Source: a virus
Length of the DNA: 56,132 bases
IMG/VR virus record: IMGVR_UViG_3300049491_000181
Coordinates: 1-56,132 of that record
Strand: one strand, 5' to 3'
The first letter of the stretch is position 1, and the number at the start of each line of letters is the position of its first letter. A model generated the notes under the pieces. The model was not told the origin of the DNA. It made no database searches and saw nothing but the letters and a program-made list of their open reading frames with translations. Position numbers and translations under genes: made by a program. Positions 1 through 56,132 of this stretch are shown here, piece after piece.

Positions 1-1325
1 CGCGCCGCGCGTTCCTGAAGACTGGTGGACTCCTCACTGACGAATTCTTGCCGAAGTTTGCCGACCAAATCAACAAGACGTTTGGTGACACGAAGCAGGT
101 GTCCGGCTACGTTGCCGAAATGGCGAAGTTGAAAAACGCCTTTGCCGAAGTGCTTGTGGCCCTCGGGGATGCCGGGGCGTTCAACGCGCTTACACAGGGG
201 TTGGCCGGCGTTACTGAAGTCATCAAGAGTGTGGCAATTGAGTTTGGGCTTTGGGGTAAGGTTGTCGGCCTGACGTATGACGCGATCAAAAGCGGCAACT
301 TCAGCGGCTTGGGCGACAAGATAAGCACGGAGATTGATAAGGCCGATCTTGCGTTCAAGGCGTTGGCCGCTAGTTCGGCGTCGGCCGGCACGGGCGTCAA
401 AAACTTCTCCTCCGGCGTCGCCGATGAATTCGGCGGCACTATCCAGATCACAGAGCAAACGACCAAGGTTATCACTCAGCTTTCGGAGGAGTCGAAGGCG
501 GCAAGCAAGATTCTGAGCGAGATGGGGCTGAACCCTGGCAAGCTGAAGGATCAAGTTTCAGACTTCCAACTTGCCCTTATCAATCTTGTCGAGTTGAGCG
601 GCGTTGCGGCCAATCAGATTCTCAACGCCTTCGATAAGGCGCTAAACACATCGAAGAATATCGAGGACATCAACCTAGTCGGTGATGCCCTGGCCACGGC
701 ATTCACCAACGGCGATATCTCCGCCTCACAGTTCACTGACAAGGTCGGCGACCTCGCGAAGAAGCAAACGGAGTTGATGAAGGCCATCGACCCGACCATC
801 AAGACGATGGCGCAGCAGAAGGCGGAGATGGACAAGGCCGCAGATGCCGCGTCCAAACTCGAACTTGAATACGCCAAGCTCAAGTCTGCCGAATTCATCA
901 AGGGCCTGGAGTTCAAAGCCCAGATCGACGTTGCCCAGATTCAGGCCGATGTGGAGAAGGTGAAGGCCGCTTTCGAGTCGATCAACAACACGATCACCGT
1001 CACCACCGAAGCGACATCGGACCTGTTCAAGCTATTCGCAGAGAATGCGAACACATTGACTTTTTCGCAGCTGGCCGATATCAAGCAACAAATCGAATTC
1101 GAGAACAAGATCAAGCAAGAGGCTTTCGAGCTTCAGAAACAACTAGTGCAGGCGCAGATTGCCGCGATGACGGCGACCACTGCGAAGCTCTTAGCAGGCG
1201 ACGCGCTCATCAAGATCGACGGCGCCGGCTTGCAGCCGCAGCTGGAGGCGTTCATGTGGGAAGTGCTCAAGGCCATTCAAATCAAGGTGAATCAGGACGG
1301 GCTGAAACTCCTGCTGGGCGTCTGA
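1..1325 (+). CDS. Tail tape measure protein, C-terminal part (continues from 55268)
   Basis: Tape-measure protein that sets tail length and is packed inside the tail tube. This is the 3' part of a gene that starts at 55268 and crosses the circular joint in the same frame; the joined product is 685 residues. The part here is alanine-, lysine- and glutamine-rich with long predicted helices and coiled coil, as usual in this family. The ATG after its TGA follows one base later (1327), so the downstream tail gene is coupled. Bases 1-6 do not match 56001-56006, so the first two codons of the window should be read from the other end. A start codon inside this piece is not needed. Confidence 0.9.
   Translation, partial: RRAFLKTGGLLTDEFLPKFADQINKTFGDTKQVSGYVAEMAKLKNAFAEVLVALGDAGAFNALTQGLAGVTEVIKSVAIEFGLWGKVVGLTYDAIKSGNFSGLGDKISTEIDKADLAFKALAASSASAGTGVKNFSSGVADEFGGTIQITEQTTKVITQLSEESKAASKILSEMGLNPGKLKDQVSDFQLALINLVELSGVAANQILNAFDKALNTSKNIEDINLVGDALATAFTNGDISASQFTDKVGDLAKKQTELMKAIDPTIKTMAQQKAEMDKAADAASKLELEYAKLKSAEFIKGLEFKAQIDVAQIQADVEKVKAAFESINNTITVTTEATSDLFKLFAENANTLTFSQLADIKQQIEFENKIKQEAFELQKQLVQAQIAAMTATTAKLLAGDALIKIDGAGLQPQLEAFMWEVLKAIQIKVNQDGLKLLLGV
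7..132. repeat. Terminal direct repeat, copy 1 (contig overlap)
   Basis: These 126 bases are identical to 56007-56132. The repeat lies within the tape-measure reading frame and keeps that frame when the ends are joined. This is the signature of a circular or circularly permuted genome cut at an arbitrary point by assembly, rather than a physical terminal repeat. Confidence 0.95.
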
Positions 1326-1326
1326 A

Positions 1327-1680
1327 ATGCTTAATACCCTTTCCACCATCGCCTACGATCCTGGCGGCTATGTCGAGCTTCAGGTCACGGAGGAAACCAC
1401 GCCCGGCGAAACGCGGCGCCGCGTGAACCGGGTTGCGACCCTGGACGGCAGCGCCGCGGTGAATGACGGCGGGTTCTCCGAAGCGGATCGGACGATTGAC
1501 CTCGCATGGATCAACAACGCGACGATCGACGCGCTGGTTGACCGCATGACGCAGTTCTACACACGCATCAACGTCTCCACTCGCGCAGGGGTCTTCCGCG
1601 CTGTCCCTGAAGTGTTTACGCCGGGCGGCACTGGTGAGTCACGGTTGCGCCTGCTTGTCATCTCCAAACTTTCCGTATGA
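1327..1680 (+). CDS. Distal tail protein, uncharacterised
   Basis: 117-residue protein directly after the tape measure (one base between stop and start). It is rich in short beta-type stretches and charged residues with no transmembrane segment. In siphophages the position after the tape measure is held by distal-tail or tail-tip proteins, so that role is inferred from context only. I recognise no family from the sequence. Confidence 0.75.
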   Translation: MLNTLSTIAYDPGGYVELQVTEETTPGETRRRVNRVATLDGSAAVNDGGFSEADRTIDLAWINNATIDALVDRMTQFYTRINVSTRAGVFRAVPEVFTPGGTGESRLRLLVISKLSV

Positions 1681-1687
1681 GGCGCAC

Positions 1688-2074
1688 ATGACCGTCCCAC
1701 TTGTTCCAACTTGGCACGCCCAGGTGCTGATTGACGCCCACACGGCGCTCCTCGCGCTGGTTGATGCCGGCACCGCCGGATCAGTCAAGGTGCGCGACGC
1801 TGCCGATGTGCTTTTGGCGACCATCGTGCTAACCGATCCTGCCGGAACCGTTCACGGAACTACCGGACAACTGACGATCACCGACGCGGGGCCTGTAAAC
1901 GCCGTGGCCAGCGGGACTGCTGCATATGCTGAACTTTGTAGTTCGGCAGGCACGGTCTATCTGGCGTTGCCGGCGCAACAGGGCGTCGCGGCAGTCTCTG
2001 GCTACGCGGTTTTGAATACGTTGGTCATCGTGTCTGGCCTCCCCGTCGAGCTTATCAGCTTCACGATTGGATAA
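1688..2074 (+). CDS. Small tail-region protein, uncharacterised
   Basis: 128 residues from the ATG at 1688 (MTVPLVPTW), which lies seven bases after the previous stop. An in-frame upstream start at 1634 would overlap the preceding gene by 47 bases and is less likely. The product is rich in Ala, Val, Thr and Gly and looks like a beta-sandwich structural protein. It sits in the tail-tip operon, but its exact role is unknown. Confidence 0.7.
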   Translation: MTVPLVPTWHAQVLIDAHTALLALVDAGTAGSVKVRDAADVLLATIVLTDPAGTVHGTTGQLTITDAGPVNAVASGTAAYAELCSSAGTVYLALPAQQGVAAVSGYAVLNTLVIVSGLPVELISFTIG

Positions 2075-2080
2075 TGCGCC

Positions 2081-3019
2081 ATGGCAACTCCAACTGAATA
2101 CCGATCCACAGACGCCTCCGCGCCGGTCCTGACCGGCGAGGTCGGGAAGCTGAATGCGCTGCTGAAGGCCATCTTGGTCGATGGGTACGGCGCGAAATCC
2201 GCGGCGGGCTGGACGATGCCGTACAACTCCGGTACTGATTACGCGATGTTCCGCCAAGGCGCCGGCCTCCAGCACTACCTCTGGTGCAACGACACTAACG
2301 CGCAAATGTCGCGGCTCGTTGGCTACGTCACCGCCAGCAGCCACACGGCGGGAACAAACCCGTTCCCCACGGAGACGCAATTTTCGGCAGGGCTGTACGC
2401 CCGTAAGTCGATCACCGCCAGCGCCACGGCTCGCCCGTGGATTTGTTGGGCGACGGACAAGCACTTTGCCCTGTTCATCCTGGGCGGGTCCACCGTGCTC
2501 ACGACTCCGGGCGGCGGTGATAGCCATGTATTCTTCGGGCAGATGTACGCCCCGGCGTTAAGCGGGGATGTTTTTCATTCGTTGTTGATCGCGGCGTCCG
2601 ATACTTCCACCACCTCCACGGCCGGCGCCATCACTCGGCAAGTATTGACTCCTCTTGGACTCACGCTGGCCGGGCACTACATGCCGCAGAGTTACACGCA
2701 GTCGGGTGGGGCGATCAACGTTGGCAAGAGGGCGAACCAGATTTATGCTCAGAGCCAGTCGGGCGGCTCGGGCGGGTCGGCTTACCCGGAGCCGTGCAGC
2801 GGCGGACTGCATCTCAGCCGGATGTCGATCCTGGAGACGGCGTTGCCGAATCGCGGTTATCTGCCGGGCATCTGGAGCGTTGGTCACTCCTACTCGAATT
2901 TCACGCACCTCGATACGCTGACCGGGAACAGCACGTTGTCCGGCAAAAGCTTCACGCTTGTCGGCAATTCCGCTGGCGCGGCGAGTTGTGTCGCTATCGA
3001 AACGAATGGAGGCTGGTAA
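2081..3019 (+). CDS. Putative tail-tip structural protein
   Basis: 312-residue protein in the tail-tip operon, ATG six bases after the previous stop. Low in lysine, rich in Gly, Ser, Thr and aromatic residues, with a Gly/Ser-rich linker near residues 226-232. This composition is typical of secreted or virion beta-structure. The next gene begins on the base after its TAA. I take it as a virion protein of the distal tail; no enzyme motif is visible. Confidence 0.75.
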   Translation: MATPTEYRSTDASAPVLTGEVGKLNALLKAILVDGYGAKSAAGWTMPYNSGTDYAMFRQGAGLQHYLWCNDTNAQMSRLVGYVTASSHTAGTNPFPTETQFSAGLYARKSITASATARPWICWATDKHFALFILGGSTVLTTPGGGDSHVFFGQMYAPALSGDVFHSLLIAASDTSTTSTAGAITRQVLTPLGLTLAGHYMPQSYTQSGGAINVGKRANQIYAQSQSGGSGGSAYPEPCSGGLHLSRMSILETALPNRGYLPGIWSVGHSYSNFTHLDTLTGNSTLSGKSFTLVGNSAGAASCVAIETNGGW

Positions 3020-3337
3020 ATGGCTGCGCTTGGCGCCGTAGGCCAGCAAGGATCGCCGGACGATCTGAGCATGAGCATGTTCACGATCACCGTCGCGTTG
3101 CCGGCTGCAACATTATCGATCAGCGGCGTTATCTACGATGACACCGCAACCGTGGCGGAGCGCGTTGTACGGGCCTATCGACGTTCGGATGGGGTCTTGC
3201 TTGGCGAAGACACGAGCAACGCCGGGACGGGCGCCTACAGCATCGCGCTCCCACCGGGGGAGGTGTACCGGGTGGTCCTGGACGATTCGGCAGGGACGCT
3301 TTACAATGACCTGATAGACCGGGTCATTCCGGCTTGA
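3020..3337 (+). CDS. Small Ig/carboxypeptidase-regulatory-like tail protein
   Basis: 105 residues. The part from about residue 33 (ISGVIYDDTATVAERVVRAY onward, ending in a GxYSIALPPGEVYRVVL strand) resembles the carboxypeptidase regulatory-like beta-sandwich found on phage tail tips, which may bind cell-surface sugars. The ATG follows the upstream stop with no gap, which suggests reinitiation. Family assignment is by eye only. Confidence 0.7.
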   Translation: MAALGAVGQQGSPDDLSMSMFTITVALPAATLSISGVIYDDTATVAERVVRAYRRSDGVLLGEDTSNAGTGAYSIALPPGEVYRVVLDDSAGTLYNDLIDRVIPA

Positions 3338-3341
3338 CGCC

Positions 3342-4196
3342 ATGCCGTATACGCGGCCAGACTTCGACGCTGCCGACGCGACTTTCGATGGCCCCGCGGC
3401 GTACACGTTGCCCGACTTCGACGCGGCGGACGCGACGTTTTTCACCGGGACACCGGAACTCTACGTTTCTGTGCCGAGTCCGCTTGGCGCCGTGCTGTTG
3501 CTCGCCTCGATTACCACCGGCGTTCGTGTCGCGGTTGCGTCACCACTAGGCGCAGCGCGCGCCCTGTTCACAATCCCGACTGCCGCGCGCATCTCCGTCG
3601 CCAGCCCACTCGGGTCTCCGGCCGTATTCGGGTTCACCGACTTTACGCCGGCACTTGACGATGCGGCAACGACACGTTACGTCATGGACCTTGAGACGCC
3701 TGACGGGGCTGTTCGCGTTCCGATAAGTTCCTGGCAAGCAACATTACAAGTCACGAACCTTTCATATGTTGGCGCGACGATCCCGGCTTGTGCTGATTGG
3801 ATCGAAACGATTAACGCCGCAACGGAGTTCGTCATCTACCGTTGCACGACCCTTATTACCGGGCAGCAGATAGAGCAAGAGTTAGCCCGCGCGCCATTGG
3901 ATACCGTGCAATTCGATCAGGGGCCGACGAACCACACCGCCAGCATTTCCGGTTATGGCCCGGCGTTCGAGGCGCAGACCGACCCTGACCCGTTGTATGA
4001 CCGCACGCTACAGCACGTTCGGAGTCTGAGCGTGTATGTGTCGGGCGTCCGGGCGCGTTGCGCAATCGATTGGATGCTGCGGCCGGGGCAGCGCGCCTTC
4101 TACGGCGAGGCGGCTTCCATGATCGTTACGTACATGAATCTGTACGCCACGAACGGAGGCGATCAATACATGGATGTTGGCGAGCGCATCTCATGA
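3342..4196 (+). CDS. Tail-region protein with internal repeats
   Basis: 284 residues. The N-terminus holds two copies of a PDFDAADATF-type unit (about residues 5-14 and 23-32), followed by three SPLGx-centred units near residues 46, 67 and 88. The remaining 180 residues look globular and include a QFDQGPTNHTASISGYGP stretch typical of phage tail-assembly proteins. The stop overlaps the next ATG as ATGA, showing translational coupling. Probably a tail-tip component; the repeats may be a flexible adaptor. Confidence 0.75.
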   Translation: MPYTRPDFDAADATFDGPAAYTLPDFDAADATFFTGTPELYVSVPSPLGAVLLLASITTGVRVAVASPLGAARALFTIPTAARISVASPLGSPAVFGFTDFTPALDDAATTRYVMDLETPDGAVRVPISSWQATLQVTNLSYVGATIPACADWIETINAATEFVIYRCTTLITGQQIEQELARAPLDTVQFDQGPTNHTASISGYGPAFEAQTDPDPLYDRTLQHVRSLSVYVSGVRARCAIDWMLRPGQRAFYGEAASMIVTYMNLYATNGGDQYMDVGERIS

Positions 4197-5641
4197 GCTA
4201 CGCGCTGGTCACTGGCGGCGGGACGGATGGCCTTTACACCATCGAGCTTGATTGGGGCGCGGCGCAAAAGGCGGCGCTCCTCGCCGCGCTCAGCACGATC
4301 CAAGTGGCCAACGAGACGAAGATCGAACTTCAGCAGATCGTGGTCGATCAACACGACGCTAACGAAGCTGCCGCGGCGCAGCAGTTGGCGGAGGTAGTGG
4401 ACTTTTTCATGTCACAAACGCCGGAGGAGCAGGCCGCGGGCGGCACGGCGTTTTTCAAGCTGTACACGTTTCTGTATCAGAAAGCACTTAAGCTTCAACA
4501 GGCTTCGATCCCTGCCCGGCTTGCACTCCAGACGCTGAAGCAGAAACAAACCCAAGTCTATAAGCAGATTGCCTATTGGAACAACTTTGTCGCCATCGAG
4601 TCACGCAGCGCGTGGTGCGTCGATTTCACGGAAGACGCAACCGGCTTTGTCGGCATCGTTTCGATCAACGGCGAGTCGGAAACGTTGCTCATCTTTCCTG
4701 GCGGTGACACGCCGGTCTTGGCGGTTGACGGGTTGCTATCGGCGCGGGAACTGATGTCCCCAGAGCAAGCATACTTCAACGCCGCGATCCTGCCAGGATG
4801 GCAAAAGGACAAGCCCACCTATAGAACCGGCACGATCACGAGCTTGGACTACAACGCATCGACTGCGACGATTGAACTTGACGACGCGACTTCAAGCGCG
4901 CAAGGCCTCAACATCAACTGGGAAACCACGTTTACCAATGTGCCGGTTGAATATATGACGTGCCACGCCGTGGCCTTCAACAACGGCGATAAGGCCGTGG
5001 TCGATTTCAACCTTTCACAGACAACAGGAGGCGGCTACCCGAAGATCATCGGTTTTGTTGATCACCCAAAGCAGTGCGGGCTTTACCTTGCGGGGTCTGC
5101 AAGCATCGGCGAAGGGCTTATTGCGGGAGAGTCGAGTGTAGGCCAAAATTTATTCTTCTTCATTCCATCGGCAGCGGCAGCGGCAAACTTTACGTTGATT
5201 CTTGCAAATGCTTCAGCTGTTGTTGTAGAGGGGCGCATTAATAAGGGCGCATGGCAGTCATACGAGCGCACAACTCCTCCAGCCGTTGGCGAAGCATGGC
5301 GGCTGGGTGGCGTATCGTCCAACATGCTTATCGACTTTAGCACCGGCTCGATTGTTTTTCCATTTAATAGAAGCATTCGCGTTCTGATACACGACCGCTA
5401 TCAGGCTTTTGCGGTCGGCGATGTTTGGGAAGTACGAATGACGTTGTTCGGCAATGTTGAATTCAACGTAGCGTATGAATGGCACGGCATACCGCCAGGC
5501 GGCACCCCGGATGGTGGCGGTTTTTACTATGGCGAGACAGTCCGCATGCGCAGTCGAGGTGGCGTGAACCTCACATACGATAGTGATCCACCTAACACCT
5601 ACATTGAGCAACTCAATTACGTTCTTTTCTCGGAGGAGTGA
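4193..5641 (+). CDS. Large tail-tip structural protein
   Basis: 482 residues from the ATG at 4193, which overlaps the stop of the previous gene. Residues about 10-150 are predicted helical (AAQKAALLAALSTIQVANET and similar), perhaps a tail-attachment coiled coil. The rest is beta-rich with many aromatic residues and a Gly-rich end. This is the last of the tail-tip operon genes and may be a central fibre or tip protein. No enzyme motif is visible. Confidence 0.75.
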   Translation: MSYALVTGGGTDGLYTIELDWGAAQKAALLAALSTIQVANETKIELQQIVVDQHDANEAAAAQQLAEVVDFFMSQTPEEQAAGGTAFFKLYTFLYQKALKLQQASIPARLALQTLKQKQTQVYKQIAYWNNFVAIESRSAWCVDFTEDATGFVGIVSINGESETLLIFPGGDTPVLAVDGLLSARELMSPEQAYFNAAILPGWQKDKPTYRTGTITSLDYNASTATIELDDATSSAQGLNINWETTFTNVPVEYMTCHAVAFNNGDKAVVDFNLSQTTGGGYPKIIGFVDHPKQCGLYLAGSASIGEGLIAGESSVGQNLFFFIPSAAAAANFTLILANASAVVVEGRINKGAWQSYERTTPPAVGEAWRLGGVSSNMLIDFSTGSIVFPFNRSIRVLIHDRYQAFAVGDVWEVRMTLFGNVEFNVAYEWHGIPPGGTPDGGGFYYGETVRMRSRGGVNLTYDSDPPNTYIEQLNYVLFSEE

Positions 5642-5647
5642 ACCATA

Positions 5648-6094
5648 ATGATCGTCACCACCGAAATCACCGGCATCCCCGCGGCGCAGAAGTTGTTGTT
5701 GTGGCTGGTGCCGAATATCCGCGAGCAGTCGGTCACGGACCTCGCCGAAGTCGCGCTGGGCGTCATCAAATCCGGCGCCGCGAAGCACACGAAAACCGGC
5801 ACGTTGCAAAGCTCCGTCTTCAACAAGGAGGTCTCCCCATTCTCGCGACTGGTCGGGCATGACCTGCTGATTGCACCGCACGCGCCGTTCCCGATCCACG
5901 GCACGAAGCCACACAAAATCTTCCCGAAGAAGGCGGGCGGCGTGCTAGCGTGGCAGGTCGGCGGCACCACCATCTTCGCCAAGTACGTCAACCACCCCGG
6001 CAACAAACCCGACGATTACATTCAAGGTGCCATCGACACCGCTGCGGCACAATTGCCGAAGATCATCGGCGACATCATCAAGGGAGCACCGTAA
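5648..6094 (+). CDS. HK97 gp10-like head-tail/tail completion protein
   Basis: 148 residues with the pattern of the HK97 gp10 family: an N-terminal helix, the KSGAAKHTKTGTLQSSV segment, an APFPIHGTKPHKIFPKK core and a PDDYIQGAIDTAAAQLPKI C-terminal helix. The family acts in head-tail joining or tail completion. Its usual place is between capsid and tail tube, whereas here it lies after the tail-tip genes. The stop overlaps the next ATG. Confidence 0.75.
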   Translation: MIVTTEITGIPAAQKLLLWLVPNIREQSVTDLAEVALGVIKSGAAKHTKTGTLQSSVFNKEVSPFSRLVGHDLLIAPHAPFPIHGTKPHKIFPKKAGGVLAWQVGGTTIFAKYVNHPGNKPDDYIQGAIDTAAAQLPKIIGDIIKGAP

Positions 6095-6423
6095 TGGCCA
6101 CGCTATATACATACCCCGACACCTACCTCGCCCCATTCTGCAACGAGGACCGCGAAGGCCGGGCCACGGAGGAGGTCGAAATTCTGGAGGCTGTCGGCGG
6201 GCGCACTTTCGATGCTGATTGGACCGAAAAGCTCATCATCCTTCAGACCTACATCATTGTCTGCATCGAGTGCCAAGCGCAGCTTGATGACCTCTTTGAT
6301 GTGAAGTTGAAAAAGTACCGGGAGGAGTTCGATATCCAGTTGGCGCGCGCCCGAGACGCCGCCGACATCACAGCTGACACGGTTGGCCCGGGCGTCTATT
6401 CAATCCCTGTCGTGAGGTTGTAA
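6094..6423 (+). CDS. Putative head-tail connector protein
   Basis: 109 residues; the ATG at 6094 overlaps the upstream TAA. Mostly helical, with an acidic N-terminus and a run of helices from about residue 40 to 90. Size, fold and neighbours (gp10-like before, tail-terminator-like after) fit an adaptor or connector between portal and tail. This is inference from context; no motif proves it. Confidence 0.6.
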   Translation: MATLYTYPDTYLAPFCNEDREGRATEEVEILEAVGGRTFDADWTEKLIILQTYIIVCIECQAQLDDLFDVKLKKYREEFDIQLARARDAADITADTVGPGVYSIPVVRL

Positions 6424-6427
6424 GACC

Positions 6428-7225
6428 ATGATGACCGCCCTGCTGAACGCCCGCGACGCTTTCCGAAGCATCGCCCGGGTGGTGACCTGCGAGATTGGTG
6501 ACGAGGCGAACATGTCCCCGGAGAATTACCCGATGATCCGGCTGGTGCCGGTCAGGGTCACCCCTGGGTTGCCGATGAATGGGCGCGCCATCGACACCAA
6601 CATCATTTTCGGCATGGCCCTGGCCAACCCGCTCGGGCTTACTGCCGTGTATCAGGGGCTGTCCGACTTTGAAGCTGAAATCCTGGCCGTGTTGCGCACT
6701 CTGAATGGCCGGTACGTCGAAACGGTCACCGACCAGGACACATTACCGATGTATAAGCGCATGGCGATCAGGTGCCAGATCGATGAGCCGGTGTTGCCAC
6801 ACGTCAAAGCGGCTATCCACGCCACGAGCGTCACACTGACCCAGGAGGCGGCGGTTGCGGCACCACTTGTTCCGTTCGCCCGCACCCTGCACATCTCCGA
6901 TGCCGCAGACTGGACGGTTGACCTCGCTGCCGGGGAAGTCGAGCGGTTGCTGAATGGCGCCACCACGATCCGATCAAGGTTAACCCTGACAGGGTTTGTT
7001 ACCGGCCCCGATGGTGCAACCGTTGAGATTGGGATTCTGGCCGAAGGCACACCCGTGGGGAACCGTCAAATCTGTGATATTTCCACCCTAGACGGCCCTC
7101 GTAGCTTTGAGGTGGTGGTACCCCACACGGACACCCTTGCGACGGCCTACAGCGCCCAGGTTACAGGGTCGGAGGGCGGTGATTACACCTTCACCGACCT
7201 CAAGCTCGTGGGCGAGGGGATTTGA
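6428..7225 (+). CDS. Putative tail terminator with extra C-terminal domain
   Basis: 265 residues. The N-terminal ~140 residues (ALLNARDAFRSIARVVTCEI..., then YPMIRLVPVRV) look like a tail-terminator or minor-tail protein of the lambda gpU/HK97 gp9 type. The C-terminal ~120 residues form a separate beta-rich domain, possibly an Ig-like or carbohydrate-binding fold. ATG ATG at 6428/6431 gives two possible starts. A fused extra domain on a terminator is unusual and may decorate the head-tail joint. Confidence 0.6.
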   Translation: MMTALLNARDAFRSIARVVTCEIGDEANMSPENYPMIRLVPVRVTPGLPMNGRAIDTNIIFGMALANPLGLTAVYQGLSDFEAEILAVLRTLNGRYVETVTDQDTLPMYKRMAIRCQIDEPVLPHVKAAIHATSVTLTQEAAVAAPLVPFARTLHISDAADWTVDLAAGEVERLLNGATTIRSRLTLTGFVTGPDGATVEIGILAEGTPVGNRQICDISTLDGPRSFEVVVPHTDTLATAYSAQVTGSEGGDYTFTDLKLVGEGI

Positions 7226-7228
7226 GCC

Positions 7229-7375
7229 GTGTGGTCTAAGAAGCGTCACGACCCCTACACCAGTGCCGGGGTGCGCCGGTTGAAGTGTGTTCGGTGTTCC
7301 GCCCAGGCCACCGATCAATGGCAGGTGTGCAGTGATGGGAATAATTACCGGCCATTGTGCGCATCGTCACCATAA
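7229..7375 (+). CDS. Small zinc-ribbon-like protein (GTG start)
   Basis: 48 residues beginning with GTG at 7229, four bases after the previous stop. It has CVRC near residues 20-23 and single cysteines near the C-terminus, spaced like a zinc ribbon whose last CxxC is incomplete. It may be a C-terminally shortened member of a small phage zinc-ribbon family. Codon choice looks like its neighbours. Confidence 0.5.
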   Translation: MWSKKRHDPYTSAGVRRLKCVRCSAQATDQWQVCSDGNNYRPLCASSP

Positions 7376-7389
7376 CCACGGGTGCCGAA

Positions 7390-7839
7390 ATGGATCGCCC
7401 GGGATCGAAGGACGAAGTCCAGGACGAGCGGCTAGACGCCCTTGAGCGGGTGCCCGTGCGCCACGGTGACCGGGCCATGTCTCGATCCGAAGGTCAGGGG
7501 CACGCCGACCTCCAGGATGCGCAAACACGGGTGCTGGTTCAGGGTCAACACCAGATCGCCCAGCAGATCGCGGAGCTTACGATCAGCCAGCAGAATGCCA
7601 TCGCGTGGCGCGCTGCGAGCGATGCGCGGCTGAAGGCACTGGAGCTGGCACTGGCAGACAACACGCAGGTCACGATGGATGTGCGCGACCTGTTGGACGC
7701 TTTCAAGGGCGGGTTTAAGGTCTTGGGGTGGTTGGGCACGGCGACGAAGTGGCTCGGCGCAATCGCCGCGGCGGGGATGGCGTTGTACACGGCTTTATAC
7801 ATGGTGACGCACGGTGGCAATCTACCGGGAGGCAAGTGA
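7390..7839 (+). CDS. Coiled-coil protein with C-terminal membrane segment (holin candidate)
   Basis: 149 residues from the ATG at 7390 (an in-frame start at 7357 is possible). Residues about 50-105 are a charged, Gln-rich coiled coil. One hydrophobic segment follows near residues 118-140, then a short hydrophilic tail. A coiled coil with a C-terminal membrane anchor is seen in some XhlA-like lysis proteins, and the gene lies just past the tail genes, so a role in lysis is possible but unproven. Its stop overlaps the ATG of the next gene. Confidence 0.65.
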   Translation: MDRPGSKDEVQDERLDALERVPVRHGDRAMSRSEGQGHADLQDAQTRVLVQGQHQIAQQIAELTISQQNAIAWRAASDARLKALELALADNTQVTMDVRDLLDAFKGGFKVLGWLGTATKWLGAIAAAGMALYTALYMVTHGGNLPGGK

Positions 7840-8312
7840 TGGGGGCGCTGATAGAAAAATGGACAGCCATTCTGCACAAGCCGTTGTCGCTCATTACTGC
7901 GGCGTCGGTCGGCGCGCTGATCGTTCTTTGGCACCCCATTCTGTTCGGGTGGTTGACGCGGGCGTTCGACGATGCGTTTCCTGTCTTGGTCATGGAGGGC
8001 GAGCTAGTGGGGCGCGAAGGGGACTCCGTACAGGTCCACATCGTCGGTGAGAAGTACCGTGGCACGGAGTGCGTCCTGATTCGTATTTATGGTTACGCCG
8101 TGTCGAAAGACGGCACGATGCACAACGCGGTGACCACGCGCATTGACGTTCCAGCGAGCGGCATTATCCGACCAGCCGGCAAATATGACATCGGGATTTG
8201 GAGTGTGCGGCCGGTCCATGAAGGCGCCGCCCGGGTCCGGGTCTACACCGATCATGACTGCGTCGGGCGCGTCATCAGGACGATGATTGTCGATGTTCCG
8301 CTGACGCCATGA
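7839..8312 (+). CDS. Membrane-anchored protein, uncharacterised (possible lysis role)
   Basis: 157 residues from the ATG at 7839. A hydrophobic segment lies near residues 17-40, followed by a soluble beta-rich domain of about 110 residues with two cysteines. Topology could place the domain outside the inner membrane. It overlaps both neighbours, so it is co-translated with the holin candidate and may be a spanin- or holin-associated protein. I recognise no family. Confidence 0.6.
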   Translation: MGALIEKWTAILHKPLSLITAASVGALIVLWHPILFGWLTRAFDDAFPVLVMEGELVGREGDSVQVHIVGEKYRGTECVLIRIYGYAVSKDGTMHNAVTTRIDVPASGIIRPAGKYDIGIWSVRPVHEGAARVRVYTDHDCVGRVIRTMIVDVPLTP

Positions 8313-8500
8313 ACAGGGAGCCCGGCGAAACCGACCCTGGCACGGTCGAGGTGATCGTCGGTTATCTGGTGACCCTGGCGGACGGGTATGAGGTACGTTT
8401 CGGGCCAACGCACAATCTAGCCGTAAACTACGCCATACGCCAGAGGGTGAAGCCGCCAGAGACCATGTTTGTCAAGCGAAAGGCAGAAGATGCGCGATGA
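8309..8500 (+). CDS. Small hypothetical protein
   Basis: 63 residues; its ATG overlaps the previous stop (ATGA). Soluble, charged, no recognisable motif. It is the last clear plus-strand gene before the convergent minus-strand arm. Confidence 0.6.
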   Translation: MNREPGETDPGTVEVIVGYLVTLADGYEVRFGPTHNLAVNYAIRQRVKPPETMFVKRKAEDAR

Positions 8501-8712
8501 CAAGGAACCCCAACAACCACTGCGGCGCCGGGGCCAACGAATGACTAGTGGTACCCGATCCCGGGCAAGCCCGGCTTCGAGCGGAACGACGCCGGGCAGT
8601 TGCGGACCTCAACGCCCGTGCCCCCGAAGGGGCCGTGGTCATCTTGCCAGTACGCGCGGCAGATGGCGCCAGTGATCCTCAATGCTATTCCAGGCCGAAG
8701 CCCCGGCGAGAG
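8497..8712 (+). pseudogene. Broken NUMOD4-like small gene
   Basis: An ATG at 8497 opens a 15-residue frame (MTRNPNNHCGAGANE) closed by TGA at 8542. Seven bases later (TGACTAG removed) another frame reads WYPIPGKPGFERNDAGQL and continues for about 55 sensible residues through a SSCQYARQMAP segment. The W-x-PIPG-x-x-GFE start resembles the NUMOD4 DNA-binding motif of homing endonucleases, but this is a weak match. The two parts join smoothly only if the seven bases are absent. The 3' end runs into the antisense nuclease gene. Confidence 0.35.
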
Positions 8713-9091
8713 TTTCGGCGCTCATCATCTCTAGATGCTTCAGCCCCAGCGGTGTCATCCCCACGGTGTCGATCACCCAGGTCGCAGCCGGTGACCCGAT
8801 GGCCACGAACACCCGACCGCCTGCCTGTTGACGTTTGGCAATCCAGATGATCTGCGACCGGCGCAACCCGTTGTCACGACCTAGCACGGGCGTCGCAGCC
8901 CTGACCGGGTGGTGGTCGGTGTACTTCAGTTCGAGCTTGCCGGCCACGGCGTCAATGCAGTAGTCCACGTCCGGTGTCCCGGTTCCAACGGCGTTCTCGA
9001 TCCGCTCGAAGTGGCCGTGCATCCCCAACTGGCGGCACGCGGCCACGAGTTTCGGCTGTAACCGCTTACCCCAGAATGATGCCTCGATCAT
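8639..9091 (-). CDS. PDDEXK (VRR-NUC-like) nuclease
   Basis: 150 residues from the ATG at 9091; a longer frame to 9145 would overlap the upstream gene. The motif GTGTPDVDYC (Asp41) followed by KLELKY (Glu54, Lys56) is the PD-(D/E)XK core of VRR-NUC-type phage nucleases. Such enzymes cut branched or flap DNA and help resolve replication or recombination intermediates, possibly before packaging. It is the last gene of the replication operon, five bases after its neighbour, and converges on the plus-strand tail/lysis genes. Confidence 0.75.
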   Translation of the reverse strand: MIEASFWGKRLQPKLVAACRQLGMHGHFERIENAVGTGTPDVDYCIDAVAGKLELKYTDHHPVRAATPVLGRDNGLRRSQIIWIAKRQQAGGRVFVAIGSPAATWVIDTVGMTPLGLKHLEMMSAETLAGASAWNSIEDHWRHLPRVLAR

Positions 9092-9095
9092 CGCA

Positions 9096-9329
9096 CTACC
9101 AACGGTGATAGCCGGCAGGATGCCCGCACTTGCGGCAGAAGTCACTCATCGTGCCTTTGCGTGTTTCATATCGCCCTGTTGGGCGGTAGTGGAAGCACAC
9201 TCCGACCTTGAGGTTGTAATAAACGGTCCGTGCCAGACCGTAGGCCCGTGGGGCGTACCAACCGGCTAGACCGCCGATGATCAACCCGGCACTGAACCAC
9301 AGCAACCCATCTAGCAGCGTGATGTTCAC
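9096..9329 (-). CDS. Small membrane protein with zinc-ribbon tail
   Basis: 77 residues. An N-terminal hydrophobic segment (about residues 5-25) is followed by a cytosolic tail with CRKCGH near the end and a cysteine near residue 45, which could form a zinc site. Starts inside the stop of the upstream gene (ATGA). Function unknown. Confidence 0.6.
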   Translation of the reverse strand: MNITLLDGLLWFSAGLIIGGLAGWYAPRAYGLARTVYYNLKVGVCFHYRPTGRYETRKGTMSDFCRKCGHPAGYHRW

Positions 9330-9814
9330 AGTTGAATACTCCCTCTGAACTCGAACACACTTGGCACACGGGCGCGCATCCGCTGCTTGTATTCCTTTTG
9401 CCGCACACGCGCCGATTTCATCTTTACCGGTTTGGTCGGCGGTTCCAGCCCCATGACCGACCCGCCACGACGACCAGGGAACGAGCTGCGATGATCAACC
9501 CGGAACAGGAACCCGTTTTGCTTGAGGCGCGTCAACACCGCGCGCACAGCTTCAACGCCGGGGAAGTCCTCCACGAATTCGGCGTGTGTCATCGGCCCGT
9601 GGTCGCGGGTGTGGAGAAGCAACGTGTGAGCCAGCGTGCCGAATTTCAGGAACCCGGATTCAAGGCCTAACCTGATGTCGCCGGTTTTCCTCGGGGGTCG
9701 CTTGGCGGCCATTGAACAGGCCACGCACTTGCGGTTGGACACGTACCGCACAACGCTCCCACATCGCCGGCACTCAAGGCCGTTTTTGCGTTCACCCTCG
9801 CCTCGCTTGGTCAT
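9326..9814 (-). CDS. Zinc-finger/winged-helix DNA-binding protein
   Basis: 162 residues from the ATG at 9814, which overlaps the polymerase stop as ATGA (an in-frame start at 9829 is less likely). The N-terminus has CRRCGS and CVAC, a four-cysteine zinc finger. Residues about 60-105 look like a winged helix (TLAHTLLLHTRDHGPMTHAE, then VRAVLTRLKQNGFL). The tail is basic. It may be a transcription regulator or a replication accessory protein; co-translation with the polymerase favours the second. Confidence 0.65.
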   Translation of the reverse strand: MTKRGEGERKNGLECRRCGSVVRYVSNRKCVACSMAAKRPPRKTGDIRLGLESGFLKFGTLAHTLLLHTRDHGPMTHAEFVEDFPGVEAVRAVLTRLKQNGFLFRVDHRSSFPGRRGGSVMGLEPPTKPVKMKSARVRQKEYKQRMRARVPSVFEFRGSIQL

Positions 9815-11832
9815 ACGCACGCCCCCCAATTAATCCCGGTTGATTGTTCTGCGATGACCGGCACACGCAGTTTCAAGCATGTGTCCATGATGTGCTTGAC
9901 CTCGTTCAACGCTTCGGCGCCTTCGGCCGTCTGGGGTGTGCTGTGACCGGTTTCGTCGTGGCAGGTCAGCAGCATGTGCCCGAGTGTGCGGTGAATCCCC
10001 GTCTTCCACATGGCCGACATCGCAACCTTCATCAAATCGGCGGCGCTGCCTTGCAGTAGTCGATTCAGTGCCTTGTGTGTGAATGCACGCACGACCCTGC
10101 CGTTGTAAGCATCAATGGCCCGGTCATACGGGAGCGCCTTGTTTTTCTTTTCGTCGTCGCTCTTGAAGCGGGGTTCCCACAGTTCAAACCTGGCACGGCG
10201 ACCTAGCACGGTCTTGATCCATCCCCGGTCTCGCGCCATCTCGCTGACGCTGTCATAGGTCTTTTTCACGAACGGCACCGCAGTGTGATACGTGCGGAAT
10301 AGTTCAGAGCCATCATCCTTGCTCAAACCAAGATCATTGGCGAGCTTGGTCTGGCCCATACCGTAGGTTAAACCGAAGTTGATGTTTTTGATCGGCTTGC
10401 GGTGTTGCTTGTGAAGCTCGGGCGTGCTGATGTCCCAACCGGCCACCGGTGCGACCATTCCAAGCGTCATCTCATGGAAGTCCGTGTTGGGGTCTTCGTT
10501 GTACTGCTGGCGCACGATGTTCCCAGACGGCCCGCGCGCGTAGTGTGCCAGAAACCGGTATTCAATCTGCGACCAATCATGGCGGCCCCAAAGTTCCCCA
10601 TCTTCAGGCAGGAACAACGCCCGCAGCTTCGGCCCCCATACCGGGTCCCGTACCGGGATATTCTGGAGGTTGGGGAGCGACGAGGAGAACCGGCCGGAGA
10701 CCGTGCCGTTGTCGTCGCCCTTGAGCGGGTGAAACAGGGCATGCAAACGGCCATTGACATGCAGGTCCAAGACGTAGCCCCGCACGAACGTGTCGCGGTA
10801 CTTTGCCAGCTTGCGGCGTTCAACGATCAGCTGCGCCACTGGATGACTGCACCGTTCGAGGAATTCTTTTGCGAATGATGGTTGGCCGGTCGGGGTCCGT
10901 GGGAACTCCACACCGGCTGCTTTGAACAGGCGTTCGAGGTCACCTTTGGCGGTGGTTGAGATTGGGCGCCCGGCCACACCGGCAATGCGGGCGTCGATCA
11001 GGTCAATTGCTGCCGTAAGCTCATCGTCCAACCGCTTCGCATATTCCACATCGACACGCACACCGCGTTGGCGCATGTGAACTAGCGGTTCAATCAAACT
11101 CGTTTCCAGATCGAACAGGCTCGAAAGGTCTTGCTCTGCAAGCAATGCTTTTTGCTTCTCCCACACAAGCAGAGGGCCGTCAACGTCCCCCTGCGCATAT
11201 GGCCCAACCAAACACGGCGGAGCGCGCCAGATGTTTGCGCGGTACGTATCAACGTCACCATATGCCCGGATCAGCCATTCCTGCAAAGCGTCCTTCACTT
11301 TGCCGGTACCCATGTAGTCGCGCATCAGGGCTTGCAGGTTGTACGTGAAGCGGTTTTCATCGAGCAACGCTTCGGCAAACTGTACGTCGATGAATGGCCC
11401 CGTGACCGGCACGCCCTCCGACCAAAGCGCATCTACGTCATACATCAGGTTGGCGCCTACTTTGGTCTGCCCGGGCGTGCAGAGATTGTCGCGCGCCCAG
11501 GCAAGAACATGGCCCGGGTCGAGGTTCTGCTCTGGGGCAATCGTGTGGCGCATCGGGAAGTACCACCGATCACCCTCGGGTGTACCTACGGCAATGCCGA
11601 CGATGTGCGCCCCATCATCGCCGTCGCGCCGGAACCCTGGCCCTTTGGTGGTTAGCGCCGTGTCCTTGGTCTCGGTATCGAGGCCAAGGACACGGCACTC
11701 AGCAAGTCTAGGGAATTCCGTAGGTGCAACCCATCCGTTCTCAGGAATGGGCGGAATGGGTCGAGCATAGACAGACCGCCCCGCCCGCGTCTGGAGGTCT
11801 TCCCAAAAGAAGCCGAGTGCGTCATCGCGCAT
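9811..11832 (-). CDS. Family A DNA polymerase with 3'-5' exonuclease
   Basis: 673-residue replicative polymerase. The N-terminal DnaQ-like proofreading domain has LGLDTETKD (Asp52, Glu54), GANLMYDVDAL and YAQGD. The polymerase domain has SGRFSSSLPNLQNIP (about 379-393), motif A HDWSQIEYRFLAH (419-430), motif B RKPIKNINFGLTYG (478-491) and motif C HDE (625-627). There is no 5'-3' exonuclease domain, as in T7-type polymerases. All catalytic residues are present. It begins one base after a 24-residue micro-ORF and overlaps the next gene, within a long coupled operon that also includes the sliding clamp. Confidence 0.97.
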   Translation of the reverse strand: MRDDALGFFWEDLQTRAGRSVYARPIPPIPENGWVAPTEFPRLAECRVLGLDTETKDTALTTKGPGFRRDGDDGAHIVGIAVGTPEGDRWYFPMRHTIAPEQNLDPGHVLAWARDNLCTPGQTKVGANLMYDVDALWSEGVPVTGPFIDVQFAEALLDENRFTYNLQALMRDYMGTGKVKDALQEWLIRAYGDVDTYRANIWRAPPCLVGPYAQGDVDGPLLVWEKQKALLAEQDLSSLFDLETSLIEPLVHMRQRGVRVDVEYAKRLDDELTAAIDLIDARIAGVAGRPISTTAKGDLERLFKAAGVEFPRTPTGQPSFAKEFLERCSHPVAQLIVERRKLAKYRDTFVRGYVLDLHVNGRLHALFHPLKGDDNGTVSGRFSSSLPNLQNIPVRDPVWGPKLRALFLPEDGELWGRHDWSQIEYRFLAHYARGPSGNIVRQQYNEDPNTDFHEMTLGMVAPVAGWDISTPELHKQHRKPIKNINFGLTYGMGQTKLANDLGLSKDDGSELFRTYHTAVPFVKKTYDSVSEMARDRGWIKTVLGRRARFELWEPRFKSDDEKKNKALPYDRAIDAYNGRVVRAFTHKALNRLLQGSAADLMKVAMSAMWKTGIHRTLGHMLLTCHDETGHSTPQTAEGAEALNEVKHIMDTCLKLRVPVIAEQSTGINWGACV

Positions 11833-11833
11833 T

Positions 11834-11908
11834 TCACGAGCCGCAGCCGATCAACGCGTCGATGTAGTCAATGGCGTTTGGCCACCCCATTCTGCGATCA
11901 TCGCTCAT
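11834..11908 (-). CDS. 24-residue leader micro-ORF coupled to polymerase
   Basis: ATG at 11908 preceded by an excellent ribosome site (GTAGGAGGGAAATC). It encodes 24 residues and stops one base before the polymerase ATG. Its start overlaps the stop of the upstream gene. The polymerase itself has no such strong site, so this short frame probably delivers ribosomes to it. Too short for similarity to help. Confidence 0.5.
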   Translation of the reverse strand: MSDDRRMGWPNAIDYIDALIGCGS

Positions 11909-12084
11909 GATTTCCCTCCTACAAAAGCTGCAAAAGCTGCTAACACACTAAACACGGCGCTGATGGCCGCCCCAACTGCGAAAAATAGCGCCATTGTTTC
12001 AGTGCTGCTGCCAACTGAGCATGCCAAGCAACCCCATGTCGCTACATCAAAACGGCTATGCGGATTAACTTGTGGAACGGCCAT
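11905..12084 (-). CDS. Small membrane protein
   Basis: 59 residues from the ATG at 12084, inside the end of the transposase-HNH gene (20-base overlap). A hydrophobic segment rich in Ala, Phe and Val occupies about residues 31-55, just before the C-terminus. The strong GGAGGG site for the next micro-ORF lies at its 3' end. Function unknown. Confidence 0.5.
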   Translation of the reverse strand: MAVPQVNPHSRFDVATWGCLACSVGSSTETMALFFAVGAAISAVFSVLAAFAAFVGGKS

Positions 12085-13489
12085 GCGTGTGAGTGAGTGC
12101 GCTCGTGTGGAATCGCTCGTGGCAGGGACGGCATACGACCATGACCTTTCTGTGCTCCCCGGCCACCAAGGGCAGGGTCTGGTGTATCTGCAGCTCGGCG
12201 GGCTCGAAGACACCGCCACAGGACTGGCAACGGTTTCCGGCCGCTGCGATGGCGTGCCGCCGCTCCATCTGGCTGATGCGTCTGGTCGGGTCCATCTTCA
12301 GAGGCTCCGGGGTTGGGGCCTGCTGGGGCGGCAACCCCTTGCCGAACAGCAGGCGGGCGCGCAGCACGTCGAAGCTGTAGCCCCGGCCGGCACGGTTGAT
12401 GGTCTTGGCGACCCCGTTCAGTGCTTCGGTGTAGGCGTTGCTGATGGGGTGGTCGAAGTACGCCAGAATTTCCCGGCGCCAGTTCTTCATGCTGGTGGTC
12501 AGCACCTTGAAGTCGGCCTTCAGGTCGGCCGGGATGGTGGCGGCGAAGCCGTCATAGGCGGCGACGGCCTGGGCCTTGGGCATGTCGTAGATGCCGTAGA
12601 ACGCTTCCTTCAGCCCGTGGGCGGCCTTCAGGGTCGGCTCGTTGTCCAGCCACATGTCCACGTTGAACCGCTGCTTCTCGGTCAGCTTGCCGTAGCGCAT
12701 GTTCAGCAGGGCCTTGGAGCGCAGCCAGTCCCGGCGCTCGCCCGACTTCTTGACCTTCTGCAGCCGGATGCGGACCCGCTCCATGCAGTAGCTGGCCGTC
12801 CTGACGACGTGGAACTTGTCGATGACCACGGGCACGCCGGGCAGCATGTGCCGGGCCACGTCGCGGTAAGGGCGCCACATGTCGATGGCGACGCCCTGGA
12901 CGTGGCTGCGGTCCCGGTAGTGGTTCAACCAGGTGGTCAGCGTGCCTTTGTCACGCTCGGCCAGCATCTCGATGGGGCGGTGCGCGCCGATGTCGGTGAT
13001 GACGCAGCGCATCTTCCCGTCAATCTGCGTCTCGTCGATGCCCAGCCAGGCCGGCAGGGCGGGCCGGTAGCCAGCCCCGATGGCGGCGATGTGGTCGCCA
13101 GCCAGGCTCCGCACGGTCTTGTCGTCGCAGCCGATGTTGTCGGCGATGCGGACGAAGGTGTCCCGCAGGCACTGCTGCTTGATGAAGGCGGCGCAGCGCT
13201 CAGTCATGCGCATGTCCTCTTGGATGCCACCCATCGGCTGCAGGAACGTCTCCCCGCACTCCCGGCACTTGTACCGCCGCACCCTGGCAAGGATGCGGGT
13301 GGCGTGCCCACGGATGGGGCTGTCGCGGAACGTGGTGAGCTTGGTGCCGTGCTTGTACAGACGGTCCAGCACGCCGCACTTCTGGCAGGCGGCCGGCTGA
13401 ACGGTGTACTCGGCTTCCAGTTCGTACTCCGCGCCGTCGAGGCGCTTCCCCAGGACGGTCCAGCCTGGCAGGTCGAGGATGTCGGTCAT
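12065..13489 (-). CDS. ISL3-type transposase fused to HNH nuclease domain
   Basis: 474 residues. Residues 1-385 match an ISL3-family transposase: zinc pairs CQKC (35-38) and CREC (75-78), a helix-turn-helix, then GIDETQ (Asp152), AIDMW (Asp203), VVIDKFHVV (Asp224), NAYTEALNG (Glu355) and a terminal GYSFDVLRARLLFGKG block, all intact. Residues 408-461 add an HNH-type domain: CQSC (421-424), LQIHQ (His436), CRPCH (453-457) and His461. The ATG directly follows the stop of the upstream gene and the 3' end overlaps the next, so this is an operon member, not a free insertion sequence with visible terminal repeats. It may be a domesticated transposase or a homing-type element. Confidence 0.85.
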   Translation of the reverse strand: MTDILDLPGWTVLGKRLDGAEYELEAEYTVQPAACQKCGVLDRLYKHGTKLTTFRDSPIRGHATRILARVRRYKCRECGETFLQPMGGIQEDMRMTERCAAFIKQQCLRDTFVRIADNIGCDDKTVRSLAGDHIAAIGAGYRPALPAWLGIDETQIDGKMRCVITDIGAHRPIEMLAERDKGTLTTWLNHYRDRSHVQGVAIDMWRPYRDVARHMLPGVPVVIDKFHVVRTASYCMERVRIRLQKVKKSGERRDWLRSKALLNMRYGKLTEKQRFNVDMWLDNEPTLKAAHGLKEAFYGIYDMPKAQAVAAYDGFAATIPADLKADFKVLTTSMKNWRREILAYFDHPISNAYTEALNGVAKTINRAGRGYSFDVLRARLLFGKGLPPQQAPTPEPLKMDPTRRISQMERRHAIAAAGNRCQSCGGVFEPAELQIHQTLPLVAGEHRKVMVVCRPCHERFHTSALTHTHGRSTS

Positions 13490-13852
13490 TCACGAATTGT
13501 CCGGCGCCACAAGCGCCTGCCTGATGGCATCCTTCCAGCTCTCCCTGACGTGCGTCGCTGGAGCTTCCAGCATGCGGCGCAGAAGCTGATGCAGGCGGTC
13601 AATCTCCACCGAGGAGTTGATTGAATGCCGACGCAGGTCTTCGTACCCGGCATGCTTCGCGTCCAGCGCTGCTCGGAGCAGCTTGGACTCGACCTCGGCC
13701 GCGATTGCCCGCCGATAGAGTTCAGGGTCCATCGTCATATTCACCTTTATGGCGTACAGCTCGGGCTCGTCATCCGGCAGCCGCACAGACTCTGGGCAAT
13801 CGCATGTGTCACACATGCCGTCGCACTTTCGGGTGTGTTGGTGGTAGCTCAT
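13490..13852 (-). CDS. Small Cys-rich/coiled-coil protein upstream of transposase
   Basis: 120 residues. The N-terminus carries CDGMCDTCDC, a tight cysteine cluster; the middle is a helical segment with coiled-coil character. Its ATG overlaps the previous stop, and its own TGA is followed immediately by the transposase ATG. It could be a partner of the transposase-HNH protein, by context only. Confidence 0.6.
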   Translation of the reverse strand: MSYHQHTRKCDGMCDTCDCPESVRLPDDEPELYAIKVNMTMDPELYRRAIAAEVESKLLRAALDAKHAGYEDLRRHSINSSVEIDRLHQLLRRMLEAPATHVRESWKDAIRQALVAPDNS

Positions 13853-14085
13853 GCTTCGTAGTCTGTGCAGTCATCGCAGCCGTTGCAGCCGTCAGCGCAG
13901 CGCCACAGGTCGCCCAGGCGCCCACCAGCCTTCACCACGCATGCGCGACCAGGACCGCGCCCGGCGCCATCGCATGTGCAAGGCTTGCGCGTATCAGCCG
14001 GCCCGACGCTCTGGTCAGGGTCGCCAGCTTCAGCCTCGCGCGCCGCATCAGCGCGAGCTTGTGATTCGGTGTGGCTCACCTTCAT
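13849..14085 (-). CDS. Small Cys-rich protein
   Basis: 78 residues. The C-terminal half contains CTCDGAGRGPGRAC and CADGCNGCDDC, resembling a DnaJ-type Cys-rich or zinc-ribbon motif. The N-terminal half is charged and probably disordered. Overlaps both neighbours by four bases. Confidence 0.6.
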   Translation of the reverse strand: MKVSHTESQARADAAREAEAGDPDQSVGPADTRKPCTCDGAGRGPGRACVVKAGGRLGDLWRCADGCNGCDDCTDYEA

Positions 14086-14504
14086 GCCGCGTCGCGCACT
14101 TCGCGGAACTCATCGCTCGGCGCCTGCTGCCGCAGTTGGCGGCCGAAGTCCAGCAGCCGCGCGTGCAGGTCGGGGCGGAAGGTGGCGAACACGTCACTGC
14201 AGTGCAGCACGTCCTTCAGCAGCGAAACCAGTTCGCGCTCGGGCTGCCCGGCGTCTTGCGGGGCGTTCGAGTGTGCTTGCCGCATGGCGCACCACATCTC
14301 TTTGGTTTCGTCCAGCGTGAGGCGGCGGCGCGTTGAGACCGAGTTTTCCCACAGCCACGTCTCAATGGTGCGCAGGGCTTGCGCGCCATGCTCTGACCGC
14401 ACGTTCAGGGTCTTTGCCGCTGGCGTTGCGGCGCGGCGCGGCAGCGGCTGAATCTCGACGGGCACTCGGCCAGCGCTGCGCGGGAATGGGGAATTGGTTC
14501 GCAT
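14082..14504 (-). CDS. Hypothetical protein in transposase operon
   Basis: 140 residues, start ATG at 14504 with GGAGAACG upstream. The first 30 residues are Pro/Arg-rich and likely disordered; the rest is helical and soluble. No recognisable domain. Co-translated with the following gene. Confidence 0.6.
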   Translation of the reverse strand: MRTNSPFPRSAGRVPVEIQPLPRRAATPAAKTLNVRSEHGAQALRTIETWLWENSVSTRRRLTLDETKEMWCAMRQAHSNAPQDAGQPERELVSLLKDVLHCSDVFATFRPDLHARLLDFGRQLRQQAPSDEFREVRDAA

Positions 14505-14516
14505 GTCGTTCTCCGT

Positions 14517-14747
14517 TTAGGTTGCCTTGCGTGCCCAGACCGCTGGGCAATGCACGTTGTGCGTCATGTCGGCGGCATCGTCTAAGCGCGCCCAACCACT
14601 CCACCGCATGCTCATCCAGTTACCGCAGGCCGGGCACACGACACGGCCGGGGCCGTTTTCTTCGTGCTCGTCCACGGGCTCAATCTTTGCCAGCATCTCA
14701 AGTACGGCGCGCGGCATCGCCACTGCAGCCCAGTCTTGTTTTTCCAT
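14517..14747 (-). CDS. Small zinc-binding-like protein
   Basis: 76 residues from the ATG at 14747, which overlaps the previous stop as TGATG. A CPACGNW motif near residues 38-44 and a cysteine near the C-terminus suggest a small zinc site. A longer frame to 14789 would overlap the gene before it and is unlikely. Confidence 0.55.
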   Translation of the reverse strand: MEKQDWAAVAMPRAVLEMLAKIEPVDEHEENGPGRVVCPACGNWMSMRWSGWARLDDAADMTHNVHCPAVWARKAT

Positions 14748-14920
14748 CACTGCTGCCCCGCTGCCATCGCAATCATGCGGTCTTGCCACGCCCGCTCAGC
14801 GGCGCGGTCGGCGGCCGGGTCGCGGGCCTTCGCCTGCTGCCCCACGTACTCGGTTTGCTGGAACGGGGTGCGCTGCTGCTTGTTGGCAATCAGGCGGTCA
14901 ATGGCTTGGGCTTGGTTCAT
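14747..14920 (-). CDS. First gene of the transposase operon, small helical protein
   Basis: 57 residues from the ATG at 14920 (an ATG at 14935 is also in frame). Gln- and Ala-rich and helical. It is the first gene after the promoter at 14954-14982. Function unknown. Confidence 0.5.
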   Translation of the reverse strand: MNQAQAIDRLIANKQQRTPFQQTEYVGQQAKARDPAADRAAERAWQDRMIAMAAGQQ

Positions 14921-14930
14921 GGTGTCGCTT

Positions 14931-14991
14931 TCCACACGTTATTCCGTTCTTTGACTATAGAGCAACCTCATGGATTCCACAAGTTATTCCG
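14931..14991 (-). promoter_or_regulatory. Promoter with paired operator-like repeats for transposase operon
   Basis: On the minus strand, TTGTGG (14977-14982) and TATAGT (14954-14959) are 17 bases apart, a good sigma70 promoter. A 16-base element, CGGAATAAC(T/G)TGTGGA, occurs twice in direct orientation, at 14976-14991 over the -35 and at 14931-14946 just downstream of the -10, with one mismatch. The spacing and positions suggest two sites for one regulator. Confidence 0.6.
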
Positions 14992-15021
14992 GAGAGCCAT
15001 CAAAACGTGTTGCCGTGTTGT

Positions 15022-15993
15022 TCACCGCAGACCCCCAAACACGCCGACAAGATCACCCGACCGAAATGCGTGTGTATCTCGCCGGGGTGTATGCCACTGT
15101 ATATCCGAAGCGTTTGCGAACACAAGCGAGGCGGTGCGCGCGTTGACCTTGCCGGATTCAGGGAGCGGCGCGAGGTCCGATGCCACGAGTGAATCATCTT
15201 CCAGGCACAGGCTGTTGTCTTTGAAGATGACCGCGGGGTGGCGGAGGTCGGCCAGTTTTGCCGCAACATCAAGCATTGATCGCAGATCAGTGTTTGCTGT
15301 CTCCCACAAATCAGGTAGCCCATCAACCAACCCGTCCACGGTATCGGTCGGCCACTTCCCAGCAACCAACTGGCACCGCACCCAGATGTCACCCTCCAGA
15401 AAGAACGTTGCCGATTGGTCATCGACGGCGATGCTATCAATGGCCCCGCAACTCAGGATCGCTTCAACCGAAGCACCGGGCAGGTTTATGGATTGCTCGA
15501 TCAGCGTGTGAACCGTCACCCGGGCCACGATCACGTTATTGGTGGCGTAAACATGGTGCGCGTTGACACAGATGGCGGTCGCCCACGGGCGGCTGGCGTC
15601 GGTCGCCACAAACGGCAGCAGCTGGAGTAGTGCGTTGGCGAGTCCAGCGGCGCCGTGGGGCGTTTTCTCAGTGGGCCCGGTACGTGGGTACTGCCCCGGG
15701 TCCAGCAACGCGATTTTGGCGCGTATCCGCCCGGCGTTGACGACCAATCGCTGCCCGTCATCGCCCACCTTGACGGTAGGCGCCACCGGGCAGGCGTTCC
15801 ACACCGCCAACAGTCGATCAGCATTCACCAGGCAAGGCGGGAGGTCAGTTGGCGCATCGACCGTGTATCGGCCATTCTGCGCCTGTATCCGGCGCCGCCC
15901 GGCAGTGTCATCGTACACAAGCAGGTTCGACAACACCGGGTTAAGGTTGCTCCCGGCGTGATCGACCAGGAACCGGATGGCTGCGGCTTCCAT
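15022..15993 (-). CDS. DnaN-like sliding clamp
   Basis: 323 residues that line up with a beta-type processivity clamp: NPVLSNLLVYDD near the start (DnaN PILSN), NADRLLAVWNACP then a GRIRAKIALLDPGQYP strand (domain I end), a RPWATAICVNAHHVYATNNV segment (domain II, ATDxHR-like) and a CQLVAGKWPTDTVDG loop (domain II/III, LIxGxFPD). The C-terminal ~90 residues end in DLVGVFGGLR, where DnaN has its last strand. Slightly shorter than bacterial DnaN (about 366). It would tether the family A polymerase encoded downstream. Assignment rests on pattern, not alignment. Confidence 0.7.
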   Translation of the reverse strand: MEAAAIRFLVDHAGSNLNPVLSNLLVYDDTAGRRRIQAQNGRYTVDAPTDLPPCLVNADRLLAVWNACPVAPTVKVGDDGQRLVVNAGRIRAKIALLDPGQYPRTGPTEKTPHGAAGLANALLQLLPFVATDASRPWATAICVNAHHVYATNNVIVARVTVHTLIEQSINLPGASVEAILSCGAIDSIAVDDQSATFFLEGDIWVRCQLVAGKWPTDTVDGLVDGLPDLWETANTDLRSMLDVAAKLADLRHPAVIFKDNSLCLEDDSLVASDLAPLPESGKVNARTASLVFANASDIQWHTPRRDTHAFRSGDLVGVFGGLR

Positions 15994-15994
15994 A

Positions 15995-16918
15995 TCAAAA
16001 GAACGTCACAGCAGACCGCTTGAACACGGGCCGCAGCCCCTTGGCGTACTCTTTGAAGAATCGGATATTCCACTTGTCGCGCATGCCGTGCATCGTGCCG
16101 AGTAGTTCAGGATCGAAACCCTGTGCCCGGATGATCCCATCATAGTGTAATTGCGTGTGCGGGTCGAGGCTCCAATAAGACTGGTCCTCGTCGTGAACGC
16201 TTGATGACCGACGACTGATGGCGAATGATTTTGGCCGGCCGTCTGGCCGCCTTAGCAGGATGTTCCCGAAACGCCCGACCATTAGCCACGATGTTGAGTC
16301 AACACTGAACCACGGGTAACGCTCCATCAGTTCAAACGTGGTCAGGCCGAAGCCGTGAACCTTGACGCGGGCGCTACCGTCAGGCAGTGCGAGATACTTG
16401 TCCCAAATGTGGTCGAGCCAGTCAACGAGATAACCCGTGGTTTCGGGAACCATGCCGCCAAGAAAGATGTAGTCATAACCCTCGTCCAGATACTTGACGA
16501 GCCATGAGTCGTGATCCCGGGCGTGGTGTACCGGACACACACGCACCGGCAGCTTCAGTGACTCGAGGTACTTCTGATTATCGTAGCTGCCCTGTTCCTG
16601 ATTGCGCCCGATCACATCGACATTTGACGCAATCTCGAGGATGTCAGGGCGTTCGCAGATATACTCCGCGTAGGCGTCAAGGTCAACTTCGGCGCCGAGG
16701 GTGAACATCGAGAACGCGCCGGAGTCGAGAAAGATTTGGCACCTGGCTTTGCGTATTACATCATCGAGGTTCTGCTTGCGAATGTAGTGATATGACTCGA
16801 GGTGATACGGGTAGACCTCGGACGCCGTAGCGGCCACATTGGGGTTTACCGCGTCGGGGTCGCCCCAGCCGCTATGGAACTTGGCTGCGATGTAAATACG
16901 GAGGTCTTGCGGTTCCAT
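15995..16918 (-). CDS. dpdA: DpdA-type DNA guanine transglycosylase
   Basis: 307 residues from the ATG at 16918 (a GGGGGTGA site lies just upstream; a TTG at 16945 is weaker). The protein has the TIM-barrel signatures of the tRNA-guanine transglycosylase superfamily in the phage DpdA form: QIFLDSGAFSMF (Asp65), YIFLGGM (151-156), KVHGFGLTTFELM (186-198) and FSVDSTSW with the likely nucleophile Asp207. The zinc-binding Cys cluster of tRNA enzymes is absent. DpdA exchanges guanine in DNA for a 7-deazaguanine. FolE, QueE, QueD and QueC lie just upstream in the same operon, which strongly supports the call. Confidence 0.88.
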   Translation of the reverse strand: MEPQDLRIYIAAKFHSGWGDPDAVNPNVAATASEVYPYHLESYHYIRKQNLDDVIRKARCQIFLDSGAFSMFTLGAEVDLDAYAEYICERPDILEIASNVDVIGRNQEQGSYDNQKYLESLKLPVRVCPVHHARDHDSWLVKYLDEGYDYIFLGGMVPETTGYLVDWLDHIWDKYLALPDGSARVKVHGFGLTTFELMERYPWFSVDSTSWLMVGRFGNILLRRPDGRPKSFAISRRSSSVHDEDQSYWSLDPHTQLHYDGIIRAQGFDPELLGTMHGMRDKWNIRFFKEYAKGLRPVFKRSAVTFF

Positions 16919-16919
16919 T

Positions 16920-16994
16920 TCACCCCCGCCCCCAACGATACGCAACGATCATCAACCACACGAAACAAGCAACCGCCCAGGTGATCGGGTTCAC
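16920..16994 (-). CDS. Possible 24-residue membrane peptide
   Basis: A GTG at 16994, overlapping the previous stop as GTGA, opens a 24-residue frame that is hydrophobic through most of its length and ends in GRG. It fills exactly the gap before dpdA and its 3' end provides the Gly-codon run that serves as the dpdA ribosome site. Real coding is uncertain. Confidence 0.35.
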   Translation of the reverse strand: MNPITWAVACFVWLMIVAYRWGRG

Positions 16995-17173
16995 GGCTTG
17001 ACCTTTCGCTTCACGTACTTCGCACCCTTGGCCGTCAGTTCAAGGCTGAAGATCGCCTTGACCTTGGCAGACGGTTCCTGCACCCGGTTGGGATATCGCG
17101 GGTTAGCGTACTCCGCGGCAATCTTGCCTTGATAGTCCGGGTGGAACGGGTGGCGCACATCGTAGTCGCTCAC
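16991..17173 (-). CDS. Small hypothetical protein in the deazaguanine operon
   Basis: 60 residues with a basic C-terminal end (KGAKYVKRKVKP). Starts within the stop of the upstream gene. No recognised domain; context suggests an accessory or unrelated small early protein. Confidence 0.6.
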   Translation of the reverse strand: MSDYDVRHPFHPDYQGKIAAEYANPRYPNRVQEPSAKVKAIFSLELTAKGAKYVKRKVKP

Positions 17174-17379
17174 ACCATACCCTTTTCAATGGCCAACCAT
17201 TCAGGAATGAACACGCTAGTCGTTCCGTAACCGGGGCTGTCGTCCGGCCCGTCGCACCAATCGCTTATCTGCGATTTCGGCAGCCACACCTCATCCTTAA
17301 CGCCGAAGTTGACCAGGATGGCCCGATCAGTGACACGCCGCACAACTACGGCAATTTCAATCTCCGCTGCTTGTTTCAT
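17170..17379 (-). CDS. Small hypothetical protein in the deazaguanine operon
   Basis: 69 residues. A beta-rich core (EIEIAVVVRRVTDRAILVNF, then VWLPKSQI) resembles small phage proteins with an OB- or SH3-like fold. Co-translated with the next gene (ATGA). Confidence 0.6.
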   Translation of the reverse strand: MKQAAEIEIAVVVRRVTDRAILVNFGVKDEVWLPKSQISDWCDGPDDSPGYGTTSVFIPEWLAIEKGMV

Positions 17380-17400
17380 ACCAACCGCCCCAGCGACGCA

Positions 17401-17775
17401 TCACCGACCAGGATCGACGGCGGGGCGGATCAGTTCGACACCGACCGGGCGCCACATGTGGAGGCAATAGTTGTGGTTGTTCACCCATTCGCTGCGGGGC
17501 GGGTGAAACTGGACGACGGTGTCATCGTCATCCCAGAAATGCGCTTTGATAAAGCACATCTCCTTCCATTCCGGTACGCGATGCGGCAAGCTTACACTAA
17601 CGTGCTCCCACTTCTGCGTATTGTCGGGCATTCCATCGCCATCACTGGCGATGACCTTGAACGGTGGCCCAGAGCCCGGGCGTCCAGGAATGAAAAAAGC
17701 ACCGTTGTTGCCATAGGTTGCATCACTCCCCATAGGCCCACTACGATGCCGGTATTGCTCTGGAACCCTGAACAT
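17401..17775 (-). CDS. Conserved phage protein, DUF7694-like
   Basis: 124 residues from the ATG at 17775, overlapping the FolE stop as TGATG. The stretch WEHVSVSLPHRVPEWKEM, then FIKAHFWDDDDTVVQFHPP and NNHNYCLHMWRP is typical of a conserved phage/prophage protein family that I believe is DUF7694. Family function is unknown. Its place within the modification operon is of interest. Confidence 0.7.
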   Translation of the reverse strand: MFRVPEQYRHRSGPMGSDATYGNNGAFFIPGRPGSGPPFKVIASDGDGMPDNTQKWEHVSVSLPHRVPEWKEMCFIKAHFWDDDDTVVQFHPPRSEWVNNHNYCLHMWRPVGVELIRPAVDPGR

Positions 17776-18509
17776 CACGCCTCCCGAATCAGACTGAAGA
17801 ATTCTGCCCGTGCCGCAGCGTCATCCTTGATGGCGCCTCGAACAACGCTAGTCGTCATGACCGAATCACCCGGCTCTTTGACGCCGCGCCATGTCATGCA
17901 CATGTGCGACGCCTTGACGACCACGGCCAGCCCTTTCGGGTTGGCGCGTTCCATGATGATGTCGGCGAGCTGGATGGTGGCCTCCTCTTGAATCTGCGGC
18001 CGGCTAAACACCCAGTCTACCAAACGGGCAAACTTCGACAAACCGATAACGCTGTCTTCGCCCGGTATCACACCAATCCAGGCACGACCGATGACTGGTG
18101 CCAGGTGGTGCGAACACAAGCTGCGGACCGTCAGCGGGCCGACCGTGTAAAGCTCATCCAGGCGCATCGCGTTGGGGAATGCGGTGATGTCCGGCTGCGG
18201 TTGAAACCGGCCCTTCATTACCTCCGTCACGTACATCTTTGCCACGCGCCGCGCAGTCCCGACCGTGTTGTGATCGTTGGGAACGTCAATGTAAAGCTCT
18301 TTCAGCAACCGCTGCACCGCCAGCGCGACACGCTGAATGTGTGCGTCGGTACCGATTCCGGTGTGATCGGGTAAGCCGTCCATCAGGTTGGAGTTGGCAC
18401 GCATGTCAACGCCGGCTTTTTTGAGCGTATCGAAGTGATACACCCAAGCAGTGTCGAAGGCCTCGGCACGTTCGAGACTATCGCGATCAACGATGTCATG
18501 ATCCATCAT
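17775..18509 (-). CDS. folE: GTP cyclohydrolase I
   Basis: 244 residues. Converts GTP to 7,8-dihydroneopterin triphosphate, the first step to preQ0. The zinc site is seen as LCSHHLAP (Cys132, His134, His135) and SHMCMTWRGV (Cys204). The GLSKFARLVDWVFSRPQIQE stretch (156-175) and the C-terminal block are typical. Length matches the family (about 220-250). The start overlaps the QueE stop (ATGATGA), and the stop overlaps the next gene, so all are translated together. Confidence 0.96.
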   Translation of the reverse strand: MMDHDIVDRDSLERAEAFDTAWVYHFDTLKKAGVDMRANSNLMDGLPDHTGIGTDAHIQRVALAVQRLLKELYIDVPNDHNTVGTARRVAKMYVTEVMKGRFQPQPDITAFPNAMRLDELYTVGPLTVRSLCSHHLAPVIGRAWIGVIPGEDSVIGLSKFARLVDWVFSRPQIQEEATIQLADIIMERANPKGLAVVVKASHMCMTWRGVKEPGDSVMTTSVVRGAIKDDAAARAEFFSLIREA

Positions 18510-19315
18510 TCAACTCCAGCAAAGAGGTGTGTCTGTAGTGACAGCCAGTACAGCCCGGGGTGATCCATCACGATGCGGGCTGCGTGGTTGTAATTCGAGC
18601 GCGTTCGCACGGGGTCGATGAGGGTGTCGTCCCAGATGTTCGCCACCTCACCGGGGCGCAGTTGGCGCCGGTAGACCGCCATGCCTGAAACGTAGGTGTC
18701 GAGGGCCGGCAGGTGTTCGTGCGCCCTGACCGGGCCGGGTTGGTGGTAGTTGCTGTGCGGGTTGTCTTCGACCACGTATTTCAAGCACAGCACCTCGGCC
18801 AGTTCGTGCCAATGGGCCGGAATCGCCCGGTACTTACCTAGCGTCGCCGGCACCTTGGGGCTGACGACAACCCGAATGGCCTTGTTCGGATGGGTCAGGA
18901 TATCGCGCGTAACGCCGTCTTTGAGCAGAAGTCCGTTTGTCTCGAATTGCCAAGCGAGGTCGGTGGCGTCGGCCATCATCGCACTCATGACCTCCCATTG
19001 CAGCAACGGCTCGCCGCCCGTGACAACGACCAGCACGCTGCCGTTCAACTTCTCACGTATCTCCGCCAGCACAACCTCGACACGCATCACCCGGCCGCCG
19101 TCGAAATCGAAATAGGTGTCGCACCACGGGCAATCCTCTTTGGCCCCGATGTTGCACCCGGCCAGCCGCAGGAACACGCAGCCCCCACCGGCAAGCGGTC
19201 CTTCGCCCTGAATTGTGGCGAAGATGGAGGTCACCAGCAGCTGACCGTTGCCGGCCAGTTCCCGATAATTGGCCACGCTGATGTTGCGGTCACGGTTTAG
19301 AACAATGGGGATCAC
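18506..19315 (-). CDS. queE: 7-carboxy-7-deazaguanine synthase (radical SAM)
   Basis: 269 residues from GTG at 19315, which overlaps the QueD stop (GTGA) and has GGGTGG upstream; a GTG at 19324 is also in frame. QueE converts 6-carboxytetrahydropterin to 7-carboxy-7-deazaguanine. It has TIQGEGPLAGGG near residues 35-46, an iron-sulfur motif C-x7-C-PW-C (about Cys54, 62, 65), and TGGEPLLQ (99-106). The CX7CX2C spacing is wider than the classical radical SAM CX3CX2C but is within what is known for QueE. About 30 residues longer than bacterial QueE. Confidence 0.93.
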   Translation of the reverse strand: MIPIVLNRDRNISVANYRELAGNGQLLVTSIFATIQGEGPLAGGGCVFLRLAGCNIGAKEDCPWCDTYFDFDGGRVMRVEVVLAEIREKLNGSVLVVVTGGEPLLQWEVMSAMMADATDLAWQFETNGLLLKDGVTRDILTHPNKAIRVVVSPKVPATLGKYRAIPAHWHELAEVLCLKYVVEDNPHSNYHQPGPVRAHEHLPALDTYVSGMAVYRRQLRPGEVANIWDDTLIDPVRTRSNYNHAARIVMDHPGLYWLSLQTHLFAGVE

Positions 19316-19800
19316 GGCAACCACCCATGAAACCCGGCGTCAGGGTTGGTGTAGATCGCTGAATTCTTGTCATTCTCCCGGGCTTCGACCGACACCACCC
19401 AGCACCGGCCTTTCGTGCGCTGGCGCAATTCTGCGTCAGTGTACGAACAGACAGTAAGCGCAGTCCCCTCCATCCCGACACCGTTCGGCATCAACCGAAT
19501 TGCACAGGCGCCTCCCGCCTGAAGCTGCTCGAATAGGTGGAGCTTCGGGTCGTCCGGCATCAGCAGCAGAGTATGGTCAAACATGTACGCCAACCAGTCC
19601 TTCAACCAACCCAGCTGCCCGAAGTCCACGGCGAAGCCGCAGGCATCCAGGGTCTGCGCCCCGAAAATGAAGTGAAAGCTGCGAGAGTACCCATGCACCA
19701 GGGCGCAATTGCCCGTGTGCCGGTGCTGGCGATGGGCGCACGGGTAGTTGCTGAACGTCTTGGTGCTGTGAAATGGCGCACCGGGGGCTTCGTTTGTCAT
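19312..19800 (-). CDS. queD: 6-carboxytetrahydropterin synthase (QueD-like)
   Basis: 162 residues. QueD turns dihydroneopterin triphosphate into 6-carboxy-tetrahydropterin. Family features are CAHRQH (21-26), NCALVHGYS (31-39), FHFIFGAQTLDACGFAVDFG (42-61) and MFDHTLLL (73-80). The usual zinc motif HGH reads HGY here (His36, Tyr38), so one canonical zinc ligand is replaced. Active-site Asp-His and the VDFG strand are kept. Position in the folE-queE-queC cluster supports the role, though the ligand change makes activity worth testing. Confidence 0.88.
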   Translation of the reverse strand: MTNEAPGAPFHSTKTFSNYPCAHRQHRHTGNCALVHGYSRSFHFIFGAQTLDACGFAVDFGQLGWLKDWLAYMFDHTLLLMPDDPKLHLFEQLQAGGACAIRLMPNGVGMEGTALTVCSYTDAELRQRTKGRCWVVSVEARENDKNSAIYTNPDAGFHGWLP

Positions 19801-19823
19801 GGCGTGTAGGGTAGTGAGGGTGG

Positions 19824-19841
19824 CAGGCCGTTTGCGGCCTG
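19824..19841 (-). terminator. Hairpin between queD and upstream small gene
   Basis: A 7-base perfect inverted repeat (CAGGCCG/CGGCCTG) with a 4-base loop lies in the 50-base gap upstream of queD. There is no U-tract, so it may be an RNA stability or attenuation hairpin rather than a full terminator. Confidence 0.4.
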
Positions 19842-19850
19842 TGGCGCGAT

Positions 19851-20045
19851 CTAGACCCGTTCCCGCGGTATCCAGACGCCGTAGCGGTAATAACCGGTTT
19901 CACCCCGGGCGGTGAAGATCAGCGTTTGACCACCGGAACCGGACTCAAGCCGGATCATCTTGCCGGCATACGGGCCACCGGACGCCTTCCAGGTTTCAAA
20001 CTTCACCGGGTCGCGGGACTTGCTGAAAAGGTGTTGCGTGTTCAT
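19851..20045 (-). CDS. Small hypothetical protein between queC and queD
   Basis: 64 residues, beta-rich and basic (TLIFTARGETGYYRYGVWIP). Its ATG overlaps the queC stop (ATGA). Unknown function; the coupling places it with the modification genes. Confidence 0.6.
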   Translation of the reverse strand: MNTQHLFSKSRDPVKFETWKASGGPYAGKMIRLESGSGGQTLIFTARGETGYYRYGVWIPRERV

Positions 20046-20758
20046 GACCGCCCCCGGACCACCAACGGGTCATCCTGACCGGCCACCTTGAAACCCTCGG
20101 CCCGTAGCACGCACGCGTGACACTTGCCGCACGGCGGGAATTCCCCGGCGTAGCAGGTGTGCGTGTGGGCCATCGCCTCGGCGCCTTTGGGGTATGACAT
20201 GGCCGTCGATACCGTCTGCGCCTTTGTCAGTTGCAGTAGCGGCGTGATGATCTTCACTGCATCATCGCCGTAACGTTGGAGGCCCAACGCAACGTTAATC
20301 ATGTCCTGCATGGCGTCGATGAAGTCCGGCGTGCAGTCTGGATAATTGGCGTTATCCATCGCACAAACCCCAGTGATGATGTTGCGTGTGCCCCGGTGAA
20401 GGGCGTAGTTCGCAGCGATGGTCAGAAAGAACGGGTTGCGCAGAGGTACAAAGGTCAGTTCAACCCTTGCGCCGATTACCGCCTCCATAGAAGCGTGATC
20501 GGTGTAAGTCTCCAGCGGTGTGGCCGGATCGGTCAGCGGTGAGGTGCTGCGAAGCAGTCCAGCACATTCGACAATCTCATGGGAATCGACACCAACGATC
20601 CCGGCCACCGCAATGGCGGCATTCAACTCCGCCCGATGTCGCTGCCCGTAATCGAACGTGACCGCATGAACGGTCTTGTAAAGTTCCCGTGCCATGAGGA
20701 GGCAGGTTGTCGAGTCCTGCCCGCCCGATAGGACGACCATACAACTGTCAGTGTTCAT
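20042..20758 (-). CDS. queC: 7-cyano-7-deazaguanine (preQ0) synthase
   Basis: 238 residues. QueC uses ATP and ammonia to turn 7-carboxy-7-deazaguanine into preQ0. The PP-loop ATPase motif is LSGGQDSTTC (10-19). The zinc site is Cys202, Cys210, Cys213, Cys216 within CYAGEFPPCGKCHACVLR. Other family parts are FDYGQRHRAEL (35-45) and VPLRNPFFLTIAANYA (104-119). It stands alone, without the glutaminase-like domain of the Gat-QueC proteins that make archaeosine-type DNA, so the expected product is preQ0. It is the first gene of the operon, downstream of a 240-base gap. Confidence 0.96.
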   Translation of the reverse strand: MNTDSCMVVLSGGQDSTTCLLMARELYKTVHAVTFDYGQRHRAELNAAIAVAGIVGVDSHEIVECAGLLRSTSPLTDPATPLETYTDHASMEAVIGARVELTFVPLRNPFFLTIAANYALHRGTRNIITGVCAMDNANYPDCTPDFIDAMQDMINVALGLQRYGDDAVKIITPLLQLTKAQTVSTAMSYPKGAEAMAHTHTCYAGEFPPCGKCHACVLRAEGFKVAGQDDPLVVRGRS

Positions 20759-20998
20759 TCTTAGCCCTTTCCAGTGGTGGCCGGGTCAATTGGGGGTGAT
20801 ATGCCCCCGCGGAATTAGTCCCCGCTACTCTCTCGGGGTGGTCAAGCCGTTCCATTGCCTTTTGGCTCCAGGCTTTCTCGTGCCGCAATTACCGCCATAC
20901 AACTTGCGCCGGCGTCCTCCAGGGGTGTGGGCTTGTGCCGGAATCGTGCCGGATTAAGGGGCGGTTTGACCACCCCAAACCCCAACGATGAATGCCGA
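20759..20998 (-). promoter_or_regulatory. Gap upstream of queC with paired inverted elements
   Basis: 240 bases with no convincing gene. A 14-base element GGGGTGGTCAA(G/A)CC occurs at 20835-20848 and, inverted with one mismatch, at 20963-20976. Short GC hairpins (GGGGG/CCCCC at about 20792-20808; CCCCG/CGGGG at about 20821-20839) lie closer to queC. The region is a good place for a promoter and operator, but I see no clean -35/-10 pair. Confidence 0.4.
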
Positions 20999-21649
20999 TC
21001 AGTTCGCCGCCTTGGCCTTCGAGCCCTTGGCACGGCTCGCCTTGGCCGCCGCTTTCTTCGCCACCGCAGCCTGCGCCGGGCGGGTGAAGGTCACGCCGTT
21101 GAGCTTCGCCCAATGACCGGCTTGGGTGGTCACGGTCGCCTCGCTCAGACCCTTGGCGACCATGGCCTCGATCAGTTCCTTGCGGCTGACCTTGCCGGCC
21201 TTGATCTGCTCCAGTTTCTTGTCCAGGAAAACATGAACTTGCGCCACCGGGCCGTCAGGCTTGCGGAACGTGGCTTGTGCGGTCGTCGTTGCCATGATGA
21301 GATTCTCCACTGGTTGAGGTTGCGCAGCTCCGTCTGCCGGGGCATTTGGATACTGTGCCCGGAGTATAGCCGCAAGCACGACTTTTGCCCTGCCTGAAAT
21401 CGGAATCATTCTCATAGCAGCCAGCGTGCGGGTGTACCGCTTGGCGAAGTCGAATTGCGAGAGTGTTGACTTCACCCGGTAGTATTCCCGGTCGAATTCC
21501 GCATTGGTCATGTGCAGGCACGCCAACTCACCGCCTTGGACGCCCAGAAAGTGCGTGACCTTGGGGCCGAGCGAGTAAATGCAAATGATGTTGCTATTGT
21601 AGTTTGCCCGGATCGGGTAAACGATGTCAGCAGCTGCGGCGTTGGTCAT
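20999..21649 (-). CDS. Two-part protein with Lys/Ala-rich histone-like tail
   Basis: 216 residues from the ATG at 21649 (GTG at 21655 also possible). Residues about 1-100 form an N-terminal domain of unknown type. From an internal Met (MATTTAQATF, about 119) there is a helical domain with a KKLEQIKAGKVSRKELIEAM stretch, and the last 25 residues are Lys/Ala-rich (AAVAKKAAAKASRAKGSKAK). The tail suggests DNA binding in the manner of H1-like proteins. The second part might also be made alone from the internal start. No known family recognised. Confidence 0.6.
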   Translation of the reverse strand: MTNAAAADIVYPIRANYNSNIICIYSLGPKVTHFLGVQGGELACLHMTNAEFDREYYRVKSTLSQFDFAKRYTRTLAAMRMIPISGRAKVVLAAILRAQYPNAPADGAAQPQPVENLIMATTTAQATFRKPDGPVAQVHVFLDKKLEQIKAGKVSRKELIEAMVAKGLSEATVTTQAGHWAKLNGVTFTRPAQAAVAKKAAAKASRAKGSKAKAAN

Positions 21650-21651
21650 GA

Positions 21652-21984
21652 TCACGACTCCAGGTCAGCGAACAGGTATGGTTCCCACTTGTCAACGTGG
21701 GCGCGGGCTTCAGGGTTGAGGGATGAACGTTTGGCGGCAAACACGAACACGCCCCGGCGCTCGAAGTAGTCCTCGCCCATGTTGATTTGCACGGTGCGGG
21801 CCAGCGTGTTGCAGGCGTGTTCAACGCAGCCGGCGCCGTGCCAGGCGGTCTGCCCATCACGATCCAGCGTTGCGTTGAAGATGAACCGGTCACCTTGAAT
21901 GTGCAGGTCGCCCCAGGCGTAGTCGCTTGAGTGCTCCAACCGGATGGCGCAGCCGGTGATGATGCATTTGGTGCGGGTGTTCAT
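21652..21984 (-). CDS. Small hypothetical early protein
   Basis: 110 residues, mixed alpha/beta, with several cysteines but no clear zinc spacing. ATG overlaps the stop of the preceding gene (base 21984 shared). Unknown function. Confidence 0.6.
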   Translation of the reverse strand: MNTRTKCIITGCAIRLEHSSDYAWGDLHIQGDRFIFNATLDRDGQTAWHGAGCVEHACNTLARTVQINMGEDYFERRGVFVFAAKRSSLNPEARAHVDKWEPYLFADLES

Positions 21985-22199
21985 CAGTCGCCCCTCAAAG
22001 CCATCTTGAGGGCTGCGATTTCGGCCCGCTCGGCCTTGACGATAGACCGGCCCAGGTCACCGGCCCCGCCGATCTTGCGGTGGTGTTCAAGTTGGGCCTT
22101 GAGCGCGAATTGTGAACATTCCAGGCGCCGGGCCAGTTCGGCGGGCATGAATTGCGTTTTGTAGAACTCTGACCGGACGTAGGTCGAAACGGTTTTCAT
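21984..22199 (-). CDS. Small helical hypothetical protein
   Basis: 71 residues. The LARRLECSQFALKAQLEHHR segment could form a helix-turn-helix, so weak DNA-binding potential. First gene after the promoter at 22234-22263; leader contains CCAGAAAGACAG before the ATG. Confidence 0.6.
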   Translation of the reverse strand: MKTVSTYVRSEFYKTQFMPAELARRLECSQFALKAQLEHHRKIGGAGDLGRSIVKAERAEIAALKMALRGD

Positions 22200-22233
22200 G
22201 ATCTGTCTTTCTGGGGTTGGTTACTGTGAACAC

Positions 22234-22300
22234 AGTGTAAGGGCAAAGTGCGTAGCAGGTCAAGCGTTTGCTACGCACTTCAAACCCGCATAGGGTTCAG
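22234..22300 (-). promoter_or_regulatory. Palindromic promoter cassette, copy 1
   Basis: Minus strand: -35 TTGACC (22258-22263), 18-base spacer, -10 TACACT (22234-22239). A perfect 12-base inverted repeat AAGTGCGTAGCA/TGCTACGCACTT (22246-22257 and 22269-22280, 11-base loop) brackets the -35. Just upstream an AACCC/GGGTT hairpin ends the previous gene. Bases 22271-22300 are repeated exactly at 23403-23432. Confidence 0.65.
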
Positions 22301-22509
22301 TCCTCCAGTTGTTCCTTCAAATCGGCGATGGCCGCCGCGGCCGTTGGCCCCCAACCGGTCGGCGGGGATTCTTCGTACATGTCAGCAACCAGGGTCGCCC
22401 GGTAATCGTACTTGCGGCACGGGACGGGCGGATAGACGAAATCGACATCGAACGACGCCGGATCGTTCAGGTCGATATCGGCGGTGTAGGTGACATTGAC
22501 TGCATTCAT
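22297..22509 (-). CDS. Small acidic hypothetical protein
   Basis: 70 residues, acidic, beta-rich at the N-terminus with a C-terminal AAAAIADLKEQLED helix. This PTAxAAIxxL tail is common in small phage proteins of unknown role. Ribosome leader CTGAGAAAGCAAG. Confidence 0.6.
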   Translation of the reverse strand: MNAVNVTYTADIDLNDPASFDVDFVYPPVPCRKYDYRATLVADMYEESPPTGWGPTAAAAIADLKEQLED

Positions 22510-22521
22510 GATCTTGCTTTC

Positions 22522-22716
22522 TCAGTTGATGGAATGCGCCCAGGCAAAAGCGCGTTGCTTGGCGTTCTCCCCGGCGAAAGTCATTTCGGTCACGGCCACT
22601 TCGTCGCCGGTGTCGTCATGGTCTTCCATGTCCAGCTGAAGGACGGTCCAGCGGTAGCCGTTGAAGTTGACCAAGACCCGAAAATTGCTCGGGGTGATGA
22701 TGTGTGCGATTGCCAT
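22522..22716 (-). CDS. Small hypothetical protein
   Basis: 64 residues from the ATG at 22716, preceded by the shared leader CAGAAAGGCAGAACATC. Likely an alpha/beta fold with a hydrophobic core. No motif recognised. Confidence 0.6.
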   Translation of the reverse strand: MAIAHIITPSNFRVLVNFNGYRWTVLQLDMEDHDDTGDEVAVTEMTFAGENAKQRAFAWAHSIN

Positions 22717-22746
22717 GATGTTCTGCCTTTCTGTTGGTGTGCCACC

Positions 22747-22775
22747 AGTGTACTGCGTTGCTACGCAGCACACAA
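22747..22775 (-). promoter_or_regulatory. Palindromic promoter, copy 2
   Basis: Minus strand: -35 TTGTGT (22770-22775), 17-base spacer, -10 TACACT (22747-22752). The spacer contains the inverted repeat CTGCGT/ACGCAG. Drives the small gene starting at 22716. Confidence 0.6.
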
Positions 22776-22789
22776 GCGCGCAATTGCTA

Positions 22790-22875
22790 CTCAAAACCCG
22801 CATGCGGGTTTGGTGCGGCGCCTAGAACTTGCCGGCGCAGATCGGGCCCGCATGCGGGTTTGGCGCGGCGCCTAG
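22790..22875 (-). terminator. Tandem duplicated terminator-like cassettes
   Basis: Two near-identical 29-base units (22797-22825 and 22847-22875, one mismatch) each contain a stop TAG on the minus strand, a GCGCCGC spacer and an AAACCCGCATGCGGG palindrome; the downstream unit is followed by TTTT on the minus strand. The 25 bases at 22790-22814 recur exactly at 25904-25928. Between the units about 20 bases look like the end of a deleted gene. Confidence 0.5.
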
Positions 22876-23165
22876 GTCTCGTACATCCTGAACTTGATGG
22901 TGTGCCCCGGGATCGTTGCCGTGGCGATCACAATGGTCGGCGTCCCGTCTTCGTGCGGTGGTGCCTGTTCCGACAACTCCCCCAGGGGGTTCGGGATGCT
23001 CCATGTGATTTCCCACGGTGCCACGATCCTGCCGACGATCACCGACACCACCCGGGCGGTCAACGGGTGCGGGCGTTCGATGGGGGCTCCGTCTTCGTCA
23101 GACGGAAAGATCACATCCGCCTCGAAACAGGTGAGCGGAGTTGCGTTGTAATGCACGGCGGTCAT
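22872..23165 (-). CDS. Small hypothetical protein
   Basis: 97 residues from the ATG at 23165, overlapping the previous stop (ATGA). Beta-rich with a VVSVIVGRIVAPWEITWSIP core. Ends in the duplicated terminator cassette. Function unknown. Confidence 0.6.
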   Translation of the reverse strand: MTAVHYNATPLTCFEADVIFPSDEDGAPIERPHPLTARVVSVIVGRIVAPWEITWSIPNPLGELSEQAPPHEDGTPTIVIATATIPGHTIKFRMYET

Positions 23166-23335
23166 TGTGCCGCCTTTGCAACTTCGTAGGCTTCTTCGGC
23201 CGCGTCGCGTTCGGCGCACAGTGCGTCGAATTCGGTGAGCGACACGGACGGGTCGCACTTCCCGTCGCGGACGGCGTAATTGGCCTCTTTGTAGCGGTCA
23301 AATGCGATGGCGAGGGTTAGTTCGGACTGGGTCAT
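23162..23335 (-). CDS. Small helical hypothetical protein
   Basis: 57 residues from the ATG at 23335, preceded by CAGAAAGGCAGAACATC. Helical, acidic. Unknown function. Confidence 0.6.
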   Translation of the reverse strand: MTQSELTLAIAFDRYKEANYAVRDGKCDPSVSLTEFDALCAERDAAEEAYEVAKAAQ

Positions 23336-23365
23336 GATGTTCTGCCTTTCTGTTGGTGTGACACC

Positions 23366-23450
23366 AGTGTAAACGCAAAGTGCGTAGGACCGCAAGCAAT
23401 TCCTACGCACTTCAAACCCGCATAGGGTTCAGGGGCCGAAGCCCCTTGCG
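23366..23450 (-). promoter_or_regulatory. Palindromic promoter cassette, copy 3, with upstream hairpins
   Basis: Minus strand: -35 TTGCGG (23390-23395), 18-base spacer, -10 TACACT (23366-23371). The 12-base inverted repeat AAGTGCGTAGGA/TCCTACGCACTT (23378-23389, 23401-23412) has the same 11-base loop as copy 1, with a paired C-to-G change in both arms. A GGGGC-TTCG-GCCCC hairpin (23431-23446) ends the upstream DUF932 gene. Confidence 0.65.
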
Positions 23451-23451
23451 G

Positions 23452-24279
23452 TTACGCCAGTTCGAGAACCTTGGCGCCTAGCGTCCAGAGGTTCAGGTTG
23501 AAGTCGATGTCCTTCGCAATCGAGTTCAGCGGGCGAGCCTTGACGTTCCGACCGGCTGCGTCCTTCGCTTCGTACCCGCCACGCACCGCGTTCTCTTGGA
23601 TGCGGTTCAGCACGACCCAGAGAGAGTCGCCCTCATCTTCGGCACGACGAGCGGCCAGCAGCGGGGCAACGTGGTCTTCACGCTCCTCGCCCCACTTCAG
23701 CACGGTAACAGCCTTGGCGAAGTCGCGTTGCATGGCCTTGGACAGAATCTTTGCGGTCATGGCCTCGATCTGCGGGGTGACTACGGTTTCGGTCACTTCG
23801 CGGATGTACTGGACACCTTCGAGAATGTGGTCGTGGATGTTGGCGTCTGAGTGCAGGACACGCAGCCCGGACAACGCGGCGACCGACACCGCCATGCCGT
23901 TGGAACAGACCAGACGCTCAAGGCCGGCGCCCAGGTGGAAGGCCGATGTGCGATTATGGGCATTCTGGATGATCACTTGCGGGACCACATCACCCACGTT
24001 GCGACGCGACGAGTCGAGGTAGTCCGTGTGCATCATGCGGACCACATGGCGGGTGTACGAACCATCAGAGGTCCGTGCCACGGCTTGCCCGGCCTTCACG
24101 GCTTCGTAGCCGGCGAGCCGCATCGTCTTCAGCACTTCGTGCGTGTTCACGAATTGGTAGCGGTCCGACATGCCGGGGGCGGCGTGCGTGGCAAACAGGG
24201 AGGGGGCTGCGCGGCGCAGGTCGGCGTCGGTCATGTAGCCTGCCAGGGAACCAACTGTGCGAATGTTTCCGGTGTTCAT
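23452..24279 (-). CDS. DUF932 family protein
   Basis: 275 residues matching the DUF932 phage/plasmid-like family: RYQFVNTHEVLKTMRLAGYE near residues 40-60, a NAHNRTSAFHLGAGLERLVCSNGMAV block (about 106-131), and a long helical C-terminal region ending in FNLNLWTLGAKVLELA. The family is common on phages and plasmids, is usually expressed early and has no proven function. Driven by its own promoter at 24335-24363. Confidence 0.85.
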   Translation of the reverse strand: MNTGNIRTVGSLAGYMTDADLRRAAPSLFATHAAPGMSDRYQFVNTHEVLKTMRLAGYEAVKAGQAVARTSDGSYTRHVVRMMHTDYLDSSRRNVGDVVPQVIIQNAHNRTSAFHLGAGLERLVCSNGMAVSVAALSGLRVLHSDANIHDHILEGVQYIREVTETVVTPQIEAMTAKILSKAMQRDFAKAVTVLKWGEEREDHVAPLLAARRAEDEGDSLWVVLNRIQENAVRGGYEAKDAAGRNVKARPLNSIAKDIDFNLNLWTLGAKVLELA

Positions 24280-24309
24280 GATCTACCTTTCTGGGGTGGT
24301 TGAGGTTGC

Positions 24310-24363
24310 GTCGGTTTTGCTAACCGACAGAGTCATTGTGTCGCGTGTTGCTACGCGAGTCAA
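24310..24363 (-). promoter_or_regulatory. Promoter with spacer palindrome and leader hairpin, copy 4
   Basis: Minus strand: -35 TTGACT (24358-24363), 17-base spacer, -10 CACAAT (24335-24340). The spacer contains CGCGT/ACGCG around GTTGCT. A 7-base hairpin GTCGGTT/AACCGAC (24310-24328) follows the likely start of transcription and would sit at the 5' end of the mRNA. Drives the DUF932 gene. Confidence 0.65.
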
Positions 24364-24388
24364 GCGATATGCGGGTTTTTAGTTCAAG

Positions 24389-24667
24389 TTACGCAACAAC
24401 CTCCAGCAGTTCAGCGTCGGCAAACATCATCTCCGCCGTGCTGAAGCTGGCGCCTACGAATCGGGCGCAGCGGAGGTCGGCATTCAGCCGGTGTGTCGCT
24501 GCCTGCGGCCCCTCGGCCCATTCTTCCACCCGGACCGGTTGCCCGTCTTCGGTGAATGTGCATGTGTGGCGTGTCCGACCATCAAAGGTCAGCTGCGCTT
24601 CACGGGTGCCCTCGGCTACGGTCAGCGTGTAGGAGCCGTCCGGGTGTGTGCTTACGTTGATGTTCAT
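24389..24667 (-). CDS. Small hypothetical protein
   Basis: 92 residues from the ATG at 24667 (overlaps the previous stop). The first half is beta-hairpin-like (GSYTLTVAEG, AQLTFDGRTRHTCTF), the second half helical. No known family. Ends near the promoter of the DUF932 gene. Confidence 0.6.
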   Translation of the reverse strand: MNINVSTHPDGSYTLTVAEGTREAQLTFDGRTRHTCTFTEDGQPVRVEEWAEGPQAATHRLNADLRCARFVGASFSTAEMMFADAELLEVVA

Positions 24668-24843
24668 GGTTGCCTCGGCAAGTGCGATGCCGGATATATA
24701 ACACGATTGGCGGCCACCGACATGCGTAATTTGTGGTTGAGGCACTTGACTTCATTGATCGCCGCCCACCATCGAGCGGCGTTGACTGCGGTGCCATCAC
24801 TGGTGACCCGCCAACGCCCTTTCTTGAAGTAGAAGCGGATCAT
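24664..24843 (-). CDS. Small basic hypothetical protein
   Basis: 59 residues from the ATG at 24843 (an upstream in-frame start at 24873 is possible), with TGGAGGTTTAAG before it as a good ribosome site. Basic and Trp/Arg-rich. Unknown. Confidence 0.5.
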   Translation of the reverse strand: MIRFYFKKGRWRVTSDGTAVNAARWWAAINEVKCLNHKLRMSVAANRVIYPASHLPRQP

Positions 24844-24879
24844 CTTAAACCTCCACCATCGAACCGTCAGCATTCAGGA

Positions 24880-25095
24880 TCACGCCACCATCGGCGGGTG
24901 GAGGCAGCTGCCGTTGACCCCGCCACGCACCACCAGCAGCGTGTGCCCGGCAATGTGGGCAAAGGCGGCTTGGTTCAGTTCGACAACATCGCCGGCATGC
25001 AACACCAGGATGGCGATGACGGTGCGCAGAAAGTCAACATCGTTTTCCATCGACGCGACCGGATCGACGTGTGTGCGTTCAATGTCCATGCTCAT
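24880..25095 (-). CDS. Small hypothetical protein, possibly frame-shortened
   Basis: 71 residues; ATG overlaps the previous stop. A hydrophobic middle (FLRTVIAILVLHAGDVVELN) and a C-terminal GHTLLVVRGGVNGSCLHPP. After this the -1 frame continues sensibly as ADGGVILNADGSMVEV up to a TAA at 24846, where the next ribosome site lies. A frameshift, natural or by sequencing error, may have cut the true C-terminus. Confidence 0.5.
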   Translation of the reverse strand: MSMDIERTHVDPVASMENDVDFLRTVIAILVLHAGDVVELNQAAFAHIAGHTLLVVRGGVNGSCLHPPMVA

Positions 25096-25277
25096 TCTTC
25101 AGGGTGAACGCCACCATTGGCGACGAACAAATCGTAATCCTCGAACAGCTCGGCAAGGGTGTCGAACATCGACCAGCACCCGACCCCCTCCATGTGCTCG
25201 AATTCGCTGATGTACGTCGCCACGGCCTCGTGGCCGTGCTTCGCTATCAGGTGTTGGTGTGCGGTTTCCCTATCCAT
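25092..25277 (-). CDS. Small acidic hypothetical protein
   Basis: 61 residues, acidic and helical, with His-rich N-terminus. Two bases after the previous stop. Unknown function. Confidence 0.6.
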   Translation of the reverse strand: MDRETAHQHLIAKHGHEAVATYISEFEHMEGVGCWSMFDTLAELFEDYDLFVANGGVHPEE

Positions 25278-25279
25278 GA

Positions 25280-25813
25280 TCAGTCAAGGGTGATCGTGCC
25301 GCTGCGAATCTTCTGAAATTGCGTGCTGATTGTCGCGTCGGAGATTTCCACGTTCAGGGCGTGGAACACGACGAACATGTCACGGCGTTGCAGTTGCGCA
25401 CCGGTCGAAGACTCCCAGGCGGTTGCGATGCGGACCAAACGCACCTTGGCCTCGGTCATGTTCGCCTTCACGAACGCCGTCGCTTCGGTGATGGTTTCCG
25501 GGGCAGTGATCACGCGCTTCGTGAACTTCTCTTTCTTGCCCAGAGTCACCCGGTTGCGGTTCGTCGCCTTGATTTCCTTGGCGATGTCGGACAGGGTCTT
25601 GGCGGGCATGAACGACACCAGAGCGGCGTACCCTGGCAGGATGGTCGAGACATCGAGCTTACCATCGGTGGCCAGCTTGACAACGTCAGCTTCGGTGCGG
25701 ACGGTACCGCCGCGGCGGGCGGCTTCGGCCCGTGCTTCGGTGCGGTTGGTGTTCGTGCCGAAGATGCGAACCAGTTCGCCGGCGGCGGTCTTGGAGGTGA
25801 TGAAGTGTGCCAT
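25280..25813 (-). CDS. Hypothetical early protein, helical
   Basis: 177 residues, mostly helical, basic in the middle (RNRVTLGKKEKFTKRV). The N-terminal ~60 residues, with TEARAEAARRGGTVRTEADV, might bind nucleic acid. Preceded by its own promoter and hairpin leader. No known family recognised. Confidence 0.65.
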   Translation of the reverse strand: MAHFITSKTAAGELVRIFGTNTNRTEARAEAARRGGTVRTEADVVKLATDGKLDVSTILPGYAALVSFMPAKTLSDIAKEIKATNRNRVTLGKKEKFTKRVITAPETITEATAFVKANMTEAKVRLVRIATAWESSTGAQLQRRDMFVVFHALNVEISDATISTQFQKIRSGTITLD

Positions 25814-25836
25814 GTGATTTCTCGCTTTCTGGGTTG

Positions 25837-25928
25837 TCGGTCACCACTGACCGATGCGTTCATTGTGTTGCAGTTCTGCTTAGGAGTCAACAACTTTTCG
25901 CAACTCAAAACCCGCATGCGGGTTTGGT
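25837..25928 (-). promoter_or_regulatory. Promoter with leader hairpin and upstream terminator, copy 5
   Basis: Minus strand: -35 TTGACT (25885-25890), 17-base spacer, -10 CACAAT (25862-25867). The spacer holds GCAG-TT-CTGC. A hairpin TCGGTCA/TGACCGA (25837-25854) lies downstream of the start. The terminator-like AAACCCGCATGCGGGTTTT palindrome (25907-25924) just upstream ends the previous gene. Confidence 0.65.
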
Positions 25929-26116
25929 CACGCCACCATCACGAACACGGCGCCTAGTTCGGGCGCATCATCGTTGTCCGGGGTCCGTCCCCGGACAACG
26001 ATCTTGGCGAGGTGGCATTCATCGAACTCGTGATTCAAAGCACCGACCTCGATGTCACCGTGAACGGCCAGGATCGTTGCCAGGCACTTCATTACTTCGG
26101 TGATGGTCACGATCAC
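25928..26116 (-). CDS. Small hypothetical protein
   Basis: 62 residues from GTG at 26116, which overlaps the previous stop as GTGA (GTG at 26125 and ATG at 26092 also in frame). Soluble alpha/beta. Unknown function. Its 3' end abuts the terminator at 25907-25924. Confidence 0.5.
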   Translation of the reverse strand: MIVTITEVMKCLATILAVHGDIEVGALNHEFDECHLAKIVVRGRTPDNDDAPELGAVFVMVA

Positions 26117-26298
26117 CCCCGCCACGCGAGCATCACGCCCAGGCTCGCCACAACGCCCAGGAACAGCGCCCAGGACAACGCCCTATGCAAACCATGCCGG
26201 TCGCGCCAGCTGCGCCTGTAGGGGCCGAATAACGCCGAGAAACGCTCCACGCTGAAGGCTTCCCGGGTGCTGCGATACGAACCGTCATAGTGCCTCAC
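26113..26298 (-). CDS. Small membrane protein
   Basis: 61 residues. A basic, aromatic N-terminal half is followed by one hydrophobic segment (about residues 41-59: ALSWALFLGVVASLGVMLAW). Single-pass membrane protein with the basic part likely cytosolic. ATG overlaps the previous stop. Confidence 0.6.
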   Translation of the reverse strand: MRHYDGSYRSTREAFSVERFSALFGPYRRSWRDRHGLHRALSWALFLGVVASLGVMLAWRG

Positions 26299-26528
26299 AG
26301 TACCTTCTCCCAGATTGCCACGCGACCCGGCGCGTACTTCGCTTGATAAATCTGCGGCCCGTCATCACCGGTATTTACGCAGCGCCATGTGGTGCTGAAG
26401 TGGTTACTTTTGCCTTGTCGGCCGGCCGCAGCCTTCGCCTTCGTCAATGTTTCGTAGCCCTCGGCATACGTTTCAAAGCGGCCGTTTATGGTCCGTTCGA
26501 TGTACCAATCGCCTGTCTTGCGCATCAT
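26295..26528 (-). CDS. Small basic hypothetical protein
   Basis: 77 residues, basic, with aromatic residues and a beta-hairpin-like N-terminus (WYIERTINGRFETYAEGYET). Starts 13 bases after the U-tract of the terminator at 26541-26566, so it depends on read-through or on an unseen promoter. Unknown function. Confidence 0.6.
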   Translation of the reverse strand: MMRKTGDWYIERTINGRFETYAEGYETLTKAKAAAGRQGKSNHFSTTWRCVNTGDDGPQIYQAKYAPGRVAIWEKVL

Positions 26529-26540
26529 ATTCTCCGATTC

Positions 26541-26566
26541 TAAAAACCGGGGCCGAAGCCCCGGGG
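26541..26566 (-). terminator. Rho-independent terminator
   Basis: Minus strand: perfect 7-base stem CCGGGGC/GCCCCGG with a TTCG tetraloop (26547-26564) followed by TTTTTA. It lies just past the stop of the 26571-26765 gene. This is the clearest intrinsic terminator in the minus-strand arm. Confidence 0.85.
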
Positions 26567-26570
26567 TGTT

Positions 26571-26765
26571 TCACTTGCGGCGTCTTTGACCGACTACCAT
26601 GCCGGCCGAGAATGCCGCCTCTAGTGCCGCCTTGATCGACCAGACCGGCTTCGTGTGGAAGTCCAGACGGTCGGAGCGGCGAGACTCCAGGGTTGAAAGG
26701 TCAAGGTATCGGGCGGCGATTATCTCAATCGCACTTTCCATTTCCTTGGCCTCTGGTTCAGTCAT
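26571..26765 (-). CDS. Small helical hypothetical protein
   Basis: 64 residues from the ATG at 26765 with the shared leader CAGAAAGGCAGACC. Acidic N-terminal helix and a basic C-terminal RRRK. It forms a single-gene unit between the promoter at 26804-26832 and the terminator at 26541-26566. Confidence 0.6.
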   Translation of the reverse strand: MTEPEAKEMESAIEIIAARYLDLSTLESRRSDRLDFHTKPVWSIKAALEAAFSAGMVVGQRRRK

Positions 26766-26782
26766 GGTCTGCCTTTCTGTGA

Positions 26783-26832
26783 GTACCGGAAACCGGTGTT
26801 GCCAGTGTACGGCGTACCAACGGACTACGCAA
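26783..26832 (-). promoter_or_regulatory. Promoter with leader hairpin, copy 6
   Basis: Minus strand: -35 TTGCGT (26827-26832), 17-base spacer, -10 TACACT (26804-26809). A small ACCGG-TTT-CCGGT hairpin follows near 26785-26797. Same design and shared purine leader as the other five copies. Confidence 0.6.
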
Positions 26833-27028
26833 TTAATTTCGCCATCAACAGGTCGGCCAGTCGCACGGCGAGGCCGGGGCAACAATCGTGGTATTCGTGC
26901 GGCGCCATCAACGGAGGCGGACCGGCCGCCAATAGTCCGTTCATGGCCAGCATGGCCGCAGCTGCCCGTAGGTCATTCTGCGGGGGTGCCGGTGCCGGGG
27001 TCGTCTTCAGCGGGTGTCGGGTGATCAT
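26825..27028 (-). CDS. Small hypothetical protein, Ala/Pro-rich
   Basis: 67 residues with a Pro-rich N-terminus and Ala/Leu-rich helices. It overlaps the 3' part of the winged-helix gene by 56 bases in another frame, which is more than its neighbours share. Moderately supported. Confidence 0.45.
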   Translation of the reverse strand: MITRHPLKTTPAPAPPQNDLRAAAAMLAMNGLLAAGPPPLMAPHEYHDCCPGLAVRLADLLMAKLIA

Positions 27029-27380
27029 GTGGTGCCCAAATGTGGAATATGGAGGTCGGACCCGTGGGCCGAAGCGGCGGGGCGGTCAGGGCGTTGTGCC
27101 TGATGACCACCGCACCGGTGATACTGTTGGGCGATGGGGAATCTTTGCCGGTCAACGCCCTGTCAACCCAGAGCTGCGCCGTGTGCCGGTGTTGTGTGGT
27201 CGCCCATCGGGAAACGATGGAGCTGCCGACGCTGACAACGTAACCCAGGCGCCGCAGCCGGCGTAGGTGTGTCAGCGCCGACGATTTGGTAATACCCATG
27301 AACTTCGCAACCTGAAGGCTTGTAAGCCCATCGGGCCACTCATCCATGAACATCACCACTAACCGCAGATCACGTGCCAC
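26973..27380 (-). CDS. Winged-helix DNA-binding protein (regulator candidate)
   Basis: 135 residues. Residues about 17-50 form a MarR/IclR-like helix-turn-helix (SLQVAKFMGITKSSALTHLR) followed by RRLGYVVSVGSSI as wing. The C-terminal third is Pro-rich and probably disordered. It is the best regulator candidate for the palindromic promoters found just downstream of it in the genome, though this link is inference. Confidence 0.65.
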   Translation of the reverse strand: MARDLRLVVMFMDEWPDGLTSLQVAKFMGITKSSALTHLRRLRRLGYVVSVGSSIVSRWATTQHRHTAQLWVDRALTGKDSPSPNSITGAVVIRHNALTAPPLRPTGPTSIFHIWAPHDHPTPAEDDPGTGTPAE

Positions 27381-27386
27381 GACGCA

Positions 27387-28244
27387 TCAATACTCGATGT
27401 CGTCATCCTCACCCGGCTGGCGGTCAGGTGGCTCCCCATTGGGGGCCGGTTGGCCTGCCGCATCCGGCGCCTTGCTCATGTCCGCCTTCACCGCCCCGGA
27501 CATGATCGAGTTCTTGAATTCCTTGGCCGCCACGTAGACCGGGTCTGCGTTGCCGCCCAGATATCCAGCGTGCTCGAACTTCCATCCCATCCAACTGCCC
27601 TTGTCGTTGGATTCCGGCACCGTGGTCACGTGCCACTTGCTTGCGAACATGGCCGGCGTGATCAGCGTGCCGTCGCTCTTCTTGAGCTTCAACAGGTTCT
27701 GCTGCATCAACCACTGCTTGCCCTTCTTGATCTGGGTCGAGGTCATCGTCAGCACGGCCGGCGTCGGTGTCCCATCGGCGTCGAGCGTCATCACGTAGAA
27801 CGTGCGGGTGTCGTTCAGTTGGTTGCCGTTCGGGAGAATGCTCCGGTTCTTGTCATCGAGCATCGTCGTTTCCATCAGGCCCGGCTCGGGCTTGTGTTCA
27901 CGGACGAAACCGCCGCCGTTCTCGCGCAGCCGCCATTCGATGAACGACCGGGTGTACGCGCAAGGCACCACAATCAGCGGTGTCTTCTGCGTATCGATGA
28001 CCGTGCCGGTGACGGTGTTAAACAGCATCCCCTCCGCCGCCCCCTCCACATAGGCCCCCTCGCTGCGTTTGCACTGAGGACTGCCAGATTGAAGGATGGC
28101 AATGAATGGGATCGCCATGTCATCACGGTCGAGCCCCTCGAAACCAACGCCCGCGTCTGCGGCGAAGTCGTCACCGGCCGGTGCGGTCTGCAAGACCGTG
28201 TTGGTCGGTGTGGTGATTTCAGACTTATTCTGCTTGTTGCTCAT
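27387..28244 (-). CDS. Putative ssDNA-binding protein
   Basis: 285 residues. The first 30 are low-complexity; a core from about residue 38 (GLDRDDMAIPFIAILQSGSP) to 245 holds beta-rich segments with aromatics. The C-terminus is Pro/Gly-rich and ends in a very acidic EDDDIEY, like the tails of single-strand binding proteins (T7 gp2.5, bacterial SSB). Abundance-type position upstream in the replication arm fits. Assignment is from the tail and context; the core family is unproven. Confidence 0.5.
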   Translation of the reverse strand: MSNKQNKSEITTPTNTVLQTAPAGDDFAADAGVGFEGLDRDDMAIPFIAILQSGSPQCKRSEGAYVEGAAEGMLFNTVTGTVIDTQKTPLIVVPCAYTRSFIEWRLRENGGGFVREHKPEPGLMETTMLDDKNRSILPNGNQLNDTRTFYVMTLDADGTPTPAVLTMTSTQIKKGKQWLMQQNLLKLKKSDGTLITPAMFASKWHVTTVPESNDKGSWMGWKFEHAGYLGGNADPVYVAAKEFKNSIMSGAVKADMSKAPDAAGQPAPNGEPPDRQPGEDDDIEY

Positions 28245-28605
28245 TTTCTGACCTTTCGATTTGCCCTGCCTCGGGAGTGGCGGCAGGGCTTGCCACTGGA
28301 ACTACCAACACCGCACGGATGGCCGCAATGGTGTCGTCTGTCTGTTGAATCGGGCGTGTTTGCTCCCGGTGGTATTCCAGAGCATCAAGTGCCCGTTGAA
28401 GCAGCGCCATCGCGGTGTCGTGGTCAGCCTTGAGCTTGGCGATGTCCTCCACCAACCCCAAGCGCGGGCCGTGACCGTGTACGCCCAGCGCGGCCGCATG
28501 CATGTGTGTGATTAGCACGCAGGCCATCTCATAGTCGCTGCGCCGTCCTGTAGGATCGAGCCGCGCTTTACCGCGATTGAATTGGTTGCGCTTAGCTTCG
28601 CCCAT
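28225..28605 (-). CDS. Hypothetical early protein
   Basis: 126 residues from the ATG at 28605, two bases after the previous stop. Basic N-terminus (MGEAKRNQFNRGKARLDPTG), then a helical middle with coiled-coil character (DIAKLKADHDTAMALLQRAL). It overlaps the ssDNA-binding candidate gene by 20 bases. Unknown function. Confidence 0.6.
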   Translation of the reverse strand: MGEAKRNQFNRGKARLDPTGRRSDYEMACVLITHMHAAALGVHGHGPRLGLVEDIAKLKADHDTAMALLQRALDALEYHREQTRPIQQTDDTIAAIRAVLVVPVASPAATPEAGQIERSENEQQAE

Positions 28606-28607
28606 GA

Positions 28608-29168
28608 TCACTTCGGCGCCTTGACGGTGGCTTTCTTGAATTGGAACACCGTGACGCACTCTGGCACCTTGTGGCCCGCTTCCAAGGCGTGCGACACGAT
28701 GGACTTCAGCGTTGAGTGATGTACGGTTTCACTCATCACCGCTTCGGCGTGGCGGGCCTCCAGGGCTTCGACCAGCTGCGTTTTTTCCTTGGGGGTCAGC
28801 GGTCGCATATCGACTTCCAGCGTCTGACGCACGGCCATTTCGTTGCCTGTACTTCGCAGCCAATCATAGGCCGCAGGGCGATTAGCCACGGAGACACTGA
28901 CCTTGATATCCGACTTCACCACCAACCGCGAACCATCCTCCAGGCCCAGGTCGGTCAGCCCTGCCTCTGCCATCGCCTCGGGTACCTGCTCCAGTTCGAG
29001 TCGGGCGAGCTTACCCTGTTCGATGGTCAACTCGGCCTCCAGCCTGGCCACCAAGACCGATTGCGCCCGCAGCCGCTCGGCCCATTGGGCCACGGTGTTG
29101 AGGACCGTGGCCGGGGTTTCCTGTTCGACATCGGCGGCGAGGTCGTCAGCGAGCGTTGCCGTATTCAT
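28608..29168 (-). CDS. Conserved coiled-coil phage protein
   Basis: 186 residues from the ATG at 29168. Residues about 30-75 form a coiled coil (VLVARLEAELTIEQGKLARL), followed by a compact domain with LTDLGLEDGSRLVVKSDIKV and a C-terminal helix-strand end. A similar arrangement is common next to ssDNA-binding proteins in siphophages, but no function is established that I know of. Confidence 0.6.
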   Translation of the reverse strand: MNTATLADDLAADVEQETPATVLNTVAQWAERLRAQSVLVARLEAELTIEQGKLARLELEQVPEAMAEAGLTDLGLEDGSRLVVKSDIKVSVSVANRPAAYDWLRSTGNEMAVRQTLEVDMRPLTPKEKTQLVEALEARHAEAVMSETVHHSTLKSIVSHALEAGHKVPECVTVFQFKKATVKAPK

Positions 29169-29550
29169 GTTTTCTGTGTCCTGTTGGTGTGTGGGTGTCA
29201 ATGTGGGCGGATTCAAACTCAATGAGGGCACGGCGCACGGCCTCCGTGGCCTGATTGACTGCGGTTGCAGTCGATGACGCGCTCTGCTTGACCAGTTCCA
29301 GCCGGGCCGTGGCGGCGTCATACTTCGCCGCCGCCACGGCGTACCGGTCGGTCCGACTCGGGCGGTAGTCGGAGACCCGGCGCAGGCTTGTGGCGAATTC
29401 GCGGATTGTGTTGCGCAGCGCCCGGGCCGATGCTTCGTCGTCACAATCGAAGGTGGCGTGCTGGTGCCCGTCGTCACTGTGAACCGTGACCGTGAACCCG
29501 TTACGGTCGTTCGCCGGGTCCATGTAGCACTGCTGTGTTGACTTCAACAT
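29146..29550 (-). CDS. Hypothetical protein
   Basis: 134 residues from the ATG at 29550. An N-terminal alpha/beta part with a GFTVTVHSDDGHQHATFDCD strand pair, then long helices (YDAATARLELVKQSASSTAT). It overlaps the next gene start by 23 bases. Unknown function. Confidence 0.6.
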   Translation of the reverse strand: MLKSTQQCYMDPANDRNGFTVTVHSDDGHQHATFDCDDEASARALRNTIREFATSLRRVSDYRPSRTDRYAVAAAKYDAATARLELVKQSASSTATAVNQATEAVRRALIEFESAHIDTHTPTGHRKHEYGNAR

Positions 29551-29552
29551 TT

Positions 29553-29765
29553 CTAACCTTTCTCTGCCGGGAAGATCGCGTCCCAATCCTCTTGCGTATA
29601 ACCGGTCTTGATGAACTCGCGCTGCGTCGCGTTGAGGTCGGGAAAGATTTGTTGAATGGTCCGGGAGGTCGTGCGGCCGTAGAACTCGTCCAGCTGCGCC
29701 TGCGTGATCGGCAAGTCCATCGTGTTGATGCGCCCATTCAGCGGTGACATGCGGGTGATGTTCAT
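29553..29765 (-). CDS. Small conserved phage protein
   Basis: 70 residues (internal ATG at 29720 gives 55). The C-terminal part, with ITQAQLDEFYGRTTSRTIQQ and FPDLNATQREFIKTGYTQEDW, is of a type widespread in phage genomes with unknown function. Leader GGTGATGTTC. Confidence 0.6.
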   Translation of the reverse strand: MNITRMSPLNGRINTMDLPITQAQLDEFYGRTTSRTIQQIFPDLNATQREFIKTGYTQEDWDAIFPAEKG

Positions 29766-29768
29766 GGG

Positions 29769-30131
29769 TCAAACAGTTGCGGTCAGCCGCCCGTGAATGT
29801 CGATGGTCACCGCGTTGTATGCCCTCACCTTGCGGTCCCACACCAGCAGCGGGACGACCCCGTCATTGACCTCGCTGACCATCGCGGCGGCCATGGCGAT
29901 CACGGCCGGGTCGCCCAGGCACAGCAAGTGGTCGCGGTCGGTGAAGCCCCGGAGTTTGTTGCGGAGTTGTTCCAGCGCCGGACCGGTGGTGATCAGCTGC
30001 GGACCACTCGGCAACAGCACGTGCAGTTCGCCGTATTGGCGGGCACTGGTCAGGTCGAAGGTGTGGACCAGTTGGCCGCTGTCGTGGTCTCGACGCATCG
30101 GGTTCTGCGTCACGTAAACAATGGAGTTCAT
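29769..30131 (-). CDS. Hypothetical protein
   Basis: 120 residues with an alpha/beta fold pattern: GELHVLLPSGPQL strand, TDRDHLLCLGDPAVIAMAAAM helix, and a beta-rich end. Resembles small phage proteins of early regions; no function known. Leader CTGAGAAAGCAAAAC. Confidence 0.6.
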   Translation of the reverse strand: MNSIVYVTQNPMRRDHDSGQLVHTFDLTSARQYGELHVLLPSGPQLITTGPALEQLRNKLRGFTDRDHLLCLGDPAVIAMAAAMVSEVNDGVVPLLVWDRKVRAYNAVTIDIHGRLTATV

Positions 30132-30211
30132 GTTTTGCTTTCTCAGTTGGTGGATTGTGGATTATCGGGCGGGGTTTGTGTTGCTGAATTTGGGAGGCGC
30201 TGGTGTATCGC

Positions 30212-30535
30212 TCATGGTTGCGCGCCCCTAGCGGCGTCGAGCGCGCGCAGTTCTGGCACGGCTCGCTCGCATTCATCCACCAACACAGCGGCCGTCAGCA
30301 CATCGAACGGGCGATCAGCCTGCGTGCATCTGCGGTGGATTGATCCAAGCGCAGCCCGCAGCCGCGCCACTAGGTCCGACAGCGCCGTCAAAAGCTCCCG
30401 CTCTGCGGCTAGTGCTGCCTGCCATGCGACCCAGCACCAATCCGTACCAAGTTCGTCGGACGTGACATTGAGCCACCACACATTGAACGATTTACGGTCT
30501 GCGTCGTCAGGCGTTTCTTCGGTCATGGCGGTCAT
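30212..30535 (-). CDS. Small helical hypothetical protein
   Basis: 107 residues from the ATG at 30535, which overlaps the helicase stop. Mostly helical with a WWLNVTSDELGTDWCWVAWQ segment near residues 19-38, a type often seen in phage proteins next to helicases. Function unknown. Confidence 0.6.
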   Translation of the reverse strand: MTAMTEETPDDADRKSFNVWWLNVTSDELGTDWCWVAWQAALAAERELLTALSDLVARLRAALGSIHRRCTQADRPFDVLTAAVLVDECERAVPELRALDAARGAQP

Positions 30536-32067
30536 ATCCATTGCCTTGTGATGTTGCGACGCAGAACCTGCTCGTGTACGTCTTCGGCGGTCTGCATACA
30601 CCGGACGATGTCTGCGTCGATGGTGTTCGTTGCCATCAGGTCGATTGTGTTGATGACCGGACTGCCACCGGTGCGAGCGGCTCGTGCTATGGCTTGCTCG
30701 CGATCCAAGTAAGAATAATCGTTGCTGTAAAAGATCATGTATCGGCAGACCGCCTGAAGACCATCGAGGCCCGTGCCGCCTGACTTCTGCTGACCTACAA
30801 AGTAGCGGCAACTCGGGTCGGTGATGAATGTGGCCTTGGATTCGGCGCGTTGCTTCGCCTTGATGTCGCCGTGATATTCGACAGTTGATGTTGCGCCGTA
30901 TTGCTCCCGCATGGCTGCGGCAATGCCGCGCAACTCCGCTTTGTACTTTGCCCAGATGATGACCTTATCCCCCTGGCCAATTTCATCCAGCACGTTTAGT
31001 AGCTCTGCCAATTTCGGGTTTACACCCGCAATCGGCACAGCCCTCGGATCATCATCACTCGGGCAATAGCCGCCTGTTACCTGCGCAAGACGGGTGGCGA
31101 GGGCCAGCGTTCCTTCAGCGGTCAACATACCACCCGGCGCCTCTGTAATCCCGACCTCTTTCAGCTCATCATACAAACGCTGTTGGTCCGGCGTGAGGTG
31201 TACGAATCGGGTGCTGGCCATGATGACCGGCTCAGTACCGCTGACATCCTCCAAGGTCATGAACGATGACCAGGGCTCCAGCTGCTTGCGTAGGTGGCCC
31301 AGATTCTTGTAAATCGGCGCGCCGGTGTCTTCGTAGCGGGCCTGTATCTGCGGATTCACACGCTTCTTTGTACGCTCGAAAAAGTCACGGGCAACTTTCT
31401 TCACGAGGCCGTTTGTCGGTGGGAGCATTTCGGCATACATGCTTTTGAATGTTGGGAACGTGCCTGCGCCTAGCAGGTTCGTTCCCAACAACTCAAACTG
31501 CCCGTATGCCGAGAACGGGTTTTGCCGGACCAGGGTACCGGTGGCGATGCGCCGATAGGTCGCCATGCGGATCAGCTTGAACGTCGCTTTGTACCCGGCA
31601 CTGCGGATGTTGCTGACCCGGTGCGACTCATCGACGGCGACCATGGCGGTTCCTGGGTGGGCCTTGATGAACGCCCAGGCCATGTCGCTGCCGCGCTTGG
31701 TTTGTAGGCCCTCGAAACTGATGGTCAGGATTCGCAGGCACTTGTCCTTCGTGCGCAACTGCCGCTCGAGTTGTTCGTAAGCACGTTTTCCCATCCCGGT
31801 CGTGTAGGCGCCGCCCGTCCAGGGAACATCGAGGCTGATGTGATCGGGGATGGCGGGCTGCGCCCATTGTTCGTGTACGCCGTTCGGTGCAACGACGATC
31901 AAGCAGCTGATTTTGCCGTGGGCGTACAGCAACCCGGCGTGATCAATGATCATCTTCGACTTGCCCGTGCCCGGTCGGCACAACAGGGCGTGAACCGGCC
32001 GGTGCCAGTTGTCCGCGATGACCGTGGCCTGTTTGCCTAGCGGGGGCATTCTGTAGCGGTACTCCAT
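30532..32067 (-). CDS. SNF2-type DEAD/H-box helicase
   Basis: 511 residues from the ATG at 32067, preceded by CCCAGAAAGCAGAGAC. Walker A is CRPGTGKSKM (30-39), Walker B is MVAVDESH (142-149), and the C-terminal RecA-like domain has KSGGTGLDGLQAVCRYMIFY and REQAIARAARTGG, close to SNF2 motifs V and VI. Related phage helicases act in replication or recombination-dependent DNA remodelling. First gene of the minus-strand arm. Confidence 0.9.
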   Translation of the reverse strand: MEYRYRMPPLGKQATVIADNWHRPVHALLCRPGTGKSKMIIDHAGLLYAHGKISCLIVVAPNGVHEQWAQPAIPDHISLDVPWTGGAYTTGMGKRAYEQLERQLRTKDKCLRILTISFEGLQTKRGSDMAWAFIKAHPGTAMVAVDESHRVSNIRSAGYKATFKLIRMATYRRIATGTLVRQNPFSAYGQFELLGTNLLGAGTFPTFKSMYAEMLPPTNGLVKKVARDFFERTKKRVNPQIQARYEDTGAPIYKNLGHLRKQLEPWSSFMTLEDVSGTEPVIMASTRFVHLTPDQQRLYDELKEVGITEAPGGMLTAEGTLALATRLAQVTGGYCPSDDDPRAVPIAGVNPKLAELLNVLDEIGQGDKVIIWAKYKAELRGIAAAMREQYGATSTVEYHGDIKAKQRAESKATFITDPSCRYFVGQQKSGGTGLDGLQAVCRYMIFYSNDYSYLDREQAIARAARTGGSPVINTIDLMATNTIDADIVRCMQTAEDVHEQVLRRNITRQWI

Positions 32068-32218
32068 GTCTCTGCTTTCTGGGTGTTCGGGTTCCACTTT
32101 ACACCAACGCACGAGCGTGCTTGTTGCCTGAAATAGTTGTAAACCCCAATCGGACCACACTTTCGGGGATGGTTGGTGTAACCTACACGCCCGACCCCCA
32201 ACCCCAGAAAGAAAGACC
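32068..32218. promoter_or_regulatory. Divergent promoter region between helicase and primase
   Basis: 151 bases separating divergent genes. A perfect GCACG-AG-CGTGC palindrome is at about 32109-32120. A weak minus-strand -10 (TAAAGT) lies near 32098. On the plus strand TTTCGG and TACACG, 17 bases apart (about 32161-32189), could drive the primase. Both genes carry a CCCAGAAAG-type ribosome leader. Confidence 0.45.
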
Positions 32219-33169
32219 ATGCCCGACCTCTCGGCGATATCAAACGCTGATGTGTTAGAGGCCCTGTTCGTGGGCATGCCGCCCGATCAACGGGCCGTGA
32301 TGTGCTCACTGAAGGATGACCCAGGAACCGCCCCCGGCTACGCTTGGGGTGGTTATCCGTGGGCGCGTGGGACGCCGTGCGCGTTACCACCATCCCGCAA
32401 CAACTACGTAGCCGTTTCAGCCTTTGGTGCTGCTGAAGACGGGAAGTATCGCCGGCGCAAAGATCAGTTTCGGGCGCTGTATGTGGTCATGGTCGATGAC
32501 ATCGGGACCAAGCTTGAACGTTCGGCTTTGCCGGACGCTTCAAGACTTGCGCCCTCCATGGCGGTGGAGACAAGTCCCGGCAACTATCAGGTCACGTACT
32601 TTCTTGAGCGGCCTGTGCCTGACCAGGACTATGCTGAGGACGCAATCAGGCAAATGATTCACCGCTTGACCGGGGGCGGTCTTGATCCGGGGATGGCTGG
32701 GGTCACACGGGTACTTCGCTTGCCCATTGGCATCAATGGGAAAGTGAAGTACATGCGTGACGGCCAAGTGTGGAACACGAGGTTGGTTTACTGGAGACCG
32801 GACATTAGAGCACCGTGGGAGCTACTGTGCGACCTCTTTGGTGTTGTTCGCCGCGGCCGGGTCAAGCGGGAAGCTGCTGACGGGGTACAGGTTGAACGCA
32901 AGCGGTGCTTTGACCTTGTGATGCAGGGGCTGGAGTCGCTGCGGGCGATTCGCGGGCGTGCCCGTGGCTGGTGTGATATCAGGTGCCCTTGGATACGTGA
33001 CCACACTGACCGGAACGACACCGGGGCTGCGGTGGCCTATCCTGCCGACGCTAATGGGTGGTATGGCGGGTTCCGGTGCCACCACGGGCACTGCGCCGGT
33101 CACGGGTGGGGTGATCTTGAGGATTGGGTCTTTGATCAGGTAATCAAACAAGGACGGGCGATGCGATGA
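32219..33169 (+). CDS. AEP/RepB-type DNA primase
   Basis: 316 residues. The core with RALYVVMVDDIGTKLER (about residues 84-101; the DDxG acidic pair) and TSPGNYQVTYFLERP is typical of the archaeo-eukaryotic/RepB-like phage primase group. A C-terminal zinc region has CDIRCPWIRDHTDRND and GGFRCHHGHCAGHGW. It makes RNA or DNA primers for replication. The stop overlaps the ATG of the D5 helicase, so the two are made together, as in many phage replication modules. Confidence 0.8.
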   Translation: MPDLSAISNADVLEALFVGMPPDQRAVMCSLKDDPGTAPGYAWGGYPWARGTPCALPPSRNNYVAVSAFGAAEDGKYRRRKDQFRALYVVMVDDIGTKLERSALPDASRLAPSMAVETSPGNYQVTYFLERPVPDQDYAEDAIRQMIHRLTGGGLDPGMAGVTRVLRLPIGINGKVKYMRDGQVWNTRLVYWRPDIRAPWELLCDLFGVVRRGRVKREAADGVQVERKRCFDLVMQGLESLRAIRGRARGWCDIRCPWIRDHTDRNDTGAAVAYPADANGWYGGFRCHHGHCAGHGWGDLEDWVFDQVIKQGRAMR

Positions 33170-34944
33170 CAACTACACCGTTTGATGGGATGGGTGAAGC
33201 GTATGACGAGCAACGGCGACACGCCCCTATAGGGGACGTGCCACCGTTGGACGCCCCCAACATAGAACGCGGCTACGAGATTCAAGGCGCCGGGATCACC
33301 GACCGAATGGTCGTACATCGACTGTACGCCCGATATGCTGACAACTTTGTTTGTGCCGATGGGACGTTGTACCTCATCAACCCCCATACCCGGCACTGGA
33401 TGACCAGCAACCTTGATAAGCACTTCAAAGCCTACGCCATGGCGGCGTCGAATATGTATCACGAGGAATATGCGGGAACGGTTGCCGCCCTGGCACTTCT
33501 ACAGGATGGGGCACCGGGGGCTGACGTTCGGCGAGAGCAACTAACAGCACAACGGGGTGCGGCACTCGGGATGATCAAGCTCTTGGAGAAGGGCTCTGTC
33601 ATGAAGACCGTGGCGCAATTCCTTGAGGCGTTGGTGATGGCGAACAAGGCACGCACGCCGGTGACGATGGACCCGGTGCGGTCGGTGCTTTCTTGTGCGA
33701 ATGGGGTTGTTGACCTCAACTCTGGAGAATTGAGGTACGCCACACCTGAAGATCGGCTTACAAGATGCACCGGCATCACTTACAAAAGTGATGCCGACAC
33801 ATCTTGGTGGCAAGACGTGATCCTCACCATATGCAACGGCAATGAACGCCTTGCCGAGTTCCTGCAAGTCTGGTTTGGCTACTGCGCCACCGGTGAAGTG
33901 CGTGAGCATTCAATGGTGATCCTGTACGGCGAGGGGCGCAACGGCAAGAACATCATGGTCGATGCCGTGGCGTCGGCGTTGGGTTCTTACGCGAAGGCAT
34001 TACCGCACGGATCACTTGAGGCGGGCGGGGTCGGGGCTGGCGGGATGGACAACAACAAAGCGTATATGACCGCCCAGCTGCGGGGGTCACGGATGGCGTA
34101 CACCGGGGAGACGGAGCAGGGGAGTGCGCTTAAAGAGTCGTGGATTAAAAGCCAACTCGGAGACGCGGTCCTGTCGGGCCGCGCTCCGCGTGGCGACTTT
34201 TTCGAGTTTGCTCCAACCCATAAGATCACCCTATCCACCAACAATAAGCCGAATATCCGCGGTGGTGAGCACGCCATCTGGAAGCGGTTGCACTTCGTAG
34301 AAATGCCTTTGATCTTCGGTGATGAGGCGGCGCTGCGTGATGGGATTGCACACAAACTGGCCAATGAGAAACTGCTTGAACAGGCCACGAGTTCACACGG
34401 TCGGGAGATTGTGCTTAAGTGGTTGGTCGATGGTGCCGTGAAGTATTACCGGCGCGGTCTGAAGCATTACGTACCGCCTGAAGTCAACGCGGCGACCTCG
34501 GCGGCCCGGGAGGAGCAGAACATCATCGGCATGTTTCTGCAAGAGTGTACGGTCCATGTCCCGGCGTCCGAAGTGGCCAAGATACAGGCCTTGGAGGGTG
34601 GCGGGGCGAACGCAAAAGCCTTCGCCAAGTTGACTAACCGGGAGCGTTTGCGGGTCGAGAAACGGTTGTTCTTTCGCATGTTTCAGCAGTGGTGCAACAC
34701 CCATAGTTACCCGCCCATCAAGTCCCCTGTTACCTTCATTTCCAGGTTGAAAAACACCGATAGGTCATGGCGGGCGGAGGCTGGGGAAGACCCTAAGAGG
34801 ATGCCCCGGATCGGGGATGTTTACATCTCCAGCACGAGCTTCTACCGGTACATAAAGCTGTCCGACGAGGGTTTACGCTTACAGGAAGAGGTGGTCCAAA
34901 TTGATGCCAGGGTCGCCCATCGCGGGAATTACGACGATGAATGA
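33166..34944 (+). CDS. D5-like SF3 replicative helicase
   Basis: 592 residues. The N-terminal ~200 residues hold a D5_N-like part with LSCANGVVDLNSGEL (175-189). The SF3/AAA+ helicase core has Walker A YGEGRNGKN (254-262), a RMAYTGETEQG strand for motif B, and HKITLSTNNKPNIRG as motif C. The C-terminal region is helical and may bind DNA. It would unwind the fork downstream of the AEP primase. Last gene before the non-coding gap at 34945-35289. Confidence 0.92.
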   Translation: MTTTPFDGMGEAYDEQRRHAPIGDVPPLDAPNIERGYEIQGAGITDRMVVHRLYARYADNFVCADGTLYLINPHTRHWMTSNLDKHFKAYAMAASNMYHEEYAGTVAALALLQDGAPGADVRREQLTAQRGAALGMIKLLEKGSVMKTVAQFLEALVMANKARTPVTMDPVRSVLSCANGVVDLNSGELRYATPEDRLTRCTGITYKSDADTSWWQDVILTICNGNERLAEFLQVWFGYCATGEVREHSMVILYGEGRNGKNIMVDAVASALGSYAKALPHGSLEAGGVGAGGMDNNKAYMTAQLRGSRMAYTGETEQGSALKESWIKSQLGDAVLSGRAPRGDFFEFAPTHKITLSTNNKPNIRGGEHAIWKRLHFVEMPLIFGDEAALRDGIAHKLANEKLLEQATSSHGREIVLKWLVDGAVKYYRRGLKHYVPPEVNAATSAAREEQNIIGMFLQECTVHVPASEVAKIQALEGGGANAKAFAKLTNRERLRVEKRLFFRMFQQWCNTHSYPPIKSPVTFISRLKNTDRSWRAEAGEDPKRMPRIGDVYISSTSFYRYIKLSDEGLRLQEEVVQIDARVAHRGNYDDE

Positions 34945-35289
34945 GCAAGGGTTAACCCTTCAGTGGGTACTTACTAACCGCGGGTTTACCCAGGTCTATC
35001 GGTGTACGGTGTACGGTCTAGACCCACCCCACTCTATCCGCCATATACGGGTGTGTATATGGGAAGAATGGGGAATAGGGGGTATTTGGGTACACCGTAC
35101 ACCGATGCGGTTTTACCCTTGCTATGGAGTTCAGGCGGTTTCTGCCCTGTTTTCGTGGGCACGTAATTGCGCAGACCGCAAAAGAAAACCGATCCGGTGC
35201 GGTTTACGGCAGAAAGCCCCCGGTGTTACCCTCCGGCCCACGCTCAGGGTCGAACGTCATCGGCCCCGCAACTTGAGGCGGTGTCCCCG
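34945..35289. promoter_or_regulatory. Non-coding region with nested inverted repeats before terminase
   Basis: 345 bases without a convincing gene. TCGGTGTACGGTGTAC (34999-35014) pairs perfectly with GTACACCGTACACCGA (35090-35105); each arm is itself a tandem GGTGTAC. Nested between them is an AT-rich 8-base inverted repeat CCATATAC/GTATATGG (35041-35062). Flanks are rich in TTTACCC/GGGTT runs. Candidate functions are a replication origin, a terminase recognition (pac or cos) site, or a regulator site for the late operon. Confidence 0.6.
34999..35105. repeat. 16-base perfect inverted repeat with nested palindrome
   Basis: Arms at 34999-35014 and 35090-35105, separated by 75 bases that contain the 8-base CCATATAC/GTATATGG palindrome. 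No mismatch in either pair. Confidence 0.85.
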
Positions 35290-35775
35290 ATGTCCAAACG
35301 CAAGGCAGAAGTCCCGAGCCGGGAGCCCGGTGCGCCGTCGCTCTACGATCCGGCGATTTGCGCGCTTGTCACCGACTACTGCCTGCTTGGCGCCAAGAAT
35401 GAGGAAATCTCCCGGCTGCTGTCCATCAGCGAAGCGACGTTTGCGGACTGGTTCCGCGACAAGCCCGACTTCAGGGAGGCGGTCCAGGCCGGTCGGGCGG
35501 TGGCTGACGCCGCGGTGGCAAAAAGCCTGTACCACCGTGCCAAGGGCTACAGCTGCCCGAAGACAGTCGTCCACGTCATTGGCGGGCAGATCGTGCGCAC
35601 GGAAATCATCGAGCACTACCCGCCCGACACGGCTGCGGCATTCATCTGGCTCCAGAATCGGCGCAGGGACGATTGGAAGCAGCGTCAGGCCGATGGTGCG
35701 GAAGCGCAACCCGATGAGATTGCGGCACTGGCGCAGGATGCCATACGCCGCGCCATGGCGACGACCGAAGGCTAG
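35290..35775 (+). CDS. Terminase small subunit
   Basis: 161 residues from the ATG at 35290; an in-frame upstream start would run into the palindromic region. A helix-turn-helix is seen in the AKNEEISRLLSISEATFADW stretch (about 36-55), followed by FREAVQAGRAVADAAVAKSL and YHRAKGYS, which are typical of TerS proteins. It binds phage DNA and feeds the large subunit encoded 3 bases downstream. Length fits the family. Confidence 0.85.
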   Translation: MSKRKAEVPSREPGAPSLYDPAICALVTDYCLLGAKNEEISRLLSISEATFADWFRDKPDFREAVQAGRAVADAAVAKSLYHRAKGYSCPKTVVHVIGGQIVRTEIIEHYPPDTAAAFIWLQNRRRDDWKQRQADGAEAQPDEIAALAQDAIRRAMATTEG

Positions 35776-35778
35776 CCG

Positions 35779-37167
35779 GTGTCACTCGCAGCCCCGGACA
35801 TCGCCGACCTTGCGCCAGTCAAGGCGAGGCAGCGCCTGTACCCGCTGCGTCAGCACGACGAACAGGATCGACTGCGGTACTCACCCAAGCGGTTTGCGGT
35901 GGTTCCTGCTGGGCGACGTTCGGGGAAGACCGAGCTAGCGAAGCGCAAGATCATCGTTTCGGCGTTGAATTCGTTCGGCTGGTCTGACGCCCGCTTTTTT
36001 GCTGCTGCGCCGACCAGGGATCAGGCAAAAACGATTTACTGGAACGACCTGAAGGCAATGCTGCCGAAGCGGCTCGTTGCGGACAAATCAGAGTCTGAGT
36101 TGAAGATCAGGTTGCGTAATGGACCTGAAATCTGCATTGTTGGGATGGATCGGCCGGAGCGCATGGAGGGTGCCCCGTGGAACGGCGGTGTGCTGGATGA
36201 ATTTGCGAACATGAAGCCTGGCGCGTGGGGCGAGAACGTGCGCCCGGCGTTGTCCGACCGCAAGGGCTGGTGCTGGTTGATCGGCGTGCCTGAAGGCCGC
36301 AATCATTACTACGATCTCTGGAAGTACGCGCGTAGCGGCACCGACCCGGACTGGGACGGGTTCACATGGCCAAGTGCTGACATCCTTGATCCTGCTGAAG
36401 TCGAGGCCGCGCGCCGCCAGCTTGACCCGTTGGTGTTCGAGCAGGAATATGAGGCCAGCTTTGTCAACTTTGAAGGCCGCACGTATTACCCGTTTCTGGA
36501 GCATACGCACGCCGTCAAGTCGCTGACGTACAACCGCAGCGCCGCACTTCACTTGTGCTTCGACTTCAACGTTGACCCCGGCGTGTGCGCCATCATCCAG
36601 GAACAGAATCTGCCGGGCCAGTACGAACGCGACGCCCGTGGATTGCTGAACGTGCAGCGCCCGCTGATCGGGTCGGCGGTCATCGGCGAGGTCTACATCC
36701 CTCGCAACTCCAACACGCCCGCAGTGTGCCGCAAGATCATCCAGGATTGGGGTGATCACCTCGGCCCTGTTCGTTGCTACGGTGACGCAACGGGAGGGGC
36801 ACGTGGCACAGCCAAGGTCGCCGGCAGCGATTGGGCACTCATCAAGGCGGCTTTGAAGCCGCATTTTCATGACCGCTTCTCCATTCGTGTGCCACGGGCC
36901 AACCCCGCAGAACGTGCCCGCATCAACGCCGTCAATACCCGATTGCTGACCGGCGACGGGTCGGTTCACCTGATGGTGGACCCCGCAAAGGCGCCGCACG
37001 TGGTCAAGGATTTCGAGGGCGTTCGCAACCTGAAGGGCGGCAGCGGCGAAATCGACAAGAAAGCCACACCAGAGCTGACGCACATCAGTGACGCCATTGG
37101 CTACTACATCGAACGCGAGTTTCCAGTGGTGAAACGCACAGGCACAATCGAGGACTTGATCGTATGA
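35779..37167 (+). CDS. Terminase large subunit
   Basis: 462 residues from the GTG at 35779. The N-terminal ATPase has Walker A PAGRRSGKTEL (43-53) and Walker B GGVLDEF (136-142). The C-terminal nuclease has LCFDFNVDPGVCAII (about 257-271) and GDATGG (about 335-340). It packages DNA into the prohead through the portal, and the two genes overlap by ATGA. Compact for the family but with all key motifs. Confidence 0.93.
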   Translation: MSLAAPDIADLAPVKARQRLYPLRQHDEQDRLRYSPKRFAVVPAGRRSGKTELAKRKIIVSALNSFGWSDARFFAAAPTRDQAKTIYWNDLKAMLPKRLVADKSESELKIRLRNGPEICIVGMDRPERMEGAPWNGGVLDEFANMKPGAWGENVRPALSDRKGWCWLIGVPEGRNHYYDLWKYARSGTDPDWDGFTWPSADILDPAEVEAARRQLDPLVFEQEYEASFVNFEGRTYYPFLEHTHAVKSLTYNRSAALHLCFDFNVDPGVCAIIQEQNLPGQYERDARGLLNVQRPLIGSAVIGEVYIPRNSNTPAVCRKIIQDWGDHLGPVRCYGDATGGARGTAKVAGSDWALIKAALKPHFHDRFSIRVPRANPAERARINAVNTRLLTGDGSVHLMVDPAKAPHVVKDFEGVRNLKGGSGEIDKKATPELTHISDAIGYYIEREFPVVKRTGTIEDLIV

Positions 37168-39089
37168 GCACAGTTGCCGACAAGTCCGCAGCCGTCAAGG
37201 CGATGTGCCAGGATTGGGACTTGGCCGAAGCGCTGCTCGGCGGAACTAAGACCATGCGCCTTGCGGCAGAGTTGTATTTGCCGAAGTGGCCGAAGGAAAC
37301 GCAAGAGGCTTACAACATCCGCTTGTCGGTGGCGGTTCTGTTCCCGGCGTATCTGCGCACGGTCGGCACACTGGCCGCCAAACCGTTCAGCAAGCCGCTG
37401 ACGGTGAACAAGGATGTGCCTGCCTCAATTCAGACTTGGCTGAAGGACATCGACCTTCAGGGGCGGGATGTCAACGCGTTCAGCTCTGATGTGCTTGAGA
37501 AGGCACTAGGCTACGGCCTGGCAGGCATCCTCATTGAATACCCGGTGAAGGGCGCGGCCGTGCGCACGCAGGCGCAGGAACAGGCGGCCGGCCTCCGACC
37601 CTATTGGGTCGAAATCAATGCCAAGCAGCTGTTGGGCTGGCGTGCTGAGCGTGTTGGTGGCGTCTGGCAAGTCATGCAGCTGCGCTTCATGGAATGTGTG
37701 GAGGAGGCTGATGGTCCTTATGGATCGAAGACGGTCGATCAGGTGCGCGTGCTGGAGCCGGGGAAGTGGGAGATTCACCGCAAGGGTGACAAGGGCGATT
37801 GGGTGCTCCACGATCAAGGCATCACCACACTCAAGCAGGTGCCGTTTGTCCCGATCTATGCCGGGCGCTACGGGTACATGGTCGCTCGGCCTCCACTGCT
37901 TGAGGTGGCGCACCTGAACGTGGCCCATTGGCAGTGCGCCAGTGACCAGCAAACCATTCTCCACGTCGCCCGTGTTCCGATCCTGTGCGCTACGGGCGTC
38001 GAGGACGACAAATTCAGCCTCGAAATCGGTGCCGGTGCGGCAGTCAAGTTGCCAGAAGGCGCAGATTTGAAGTTTGTCGAGCATTCGGGTGCGGCCATTG
38101 GCGCCGGTGTCGTGGAACTTGACAAGCTGGAAGAGCGGATGCGCCAAGCCGGTGCCGAATTGTTGGTGCTGGCGCCTGGGAGGATCACGGCGACGCAAGT
38201 CATGACCGAAAATGCGGTCGGCCTGTCCCTACTCCAGCGAATCACACTAACATTCCAGGACGCGCTGAATCAGTGTTTGGCGATCACCGCCAAATGGGTC
38301 GGTGAAGCGAACGGCGGCACGGTCACCCTGTTCAACGACTACGGCGTGGCGACACTTCAAGAGGCCAGTGCGCAACTCCTGCTCGAAACCAACCGTGCCG
38401 GTAAGTTGTCCGACGAAACGCTGCACAGTGAGTTCCAACGCCGCGGAATCCTGGCCGCAGAGGTGTCATGGGAGGTCGAGAAAGATCGACTTGAGGTTCA
38501 GGGCCCAGACCTTGCGACGATGGTACCGCAGCAAGGCGGTTTGCCGGCTCGTGGGGCGCCGCAAATCGCTGGCACGCCCACTGACCCTGCCCAGCCTCCG
38601 GCGACGCCCCCAGCGCCCGCATTTCCGGTTGCCCTGGCACCGTCGCCGTCGCCGTTCACACCCATTACGCCGATTGCGCCGCAACCCGGATCACCGGTTG
38701 ACGATCCCGCCCCGGCGTTCGACGTTGAAGCCTTTGCCGCCGCCATGTCAGCCGCGCTCAGCCAGTTGGTTATTCCTGCACCAATCGTGAACGTCGCCGC
38801 ACCAACGATGCCCGATGTCGTGGTGAACGTGGCCCCGGCAGCTGTTACCGTCAACGTTCCCGAGCAGCCCCCGGCGCAAGTCACGGTCCACACCGCCCCG
38901 ATCACGGTCGAGGGTGCGCAGATCACGGTCGAGGGCGCATTGCCCGCTGCCGCCCCGGTCGTGAACGTGGCCCCGGCCGCGATCACCGTCAACACCCCTC
39001 CCGTCTCCGTCACCATTGAGAAGGGGCCGACTGGCGCCAATTTCATCGAAAACGACGATGGGGACATCACCGGAATCAAACTCAACTGA
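37164..39089 (+). CDS. Portal protein with repeat-rich C-terminal extension
   Basis: 641 residues. The first ~450 match a DUF4055-type portal: LYLPKWPKETQEAYNIRLS near residue 35, a GYGLAGILIEYPVKG segment, and a helical RITLTFQDALNQCLAITAKW part. From about 450 the chain is Pro/Ala-rich, and from about 540 it has repeated beta units such as PIVNVAAPTMPDVVVNVAPA and ITVEGAQITVEGALP. Such a tail is not needed for the portal and might act as an adhesive or decoration. The ATG overlaps the large-terminase stop. Confidence 0.85.
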   Translation: MSTVADKSAAVKAMCQDWDLAEALLGGTKTMRLAAELYLPKWPKETQEAYNIRLSVAVLFPAYLRTVGTLAAKPFSKPLTVNKDVPASIQTWLKDIDLQGRDVNAFSSDVLEKALGYGLAGILIEYPVKGAAVRTQAQEQAAGLRPYWVEINAKQLLGWRAERVGGVWQVMQLRFMECVEEADGPYGSKTVDQVRVLEPGKWEIHRKGDKGDWVLHDQGITTLKQVPFVPIYAGRYGYMVARPPLLEVAHLNVAHWQCASDQQTILHVARVPILCATGVEDDKFSLEIGAGAAVKLPEGADLKFVEHSGAAIGAGVVELDKLEERMRQAGAELLVLAPGRITATQVMTENAVGLSLLQRITLTFQDALNQCLAITAKWVGEANGGTVTLFNDYGVATLQEASAQLLLETNRAGKLSDETLHSEFQRRGILAAEVSWEVEKDRLEVQGPDLATMVPQQGGLPARGAPQIAGTPTDPAQPPATPPAPAFPVALAPSPSPFTPITPIAPQPGSPVDDPAPAFDVEAFAAAMSAALSQLVIPAPIVNVAAPTMPDVVVNVAPAAVTVNVPEQPPAQVTVHTAPITVEGAQITVEGALPAAAPVVNVAPAAITVNTPPVSVTIEKGPTGANFIENDDGDITGIKLN

Positions 39090-39100
39090 AAGGACGAAAG

Positions 39101-39355
39101 ATGAACAACTCTCAAATCGAAAGCACACTGACCCGGATTGACGCTGCTGTCGTCAAGATCGGCGTTCAACAGGATGGCCTCATCGCAAAAGCCGCATCGC
39201 AGGACGCCAAGATCGCATCGCAGGATTCACGAATCACCGTGCTGGAGGGGCAAGTACTGAGCGCCAACGCGACCTCGCCGGAGAATGACGCGCTTTTGAT
39301 GGCCTTGGTCGCGAAGGTCGAGTCCATCGCCGCGAAAGTGCCGCCCGCGGCCTGA
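39101..39355 (+). CDS. Small coiled-coil protein
   Basis: 84 residues, Ala/Gln/Ser-rich with a heptad-like IAKAASQDAKIASQDSRITV segment. AAGGACG is upstream of the ATG. Possibly a small virion or attachment factor for the spike that follows. Confidence 0.6.
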   Translation: MNNSQIESTLTRIDAAVVKIGVQQDGLIAKAASQDAKIASQDSRITVLEGQVLSANATSPENDALLMALVAKVESIAAKVPPAA

Positions 39356-39357
39356 AC

Positions 39358-41100
39358 GTGGATAAGGTCGCATTCTGGGAGGGGTGCTTGAGGGCGATGG
39401 TCGCCCTTGAAGACATTGACCGTGATCGCGACTTGTTGCTGGCGAAGCTCGGGGCTGGCGAAGCGTTCACGTGGATCGGCCCGGACGTGATTGCGACTTC
39501 TCCAGGATCGGCGGTCACGCTGGCCACCGGCTTGCCTGCTGGGGCCTTGTGCTCCGCGACTCCAACACTGCTGCCTGGGCAGGCGCTGCAGGTCAGTGGA
39601 ACCACGCTACAACTGGTCAGCGGCTCAACAACGCCTCTTGTGGACGGGTCCACGCCAGGCAGTTACCTCGACACCGTCAGCGCCCGCGACATCGTCATTG
39701 AGGTAATGGATTCGGTGGTGTCGCCGATGATTCGGCGCGTCACGGCTGGCCGGTATAAGGAATACCCATCAGACGGCGATTATTCACACTACGCCTACCC
39801 CGGACGCTGGAACACGCTATTGCGTGAAGCCATAGCGGGCGATGAGTTTGAAGTAGCGCCCGGTTGCATTCATGCCATCGCGCAAGACTTCCAGAATCAG
39901 ACGATGAACAGCGTCAATGATGGCGGACTGTTGACGATTGACACACCCATAGGGGCCATTCGCAACATGCCAGGGCGAGGTCGGTGGTCGCTTTACCCAG
40001 GAACTGAAGTCAACACCGATGTAACCCGCAGCGCCAGCGGTATTCTGCTGATTGAGCCAGAAATTATTGGTGGTCGGGCCAATTTGACTATCGAAGGGTT
40101 CGAGTTCGATAACTGGTCACAAAGCGGGTTCGGCGTGCGGGTCAGGGAGAACTACACCTCTACCAGTTCATGGACGGACTATCACCAGAGTCTGACGCTG
40201 CGCAATTTCAAGATCGGCAAGGCCCCTTGGTATCGGTCGGCCAGCGGCCTGAGCGGCAAGGTCGAGACTTGGAATGTCGAGAACGGGCACGTCTACGACA
40301 CCGGCGCCGTCTACAGCGGTGGATCGTCGGGCCACAACGCCTACATCGAGGGGCGCGTGTTGAATATGTTCGGCATGCTCATGGAGCGCACACGCAGGCG
40401 CACCCCTGACGGCACCAAGAAAATAGACGGGCACATTCTGAAGTTGACCTTCAATCACATGCTCGTCGAGGGCAACGCGATAGTAGGCACGCCAGCAGCC
40501 GACAACACCTGCAACATCCAGTGCAAGGGCGGCGGCAATCTAGTCGTTCGCGGCAACCTGATCATCCACCCGCCGAAATATTACGATGTGGATTCCGGCC
40601 CAAATCAGGGCAGCGGGTTAATTAGGTATGTGCGGGAAACGCCAGGGGTAAACGATGGCGGTTGGAAATATGGGCTTGCTGGCCACTCTCTGCTGGTGGA
40701 GAAAAACCTTTTCATCAGCCACTACCCGTATGAGGCCGGCAATAACGAAGAGCCGCTGGTGAGCTTCATTCAAGAGGGGCACCCCTTGGATGCCGATACA
40801 CACCCGGTGCTGGGCATGACTTCCTGCGTCATCCGCGACAACATCGGTATGGCGCAGTACCCGTCCGCTGGGTGGGTCCGCACCCCACCAGCAGTGTTCG
40901 GCGGCGGGACGTGGGCGAGCAACGGAAATATCGTGCTGCCCTATGACGCGAACGAAGCGGCGTTTGAAGATCGTTTGCTGCGCCACTACACCACGGCCAC
41001 GAAATACGGCGACGCTGTGGGCGGTTCAATCGCCACCAAGCGATTTGTCTGGCCGCACGGCCACATGAGCCGCACAGACGCCTTGCGAGGTCTCGGGTGA
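39358..41100 (+). CDS. Beta-helix tailspike / depolymerase-like protein
   Basis: 580 residues from GTG at 39358. The N-terminal ~130 residues are an attachment region. From about residue 220 there are repeated strands such as GRANLTIEGFEFDNWSQSGF and NGHVYDTGAVYSGGSSGHNA, GNAIVG and GNLIIHPP, the pattern of a right-handed parallel beta-helix as in pectate-lyase-like tailspikes. It probably binds and may cut surface polysaccharide. Catalytic residues cannot be fixed by eye. First of the receptor-binding cluster, between portal and head genes. Confidence 0.7.
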   Translation: MDKVAFWEGCLRAMVALEDIDRDRDLLLAKLGAGEAFTWIGPDVIATSPGSAVTLATGLPAGALCSATPTLLPGQALQVSGTTLQLVSGSTTPLVDGSTPGSYLDTVSARDIVIEVMDSVVSPMIRRVTAGRYKEYPSDGDYSHYAYPGRWNTLLREAIAGDEFEVAPGCIHAIAQDFQNQTMNSVNDGGLLTIDTPIGAIRNMPGRGRWSLYPGTEVNTDVTRSASGILLIEPEIIGGRANLTIEGFEFDNWSQSGFGVRVRENYTSTSSWTDYHQSLTLRNFKIGKAPWYRSASGLSGKVETWNVENGHVYDTGAVYSGGSSGHNAYIEGRVLNMFGMLMERTRRRTPDGTKKIDGHILKLTFNHMLVEGNAIVGTPAADNTCNIQCKGGGNLVVRGNLIIHPPKYYDVDSGPNQGSGLIRYVRETPGVNDGGWKYGLAGHSLLVEKNLFISHYPYEAGNNEEPLVSFIQEGHPLDADTHPVLGMTSCVIRDNIGMAQYPSAGWVRTPPAVFGGGTWASNGNIVLPYDANEAAFEDRLLRHYTTATKYGDAVGGSIATKRFVWPHGHMSRTDALRGLG

Positions 41101-42263
41101 CGCAGCACACACGCACGATCACGCGCCAAGTCGTTCGCGCGCCTGCTGCTGCCCTGCCGGCGTGGCTGAGTGCGGTTCCTTTGCATACGTGGCATATCGT
41201 GCCGAACTCGTCACTCGCTACGTACAAGCACCCCAGCGGGGAGGTCTGCCACGAAGGGATTCTGGAGTATTCGGGATTCCACATAAAGCCCGGCACAAGC
41301 GTTGCCGTATTTCATGGTGGCGGGCACACAAGTTCTTCAGACAATTCGCTCATCGGCATTGATCTGGCGGCAGACGTGCCCAACCTGTTCACCATTGTCG
41401 AGCCTACCCCGACACCACAAAGAACCGTGGGCGCCGGAGAAGCGATTATGTGGTGGGGCACCCCGCCAAATCAAAAGCCAAACAGCCCGCATTCATACGA
41501 CACTGGCCTTTTCTCGGTAGCGTTGAATCGCCATATATGGTTTGGGCATCCTTCGCCGTGGCCGTATGGCGGCGGATTATCGGGGCCGGAAGATGATCGC
41601 TTGTTCTCGGTGAACGCCGCGACAGGTGCGTGGGATCAACCCGGTGCAGACCTGGGGGCGTTACCCGTTGGAGGTAGGGGCAGGGGATGCACGCAAGATG
41701 CAGCCGGCAACCTCTACGTCAATGGCAATGCGGGAAAGATCTTCAAGTACACACCCGGTAGTGGGTTTGGATCGACGCACTTCGCATATGACCCCGGCAT
41801 GACTAATGACGGATACGACATTCTTTGCTATGACTCACTCCGAAACAGAATCATCAGCGTCGGGGACCGTGCCACAGCTAATAAGTGGTGGACGATTTCT
41901 TGCGCCACAGGGGCAACCGCTAACGTAACGTCATTGCTAAACGGCAACAACACAGTTCTGGCGAATTTGGATGCGGCCATCGTCTACACGCTGCCGGCCA
42001 GCCTTACCTACGACTCGGTGAACGACTGCTATTCAATTTCGCGAGGCAATGGACCGGGATATTTCAATATCAACCCGACAACTTGGGCAGTTACCTATAT
42101 GTCGCCTTCGACAACTTCAGGAACCCTTCCCGGTTCCGTTTATGCGGAGATGGACGGCCGGTTCAAGTACGTGCCGGCGCTGAAGGGCATTTTGTGCGTG
42201 CCCAACACGGCATTCGGTGGCGCGGGCGAAAAGCGGATGTGGTTCATTCGGACGGCGGCATGA
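41097..42263 (+). CDS. Propeller-like receptor-binding protein, paralog A
   Basis: 388 residues; GTG at 41097 overlaps the previous stop (GTGA). Blade-like repeats are rich in Gly, Trp and Asp: FHGGGHTSSSDNSLIGIDLA, LFSVNAATGAWDQPGA, DAAGNLYVNGNAGKIFKY, then YDSLRNRIISVGDRATANKWW, as in kelch/beta-propeller proteins. Strongly similar along its whole length to the next gene. Probably a receptor-binding virion protein. Confidence 0.7.
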   Translation: MTQHTRTITRQVVRAPAAALPAWLSAVPLHTWHIVPNSSLATYKHPSGEVCHEGILEYSGFHIKPGTSVAVFHGGGHTSSSDNSLIGIDLAADVPNLFTIVEPTPTPQRTVGAGEAIMWWGTPPNQKPNSPHSYDTGLFSVALNRHIWFGHPSPWPYGGGLSGPEDDRLFSVNAATGAWDQPGADLGALPVGGRGRGCTQDAAGNLYVNGNAGKIFKYTPGSGFGSTHFAYDPGMTNDGYDILCYDSLRNRIISVGDRATANKWWTISCATGATANVTSLLNGNNTVLANLDAAIVYTLPASLTYDSVNDCYSISRGNGPGYFNINPTTWAVTYMSPSTTSGTLPGSVYAEMDGRFKYVPALKGILCVPNTAFGGAGEKRMWFIRTAA

Positions 42264-42264
42264 A

Positions 42265-43395
42265 ATGACTCAGTACACACGCACCATCACGCGCCAAGTC
42301 GTTGGTGCGTCTGCATCGCTTCCTGCATGGCTGAGTGGAGTTCCCCTGAATACGTGGACGCCGGTTCCTAATTCCAAGCTTCAAGAGTTTGTGCATCCTG
42401 ATGGGGTTCCGTGTGCTGCCTCCCTGATTTACTCGGGCATGCACATAAAAACAGGCACAAGCATTTTTGCATTCCGCGGCGGCGGGCACTTCGGCGGCTC
42501 AGACAACAGCGTCGTGGGCATTGACCTTGCAGCAGACGTGCCGAGGTTTTTCGACATTTCTGAGCCTAGCCCGTTGGTAGAAAGACTGAACACACACCCG
42601 GCCACGTTGTGGTGGGGCACTCCACCGAATCAAAAACCAAACACCGCTCACACCTATGACAGCGCGCTTTTCTCTGCCGCGTTGAATAGCCATATCTGGT
42701 TTGGACTGTCGTCTCCGCATGCGGAGGGCGCAAGCCAGGCGGGTAGCCATTACATTTTCTCTCTGAACGCCGCAACTGGTAAATGGGTTCAACCAGGATC
42801 GCAGATAGCTTTGCCGGATCAAAACTGCGGCAAGGCGTGCGCGCAAGATACGGCGGGGAATATGTATATCATTGGCGTAGACATGATATACAAATACACC
42901 CTAGGCGTAGGGTGGTCACAGCTAGTGCGTAACCCGGCGCTGGCCCATGACGGCTTCAGTCAATTGGTGTATGACTCGCTCAGAAACAGACTGATCAGGA
43001 TCGGTGACAGCGCCACCGCTACAAAGTGGTGGACGATTGATTGCGTCACCGGGGAACTCAATAATGTATCGTCACAGTTGAATGGTGACAGCACAGTTCT
43101 GGCGAATCTGGATGCCGCAGTGGTATATACGTTGATGATCGGCGCGACCTATGATCCGTTGAACGACCGTTATTCAATGTCTAGAGGCACTGGCGGCGGG
43201 TATTTCAACATCAACCCGACAACGTGGGCAGTGACCTATACGGAGCCCCCGACAACGTCCGGCGTCGTTGCTCCGGCGCATTATGGCGAGGTAGACGGTC
43301 GATTCAAGTATGTGCCGGCGCTGCGTGGGATTTTGCTGGCACCTAATAGCGGCTGGCCAAACTTCCCAAGTATGTGGTTCATTCGGACGGCATAA
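42265..43395 (+). CDS. Propeller-like receptor-binding protein, paralog B
   Basis: 376 residues from the ATG at 42265 (an upstream in-frame start would overlap paralog A by 47 bases). Shares the MTQ-x-TRTITRQVV start, GGGHF-x-GSDNS-x-VGIDLA, KWWTI, NINPTTWAVTY and MWFIRTA end with paralog A. The two arose by tandem duplication and have diverged most in the loops between blades. This supports a changing receptor-contact surface. Confidence 0.7.
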   Translation: MTQYTRTITRQVVGASASLPAWLSGVPLNTWTPVPNSKLQEFVHPDGVPCAASLIYSGMHIKTGTSIFAFRGGGHFGGSDNSVVGIDLAADVPRFFDISEPSPLVERLNTHPATLWWGTPPNQKPNTAHTYDSALFSAALNSHIWFGLSSPHAEGASQAGSHYIFSLNAATGKWVQPGSQIALPDQNCGKACAQDTAGNMYIIGVDMIYKYTLGVGWSQLVRNPALAHDGFSQLVYDSLRNRLIRIGDSATATKWWTIDCVTGELNNVSSQLNGDSTVLANLDAAVVYTLMIGATYDPLNDRYSMSRGTGGGYFNINPTTWAVTYTEPPTTSGVVAPAHYGEVDGRFKYVPALRGILLAPNSGWPNFPSMWFIRTA

Positions 43396-43427
43396 AGCAG
43401 TTTACGCAACTCGAAGGAGATATTATT

Positions 43428-43925
43428 TTGAGCCTATCACCCGCCCAACTACAAACACTGAAGGCCGCAATCGCTGCCGAAACGGACCCCGCCTTCGTCG
43501 GCTACCGCACGAACGGTCAGACCACGCTGATGGCGAGCTTCTACAACACGGCGCATCCATCGTTTGTGGTCTTCAAGTCCAGCGAGACGGTGGCCAATGT
43601 TGGGCTGGCCGTGAACTACGTTGCTTTCGAGGCATTGACCACGGCGAACCTCGAAAAGATCAACACGTTCACCCGTCTCAATATGGTCGCGTTCGATCCG
43701 TCGAAGTCCGACATTCGCAGCTTCTGGGCAAACGTCTTCAGTGGTGCCCTCGGCGGCTTTGGCCAGGCAACGCGCGATGCCTTCGACGCTCTGTGGCGCC
43801 GCTTCGCAACGCGCGGCGAACGTCTCTACGCCACTGGCACGGGCACGACCGTGGCGCCTGGGGTGCTGGTGTTTCAAGGCGCCATAACCGACACCGACAT
43901 CAGCCAGGCCATCAACCTGCCGTAA
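43428..43925 (+). CDS. Tail-associated protein (TTG start)
   Basis: 165 residues. TTG at 43428 has an excellent GAAGGAGAT site seven bases upstream and gives LSLSPAQLQTLKAAIAAETD, a typical start of a small phage tail-associated family; no ATG fits. Mixed helix and strand. Function unknown; it belongs to the receptor-binding operon. Confidence 0.65.
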   Translation: MSLSPAQLQTLKAAIAAETDPAFVGYRTNGQTTLMASFYNTAHPSFVVFKSSETVANVGLAVNYVAFEALTTANLEKINTFTRLNMVAFDPSKSDIRSFWANVFSGALGGFGQATRDAFDALWRRFATRGERLYATGTGTTVAPGVLVFQGAITDTDISQAINLP

Positions 43926-43931
43926 CGCATC

Positions 43932-44405
43932 ATGACTACGCTCAAACTATCAGGCTATTTGGCGTCGGCCGTTGCTGTCGTCTTCAGTGGCACACAGCAG
44001 CTGACATCGTTGACGGATAACGAATGGACGAATCTGTCGGATGAGATCGACAACTCTACCAACAAATACGCCTTCGCCGACTTGGACCTGATTCTTGGGT
44101 CTGCTGCGTTTACTGGAACTGACGCAGGCATCGAGGTCTACATCATCCCCACTGTGGACGGCAGCACGTACCCAGATTGGACCGGCAACACGACCAGCGA
44201 CGCGCCTGAGCAGGGTCACTACTTCGTGGCCTTCTTGCCGTTGACGGCATCGACCGCCGCGCGGCGTGTCGTGTCGAGTAGTCAGGCTGCGATTGAGCTG
44301 CCCAGCGGCAAGTTCAAGTTTGGTGTGCGCTCGCGCGCCAATGTGACGCTGGCAAGCAGCGGTAACACGCTGTACTACCGGCCGCATAGCTATGACGCAG
44401 TTTAG
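43932..44405 (+). CDS. Small beta-sandwich virion protein
   Basis: 157 residues of beta-rich Ser/Thr/Gly composition, with aromatic residues spread as in phage head-fibre or tail-fibre adaptor domains. Overlaps the next gene by 14 bases. Function by context only. Confidence 0.6.
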   Translation: MTTLKLSGYLASAVAVVFSGTQQLTSLTDNEWTNLSDEIDNSTNKYAFADLDLILGSAAFTGTDAGIEVYIIPTVDGSTYPDWTGNTTSDAPEQGHYFVAFLPLTASTAARRVVSSSQAAIELPSGKFKFGVRSRANVTLASSGNTLYYRPHSYDAV

Positions 44406-45162
44406 GCGTCCGTGGACGCGCCAGCCGCCCCGGCTGTGCCCGGCTCCAGGATGGGACATCGCATGGCTCGGCAGCGACCCAACCGCGCAGGGGTGGGTGC
44501 GTTCGGAATCCCCAACCACTCGCGCCGACCCGCACGGGACCAGTTCTCAATTCACCGGCTCGACATCGCAAGCCTACTCGCGTGGCGGGGTCCCCACCGC
44601 GGCAAAAACTGAGATAACCTTTCTTGCCGTCCTCAACTGGAACGGTGACACCAGCGGCACCAACGGCGTAATAGCGACATCCAGCATCAACAGCGGATTC
44701 ATTTTCTACATAAGCAACGGAATAACGCAGTTGACGAAGGGCGGGATCGCCAATCTGCTTGGCTACCAAACGCTCACTGCCGGCATCCCCTATGTTTTGC
44801 TGGTGACGCACAGCCAAGTAACCGGGCTTGTGCGGTATTACACAAAGCCCATTTGGTACGGTGCGCCTGTAGTGTCTGGCGCTGGTTGGGACGATTCCAG
44901 CGCGAGCACTGGTGGCGACGGCATCGGGATGGTTGGGCATTTCCGCCCTGTCGATTTGGTGCGCTCGTTCGGTGGGTCGATCTACATGGCCGCTGCCGCG
45001 TTCCGGTACACGGAGCCGACCGACGCCATGCGGCTCCTCTACAACCCGTGGCAGATTTTCGAACCACGCACGATCATGGTTCCAGACGCTGCTGCTGGCG
45101 CCGCATTCAAAGCCGCTTGGGCGCGTCAGCGCAGTTCAGTAATCGGAGCCGGTCGCCGGTAA
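44392..45162 (+). CDS. LamG/lectin-like virion protein
   Basis: 256 residues. The core looks like a concanavalin/LamG jelly roll: SQFTGSTSQAYSRGG, ITFLAVLNWNGDTSGTNGV, then VLLVTHSQVTGLVRYYTKPI and FGGSIYMAAAAFRYTEPTDA. Such domains bind sugars on the cell surface and are frequent in phage fibres. The C-terminal PWQIFEP motif is common at the end of phage LamG-like proteins. Confidence 0.65.
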   Translation: MTQFRRPWTRQPPRLCPAPGWDIAWLGSDPTAQGWVRSESPTTRADPHGTSSQFTGSTSQAYSRGGVPTAAKTEITFLAVLNWNGDTSGTNGVIATSSINSGFIFYISNGITQLTKGGIANLLGYQTLTAGIPYVLLVTHSQVTGLVRYYTKPIWYGAPVVSGAGWDDSSASTGGDGIGMVGHFRPVDLVRSFGGSIYMAAAAFRYTEPTDAMRLLYNPWQIFEPRTIMVPDAAAGAAFKAAWARQRSSVIGAGRR

Positions 45163-45168
45163 ACCACC

Positions 45169-47700
45169 ATGTACCCAAAAAACGCAGCCAGCCCGGAACG
45201 CATCGCCATCGGGGCTGTCGTCCAGATCAGCGACGGCGCCGTCCAGACCTCGGGCGTCAGTATTTCCGTCAAACCACAAGGCAACGCCGCGAGTGCGGGC
45301 GGCGGCACGACAACCTATGAACAGGGCATCGTCGAATACGTACCGACGCAGGCCGAAACCAACTACACGAGCTTCACGGTCATCGCGTACAAGACCGGCT
45401 GCATTCCCGTTTCGCAGACGATCATCACCAGTTCAAGCTCGGTGGCCGGAACGGTGATGCTGGCGAACCTGGCCCAGACGATCCTCTCGCTGGCGATCAC
45501 GGATGGCCTCGCTGTCTCGCGCAGCACCTCCAACACCTCGGCCATCACGGCGACGGGCAACGGCACCGGGCACGGCATCAGCGCTGTCTCTGGCAGCGGC
45601 GCGACGGGTAACGGCATCAACGCCTCTGCCGCGTCTACGAATGGCAACGGCATCAGCGCCGCAGGCTCCGGCACTGGGGCAGGCGAATTGATGACGGGCG
45701 GCGCGACAGGCAACGGGCTGAAGGTGGTCGGCGGCGGAACCTCGGGCGACGGTGTGGCGATCACGGCCACCTCTGGCCACGGCATCAACACGGCCGGCAC
45801 CGGCACCACGAAACACGGCGTCCACGCAGCGGGCGGCGCCACGACAAGCCACGGCATCAACGCGGTCGGCGGCGGCGTCGGGCACGGCATCCTTGCCACC
45901 TCGGGCGGTGGTTCTACAGGCGACGGCATCAAGGCGGTCGCAGCGAGCACGAACGGCAACGGGTTGAACGTTGCCGGAGTTGGTACAGGAGCAGGCACGT
46001 TGACCACTGGCGGCGCAACGGGCATCGGCCTGTCGGCGGTGGGTGGCGCAACGTCTGGCGATGGCATCAAGTCGGTGACCACATCGGGCCACGGCCTGAA
46101 CCTCGCGCCAGTCGGTACGAACATGCACGGCCTGCTGGCGACGGGCGGCAACGGCGGCACCAGCGACGGCATCAAGGCCGCGGCCGGCACGGGTGGTGTC
46201 GATCTCCGCGCGGCGATCACCGGCAACATCACGGGCAACCTCTCTGGAAGTGTCGGCAGCTTGACCGGCCATACGGTTCAGACCGGCGACGCCTACGCCC
46301 GGCTCGGCGCTCCTGCTGGCGCCTCGGTGTCGGCGGATATCGCAGCGGTGAAGACGCAAACGGCGGCCATCGAGGTGGACACCGGCACCGACCTCCCGGC
46401 GACCCTCGTGACTATCGGCGGCTACATCGACACCGAAGTGGCTGCGATCTACAGCCGCATCGGCGCCCCGGTCGGCGCGTCTATTTCGGCGGACATCGCA
46501 GCGGTTAAGGCGGAGACGGCGACCGTCCTGTCAGATACGAACGATATTCAAACGCGCCTCCCGGCCGCACTTGTCTCGGGCCGCATGGATTCGAGCGTTG
46601 GAGCGATGGCTGCTGATGTGGTGACCGCAGCCGCGATTGCCGCTGGCGCGATTGACCGGGCAACCTTCGCCGACGACACTGGGCTGAAGTCGATCCGCAG
46701 CAACACGGCGCAGGCCGGCGCTTCGACCTCGATCACGCTCGATGCTTCGGCATCGTCTGTCACAGACTTCTACAAGAATGCGTTGATCGTTCTTACGGGC
46801 GGCACAGGCGCAGGGCAGGGGCGTTATTGCACGGCGTACAACGGCACCACGAAGGTCGCCACCGTCTCGGCATGGGCCACGAACCCGGACAACACCTCAA
46901 CCTTTGCAGTCATCGCAGCCGACGCCATCGTGGGCGCCACCGCTCCAACCGCCGCGCAGGTGGCTGACGAAGTGCAGACCCGGACGATTGCCGCCGTGAC
47001 GCTGGTGAACGGTCTTGCGGCCAACACCGTTAACGCTTCGGCACTCGCTTCGGATGCGGTCACAGAGATTCAATCTGGCCTCGCCACTGCCGCAAACCTC
47101 GCCACGGTGGCCGGCTACATCGACACCGAAGTTGCCGCGATTCTTGTTGACACCGCTGCGATCAAGGCCAAGACCGACAACCTCCCATCCGACCCAGCGG
47201 ACGCGAGCGACGTTGCCGGTGCGTTCACCACGGTCAACACGAAGCTCGATACGATTGATGACTTCTTGGACACCGAAGTTGCCGCAATCAAGGCCAAGAC
47301 CGACAACCTGCCGAGTGATCCCGCTGACGCTTCAGTGGTCGCTGGACTTATTGCCGCGGTGGAGACGAAGGTGGACGATCTGCCGACGAATGCGGAACTC
47401 GCAACGGCTTTGGGCACGGCGGATGATGCGGTGCTTGCGGCCATCGCCGACAAGACCGGCTACCGGCTGTCGAGCACAGGGGTCAACGATATTCTCCGCA
47501 CCGCGCTCACCGAAGGCTACGCCGCAGACGGCGCAACGTTCACGCTGGAACAGGCCCTGTATATGCTCTGGGCGCTGGCCGCGGAGCGGGCGATTGTGTC
47601 CACTACGCTGACGGCGCGGAAGCTCGATGGCTCCACTTCTGCGATGACGTTCACGTTGGACGACGATGTCGCGCCGACAACGCAAACTCGGGCAAGCTAA
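45169..47700 (+). CDS. Large repeat-rich tail fibre protein
   Basis: 843 residues. Residues about 115-340 contain many imperfect GxGI / HGI / GNGL units separated by Ala, Thr and Ser, a pattern of collagen- or beta-solenoid-like fibre shafts. Residues about 380-720 carry repeated TAAIEVDTG / VDTAAIKAKTDNLPSDPADA coiled-coil units. The last ~120 residues form a compact end with GYAADGATFTLEQALYMLWA. Probably a long tail fibre that reaches the receptor. The unit DNA is also repetitive, giving recombination targets. Confidence 0.75.
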   Translation: MYPKNAASPERIAIGAVVQISDGAVQTSGVSISVKPQGNAASAGGGTTTYEQGIVEYVPTQAETNYTSFTVIAYKTGCIPVSQTIITSSSSVAGTVMLANLAQTILSLAITDGLAVSRSTSNTSAITATGNGTGHGISAVSGSGATGNGINASAASTNGNGISAAGSGTGAGELMTGGATGNGLKVVGGGTSGDGVAITATSGHGINTAGTGTTKHGVHAAGGATTSHGINAVGGGVGHGILATSGGGSTGDGIKAVAASTNGNGLNVAGVGTGAGTLTTGGATGIGLSAVGGATSGDGIKSVTTSGHGLNLAPVGTNMHGLLATGGNGGTSDGIKAAAGTGGVDLRAAITGNITGNLSGSVGSLTGHTVQTGDAYARLGAPAGASVSADIAAVKTQTAAIEVDTGTDLPATLVTIGGYIDTEVAAIYSRIGAPVGASISADIAAVKAETATVLSDTNDIQTRLPAALVSGRMDSSVGAMAADVVTAAAIAAGAIDRATFADDTGLKSIRSNTAQAGASTSITLDASASSVTDFYKNALIVLTGGTGAGQGRYCTAYNGTTKVATVSAWATNPDNTSTFAVIAADAIVGATAPTAAQVADEVQTRTIAAVTLVNGLAANTVNASALASDAVTEIQSGLATAANLATVAGYIDTEVAAILVDTAAIKAKTDNLPSDPADASDVAGAFTTVNTKLDTIDDFLDTEVAAIKAKTDNLPSDPADASVVAGLIAAVETKVDDLPTNAELATALGTADDAVLAAIADKTGYRLSSTGVNDILRTALTEGYAADGATFTLEQALYMLWALAAERAIVSTTLTARKLDGSTSAMTFTLDDDVAPTTQTRAS

Positions 47701-48003
47701 ATGGCTCGCTTAGTCGTTCACGGCCTTGGTGGCACGGTCGCCGACCTCCTCCGCTTCGGATTCGGGGCAGGGGAGTTCAGCGCCGATCCGGCAGCGGTTT
47801 GGAATTACCTGCTGCCCAATGGCGTCACCACCGGCAACGCGCTGATGGCCGTTTACAACTGGGTGAACGAATTGCACCGGATTCACGGCCTGAATGCGAC
47901 TGTGCCGCTAGTGGTGACAGAGACGAACCGCGGCGCGGGCGTGGCCATCCAGCAAACCCTTGTCGATGACGGCAACGGGAACATAACCGTCACGAGGCAA
48001 TAG
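47701..48003 (+). CDS. Small fibre-associated protein
   Basis: 100 residues; ATG directly after the fibre stop. Contains the WNYLLPNGVTTGNALMAVYN stretch often seen at the ends of phage fibre proteins. May cap or assist the fibre. Confidence 0.6.
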   Translation: MARLVVHGLGGTVADLLRFGFGAGEFSADPAAVWNYLLPNGVTTGNALMAVYNWVNELHRIHGLNATVPLVVTETNRGAGVAIQQTLVDDGNGNITVTRQ

Positions 48004-48004
48004 C

Positions 48005-48358
48005 ATGGGATGGCTCGATGAATTATTGGGCCCCTCCAAGGCCGATAAGCAATACGCACAACTCCGTGCGGACAGTGCGCAAATTCGCGCGGATATCTCT
48101 GACTTGAAAGGTCAAATCATGGCAACGAACGAACAAACGGCAGCGGACCTCCGGGCGCTGAACGAGCAACTGCTGAAGGTGCGCGCGGAGCAAACCGGAC
48201 GCTTCGAGGAGCAGAAGGCGAAGATTCAGGCGCTACAGGACGCTCTGGACAACCTGCCGGGCGGCACCTCGCCGGAGGTTGATGAAGCGATGGCAGCGGT
48301 GAAGGGCACCGTCCAGGGCTTCGATGACGAAATCACTGACACCCCGCCCGACGCTTGA
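48005..48358 (+). CDS. Coiled-coil protein
   Basis: 117 residues; strong coiled coil from about residue 10 to 85 (QYAQLRADSAQIRADISDLK). Low in aromatics. Possibly a virion coiled coil or a lysis partner of the next membrane protein. Confidence 0.6.
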   Translation: MGWLDELLGPSKADKQYAQLRADSAQIRADISDLKGQIMATNEQTAADLRALNEQLLKVRAEQTGRFEEQKAKIQALQDALDNLPGGTSPEVDEAMAAVKGTVQGFDDEITDTPPDA

Positions 48359-48397
48359 CAACCACGGGGCCACGGCCCCGGCAACCGGAGACTCATC

Positions 48398-48583
48398 ATG
48401 GGCCTCGTTGAACTGATTATCTTGATCGTGCTTATCGGCGTGGGGCTTTGGGCACTGAACAAGTATGTCCCGATGGACCCCAAGATCAAGGGCATCTTGA
48501 ATGTCGTCGTGGTCGTGGTGCTTGTCCTGTTCATCCTTTCGCTGTTCGTGCCGGGGCTGACAAACATTCGAGTCGGCAGGTAG
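48398..48583 (+). CDS. Two-transmembrane-segment protein (Thivi_2564-like, holin candidate)
   Basis: 61 residues with two hydrophobic segments (about 4-19 and 33-52: ILNVVVVVVLVLFILSLFVP) linked by a short polar loop with KYVPMDPKIKG. This resembles the small Thivi_2564 family of bacterial/phage membrane proteins. Size and topology fit a class II holin. CCGGAGACTC provides a good ribosome site. Confidence 0.65.
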   Translation: MGLVELIILIVLIGVGLWALNKYVPMDPKIKGILNVVVVVVLVLFILSLFVPGLTNIRVGR

Positions 48584-48584
48584 C

Positions 48585-48989
48585 GTGCTCAGTCCGCGCG
48601 CCATCGCCGTGCAGGGAATCGGCTACACGCCCCGACTTGTGGCCGTTCAGGGCTTGTGGCCGTTCAGTGCCGGGGACACCGACACGGGCGGTGGGGGCCG
48701 GTGGCGGGGCCGTACACGGCGTGCGCGCGGGTTTGGGTTCCGGCCGGAGGAGGTCACCACCCGGAAAGCGGCCAAGAAAGCGGCCGTATCGGTCATCCAG
48801 GCACTGCGACGCAACGAACCGCTGGAGTTCACCACGGACGCCGAGCGTGCCTGGCTCGATATGATGGCGCGTGTGGCGCCTGAAATCCGGTCCCCTCACA
48901 TTCCCCTGCCCGGCGACGAAAAACGTGCCAAACGGTCTAAAAACCGCCTTCGTGCCATCCTCCTGCTTTGCTTCTTGCTGCTGCAATGA
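48585..48989 (+). CDS. Hypothetical protein with AVQG repeats and hydrophobic end
   Basis: 134 residues from GTG at 48585. The N-terminus has two IAVQGIGY / VAVQGLWPF repeats, a type known from small proteins of many phages. The middle is basic and the last ~12 residues are very hydrophobic (ILLLCFLLLQ), a possible tail anchor. Stop overlaps the next ATG. Confidence 0.55.
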   Translation: MLSPRAIAVQGIGYTPRLVAVQGLWPFSAGDTDTGGGGRWRGRTRRARGFGFRPEEVTTRKAAKKAAVSVIQALRRNEPLEFTTDAERAWLDMMARVAPEIRSPHIPLPGDEKRAKRSKNRLRAILLLCFLLLQ

Positions 48990-49978
48990 CCAATCAGGAC
49001 ATCATCGACACCACTATCGGCCATCAAGTCGATTTGGAGTTCTACGCCAACGGCGTAGTTCAGGAAAGCGTGGGCCAGTTGAACGCCGCCGATCAAGCCA
49101 TCCTTGCCATGATCGCGGCGTGGTTGCTCAGCCTGACACAGAAACCAACACCGGCGCAAGTTGACTCGGCCCTGGCCCCGGTCTTGGACGCCAACCAAGT
49201 CACGTATCTGGCCATTGAGCAGGGCCTGAACGCCGAGCTTCTAGGCGCCGTTGACGCTGAAGCGGAGTTTCAGAATGAACTGTTGGAGGCTGCTGAACTT
49301 GACCCGGTTAGCGTTGGCACTACCGGCCTGTTCCTGGCCATGCTTGCCGTTCCGATGATGGGGCAGACGTTCTCGCAGACGATGGATAGTCTGGCGCTCA
49401 CCAGGGCAACAGGTATCAGTAAGGCGGTTCAGGCCGGGATAAACGCCAACGAACCAGTCAGCACCATTCTGAACGCCGTAAAGGATGCGATGGAAGTATC
49501 GCGCCGCAATATGGAAACTGTTGTGCGTACAGTTGTCACGCACGCTGTCGAATTCGTGGCGGCTGCGATGTACGCTCTGATTCCATCACCGAAGATTTTT
49601 TCGATCATGTGGCTGTCGGTACTGGATAGCCGGACCACTGAGCTGTGCAAGGTACGCAACGGCAAAAGATACACCCCCGACACACATGCGCCCATCGGGC
49701 ACAGTCACTCATGGGGTGCCGGCCCGGGTATGTTGCATTACAACTGCCGGTCATCGTCGGCGCCGTTGTTCTTTTCCGGTGTCCCGAAGCAACAGAGTTA
49801 TGACGACTGGCTGCGCAAGCAGTCCGTTCAAACGCAGAATGAAATACTCGGGTTGAAGCGTGCGCAAGAATATCGTGACGACACGACCATCGTTGCCGAT
49901 ACCTTTGTAAACAACAAAGGCAAGACCTTGACGCTTGAGCAATTGCGCGCCCGCACTATTTTGTTAAAAAGCACGTAA
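48986..49978 (+). CDS. Mu F / SPP1 gp7-like minor head protein
   Basis: 330 residues from the ATG at 48986. The C-terminal region has the family signature LSVLDSRTTELCKVRNGK, then APIGHSH and GMLHYNCRSS. Members bind the portal and take part in head morphogenesis and DNA entry. N-terminal ~200 residues are helical. Lies before scaffold and capsid as expected. Confidence 0.85.
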   Translation: MTNQDIIDTTIGHQVDLEFYANGVVQESVGQLNAADQAILAMIAAWLLSLTQKPTPAQVDSALAPVLDANQVTYLAIEQGLNAELLGAVDAEAEFQNELLEAAELDPVSVGTTGLFLAMLAVPMMGQTFSQTMDSLALTRATGISKAVQAGINANEPVSTILNAVKDAMEVSRRNMETVVRTVVTHAVEFVAAAMYALIPSPKIFSIMWLSVLDSRTTELCKVRNGKRYTPDTHAPIGHSHSWGAGPGMLHYNCRSSSAPLFFSGVPKQQSYDDWLRKQSVQTQNEILGLKRAQEYRDDTTIVADTFVNNKGKTLTLEQLRARTILLKST

Positions 49979-50132
49979 ATATCCCCACACTATCGTTTAC
50001 CCTGAAGGGTTTTGTACCTAAAATCCGCACTAAATTACCTGCCTAATTCTTGGATGAGGGTTAGGTGTCCCGGGCTGGATGGCCCCCGCGCCGATTGGTG
50101 GATGCCAAGCGGTTAACACGTTGACCCCACAC
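49979..50132 (+). promoter_or_regulatory. Gap before scaffold gene
   Basis: 154 bases without a gene, more AT-rich than the surroundings. A short ACCCT-GA-AGGGT hairpin followed by TTTTG (about 50000-50018) could be a weak terminator. A promoter for the head genes is plausible here; I see no clean -35/-10. Confidence 0.35.
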
Positions 50133-50894
50133 ATGAAACTGAAATTGACCGCCGATGGCTCTGCCGCCGTGATTCAGGACGGCAAACCTGTTTATGTGCA
50201 TGATGACGGCAAGGATATTGCCTTTGACGCTGTCGGTACTGTGGCGACCATCACCCGGCTCAACGCCGAGGCGAAAGGTCACCGTGAACGGGCCGAAGCG
50301 GCGGAGGCGAAAGCCCGGCTGTATGACGGCATCGAAGACCCAGCCGCCGCGAAAAAGGCGCTGGACTTGGTTGCCAACCTTGATCAGAAAAAGCTGGTGG
50401 ATGCCGGCGAACGTGACAAGGCAATCGCACAGGCTATCAAGGCGGTCGAGGACAAGTTTGCACCAGTCGTGAAAGAAGCCGATACGCTGAAGACCCAGCT
50501 ACACACCTTCATGGTGGGCGGCGCGTTCCAGCGGTCGAAGTTCATCGCAGAAAAGTTCGCCACTGAAGGACCGGCCGGCGTGGAAATCGCGCAGGCACTG
50601 TTTGGCAGGGCGTTCAAGGTCGAAGACGGCAAGGTGTTGGCATATGACGCAAACGGCGGCAAGGTCTATTCCCGGAGCAAGCCGGGTGAACTTGCCGACC
50701 CTGACGAAGCCATCGAGCTGTTGGTGGAAGCGCACCCTTACAAGGCGCATCTGCTCAAGGGCACGGGAGCGTCAGGCGGGGGTGCGTTGCCAGGCGGTGG
50801 GGGTGGCGGCGGAGCACTGAAGGGCAAGCTGGATGGCTCGCCTACGGAGCGGACTGAGTATTTCGCAAGCAAGTTTCCGGCCCTGAAATCGTAA
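50133..50894 (+). CDS. Scaffold protein (DUF6651-like)
   Basis: 253 residues from the ATG at 50133. A short N-terminal beta-hairpin with GSAAVIQDGKPVYVHDDGKD is followed by long helices (AEAKGHRERAEAAEAKARLY), then FMVGGAFQRSKFIAEKFATE and a Gly-rich linker near residue 230 with eight glycines. The arrangement matches the DUF6651 scaffold-type protein of siphophages. Directly before the major capsid gene. Confidence 0.75.
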   Translation: MKLKLTADGSAAVIQDGKPVYVHDDGKDIAFDAVGTVATITRLNAEAKGHRERAEAAEAKARLYDGIEDPAAAKKALDLVANLDQKKLVDAGERDKAIAQAIKAVEDKFAPVVKEADTLKTQLHTFMVGGAFQRSKFIAEKFATEGPAGVEIAQALFGRAFKVEDGKVLAYDANGGKVYSRSKPGELADPDEAIELLVEAHPYKAHLLKGTGASGGGALPGGGGGGGALKGKLDGSPTERTEYFASKFPALKS

Positions 50895-50931
50895 CCCATG
50901 CCCTAAACCATCCGGGCGAAAAGGAAAGCAA

Positions 50932-51894
50932 ATGGCACTGTCTGACATGAAGGTCTTCAACGAATACGTTCGTGAAGCAACCATCGAAACCGTCGCCCAG
51001 ATGATCGACAAGTTCAACGGCGCATCGGCTGGCGCAATCCAGCTGTCCGCTCAAGGCTTCGACGGCGATTATATGATGCGTTCGTCGTTCTCCAGCCTGC
51101 ACGCAGCGCAGCGCCGGGTGGATCGCTACGCCACGAACACCTCCGCCGCTTCGACGGCGCTGGCCCAAATCCAGCACAACACCGTCAAGGTGGCAGGTGG
51201 ATTCGGACCGATTGCGTGGGAACCGGCGCAGCTGCGTTGGGTCGGGGACAACCCCGCCGCCGCGGTCGAGGTCATCAGCCGGAACATGGCCGAAGCCATC
51301 ATGAAGGACATGCTGAACTCGGCGATTGCGGCGGCTGTCGCGGCCATCGAGAATGTGGGTGCCACCGCCTACTATGACACTGGCACCGGCCCGATCACGT
51401 TGGCGGACATCAACTCCGCGCACGCGAAGTTCGGTGACATGAGTCAGCTGCTTGTGTGTGATGTCATGGACGGCACCACGTATCACGCGTTGATCGGTCT
51501 GAACCTGGCGAACGCCGCGACCCTGTTCCAAGCGGGCAACGTGACGGTGGTTTCTATCCTCGGCAAAACCGTGGTGGTGACCGACGCACCGGCGCTACGC
51601 GAGACTGGTACCGGCGCCGACCAGAAAGTGCTGTCTCTGGCCAGTGGCGGTGTGATCGTCCACGATGCGAGTGACTTGGTCACGAACATCGAGACCAACA
51701 ACGGCTCACAGCGCATCTCCACGACCATGCAGGCGGACTACACGTTCGGGCTGGGCCTGAAGGGCTACGCGTGGGACACCACGAACGGCGGCAAGTCTCC
51801 GACCGATGCCGAGATTGCCACCGGCTCGAATTGGGACAAGATCGCCACGAGCCTGAAGCACACGGCAGGCGTGCTGACTCTGGCGAACATCTAA
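50932..51894 (+). CDS. Major capsid protein
   Basis: 320 residues. N-terminal FNEYVREATIETVAQMIDKFN helix, then HAAQRRVDRYAT, a long helix EVISRNMAEAIMKDMLNSAI and a beta-rich P domain with DMSQLLVCDVMDGTTYHALI and VVVTDAPALRETG. The layout agrees with HK97-fold capsids. AAGGAAAGCAAATG provides a strong ribosome site, fitting high expression. Scaffold is immediately upstream. Confidence 0.85.
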   Translation: MALSDMKVFNEYVREATIETVAQMIDKFNGASAGAIQLSAQGFDGDYMMRSSFSSLHAAQRRVDRYATNTSAASTALAQIQHNTVKVAGGFGPIAWEPAQLRWVGDNPAAAVEVISRNMAEAIMKDMLNSAIAAAVAAIENVGATAYYDTGTGPITLADINSAHAKFGDMSQLLVCDVMDGTTYHALIGLNLANAATLFQAGNVTVVSILGKTVVVTDAPALRETGTGADQKVLSLASGGVIVHDASDLVTNIETNNGSQRISTTMQADYTFGLGLKGYAWDTTNGGKSPTDAEIATGSNWDKIATSLKHTAGVLTLANI

Positions 51895-51922
51895 CCGGAC
51901 GGCCCCCACAAGGGGCTGCACG

Positions 51923-52483
51923 ATGATGGATGCATTGGTAGTCAGCGAGCGGGAAAAGTACCGCGCCGTCTGGGGTGACACGCAGTATCGCGTGATATCC
52001 CCGGGCGCGCGGCACTTGGACTCCGCCGTTGCGTGGATGGCGCCGGAACCCGGTGCCAGTTTCACCGACTGGGGCTGCGGCACCGGCCGCGCGGCAGACA
52101 TGTTGTTTGCGATGGGCCACACGGTCCGCCTCGTGGACCATGCTGGCAACGCCTACGTTGGCGCACTCCCGTTCGTCGAAGCCTGTTTGTGGGATTTGCC
52201 CTCGGACCTACCACCAACGCAGTATGGGTTTTGCGCCGATGTCATGGAACATATCCCGACCACCCATGTCGATGACGTTCTCGCAGCGATTGCGCTGCGT
52301 ACCGTGAAAAAGTGTTATTTTCAGATCGCGCTTTTTCACGATACGCATTTCACAAAGAACGGCCCGCTACACCTCACTGTGCGCCTGGCCGAATGGTGGA
52401 TGGAAACGATTGAACAGCACTTTGCTAAGGCGGAGTATCGGAAAGTGAAGTTGAAGCACCTCTTGGTTGTTGCACACAAATGA
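51923..52483 (+). CDS. Class I SAM-dependent methyltransferase
   Basis: 186 residues. Motif I is FTDWGCGTGRAADML (47-61), followed by VRLVDHAGNAY and a CADVMEHIPTTHVDD (105-119) motif IV-like block. This is a small-molecule type SAM methyltransferase; no DNA-specific motif such as DPPY is seen. It lies between the capsid and tail genes, an unusual spot, and its stop overlaps the next gene. Substrate unknown. Confidence 0.8.
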   Translation: MMDALVVSEREKYRAVWGDTQYRVISPGARHLDSAVAWMAPEPGASFTDWGCGTGRAADMLFAMGHTVRLVDHAGNAYVGALPFVEACLWDLPSDLPPTQYGFCADVMEHIPTTHVDDVLAAIALRTVKKCYFQIALFHDTHFTKNGPLHLTVRLAEWWMETIEQHFAKAEYRKVKLKHLLVVAHK

Positions 52484-53256
52484 TCGCGCTGAAAGCATTC
52501 GGAGAATTGGTCATGCGCCACAAGGGCGCCAGCATCTGCGTGATGGGTGGAGGGGCGAATCTCGCCCGCGACATCGACGGGTTGAAAGCCGATGTTTGGA
52601 TCAGCACAAATGCCCATGGCGCGAAGCTGCGGAGTGTTGACTACGTCGTAGCGATGGATAACCTGCACACGGTCACCAAGGAACAAATGGAGGGGCTGAT
52701 TCGCCCCCACACCGATGCACCGATCATCGGCCCGTGGCACTGGTGCGACTACGGTGTCACGAACTACCCACTAGCGCCGCGGCTCATCTTTTCAGGCGTG
52801 ATCGCCCAATGGGTCGCATGCATGCTTGGGGCGCACCCGCTCATCATGGCCGGCTTCGATTGCTACGGGTACGGTAGGGACAGCACCTTGCCGGAGGGGC
52901 GCCGGTCGCTGAACCAGCACAAGGACATCGTGCCGCACCTGTCGTGTGCCGTTCGTGTGGTCAGTGGCCCGCTGACTGCGTTGTGGCCCGCCTACGATCC
53001 TGCCGAAACGTTTGGCGCCTACACCCCGCCCGGCCTGTTGGCGATGACCGCCGCTGATGAGCATGGCGTGTTCGTCAAGGTCATCAAACCAATCGAGATT
53101 CGTGGCAGGCAGTACCCGATTGGCACCACGCTGCACGCCCCGCACGCCGAAGTGTGGCGACAGATCAAGCACCGCTCGCTGATGGAAGTTCCAGCCCCCA
53201 AACCCGCACCAATCAAGAGGAGTGCAAAATGGCAACAGCCAAATATGTCTACGTGA
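52480..53256 (+). CDS. DUF115/Rossmann-like protein with C-terminal duplicated domain
   Basis: 258 residues. The N-terminal ~180 have a Rossmann-like core, ICVMGGGANLARDIDGLKAD with WISTNAHGAKLRSVDYVVAM, then FSGVIAQWVACMLGAHPLIM and FDCYGYG; this resembles DUF115 or glycosyltransferase-like proteins. The last ~60 residues, with FVKVIKPIEIRGRQYPIGTT then QIKHRSLMEVP, are repeated in the next gene. It may modify a virion component together with the methyltransferase. Confidence 0.65.
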   Translation: MIALKAFGELVMRHKGASICVMGGGANLARDIDGLKADVWISTNAHGAKLRSVDYVVAMDNLHTVTKEQMEGLIRPHTDAPIIGPWHWCDYGVTNYPLAPRLIFSGVIAQWVACMLGAHPLIMAGFDCYGYGRDSTLPEGRRSLNQHKDIVPHLSCAVRVVSGPLTALWPAYDPAETFGAYTPPGLLAMTAADEHGVFVKVIKPIEIRGRQYPIGTTLHAPHAEVWRQIKHRSLMEVPAPKPAPIKRSAKWQQPNMST

Positions 53257-53429
53257 AGGTTATGAAGCCGGTCGAAGTCTCGGGCGTGCTTCATGTTGTC
53301 GGCTCCGTCTTTCGCGCGCCTTTCGAGGAGGTGCGCCGCCAGATCAAGCACCGCTCGCTGGTCGAAGTGCCGAAGGGTACCAAGGCCGATGAGTCGGACG
53401 ACACCGCACCACCGCCAGCCGATTCCTGA
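53229..53429 (+). CDS. Small protein homologous to the C-terminus of its neighbour
   Basis: 66 residues from the ATG at 53229, which has GAGGAG seven bases upstream and overlaps the previous gene by 28 bases. VYVKVMKPVEVSGVLHVVGS...RRQIKHRSLVEVP aligns with the end of the preceding protein, so one arose from the other. The C-terminus is acidic and Pro-rich. Possibly a small head-tail or decoration subunit. Confidence 0.7.
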   Translation: MATAKYVYVKVMKPVEVSGVLHVVGSVFRAPFEEVRRQIKHRSLVEVPKGTKADESDDTAPPPADS

Positions 53430-53462
53430 TTTCTTTAACCCCGCCCCTATAGGAGCATCCTC

Positions 53463-54479
53463 ATGACCACTGCCGCCCAAGGCAAACTTCAATACGAGGC
53501 GGGGCAGAACTCCGTCGCCATGTCGGCGCTGACGAACAGCGGCGATGAAACCACCTTTACCTCGGCCGCGTCGCTGTGGTCCGGGAAGTCGGGCTACGCT
53601 CCCGTTGTGCGGCCGAATGGCCTGCTGACGGGCGGCGCCGCGATCCCGGACAACTCGGCAGCAAACAACGTGGTGGATATTGCCGCGCTGACTTGCTGGC
53701 TCGCTGGCGTCGCCACTTCGGTCGCGGCAGGGAGTCTGACCTCCACGCGCCCGGCCACCGCCGTCGCCAAGATCAACTCCCTGACCGTGAACAGCAGCGG
53801 CGCCCTCGCGCTGGTAGCTGGCACGGACGGCGCCGACACCACGTTCAGCGAAACGCGCGGCGCCGCGGGTGGACCACCGCTCATTCCGGTCGGCTCCATC
53901 GAAATCGGACAGACGCGCGTCACCTCCAACACCGCCGCGCCAATTGCCTCCACGGAGATTTTTCAGGTGGTCGGCCTGCACCAAGAGCGCGCAGACTTCC
54001 CGTTGTACGAAGTCAACTATGGCCCGACCATCGTGGACAACGTGCAGACGAAGGCGGGCGGCTCGGTGTCGTTCATCTCTGCGCTGCCGGAGATTCACAC
54101 GGGCACGTTGCCGAAGGGGGTTTATGCGTCCTACGCATCGCCAATCTTCGCCGATGTGTCGCTGGCGTCGGATTTTGTGCCGCCCGAAACCACCAACGCA
54201 CAATCGTCGGTGCAGGTGTACGGCACGACCATCGGGTCATCGTCCGCCACGCTCGCGCAGGGTTCGTTCACCGCGTACCTGTCGAACGGCGTGACCGATC
54301 CGCTGGTGATCCTGAAGAATGCAAACTTGTGGTTCAAGTTCTTCCCGGATCGCTACGCTTCGCCCTACGTCTTGGCGCAAGGAATCTTGGGCATCAACCG
54401 CACTTTCCCGGTCGCGGCCGACATCCAAGCAGAATGCACGATCAGTGCGCCGCGCGCCTCCATCGAACAGGCGTCGTAG
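53463..54479 (+). CDS. Major tail (tube) protein
   Basis: 338 residues, beta-rich, low in cysteine. Position between head genes and the tail-chaperone/tape-measure pair is that of the tail tube protein. It is longer than many tube proteins and could carry a C-terminal Ig-like extra domain. CCTATAGGAGCATCCTC is a strong ribosome site, and a strong terminator follows. No contractile sheath gene is seen. Confidence 0.7.
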   Translation: MTTAAQGKLQYEAGQNSVAMSALTNSGDETTFTSAASLWSGKSGYAPVVRPNGLLTGGAAIPDNSAANNVVDIAALTCWLAGVATSVAAGSLTSTRPATAVAKINSLTVNSSGALALVAGTDGADTTFSETRGAAGGPPLIPVGSIEIGQTRVTSNTAAPIASTEIFQVVGLHQERADFPLYEVNYGPTIVDNVQTKAGGSVSFISALPEIHTGTLPKGVYASYASPIFADVSLASDFVPPETTNAQSSVQVYGTTIGSSSATLAQGSFTAYLSNGVTDPLVILKNANLWFKFFPDRYASPYVLAQGILGINRTFPVAADIQAECTISAPRASIEQAS

Positions 54480-54525
54480 CGCGCAGCAAAGTTGTCTCCT
54501 AGGCAGTGACTCGATGCTGCCTTTG

Positions 54526-54575
54526 AAGCGGTCGCGGATGGGTGCGGAATTCCAGCCGCGACCGCTTTGTTTTGT
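54526..54575 (+). terminator. Strong rho-independent terminator after tail tube gene
   Basis: Perfect 12-base stem AAGCGGTCGCGG (54526-54537) / CCGCGACCGCTT (54556-54567) with an 18-base loop, followed by a TTTGTTTTGT run. It follows the tail tube gene and would lower expression of the chaperone and tape measure relative to it. Confidence 0.85.
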
Positions 54576-54589
54576 ACGATGAGGAAATA

Positions 54590-55114
54590 ATGGGTTTCAA
54601 CGCAGACAAGTTTCAAAACACGAAGATGGCGGCGCGCACAGAGAAGGTCGAGTGCCGGGCGCTGCGCGATTTCTTCGATGAAGTGCCGGCTATCGACGCG
54701 GCGTTGGCGGCAGGGACGATCACGCCGGAGGAGCACCGGAAGCAGCTGGATGCGGTCTTGGTGTGGGAGGTCCGCGGCCTGACCACGAGCGAGATGGCCC
54801 GGTGTGCCGATGCGGAATCGCGCAACAAGACCGTCACTTCAATGCTCGAAATGGTGGGCGACGTTGCCGGACAGGTCGCCGCGCTTCGCGAGGCCATCGG
54901 GCTGACGAAGGGCACGCCCGGCGAGGTCGCGAAGCGGATCGAGATGTTGGTGGCGGGGTCGGTCAATCCCAAGTGCGACTTGCAGACTGCTGTGCTGGTG
55001 GCGGAGCGGTTCGCCATCGACTTCACCTACATCACCAACCGCATCACGATCCTCACCGGCCAAGGCTTCGACATTGTAAAGCCCGCAGCCGCCTCGCAAG
55101 CGATCACGGTCTAG
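54590..55114 (+). CDS. Tail assembly chaperone
   Basis: 174 residues from the ATG at 54590 with GAGGAAAT before it. Helical, with a mid-region of charged repeats and a C-terminal DLQTAVLVAERFAIDFTYIT helix. Position just before the tape measure and its length fit a GpG-type tail chaperone. A second small protein (55123) follows, but I see no clear slippery heptamer for a lambda-type frameshift. Stop TAG at 55112. Confidence 0.7.
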   Translation: MGFNADKFQNTKMAARTEKVECRALRDFFDEVPAIDAALAAGTITPEEHRKQLDAVLVWEVRGLTTSEMARCADAESRNKTVTSMLEMVGDVAGQVAALREAIGLTKGTPGEVAKRIEMLVAGSVNPKCDLQTAVLVAERFAIDFTYITNRITILTGQGFDIVKPAAASQAITV

Positions 55115-55122
55115 AGGCCACG

Positions 55123-55275
55123 ATGATCATGCTTGAGCAACGGGGCGGCTTTCTTTGGGAGCACCGGCCGGACATCATTCCGCAGGGGATGGTGACGAAC
55201 GAAGAATTGTCACTGTGGTCGGCGTATTACGAGCGCCAAGCCGCGGCACGCAAGGCCGGAGCAAAGAATGGCTGA
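55123..55275 (+). CDS. Small second tail chaperone-like protein (gpT position)
   Basis: 50 residues from the ATG at 55123. It lies in the -1 frame relative to the chaperone, and that frame is open back to 54763, so a -1 frameshift product is possible in principle. Its own ATG is available, however. Its stop overlaps the tape-measure ATG by 8 bases. Confidence 0.55.
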   Translation: MIMLEQRGGFLWEHRPDIIPQGMVTNEELSLWSAYYERQAAARKAGAKNG

Positions 55276-56132
55276 CGTAAGCAAGGCCGTCGCGATCCTC
55301 CTGGAAGGGAAGGACAACGGCGCGTCTGCCGTTCTCGATAAGGTCAACGCCGCGATGGCCAACATGGCCATTCAACAGGCGAAGGGCGCCGCAGAAGCCG
55401 CTGCCGCAAATGAGAAGTGGAAGACCTCCGCGATCAACTTGGACCTCCAGGCGAAGGCCGCGGCCGAAGCTGCCGCCGCGCTGAAGAAACAGGGCGAGGC
55501 CGCTGGCGAGGCGGGCGACGCCACTGACAAAACCAGCGGCAAGACCTTCAACCTTGTCTCGGCCATGAAGCTGCTGGCCGGGTCGATTGTGGTCAAAGAG
55601 TTTATCGACGCCAACGTGGCGGCGGAGCAGTTTAACAAGGCGATGACGATCATCACCGGCTCCAGCGCGGAGGCGGCCAAAGAGTTCGAGTTCATCAAGA
55701 ATCTTGCCAACACACTCGGCGTCGAGATTGGAATTCTGTCGAAGTCGTACATCTCCCTGAGTGCCGCGAGCCAGGGCACGGCGCTGGAGGGGCAGGCGAC
55801 CAAGGACATTTTTGAGGCCATCGTCAAAGCGATGACATCGCTTGGCAAGACCGGGCCGCAGGTCGAAAGCGCGCTGAAGGCCGTCGAGCAGATGATGTCG
55901 AAGGGCACGGTGTCCGCCGAAGAATTGCGCGGGCAGCTGTCGGAGCACTTGCCGGGCGCTTTTCAACTTGCTGCTGCCGCGACCGGCAAGACGACGCAAG
56001 AGCTTGGCGCGTTCCTGAAGACTGGTGGACTCCTCACTGACGAATTCTTGCCGAAGTTTGCCGACCAAATCAACAAGACGTTTGGTGACACGAAGCAGGT
56101 GTCCGGCTACGTTGCCGAAATGGCGAAGTTGA
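55268..56132 (+). CDS. Tail tape measure protein, N-terminal part (continues at 1)
   Basis: First 288 residues of the 685-residue tape-measure protein, joined in frame to 1-1325. Residues about 165-270 match the tape-measure N-terminal domain family (TIGR02675 type): SLSAASQGTALEGQATKDIF, GTVSAEELRGQLSEHLPGAF, then a TTQELGAFLKTGGLLTDEFL block. Early residues are Ala/Lys coiled coil. Length predicts a tail of roughly 100 nm by the usual 1.5 angstrom per residue rule; this is an estimate. Confidence 0.92.
   Translation, partial: MADVSKAVAILLEGKDNGASAVLDKVNAAMANMAIQQAKGAAEAAAANEKWKTSAINLDLQAKAAAEAAAALKKQGEAAGEAGDATDKTSGKTFNLVSAMKLLAGSIVVKEFIDANVAAEQFNKAMTIITGSSAEAAKEFEFIKNLANTLGVEIGILSKSYISLSAASQGTALEGQATKDIFEAIVKAMTSLGKTGPQVESALKAVEQMMSKGTVSAEELRGQLSEHLPGAFQLAAAATGKTTQELGAFLKTGGLLTDEFLPKFADQINKTFGDTKQVSGYVAEMAKL
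56007..56132. repeat. Terminal direct repeat, copy 2 (contig overlap)
   Basis: Identical to 7-132. See the first copy. Confidence 0.95.

Follow-up and report, generated by a model that had tools for sequence, protein, structure and literature searches.

A phage genome fragment from IMG/VR (record IMGVR_UViG_3300049491_000181, positions 1 to 56,132; this whole 56,132-nucleotide stretch is called the window below) carries a gene for an ISL3-type transposase that ends in an HNH-like pattern and directly follows a row of small open reading frames, which raises the question of whether the transposase was taken over for a phage function or belongs to a mobile element. On sequence evidence, the best explanation of the locus as a whole, and a highly probable one, is that positions 12054–14998 form a complete ISL3-family transposon residing in a tailed phage. 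We describe here its borders, its transposase, its relatives and the replacement of its cargo, and we weigh how that cargo may be exchanged.

Borders of the element and its host phage

The initial annotation, which looked near the gene, had found no terminal inverted repeats or target duplication and had placed the gene in a phage replication operon; both statements turned out to be wrong. Terminal repeats are present at 12054–12078 and 14974–14998 with a perfect duplication, ATCAAAAC, directly outside them, and they delimit an element of 2,945 bp. As in other ISL3 elements, the repeats are imperfect and start with GGC/GGG, and the target duplication is 8 bp long and A+T-rich. The right repeat extends 11 bp past the transposase stop codon. 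Given that the left repeat (outer edge at 14998) lies 1.5 kb upstream of the transposase start codon and that five small genes lie between the two, those genes are cargo and not replication genes, and the suggestion of a new mobile unit carrying several small genes, one of several made initially, was right. Under the same search rule, none of 135 random window positions gave a pair of repeats and duplication as good as this one (best 25.0 versus 30.6 observed). At both ends, the inner half of the repeat recurs once more in a subterminal position. The whole record contains a single ISL3 match and thus no composite transposon with two flanking IS copies. The features of the element are as follows.

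12046–12053, no strand: 8-bp target-site duplication at the right (transposase) end, ATCAAAAC, identical to 14999–15006
12054–12078, no strand: right terminal inverted repeat, GGCTATGCGGATTAACTTGTGGAAC as read on the plus strand; 21/25 match to the left repeat; spans the transposase stop codon (12065–12067)
12065–13489, minus: ISL3-family DDE transposase with HNH-derived C-terminal tail, 474 aa (Pfam, NCBIfam, AlphaFold2 model)
12101–12268, minus: HNH-derived zinc-finger tail, residues 408–463; zinc cysteines kept, catalytic His replaced by Gln
12104–12112, no strand: subterminal copy of the inner repeat half, TTCCACACG on the minus strand, within codons R-F-H-T; position common to nearly all tailed relatives
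12338–13489, minus: transposase core, residues 1–384, with zinc ribbon, HTH-like region and DDE domain (D152, D203/D224, E355; Pfam and alignment)
13490–13501, minus: fixed junction GACAATTCGTGA directly 5' of the transposase ATG (comparison with other elements)
13490–13852, minus: cargo ORF 5, 120 aa; ends directly against the transposase ATG; Pfam and PHROG searches gave nothing below E 0.3
13849–14085, minus: cargo ORF 4, 78 aa, Cys-rich (ORF call)
14082–14504, minus: cargo ORF 3, 140 aa, function not recognised (ORF call)
14517–14747, minus: cargo ORF 2, 76 aa from the ATG at 14747, CxxC protein, function not recognised (ORF call)
14747–14920, minus: cargo ORF 1, 57 aa; ATG 7 bases after the left-end GGAAAG
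14928–14959, minus: inner part of the left end, with TATAGT (14954–14959), subterminal repeat CGGAATAACGTGTGGAA and GGAAAG, kept in the family
14974–14998, no strand: left terminal inverted repeat, GGCTCTCCGGAATAACTTGTGGAAT on the minus strand; pairs with the right repeat at 21/25
14999–15006, no strand: left-end 8-bp target-site duplication ATCAAAAC, identical to 12046–12053

The host record belongs to a tailed phage, as shown by its genes for primase, terminase, portal, processivity factor and a queuine-transferase-like protein. The element has the processivity-factor gene on one side and, on the other, small ORFs that precede the DNA polymerase gene. The G+C content of the cargo region is 0.64–0.65 versus about 0.60 in the phage. 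Adjoining the processivity-factor gene, a queuine tRNA-ribosyltransferase-like gene (15995–16945, PHROG 887) suggests that the phage may carry 7-deazaguanine DNA modification. DNA-level relatives of this phage amounted to short matches of 67–73% identity, mostly to Pseudomonas phages of about 61 kb, and no relatives of its processivity-factor protein were found. The comparison of related phages with and without the gene, proposed initially, yielded no empty site for the window element.

Transposase core and tail

The 474-aa reading frame is uninterrupted, as first described, and needed correction only in its strand, which is minus (13489 to 12065). Its identification as an ISL3 transposase with zinc pairs and Asp/Asp/Glu residues was confirmed by profile matches to the ISL3 DDE domain (PF01610, 1e-53, over residues 24–382), the N-terminal zinc ribbon (PF14690, 4e-9) and the NCBIfam ISL3 transposase model NF033550 (282 bits versus a cut-off of 180), as well as by the invariance of D152, D203, D224 and E355 among 27 aligned relatives. 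The AlphaFold2 model had a mean pLDDT of 85.8 with a confident core, and the closest PDB structure was the ISCth4 transposase. Core dN/dS values of 0.04–0.13 between close relatives indicate strong purifying selection; comparing the window's own core to its nearest relatives gave higher values (0.25–0.38).

The C-terminal CxxC...His...CxxCH...H pattern noted at the outset is present: residues 408–463 form a CxxC...CxxCH...H finger with weak matches to PHROG HNH families and a profile match to the HNH nuclease structure 4h9d (E 0.007). The zinc CxxC pairs are invariant in 27 tailed proteins and in 16 aligned tails, and these four cysteines are the only HNH-site residues invariant in the family. 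In the window, the HNH active site proved incomplete on inspection, with zinc CxxC pairs but no catalytic His (second of D/H-H), as Gln occupies the general-base position (IHQTLPL), and no Asn before the second CxxC. Most members have likewise replaced the catalytic His and lost the Asn, with HH or DH retained only in L055, L020, L022, L024 and L007 (L numbers are our handles for individual loci). Because of these losses, the tail is unlikely to be a nuclease in the window and in most relatives. All tailed transposases form one clade (100/100 branch support), so the transposase–HNH fusion is real and old. The earliest-branching member, L055, has a complete HH...N...CH motif and matches PF01844 with 29 bits (cut-off 21.4). 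Tail dN/dS is mostly 0.10–0.5 in close pairs, which is faster than the core but still constrained. Taken together, the tail is most likely a zinc finger recruited from an HNH nuclease that now serves as a DNA- or protein-binding module. In the last 18 codons of tailed transposases (about 12068–12121 in the window), little protein-level selection was detected and the DNA repeats are kept. The coding sequence enters the right end, so that repeat DNA encodes the FHT and ST residues of the tail, and the transposase C-terminus thus seems to be dictated by the transposon end.

Cargo and operon layout in the window

The window cargo genes had no recognised function in Pfam and PHROG profile searches and no match in cultured phages. 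Across the family, the left end has a −10-like TATAnT and, at its inner edge, a ribosome-site-like GGAAAG, and cargo ORFs usually start within about 20 bp of the latter. This left end probably provides the promoter and ribosome site for the operon; no consensus sigma-70 site passed our scan of it. The transposase ATG abuts the upstream stop codon without a gap, as the initial annotation stated, and in most intact elements the final cargo gene stops within −11 to +24 of the transposase start. Because the two touch or nearly touch, translation of the transposase is probably coupled to that of the last captured ORF.

Tailed relatives

Protein searches recovered tailed relatives with 44–71% identity in IMG/VR contigs and bacterial genomes; many of the element hosts are MAGs or contigs that IMG/VR classes as viral. 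In DNA alignments, homology between the window element and its relatives ends at the element borders, and the relatives occupy unrelated sites. Thirty tailed insertions, including that of the window, have perfect 8-bp duplications in viral contigs and bacteria, and 28 scored duplications (27 tailed, one tail-less) were 73% A+T versus 40% in the flanks. Seven elements (L002, L003, L005, L027, L033, L035 and L048) have ends without a matching duplication. A degenerate left-end pattern search over IMG/VR returned only elements that were already known. All tailed elements follow a common plan, with a left end of about 70 bp, cargo on the transposase strand, and then the transposase gene itself, which terminates within or next to the right repeat. 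Dozens of relatives have the same ends and transposase with completely different, mostly phage-type genes between them, and phages therefore appear to trade genes through these elements.

One Xenophilus genome holds three near-identical copies, two of them with perfect duplications. Cargo was shared solely among copies of one element, namely the Xenophilus copies L047, L049 and L050 and the identical sequence in MAG contig L048 (99.6–100%). The L048 contig is binned as Chloroflexota, and its element, 100% identical to that of Xenophilus, reflects either recent transfer or a binning error. Internally deleted elements with perfect duplications were observed in L008 (5475–6395), L009 (4519–5652) and L044 (5214–6590). 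All three deletions are in frame from the transposase start to the tail, L009 and L044 retain a methyltransferase ORF, and these copies are possibly non-autonomous elements moved in trans.

Among the cargo genes of relatives, Pfam searches identified DNA methylases in L007, L009, L025, L038 and L044, DpdA in L032 and NADAR in L029. By eye only, we recognised methyltransferase-like cargo in L034 and L039/L053 and a likeness to PAPS-reductase-type proteins in L046 and L056. Further cargo genes match PHROG families of unknown function, and relatives of the L047 cargo occur in 26 viral contigs.

Tail-less relatives and movement between phages

The Vibrio phage K256 contains a tail-less element of 2,484 bp with the same plan and a DNA methyltransferase as cargo, flanked by two copies of GAAAAGAG, and its sister phage K303 has the exact empty site with a single GAAAAGAG; the same two-piece match was obtained in many further records. 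Phage K288, otherwise almost without similarity to K256 over the stretch compared, has an identical element flanked by two copies of GAAAAAAG. The empty site and the identical copy indicate that this tail-less relative has moved between different phages. The two phages come from seawater and oyster samples of the same kind.

Perfect duplications also flank elements in Escherichia phage Fraca, Vibrio phages Seahorse and Val-yong3, Caulobacter phage DMCA, two Vibrio genomes and a Rhodanobacter plasmid. The plasmid element (NZ_CP088981.1; 814–4428 of L106) has 24/25 inverted repeats, an 8-bp duplication, and a nucleotidyltransferase and DUF86 pair as cargo that looks like an MNT/HEPN toxin–antitoxin system. 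Terminal repeats were not convincing in Pseudomonas phage HB2107-3I, Lysinibacillus phage vB_LspM-01, Bacillus phage BSP9, Clostridioides phage LIBA6276 and a Burkholderia plasmid. HB2107-3I (1099–4231 of L011) has two different ISL3-like transposase genes in tandem, each preceded by a small gene, with no clear ends. In the two Firmicutes phages vB_LspM-01 and BSP9 (L114 and L115), a methyltransferase gene stands directly before the ISL3 transposase gene, and in the Burkholderia multivorans plasmid (NZ_CP048444.1, L110), Type ISP restriction/modification genes lie directly 5' of it.

The cargo slot

Cargo homology was undetectable in 32 close pairs (29 plus three) whose transposase DNA was 84–96% identical. 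Homology on the left stops at bp 69–82 and on the right resumes at the start codon (L020/L022/L024 and L026/L028/L030/L032/L051 clades), 9–17 bp before it (L002/L003/L004/L006/L008/L045) or about 20 bp before it (L034/L035/L039). Judging by these alignments, replacement takes in the entire cargo at once, from about bp 70 of the left end to the transposase start. Directly 5' of the ATG, an inverted copy of the transposase repeat, TTCCACACnnnAATCCGGGG, is present in L034–L037, L039, L042, L044, L046 and L047–L049. This internal repeat matches at 13–15 of 15 positions in L027 (13), L042, L044 and L047–L049, whereas random stretches taken from the cargo of these elements reached no more than 10; in L034–L037, L039 and L046 it was recognised by eye. 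The window junction GACAATTCGTGA is a probable remnant of it.

Proposed mechanism and alternatives

Borders, duplications, relatives, cargo replacement and the movement of the tail-less relative are taken from the sequences themselves, and to these our model adds a promoter, translational coupling, a tail function and a mode of cargo exchange, which we infer. The DDE transposase would bind terminal and subterminal repeats at both ends and move everything between them, in the window including the five cargo genes, into A+T-rich 8-bp targets. It would be the last gene of a small operon in which the left end supplies promoter and ribosome site, followed by captured ORFs, to the last of which its translation would be coupled. 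The cargo would be swapped as a block between about bp 70 and the transposase start, and the tail would derive from one HNH domain, gained once and now binding DNA or protein. The K256/K303/K288 relative and the three Xenophilus copies support transposition indirectly, and the window copy may be active.

Two readings of the locus as something other than a transposon can be given hardly any weight. The HNH-derived tail and conserved core might suggest a domesticated transposase turned homing or weapon nuclease, as initially guessed, but complete ends with a perfect duplication, relatives at many unrelated sites, purifying selection on the core and the lost catalytic His and Asn speak against domestication or a homing nuclease, and nothing supported an anti-competitor weapon. 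An assembly chimera or binning artefact could be suspected, as the window, like most tailed relatives, comes from metagenome contigs or MAGs; that the same architecture with 8-bp duplications recurs in the sequenced phages K256, K288, Fraca, Seahorse, Val-yong3 and DMCA, in the Xenophilus isolate genome and in a plasmid makes this extremely improbable.

How the transposon exchanges its cargo is a closer question. Our first choice, which we consider somewhat probable, is ordinary phage mosaicism, in which illegitimate or homologous recombination, with left end and transposase as homology arms, supplies the variants from which selection keeps those with an intact left end and a transposase coupled to the upstream ORF. 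This agrees with the closeness of the last cargo stop to the transposase start, with a similar methyltransferase gene (71% nucleotide identity) on the two transposase lineages of L053 and L039, and with the cargo dpdA of L032, since viral contig L087 contains a 72% identical homologue around which we found no element. Random breakpoints should nevertheless leave half-replaced cargo, and no element among the 32 close pairs has any. The lack of any cargo similarity in these pairs would sit well with a dedicated gene-capture device, somewhat integron-like but of other chemistry, in which the transposase, perhaps via its tail, exchanges cassettes at inverted internal sites, CGGAnnnnCGTGTGGAA in the left end and TTCCACACnnnAATCCG before the ATG. 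Homology does break repeatedly where the left subterminal repeat has its inner edge, the L034/L035/L039 clade breaks at the internal repeat, and that repeat exceeds random expectation where scored. Yet about half of the elements have an eroded internal repeat or none and show the break at the start codon itself, DDE transposases make their cuts outside terminal repeats and not at inner edges, most tails are without HNH catalytic residues, and selection for translational coupling could yield the same borders; we therefore regard dedicated exchange at internal repeats as unlikely. The fuller proposal of a phage gene-capture system, with a slot framed by inverted transposase-binding repeats, refilled with counter-defence and other small genes with help from the HNH-derived tail, and moving between unrelated phages, is similarly doubtful, and recombination with selection remains our preferred account of the exchange.

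Significance and comparison with known systems

Small accessory genes are exchanged at a high rate among phage genomes, and the vehicles are mostly unknown. This element family is such a gene-exchange vehicle, with exact borders and duplications that prove insertion, and for a tail-less relative there is direct evidence that a methyltransferase-carrying element moved between different phages. As genes for DNA modification (methyltransferases, DpdA, NADAR) abound in the cargo, protection against host restriction may spread with these transposons. With its fixed slot, the family also opens to direct testing how transposons come by their passengers.

Integrons are recognised by a tyrosine integrase and attC sites. 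The present elements resemble them in having an exchangeable gene slot behind a fixed, probably promoter-bearing end, but differ in that a DDE transposase moves the whole element. Pfam detected no integrase in the four of five window cargo ORFs scanned, and no attC was seen. Integrons and gene cassettes have also been reported in phage genomes (PMC9892861). HNH nucleases (PF01844; 4h9d) share the two CxxC zinc pairs and, in L055, the complete HH...N...CH motif, whereas the window and most relatives have lost the catalytic residues. The 'transposase' phages of PHROG 5749 (K256, Fraca, Seahorse, Val-yong3) encode proteins 28–33% identical, placed directly after small cargo genes in elements with 8-bp duplications, but these have no HNH tail and, in the Vibrio phages and Fraca, the stop codon lies about 60 bp short of the right end.

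In the open-access literature, we found no report of phage ISL3 cargo transposons, a fixed cargo slot or an ISL3–HNH fusion. ISL3-family insertion sequences with passenger genes are known, including ISPpu12 with czcD and ISPst2 with arsR and a permease (PMC4447125, PMC6305408), and we therefore file the window element as an ISL3 transposon. Both share with it the transposase family, repeats of about 24 bp starting with GGC/GGG, 8-bp duplications, a length of about 3–3.4 kb and internal passenger genes. In contrast, their reported passengers are metal- or stress-related genes on plasmids, while the present elements reside in phages and bacteria, carry phage-type and DNA-modification cargo that is replaced wholesale at fixed borders, and have an HNH-derived tail and a transposase stop codon in or beside the right repeat. 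Relative to known ISL3 passenger elements, the phage residence, the cargo slot and the tail look new.
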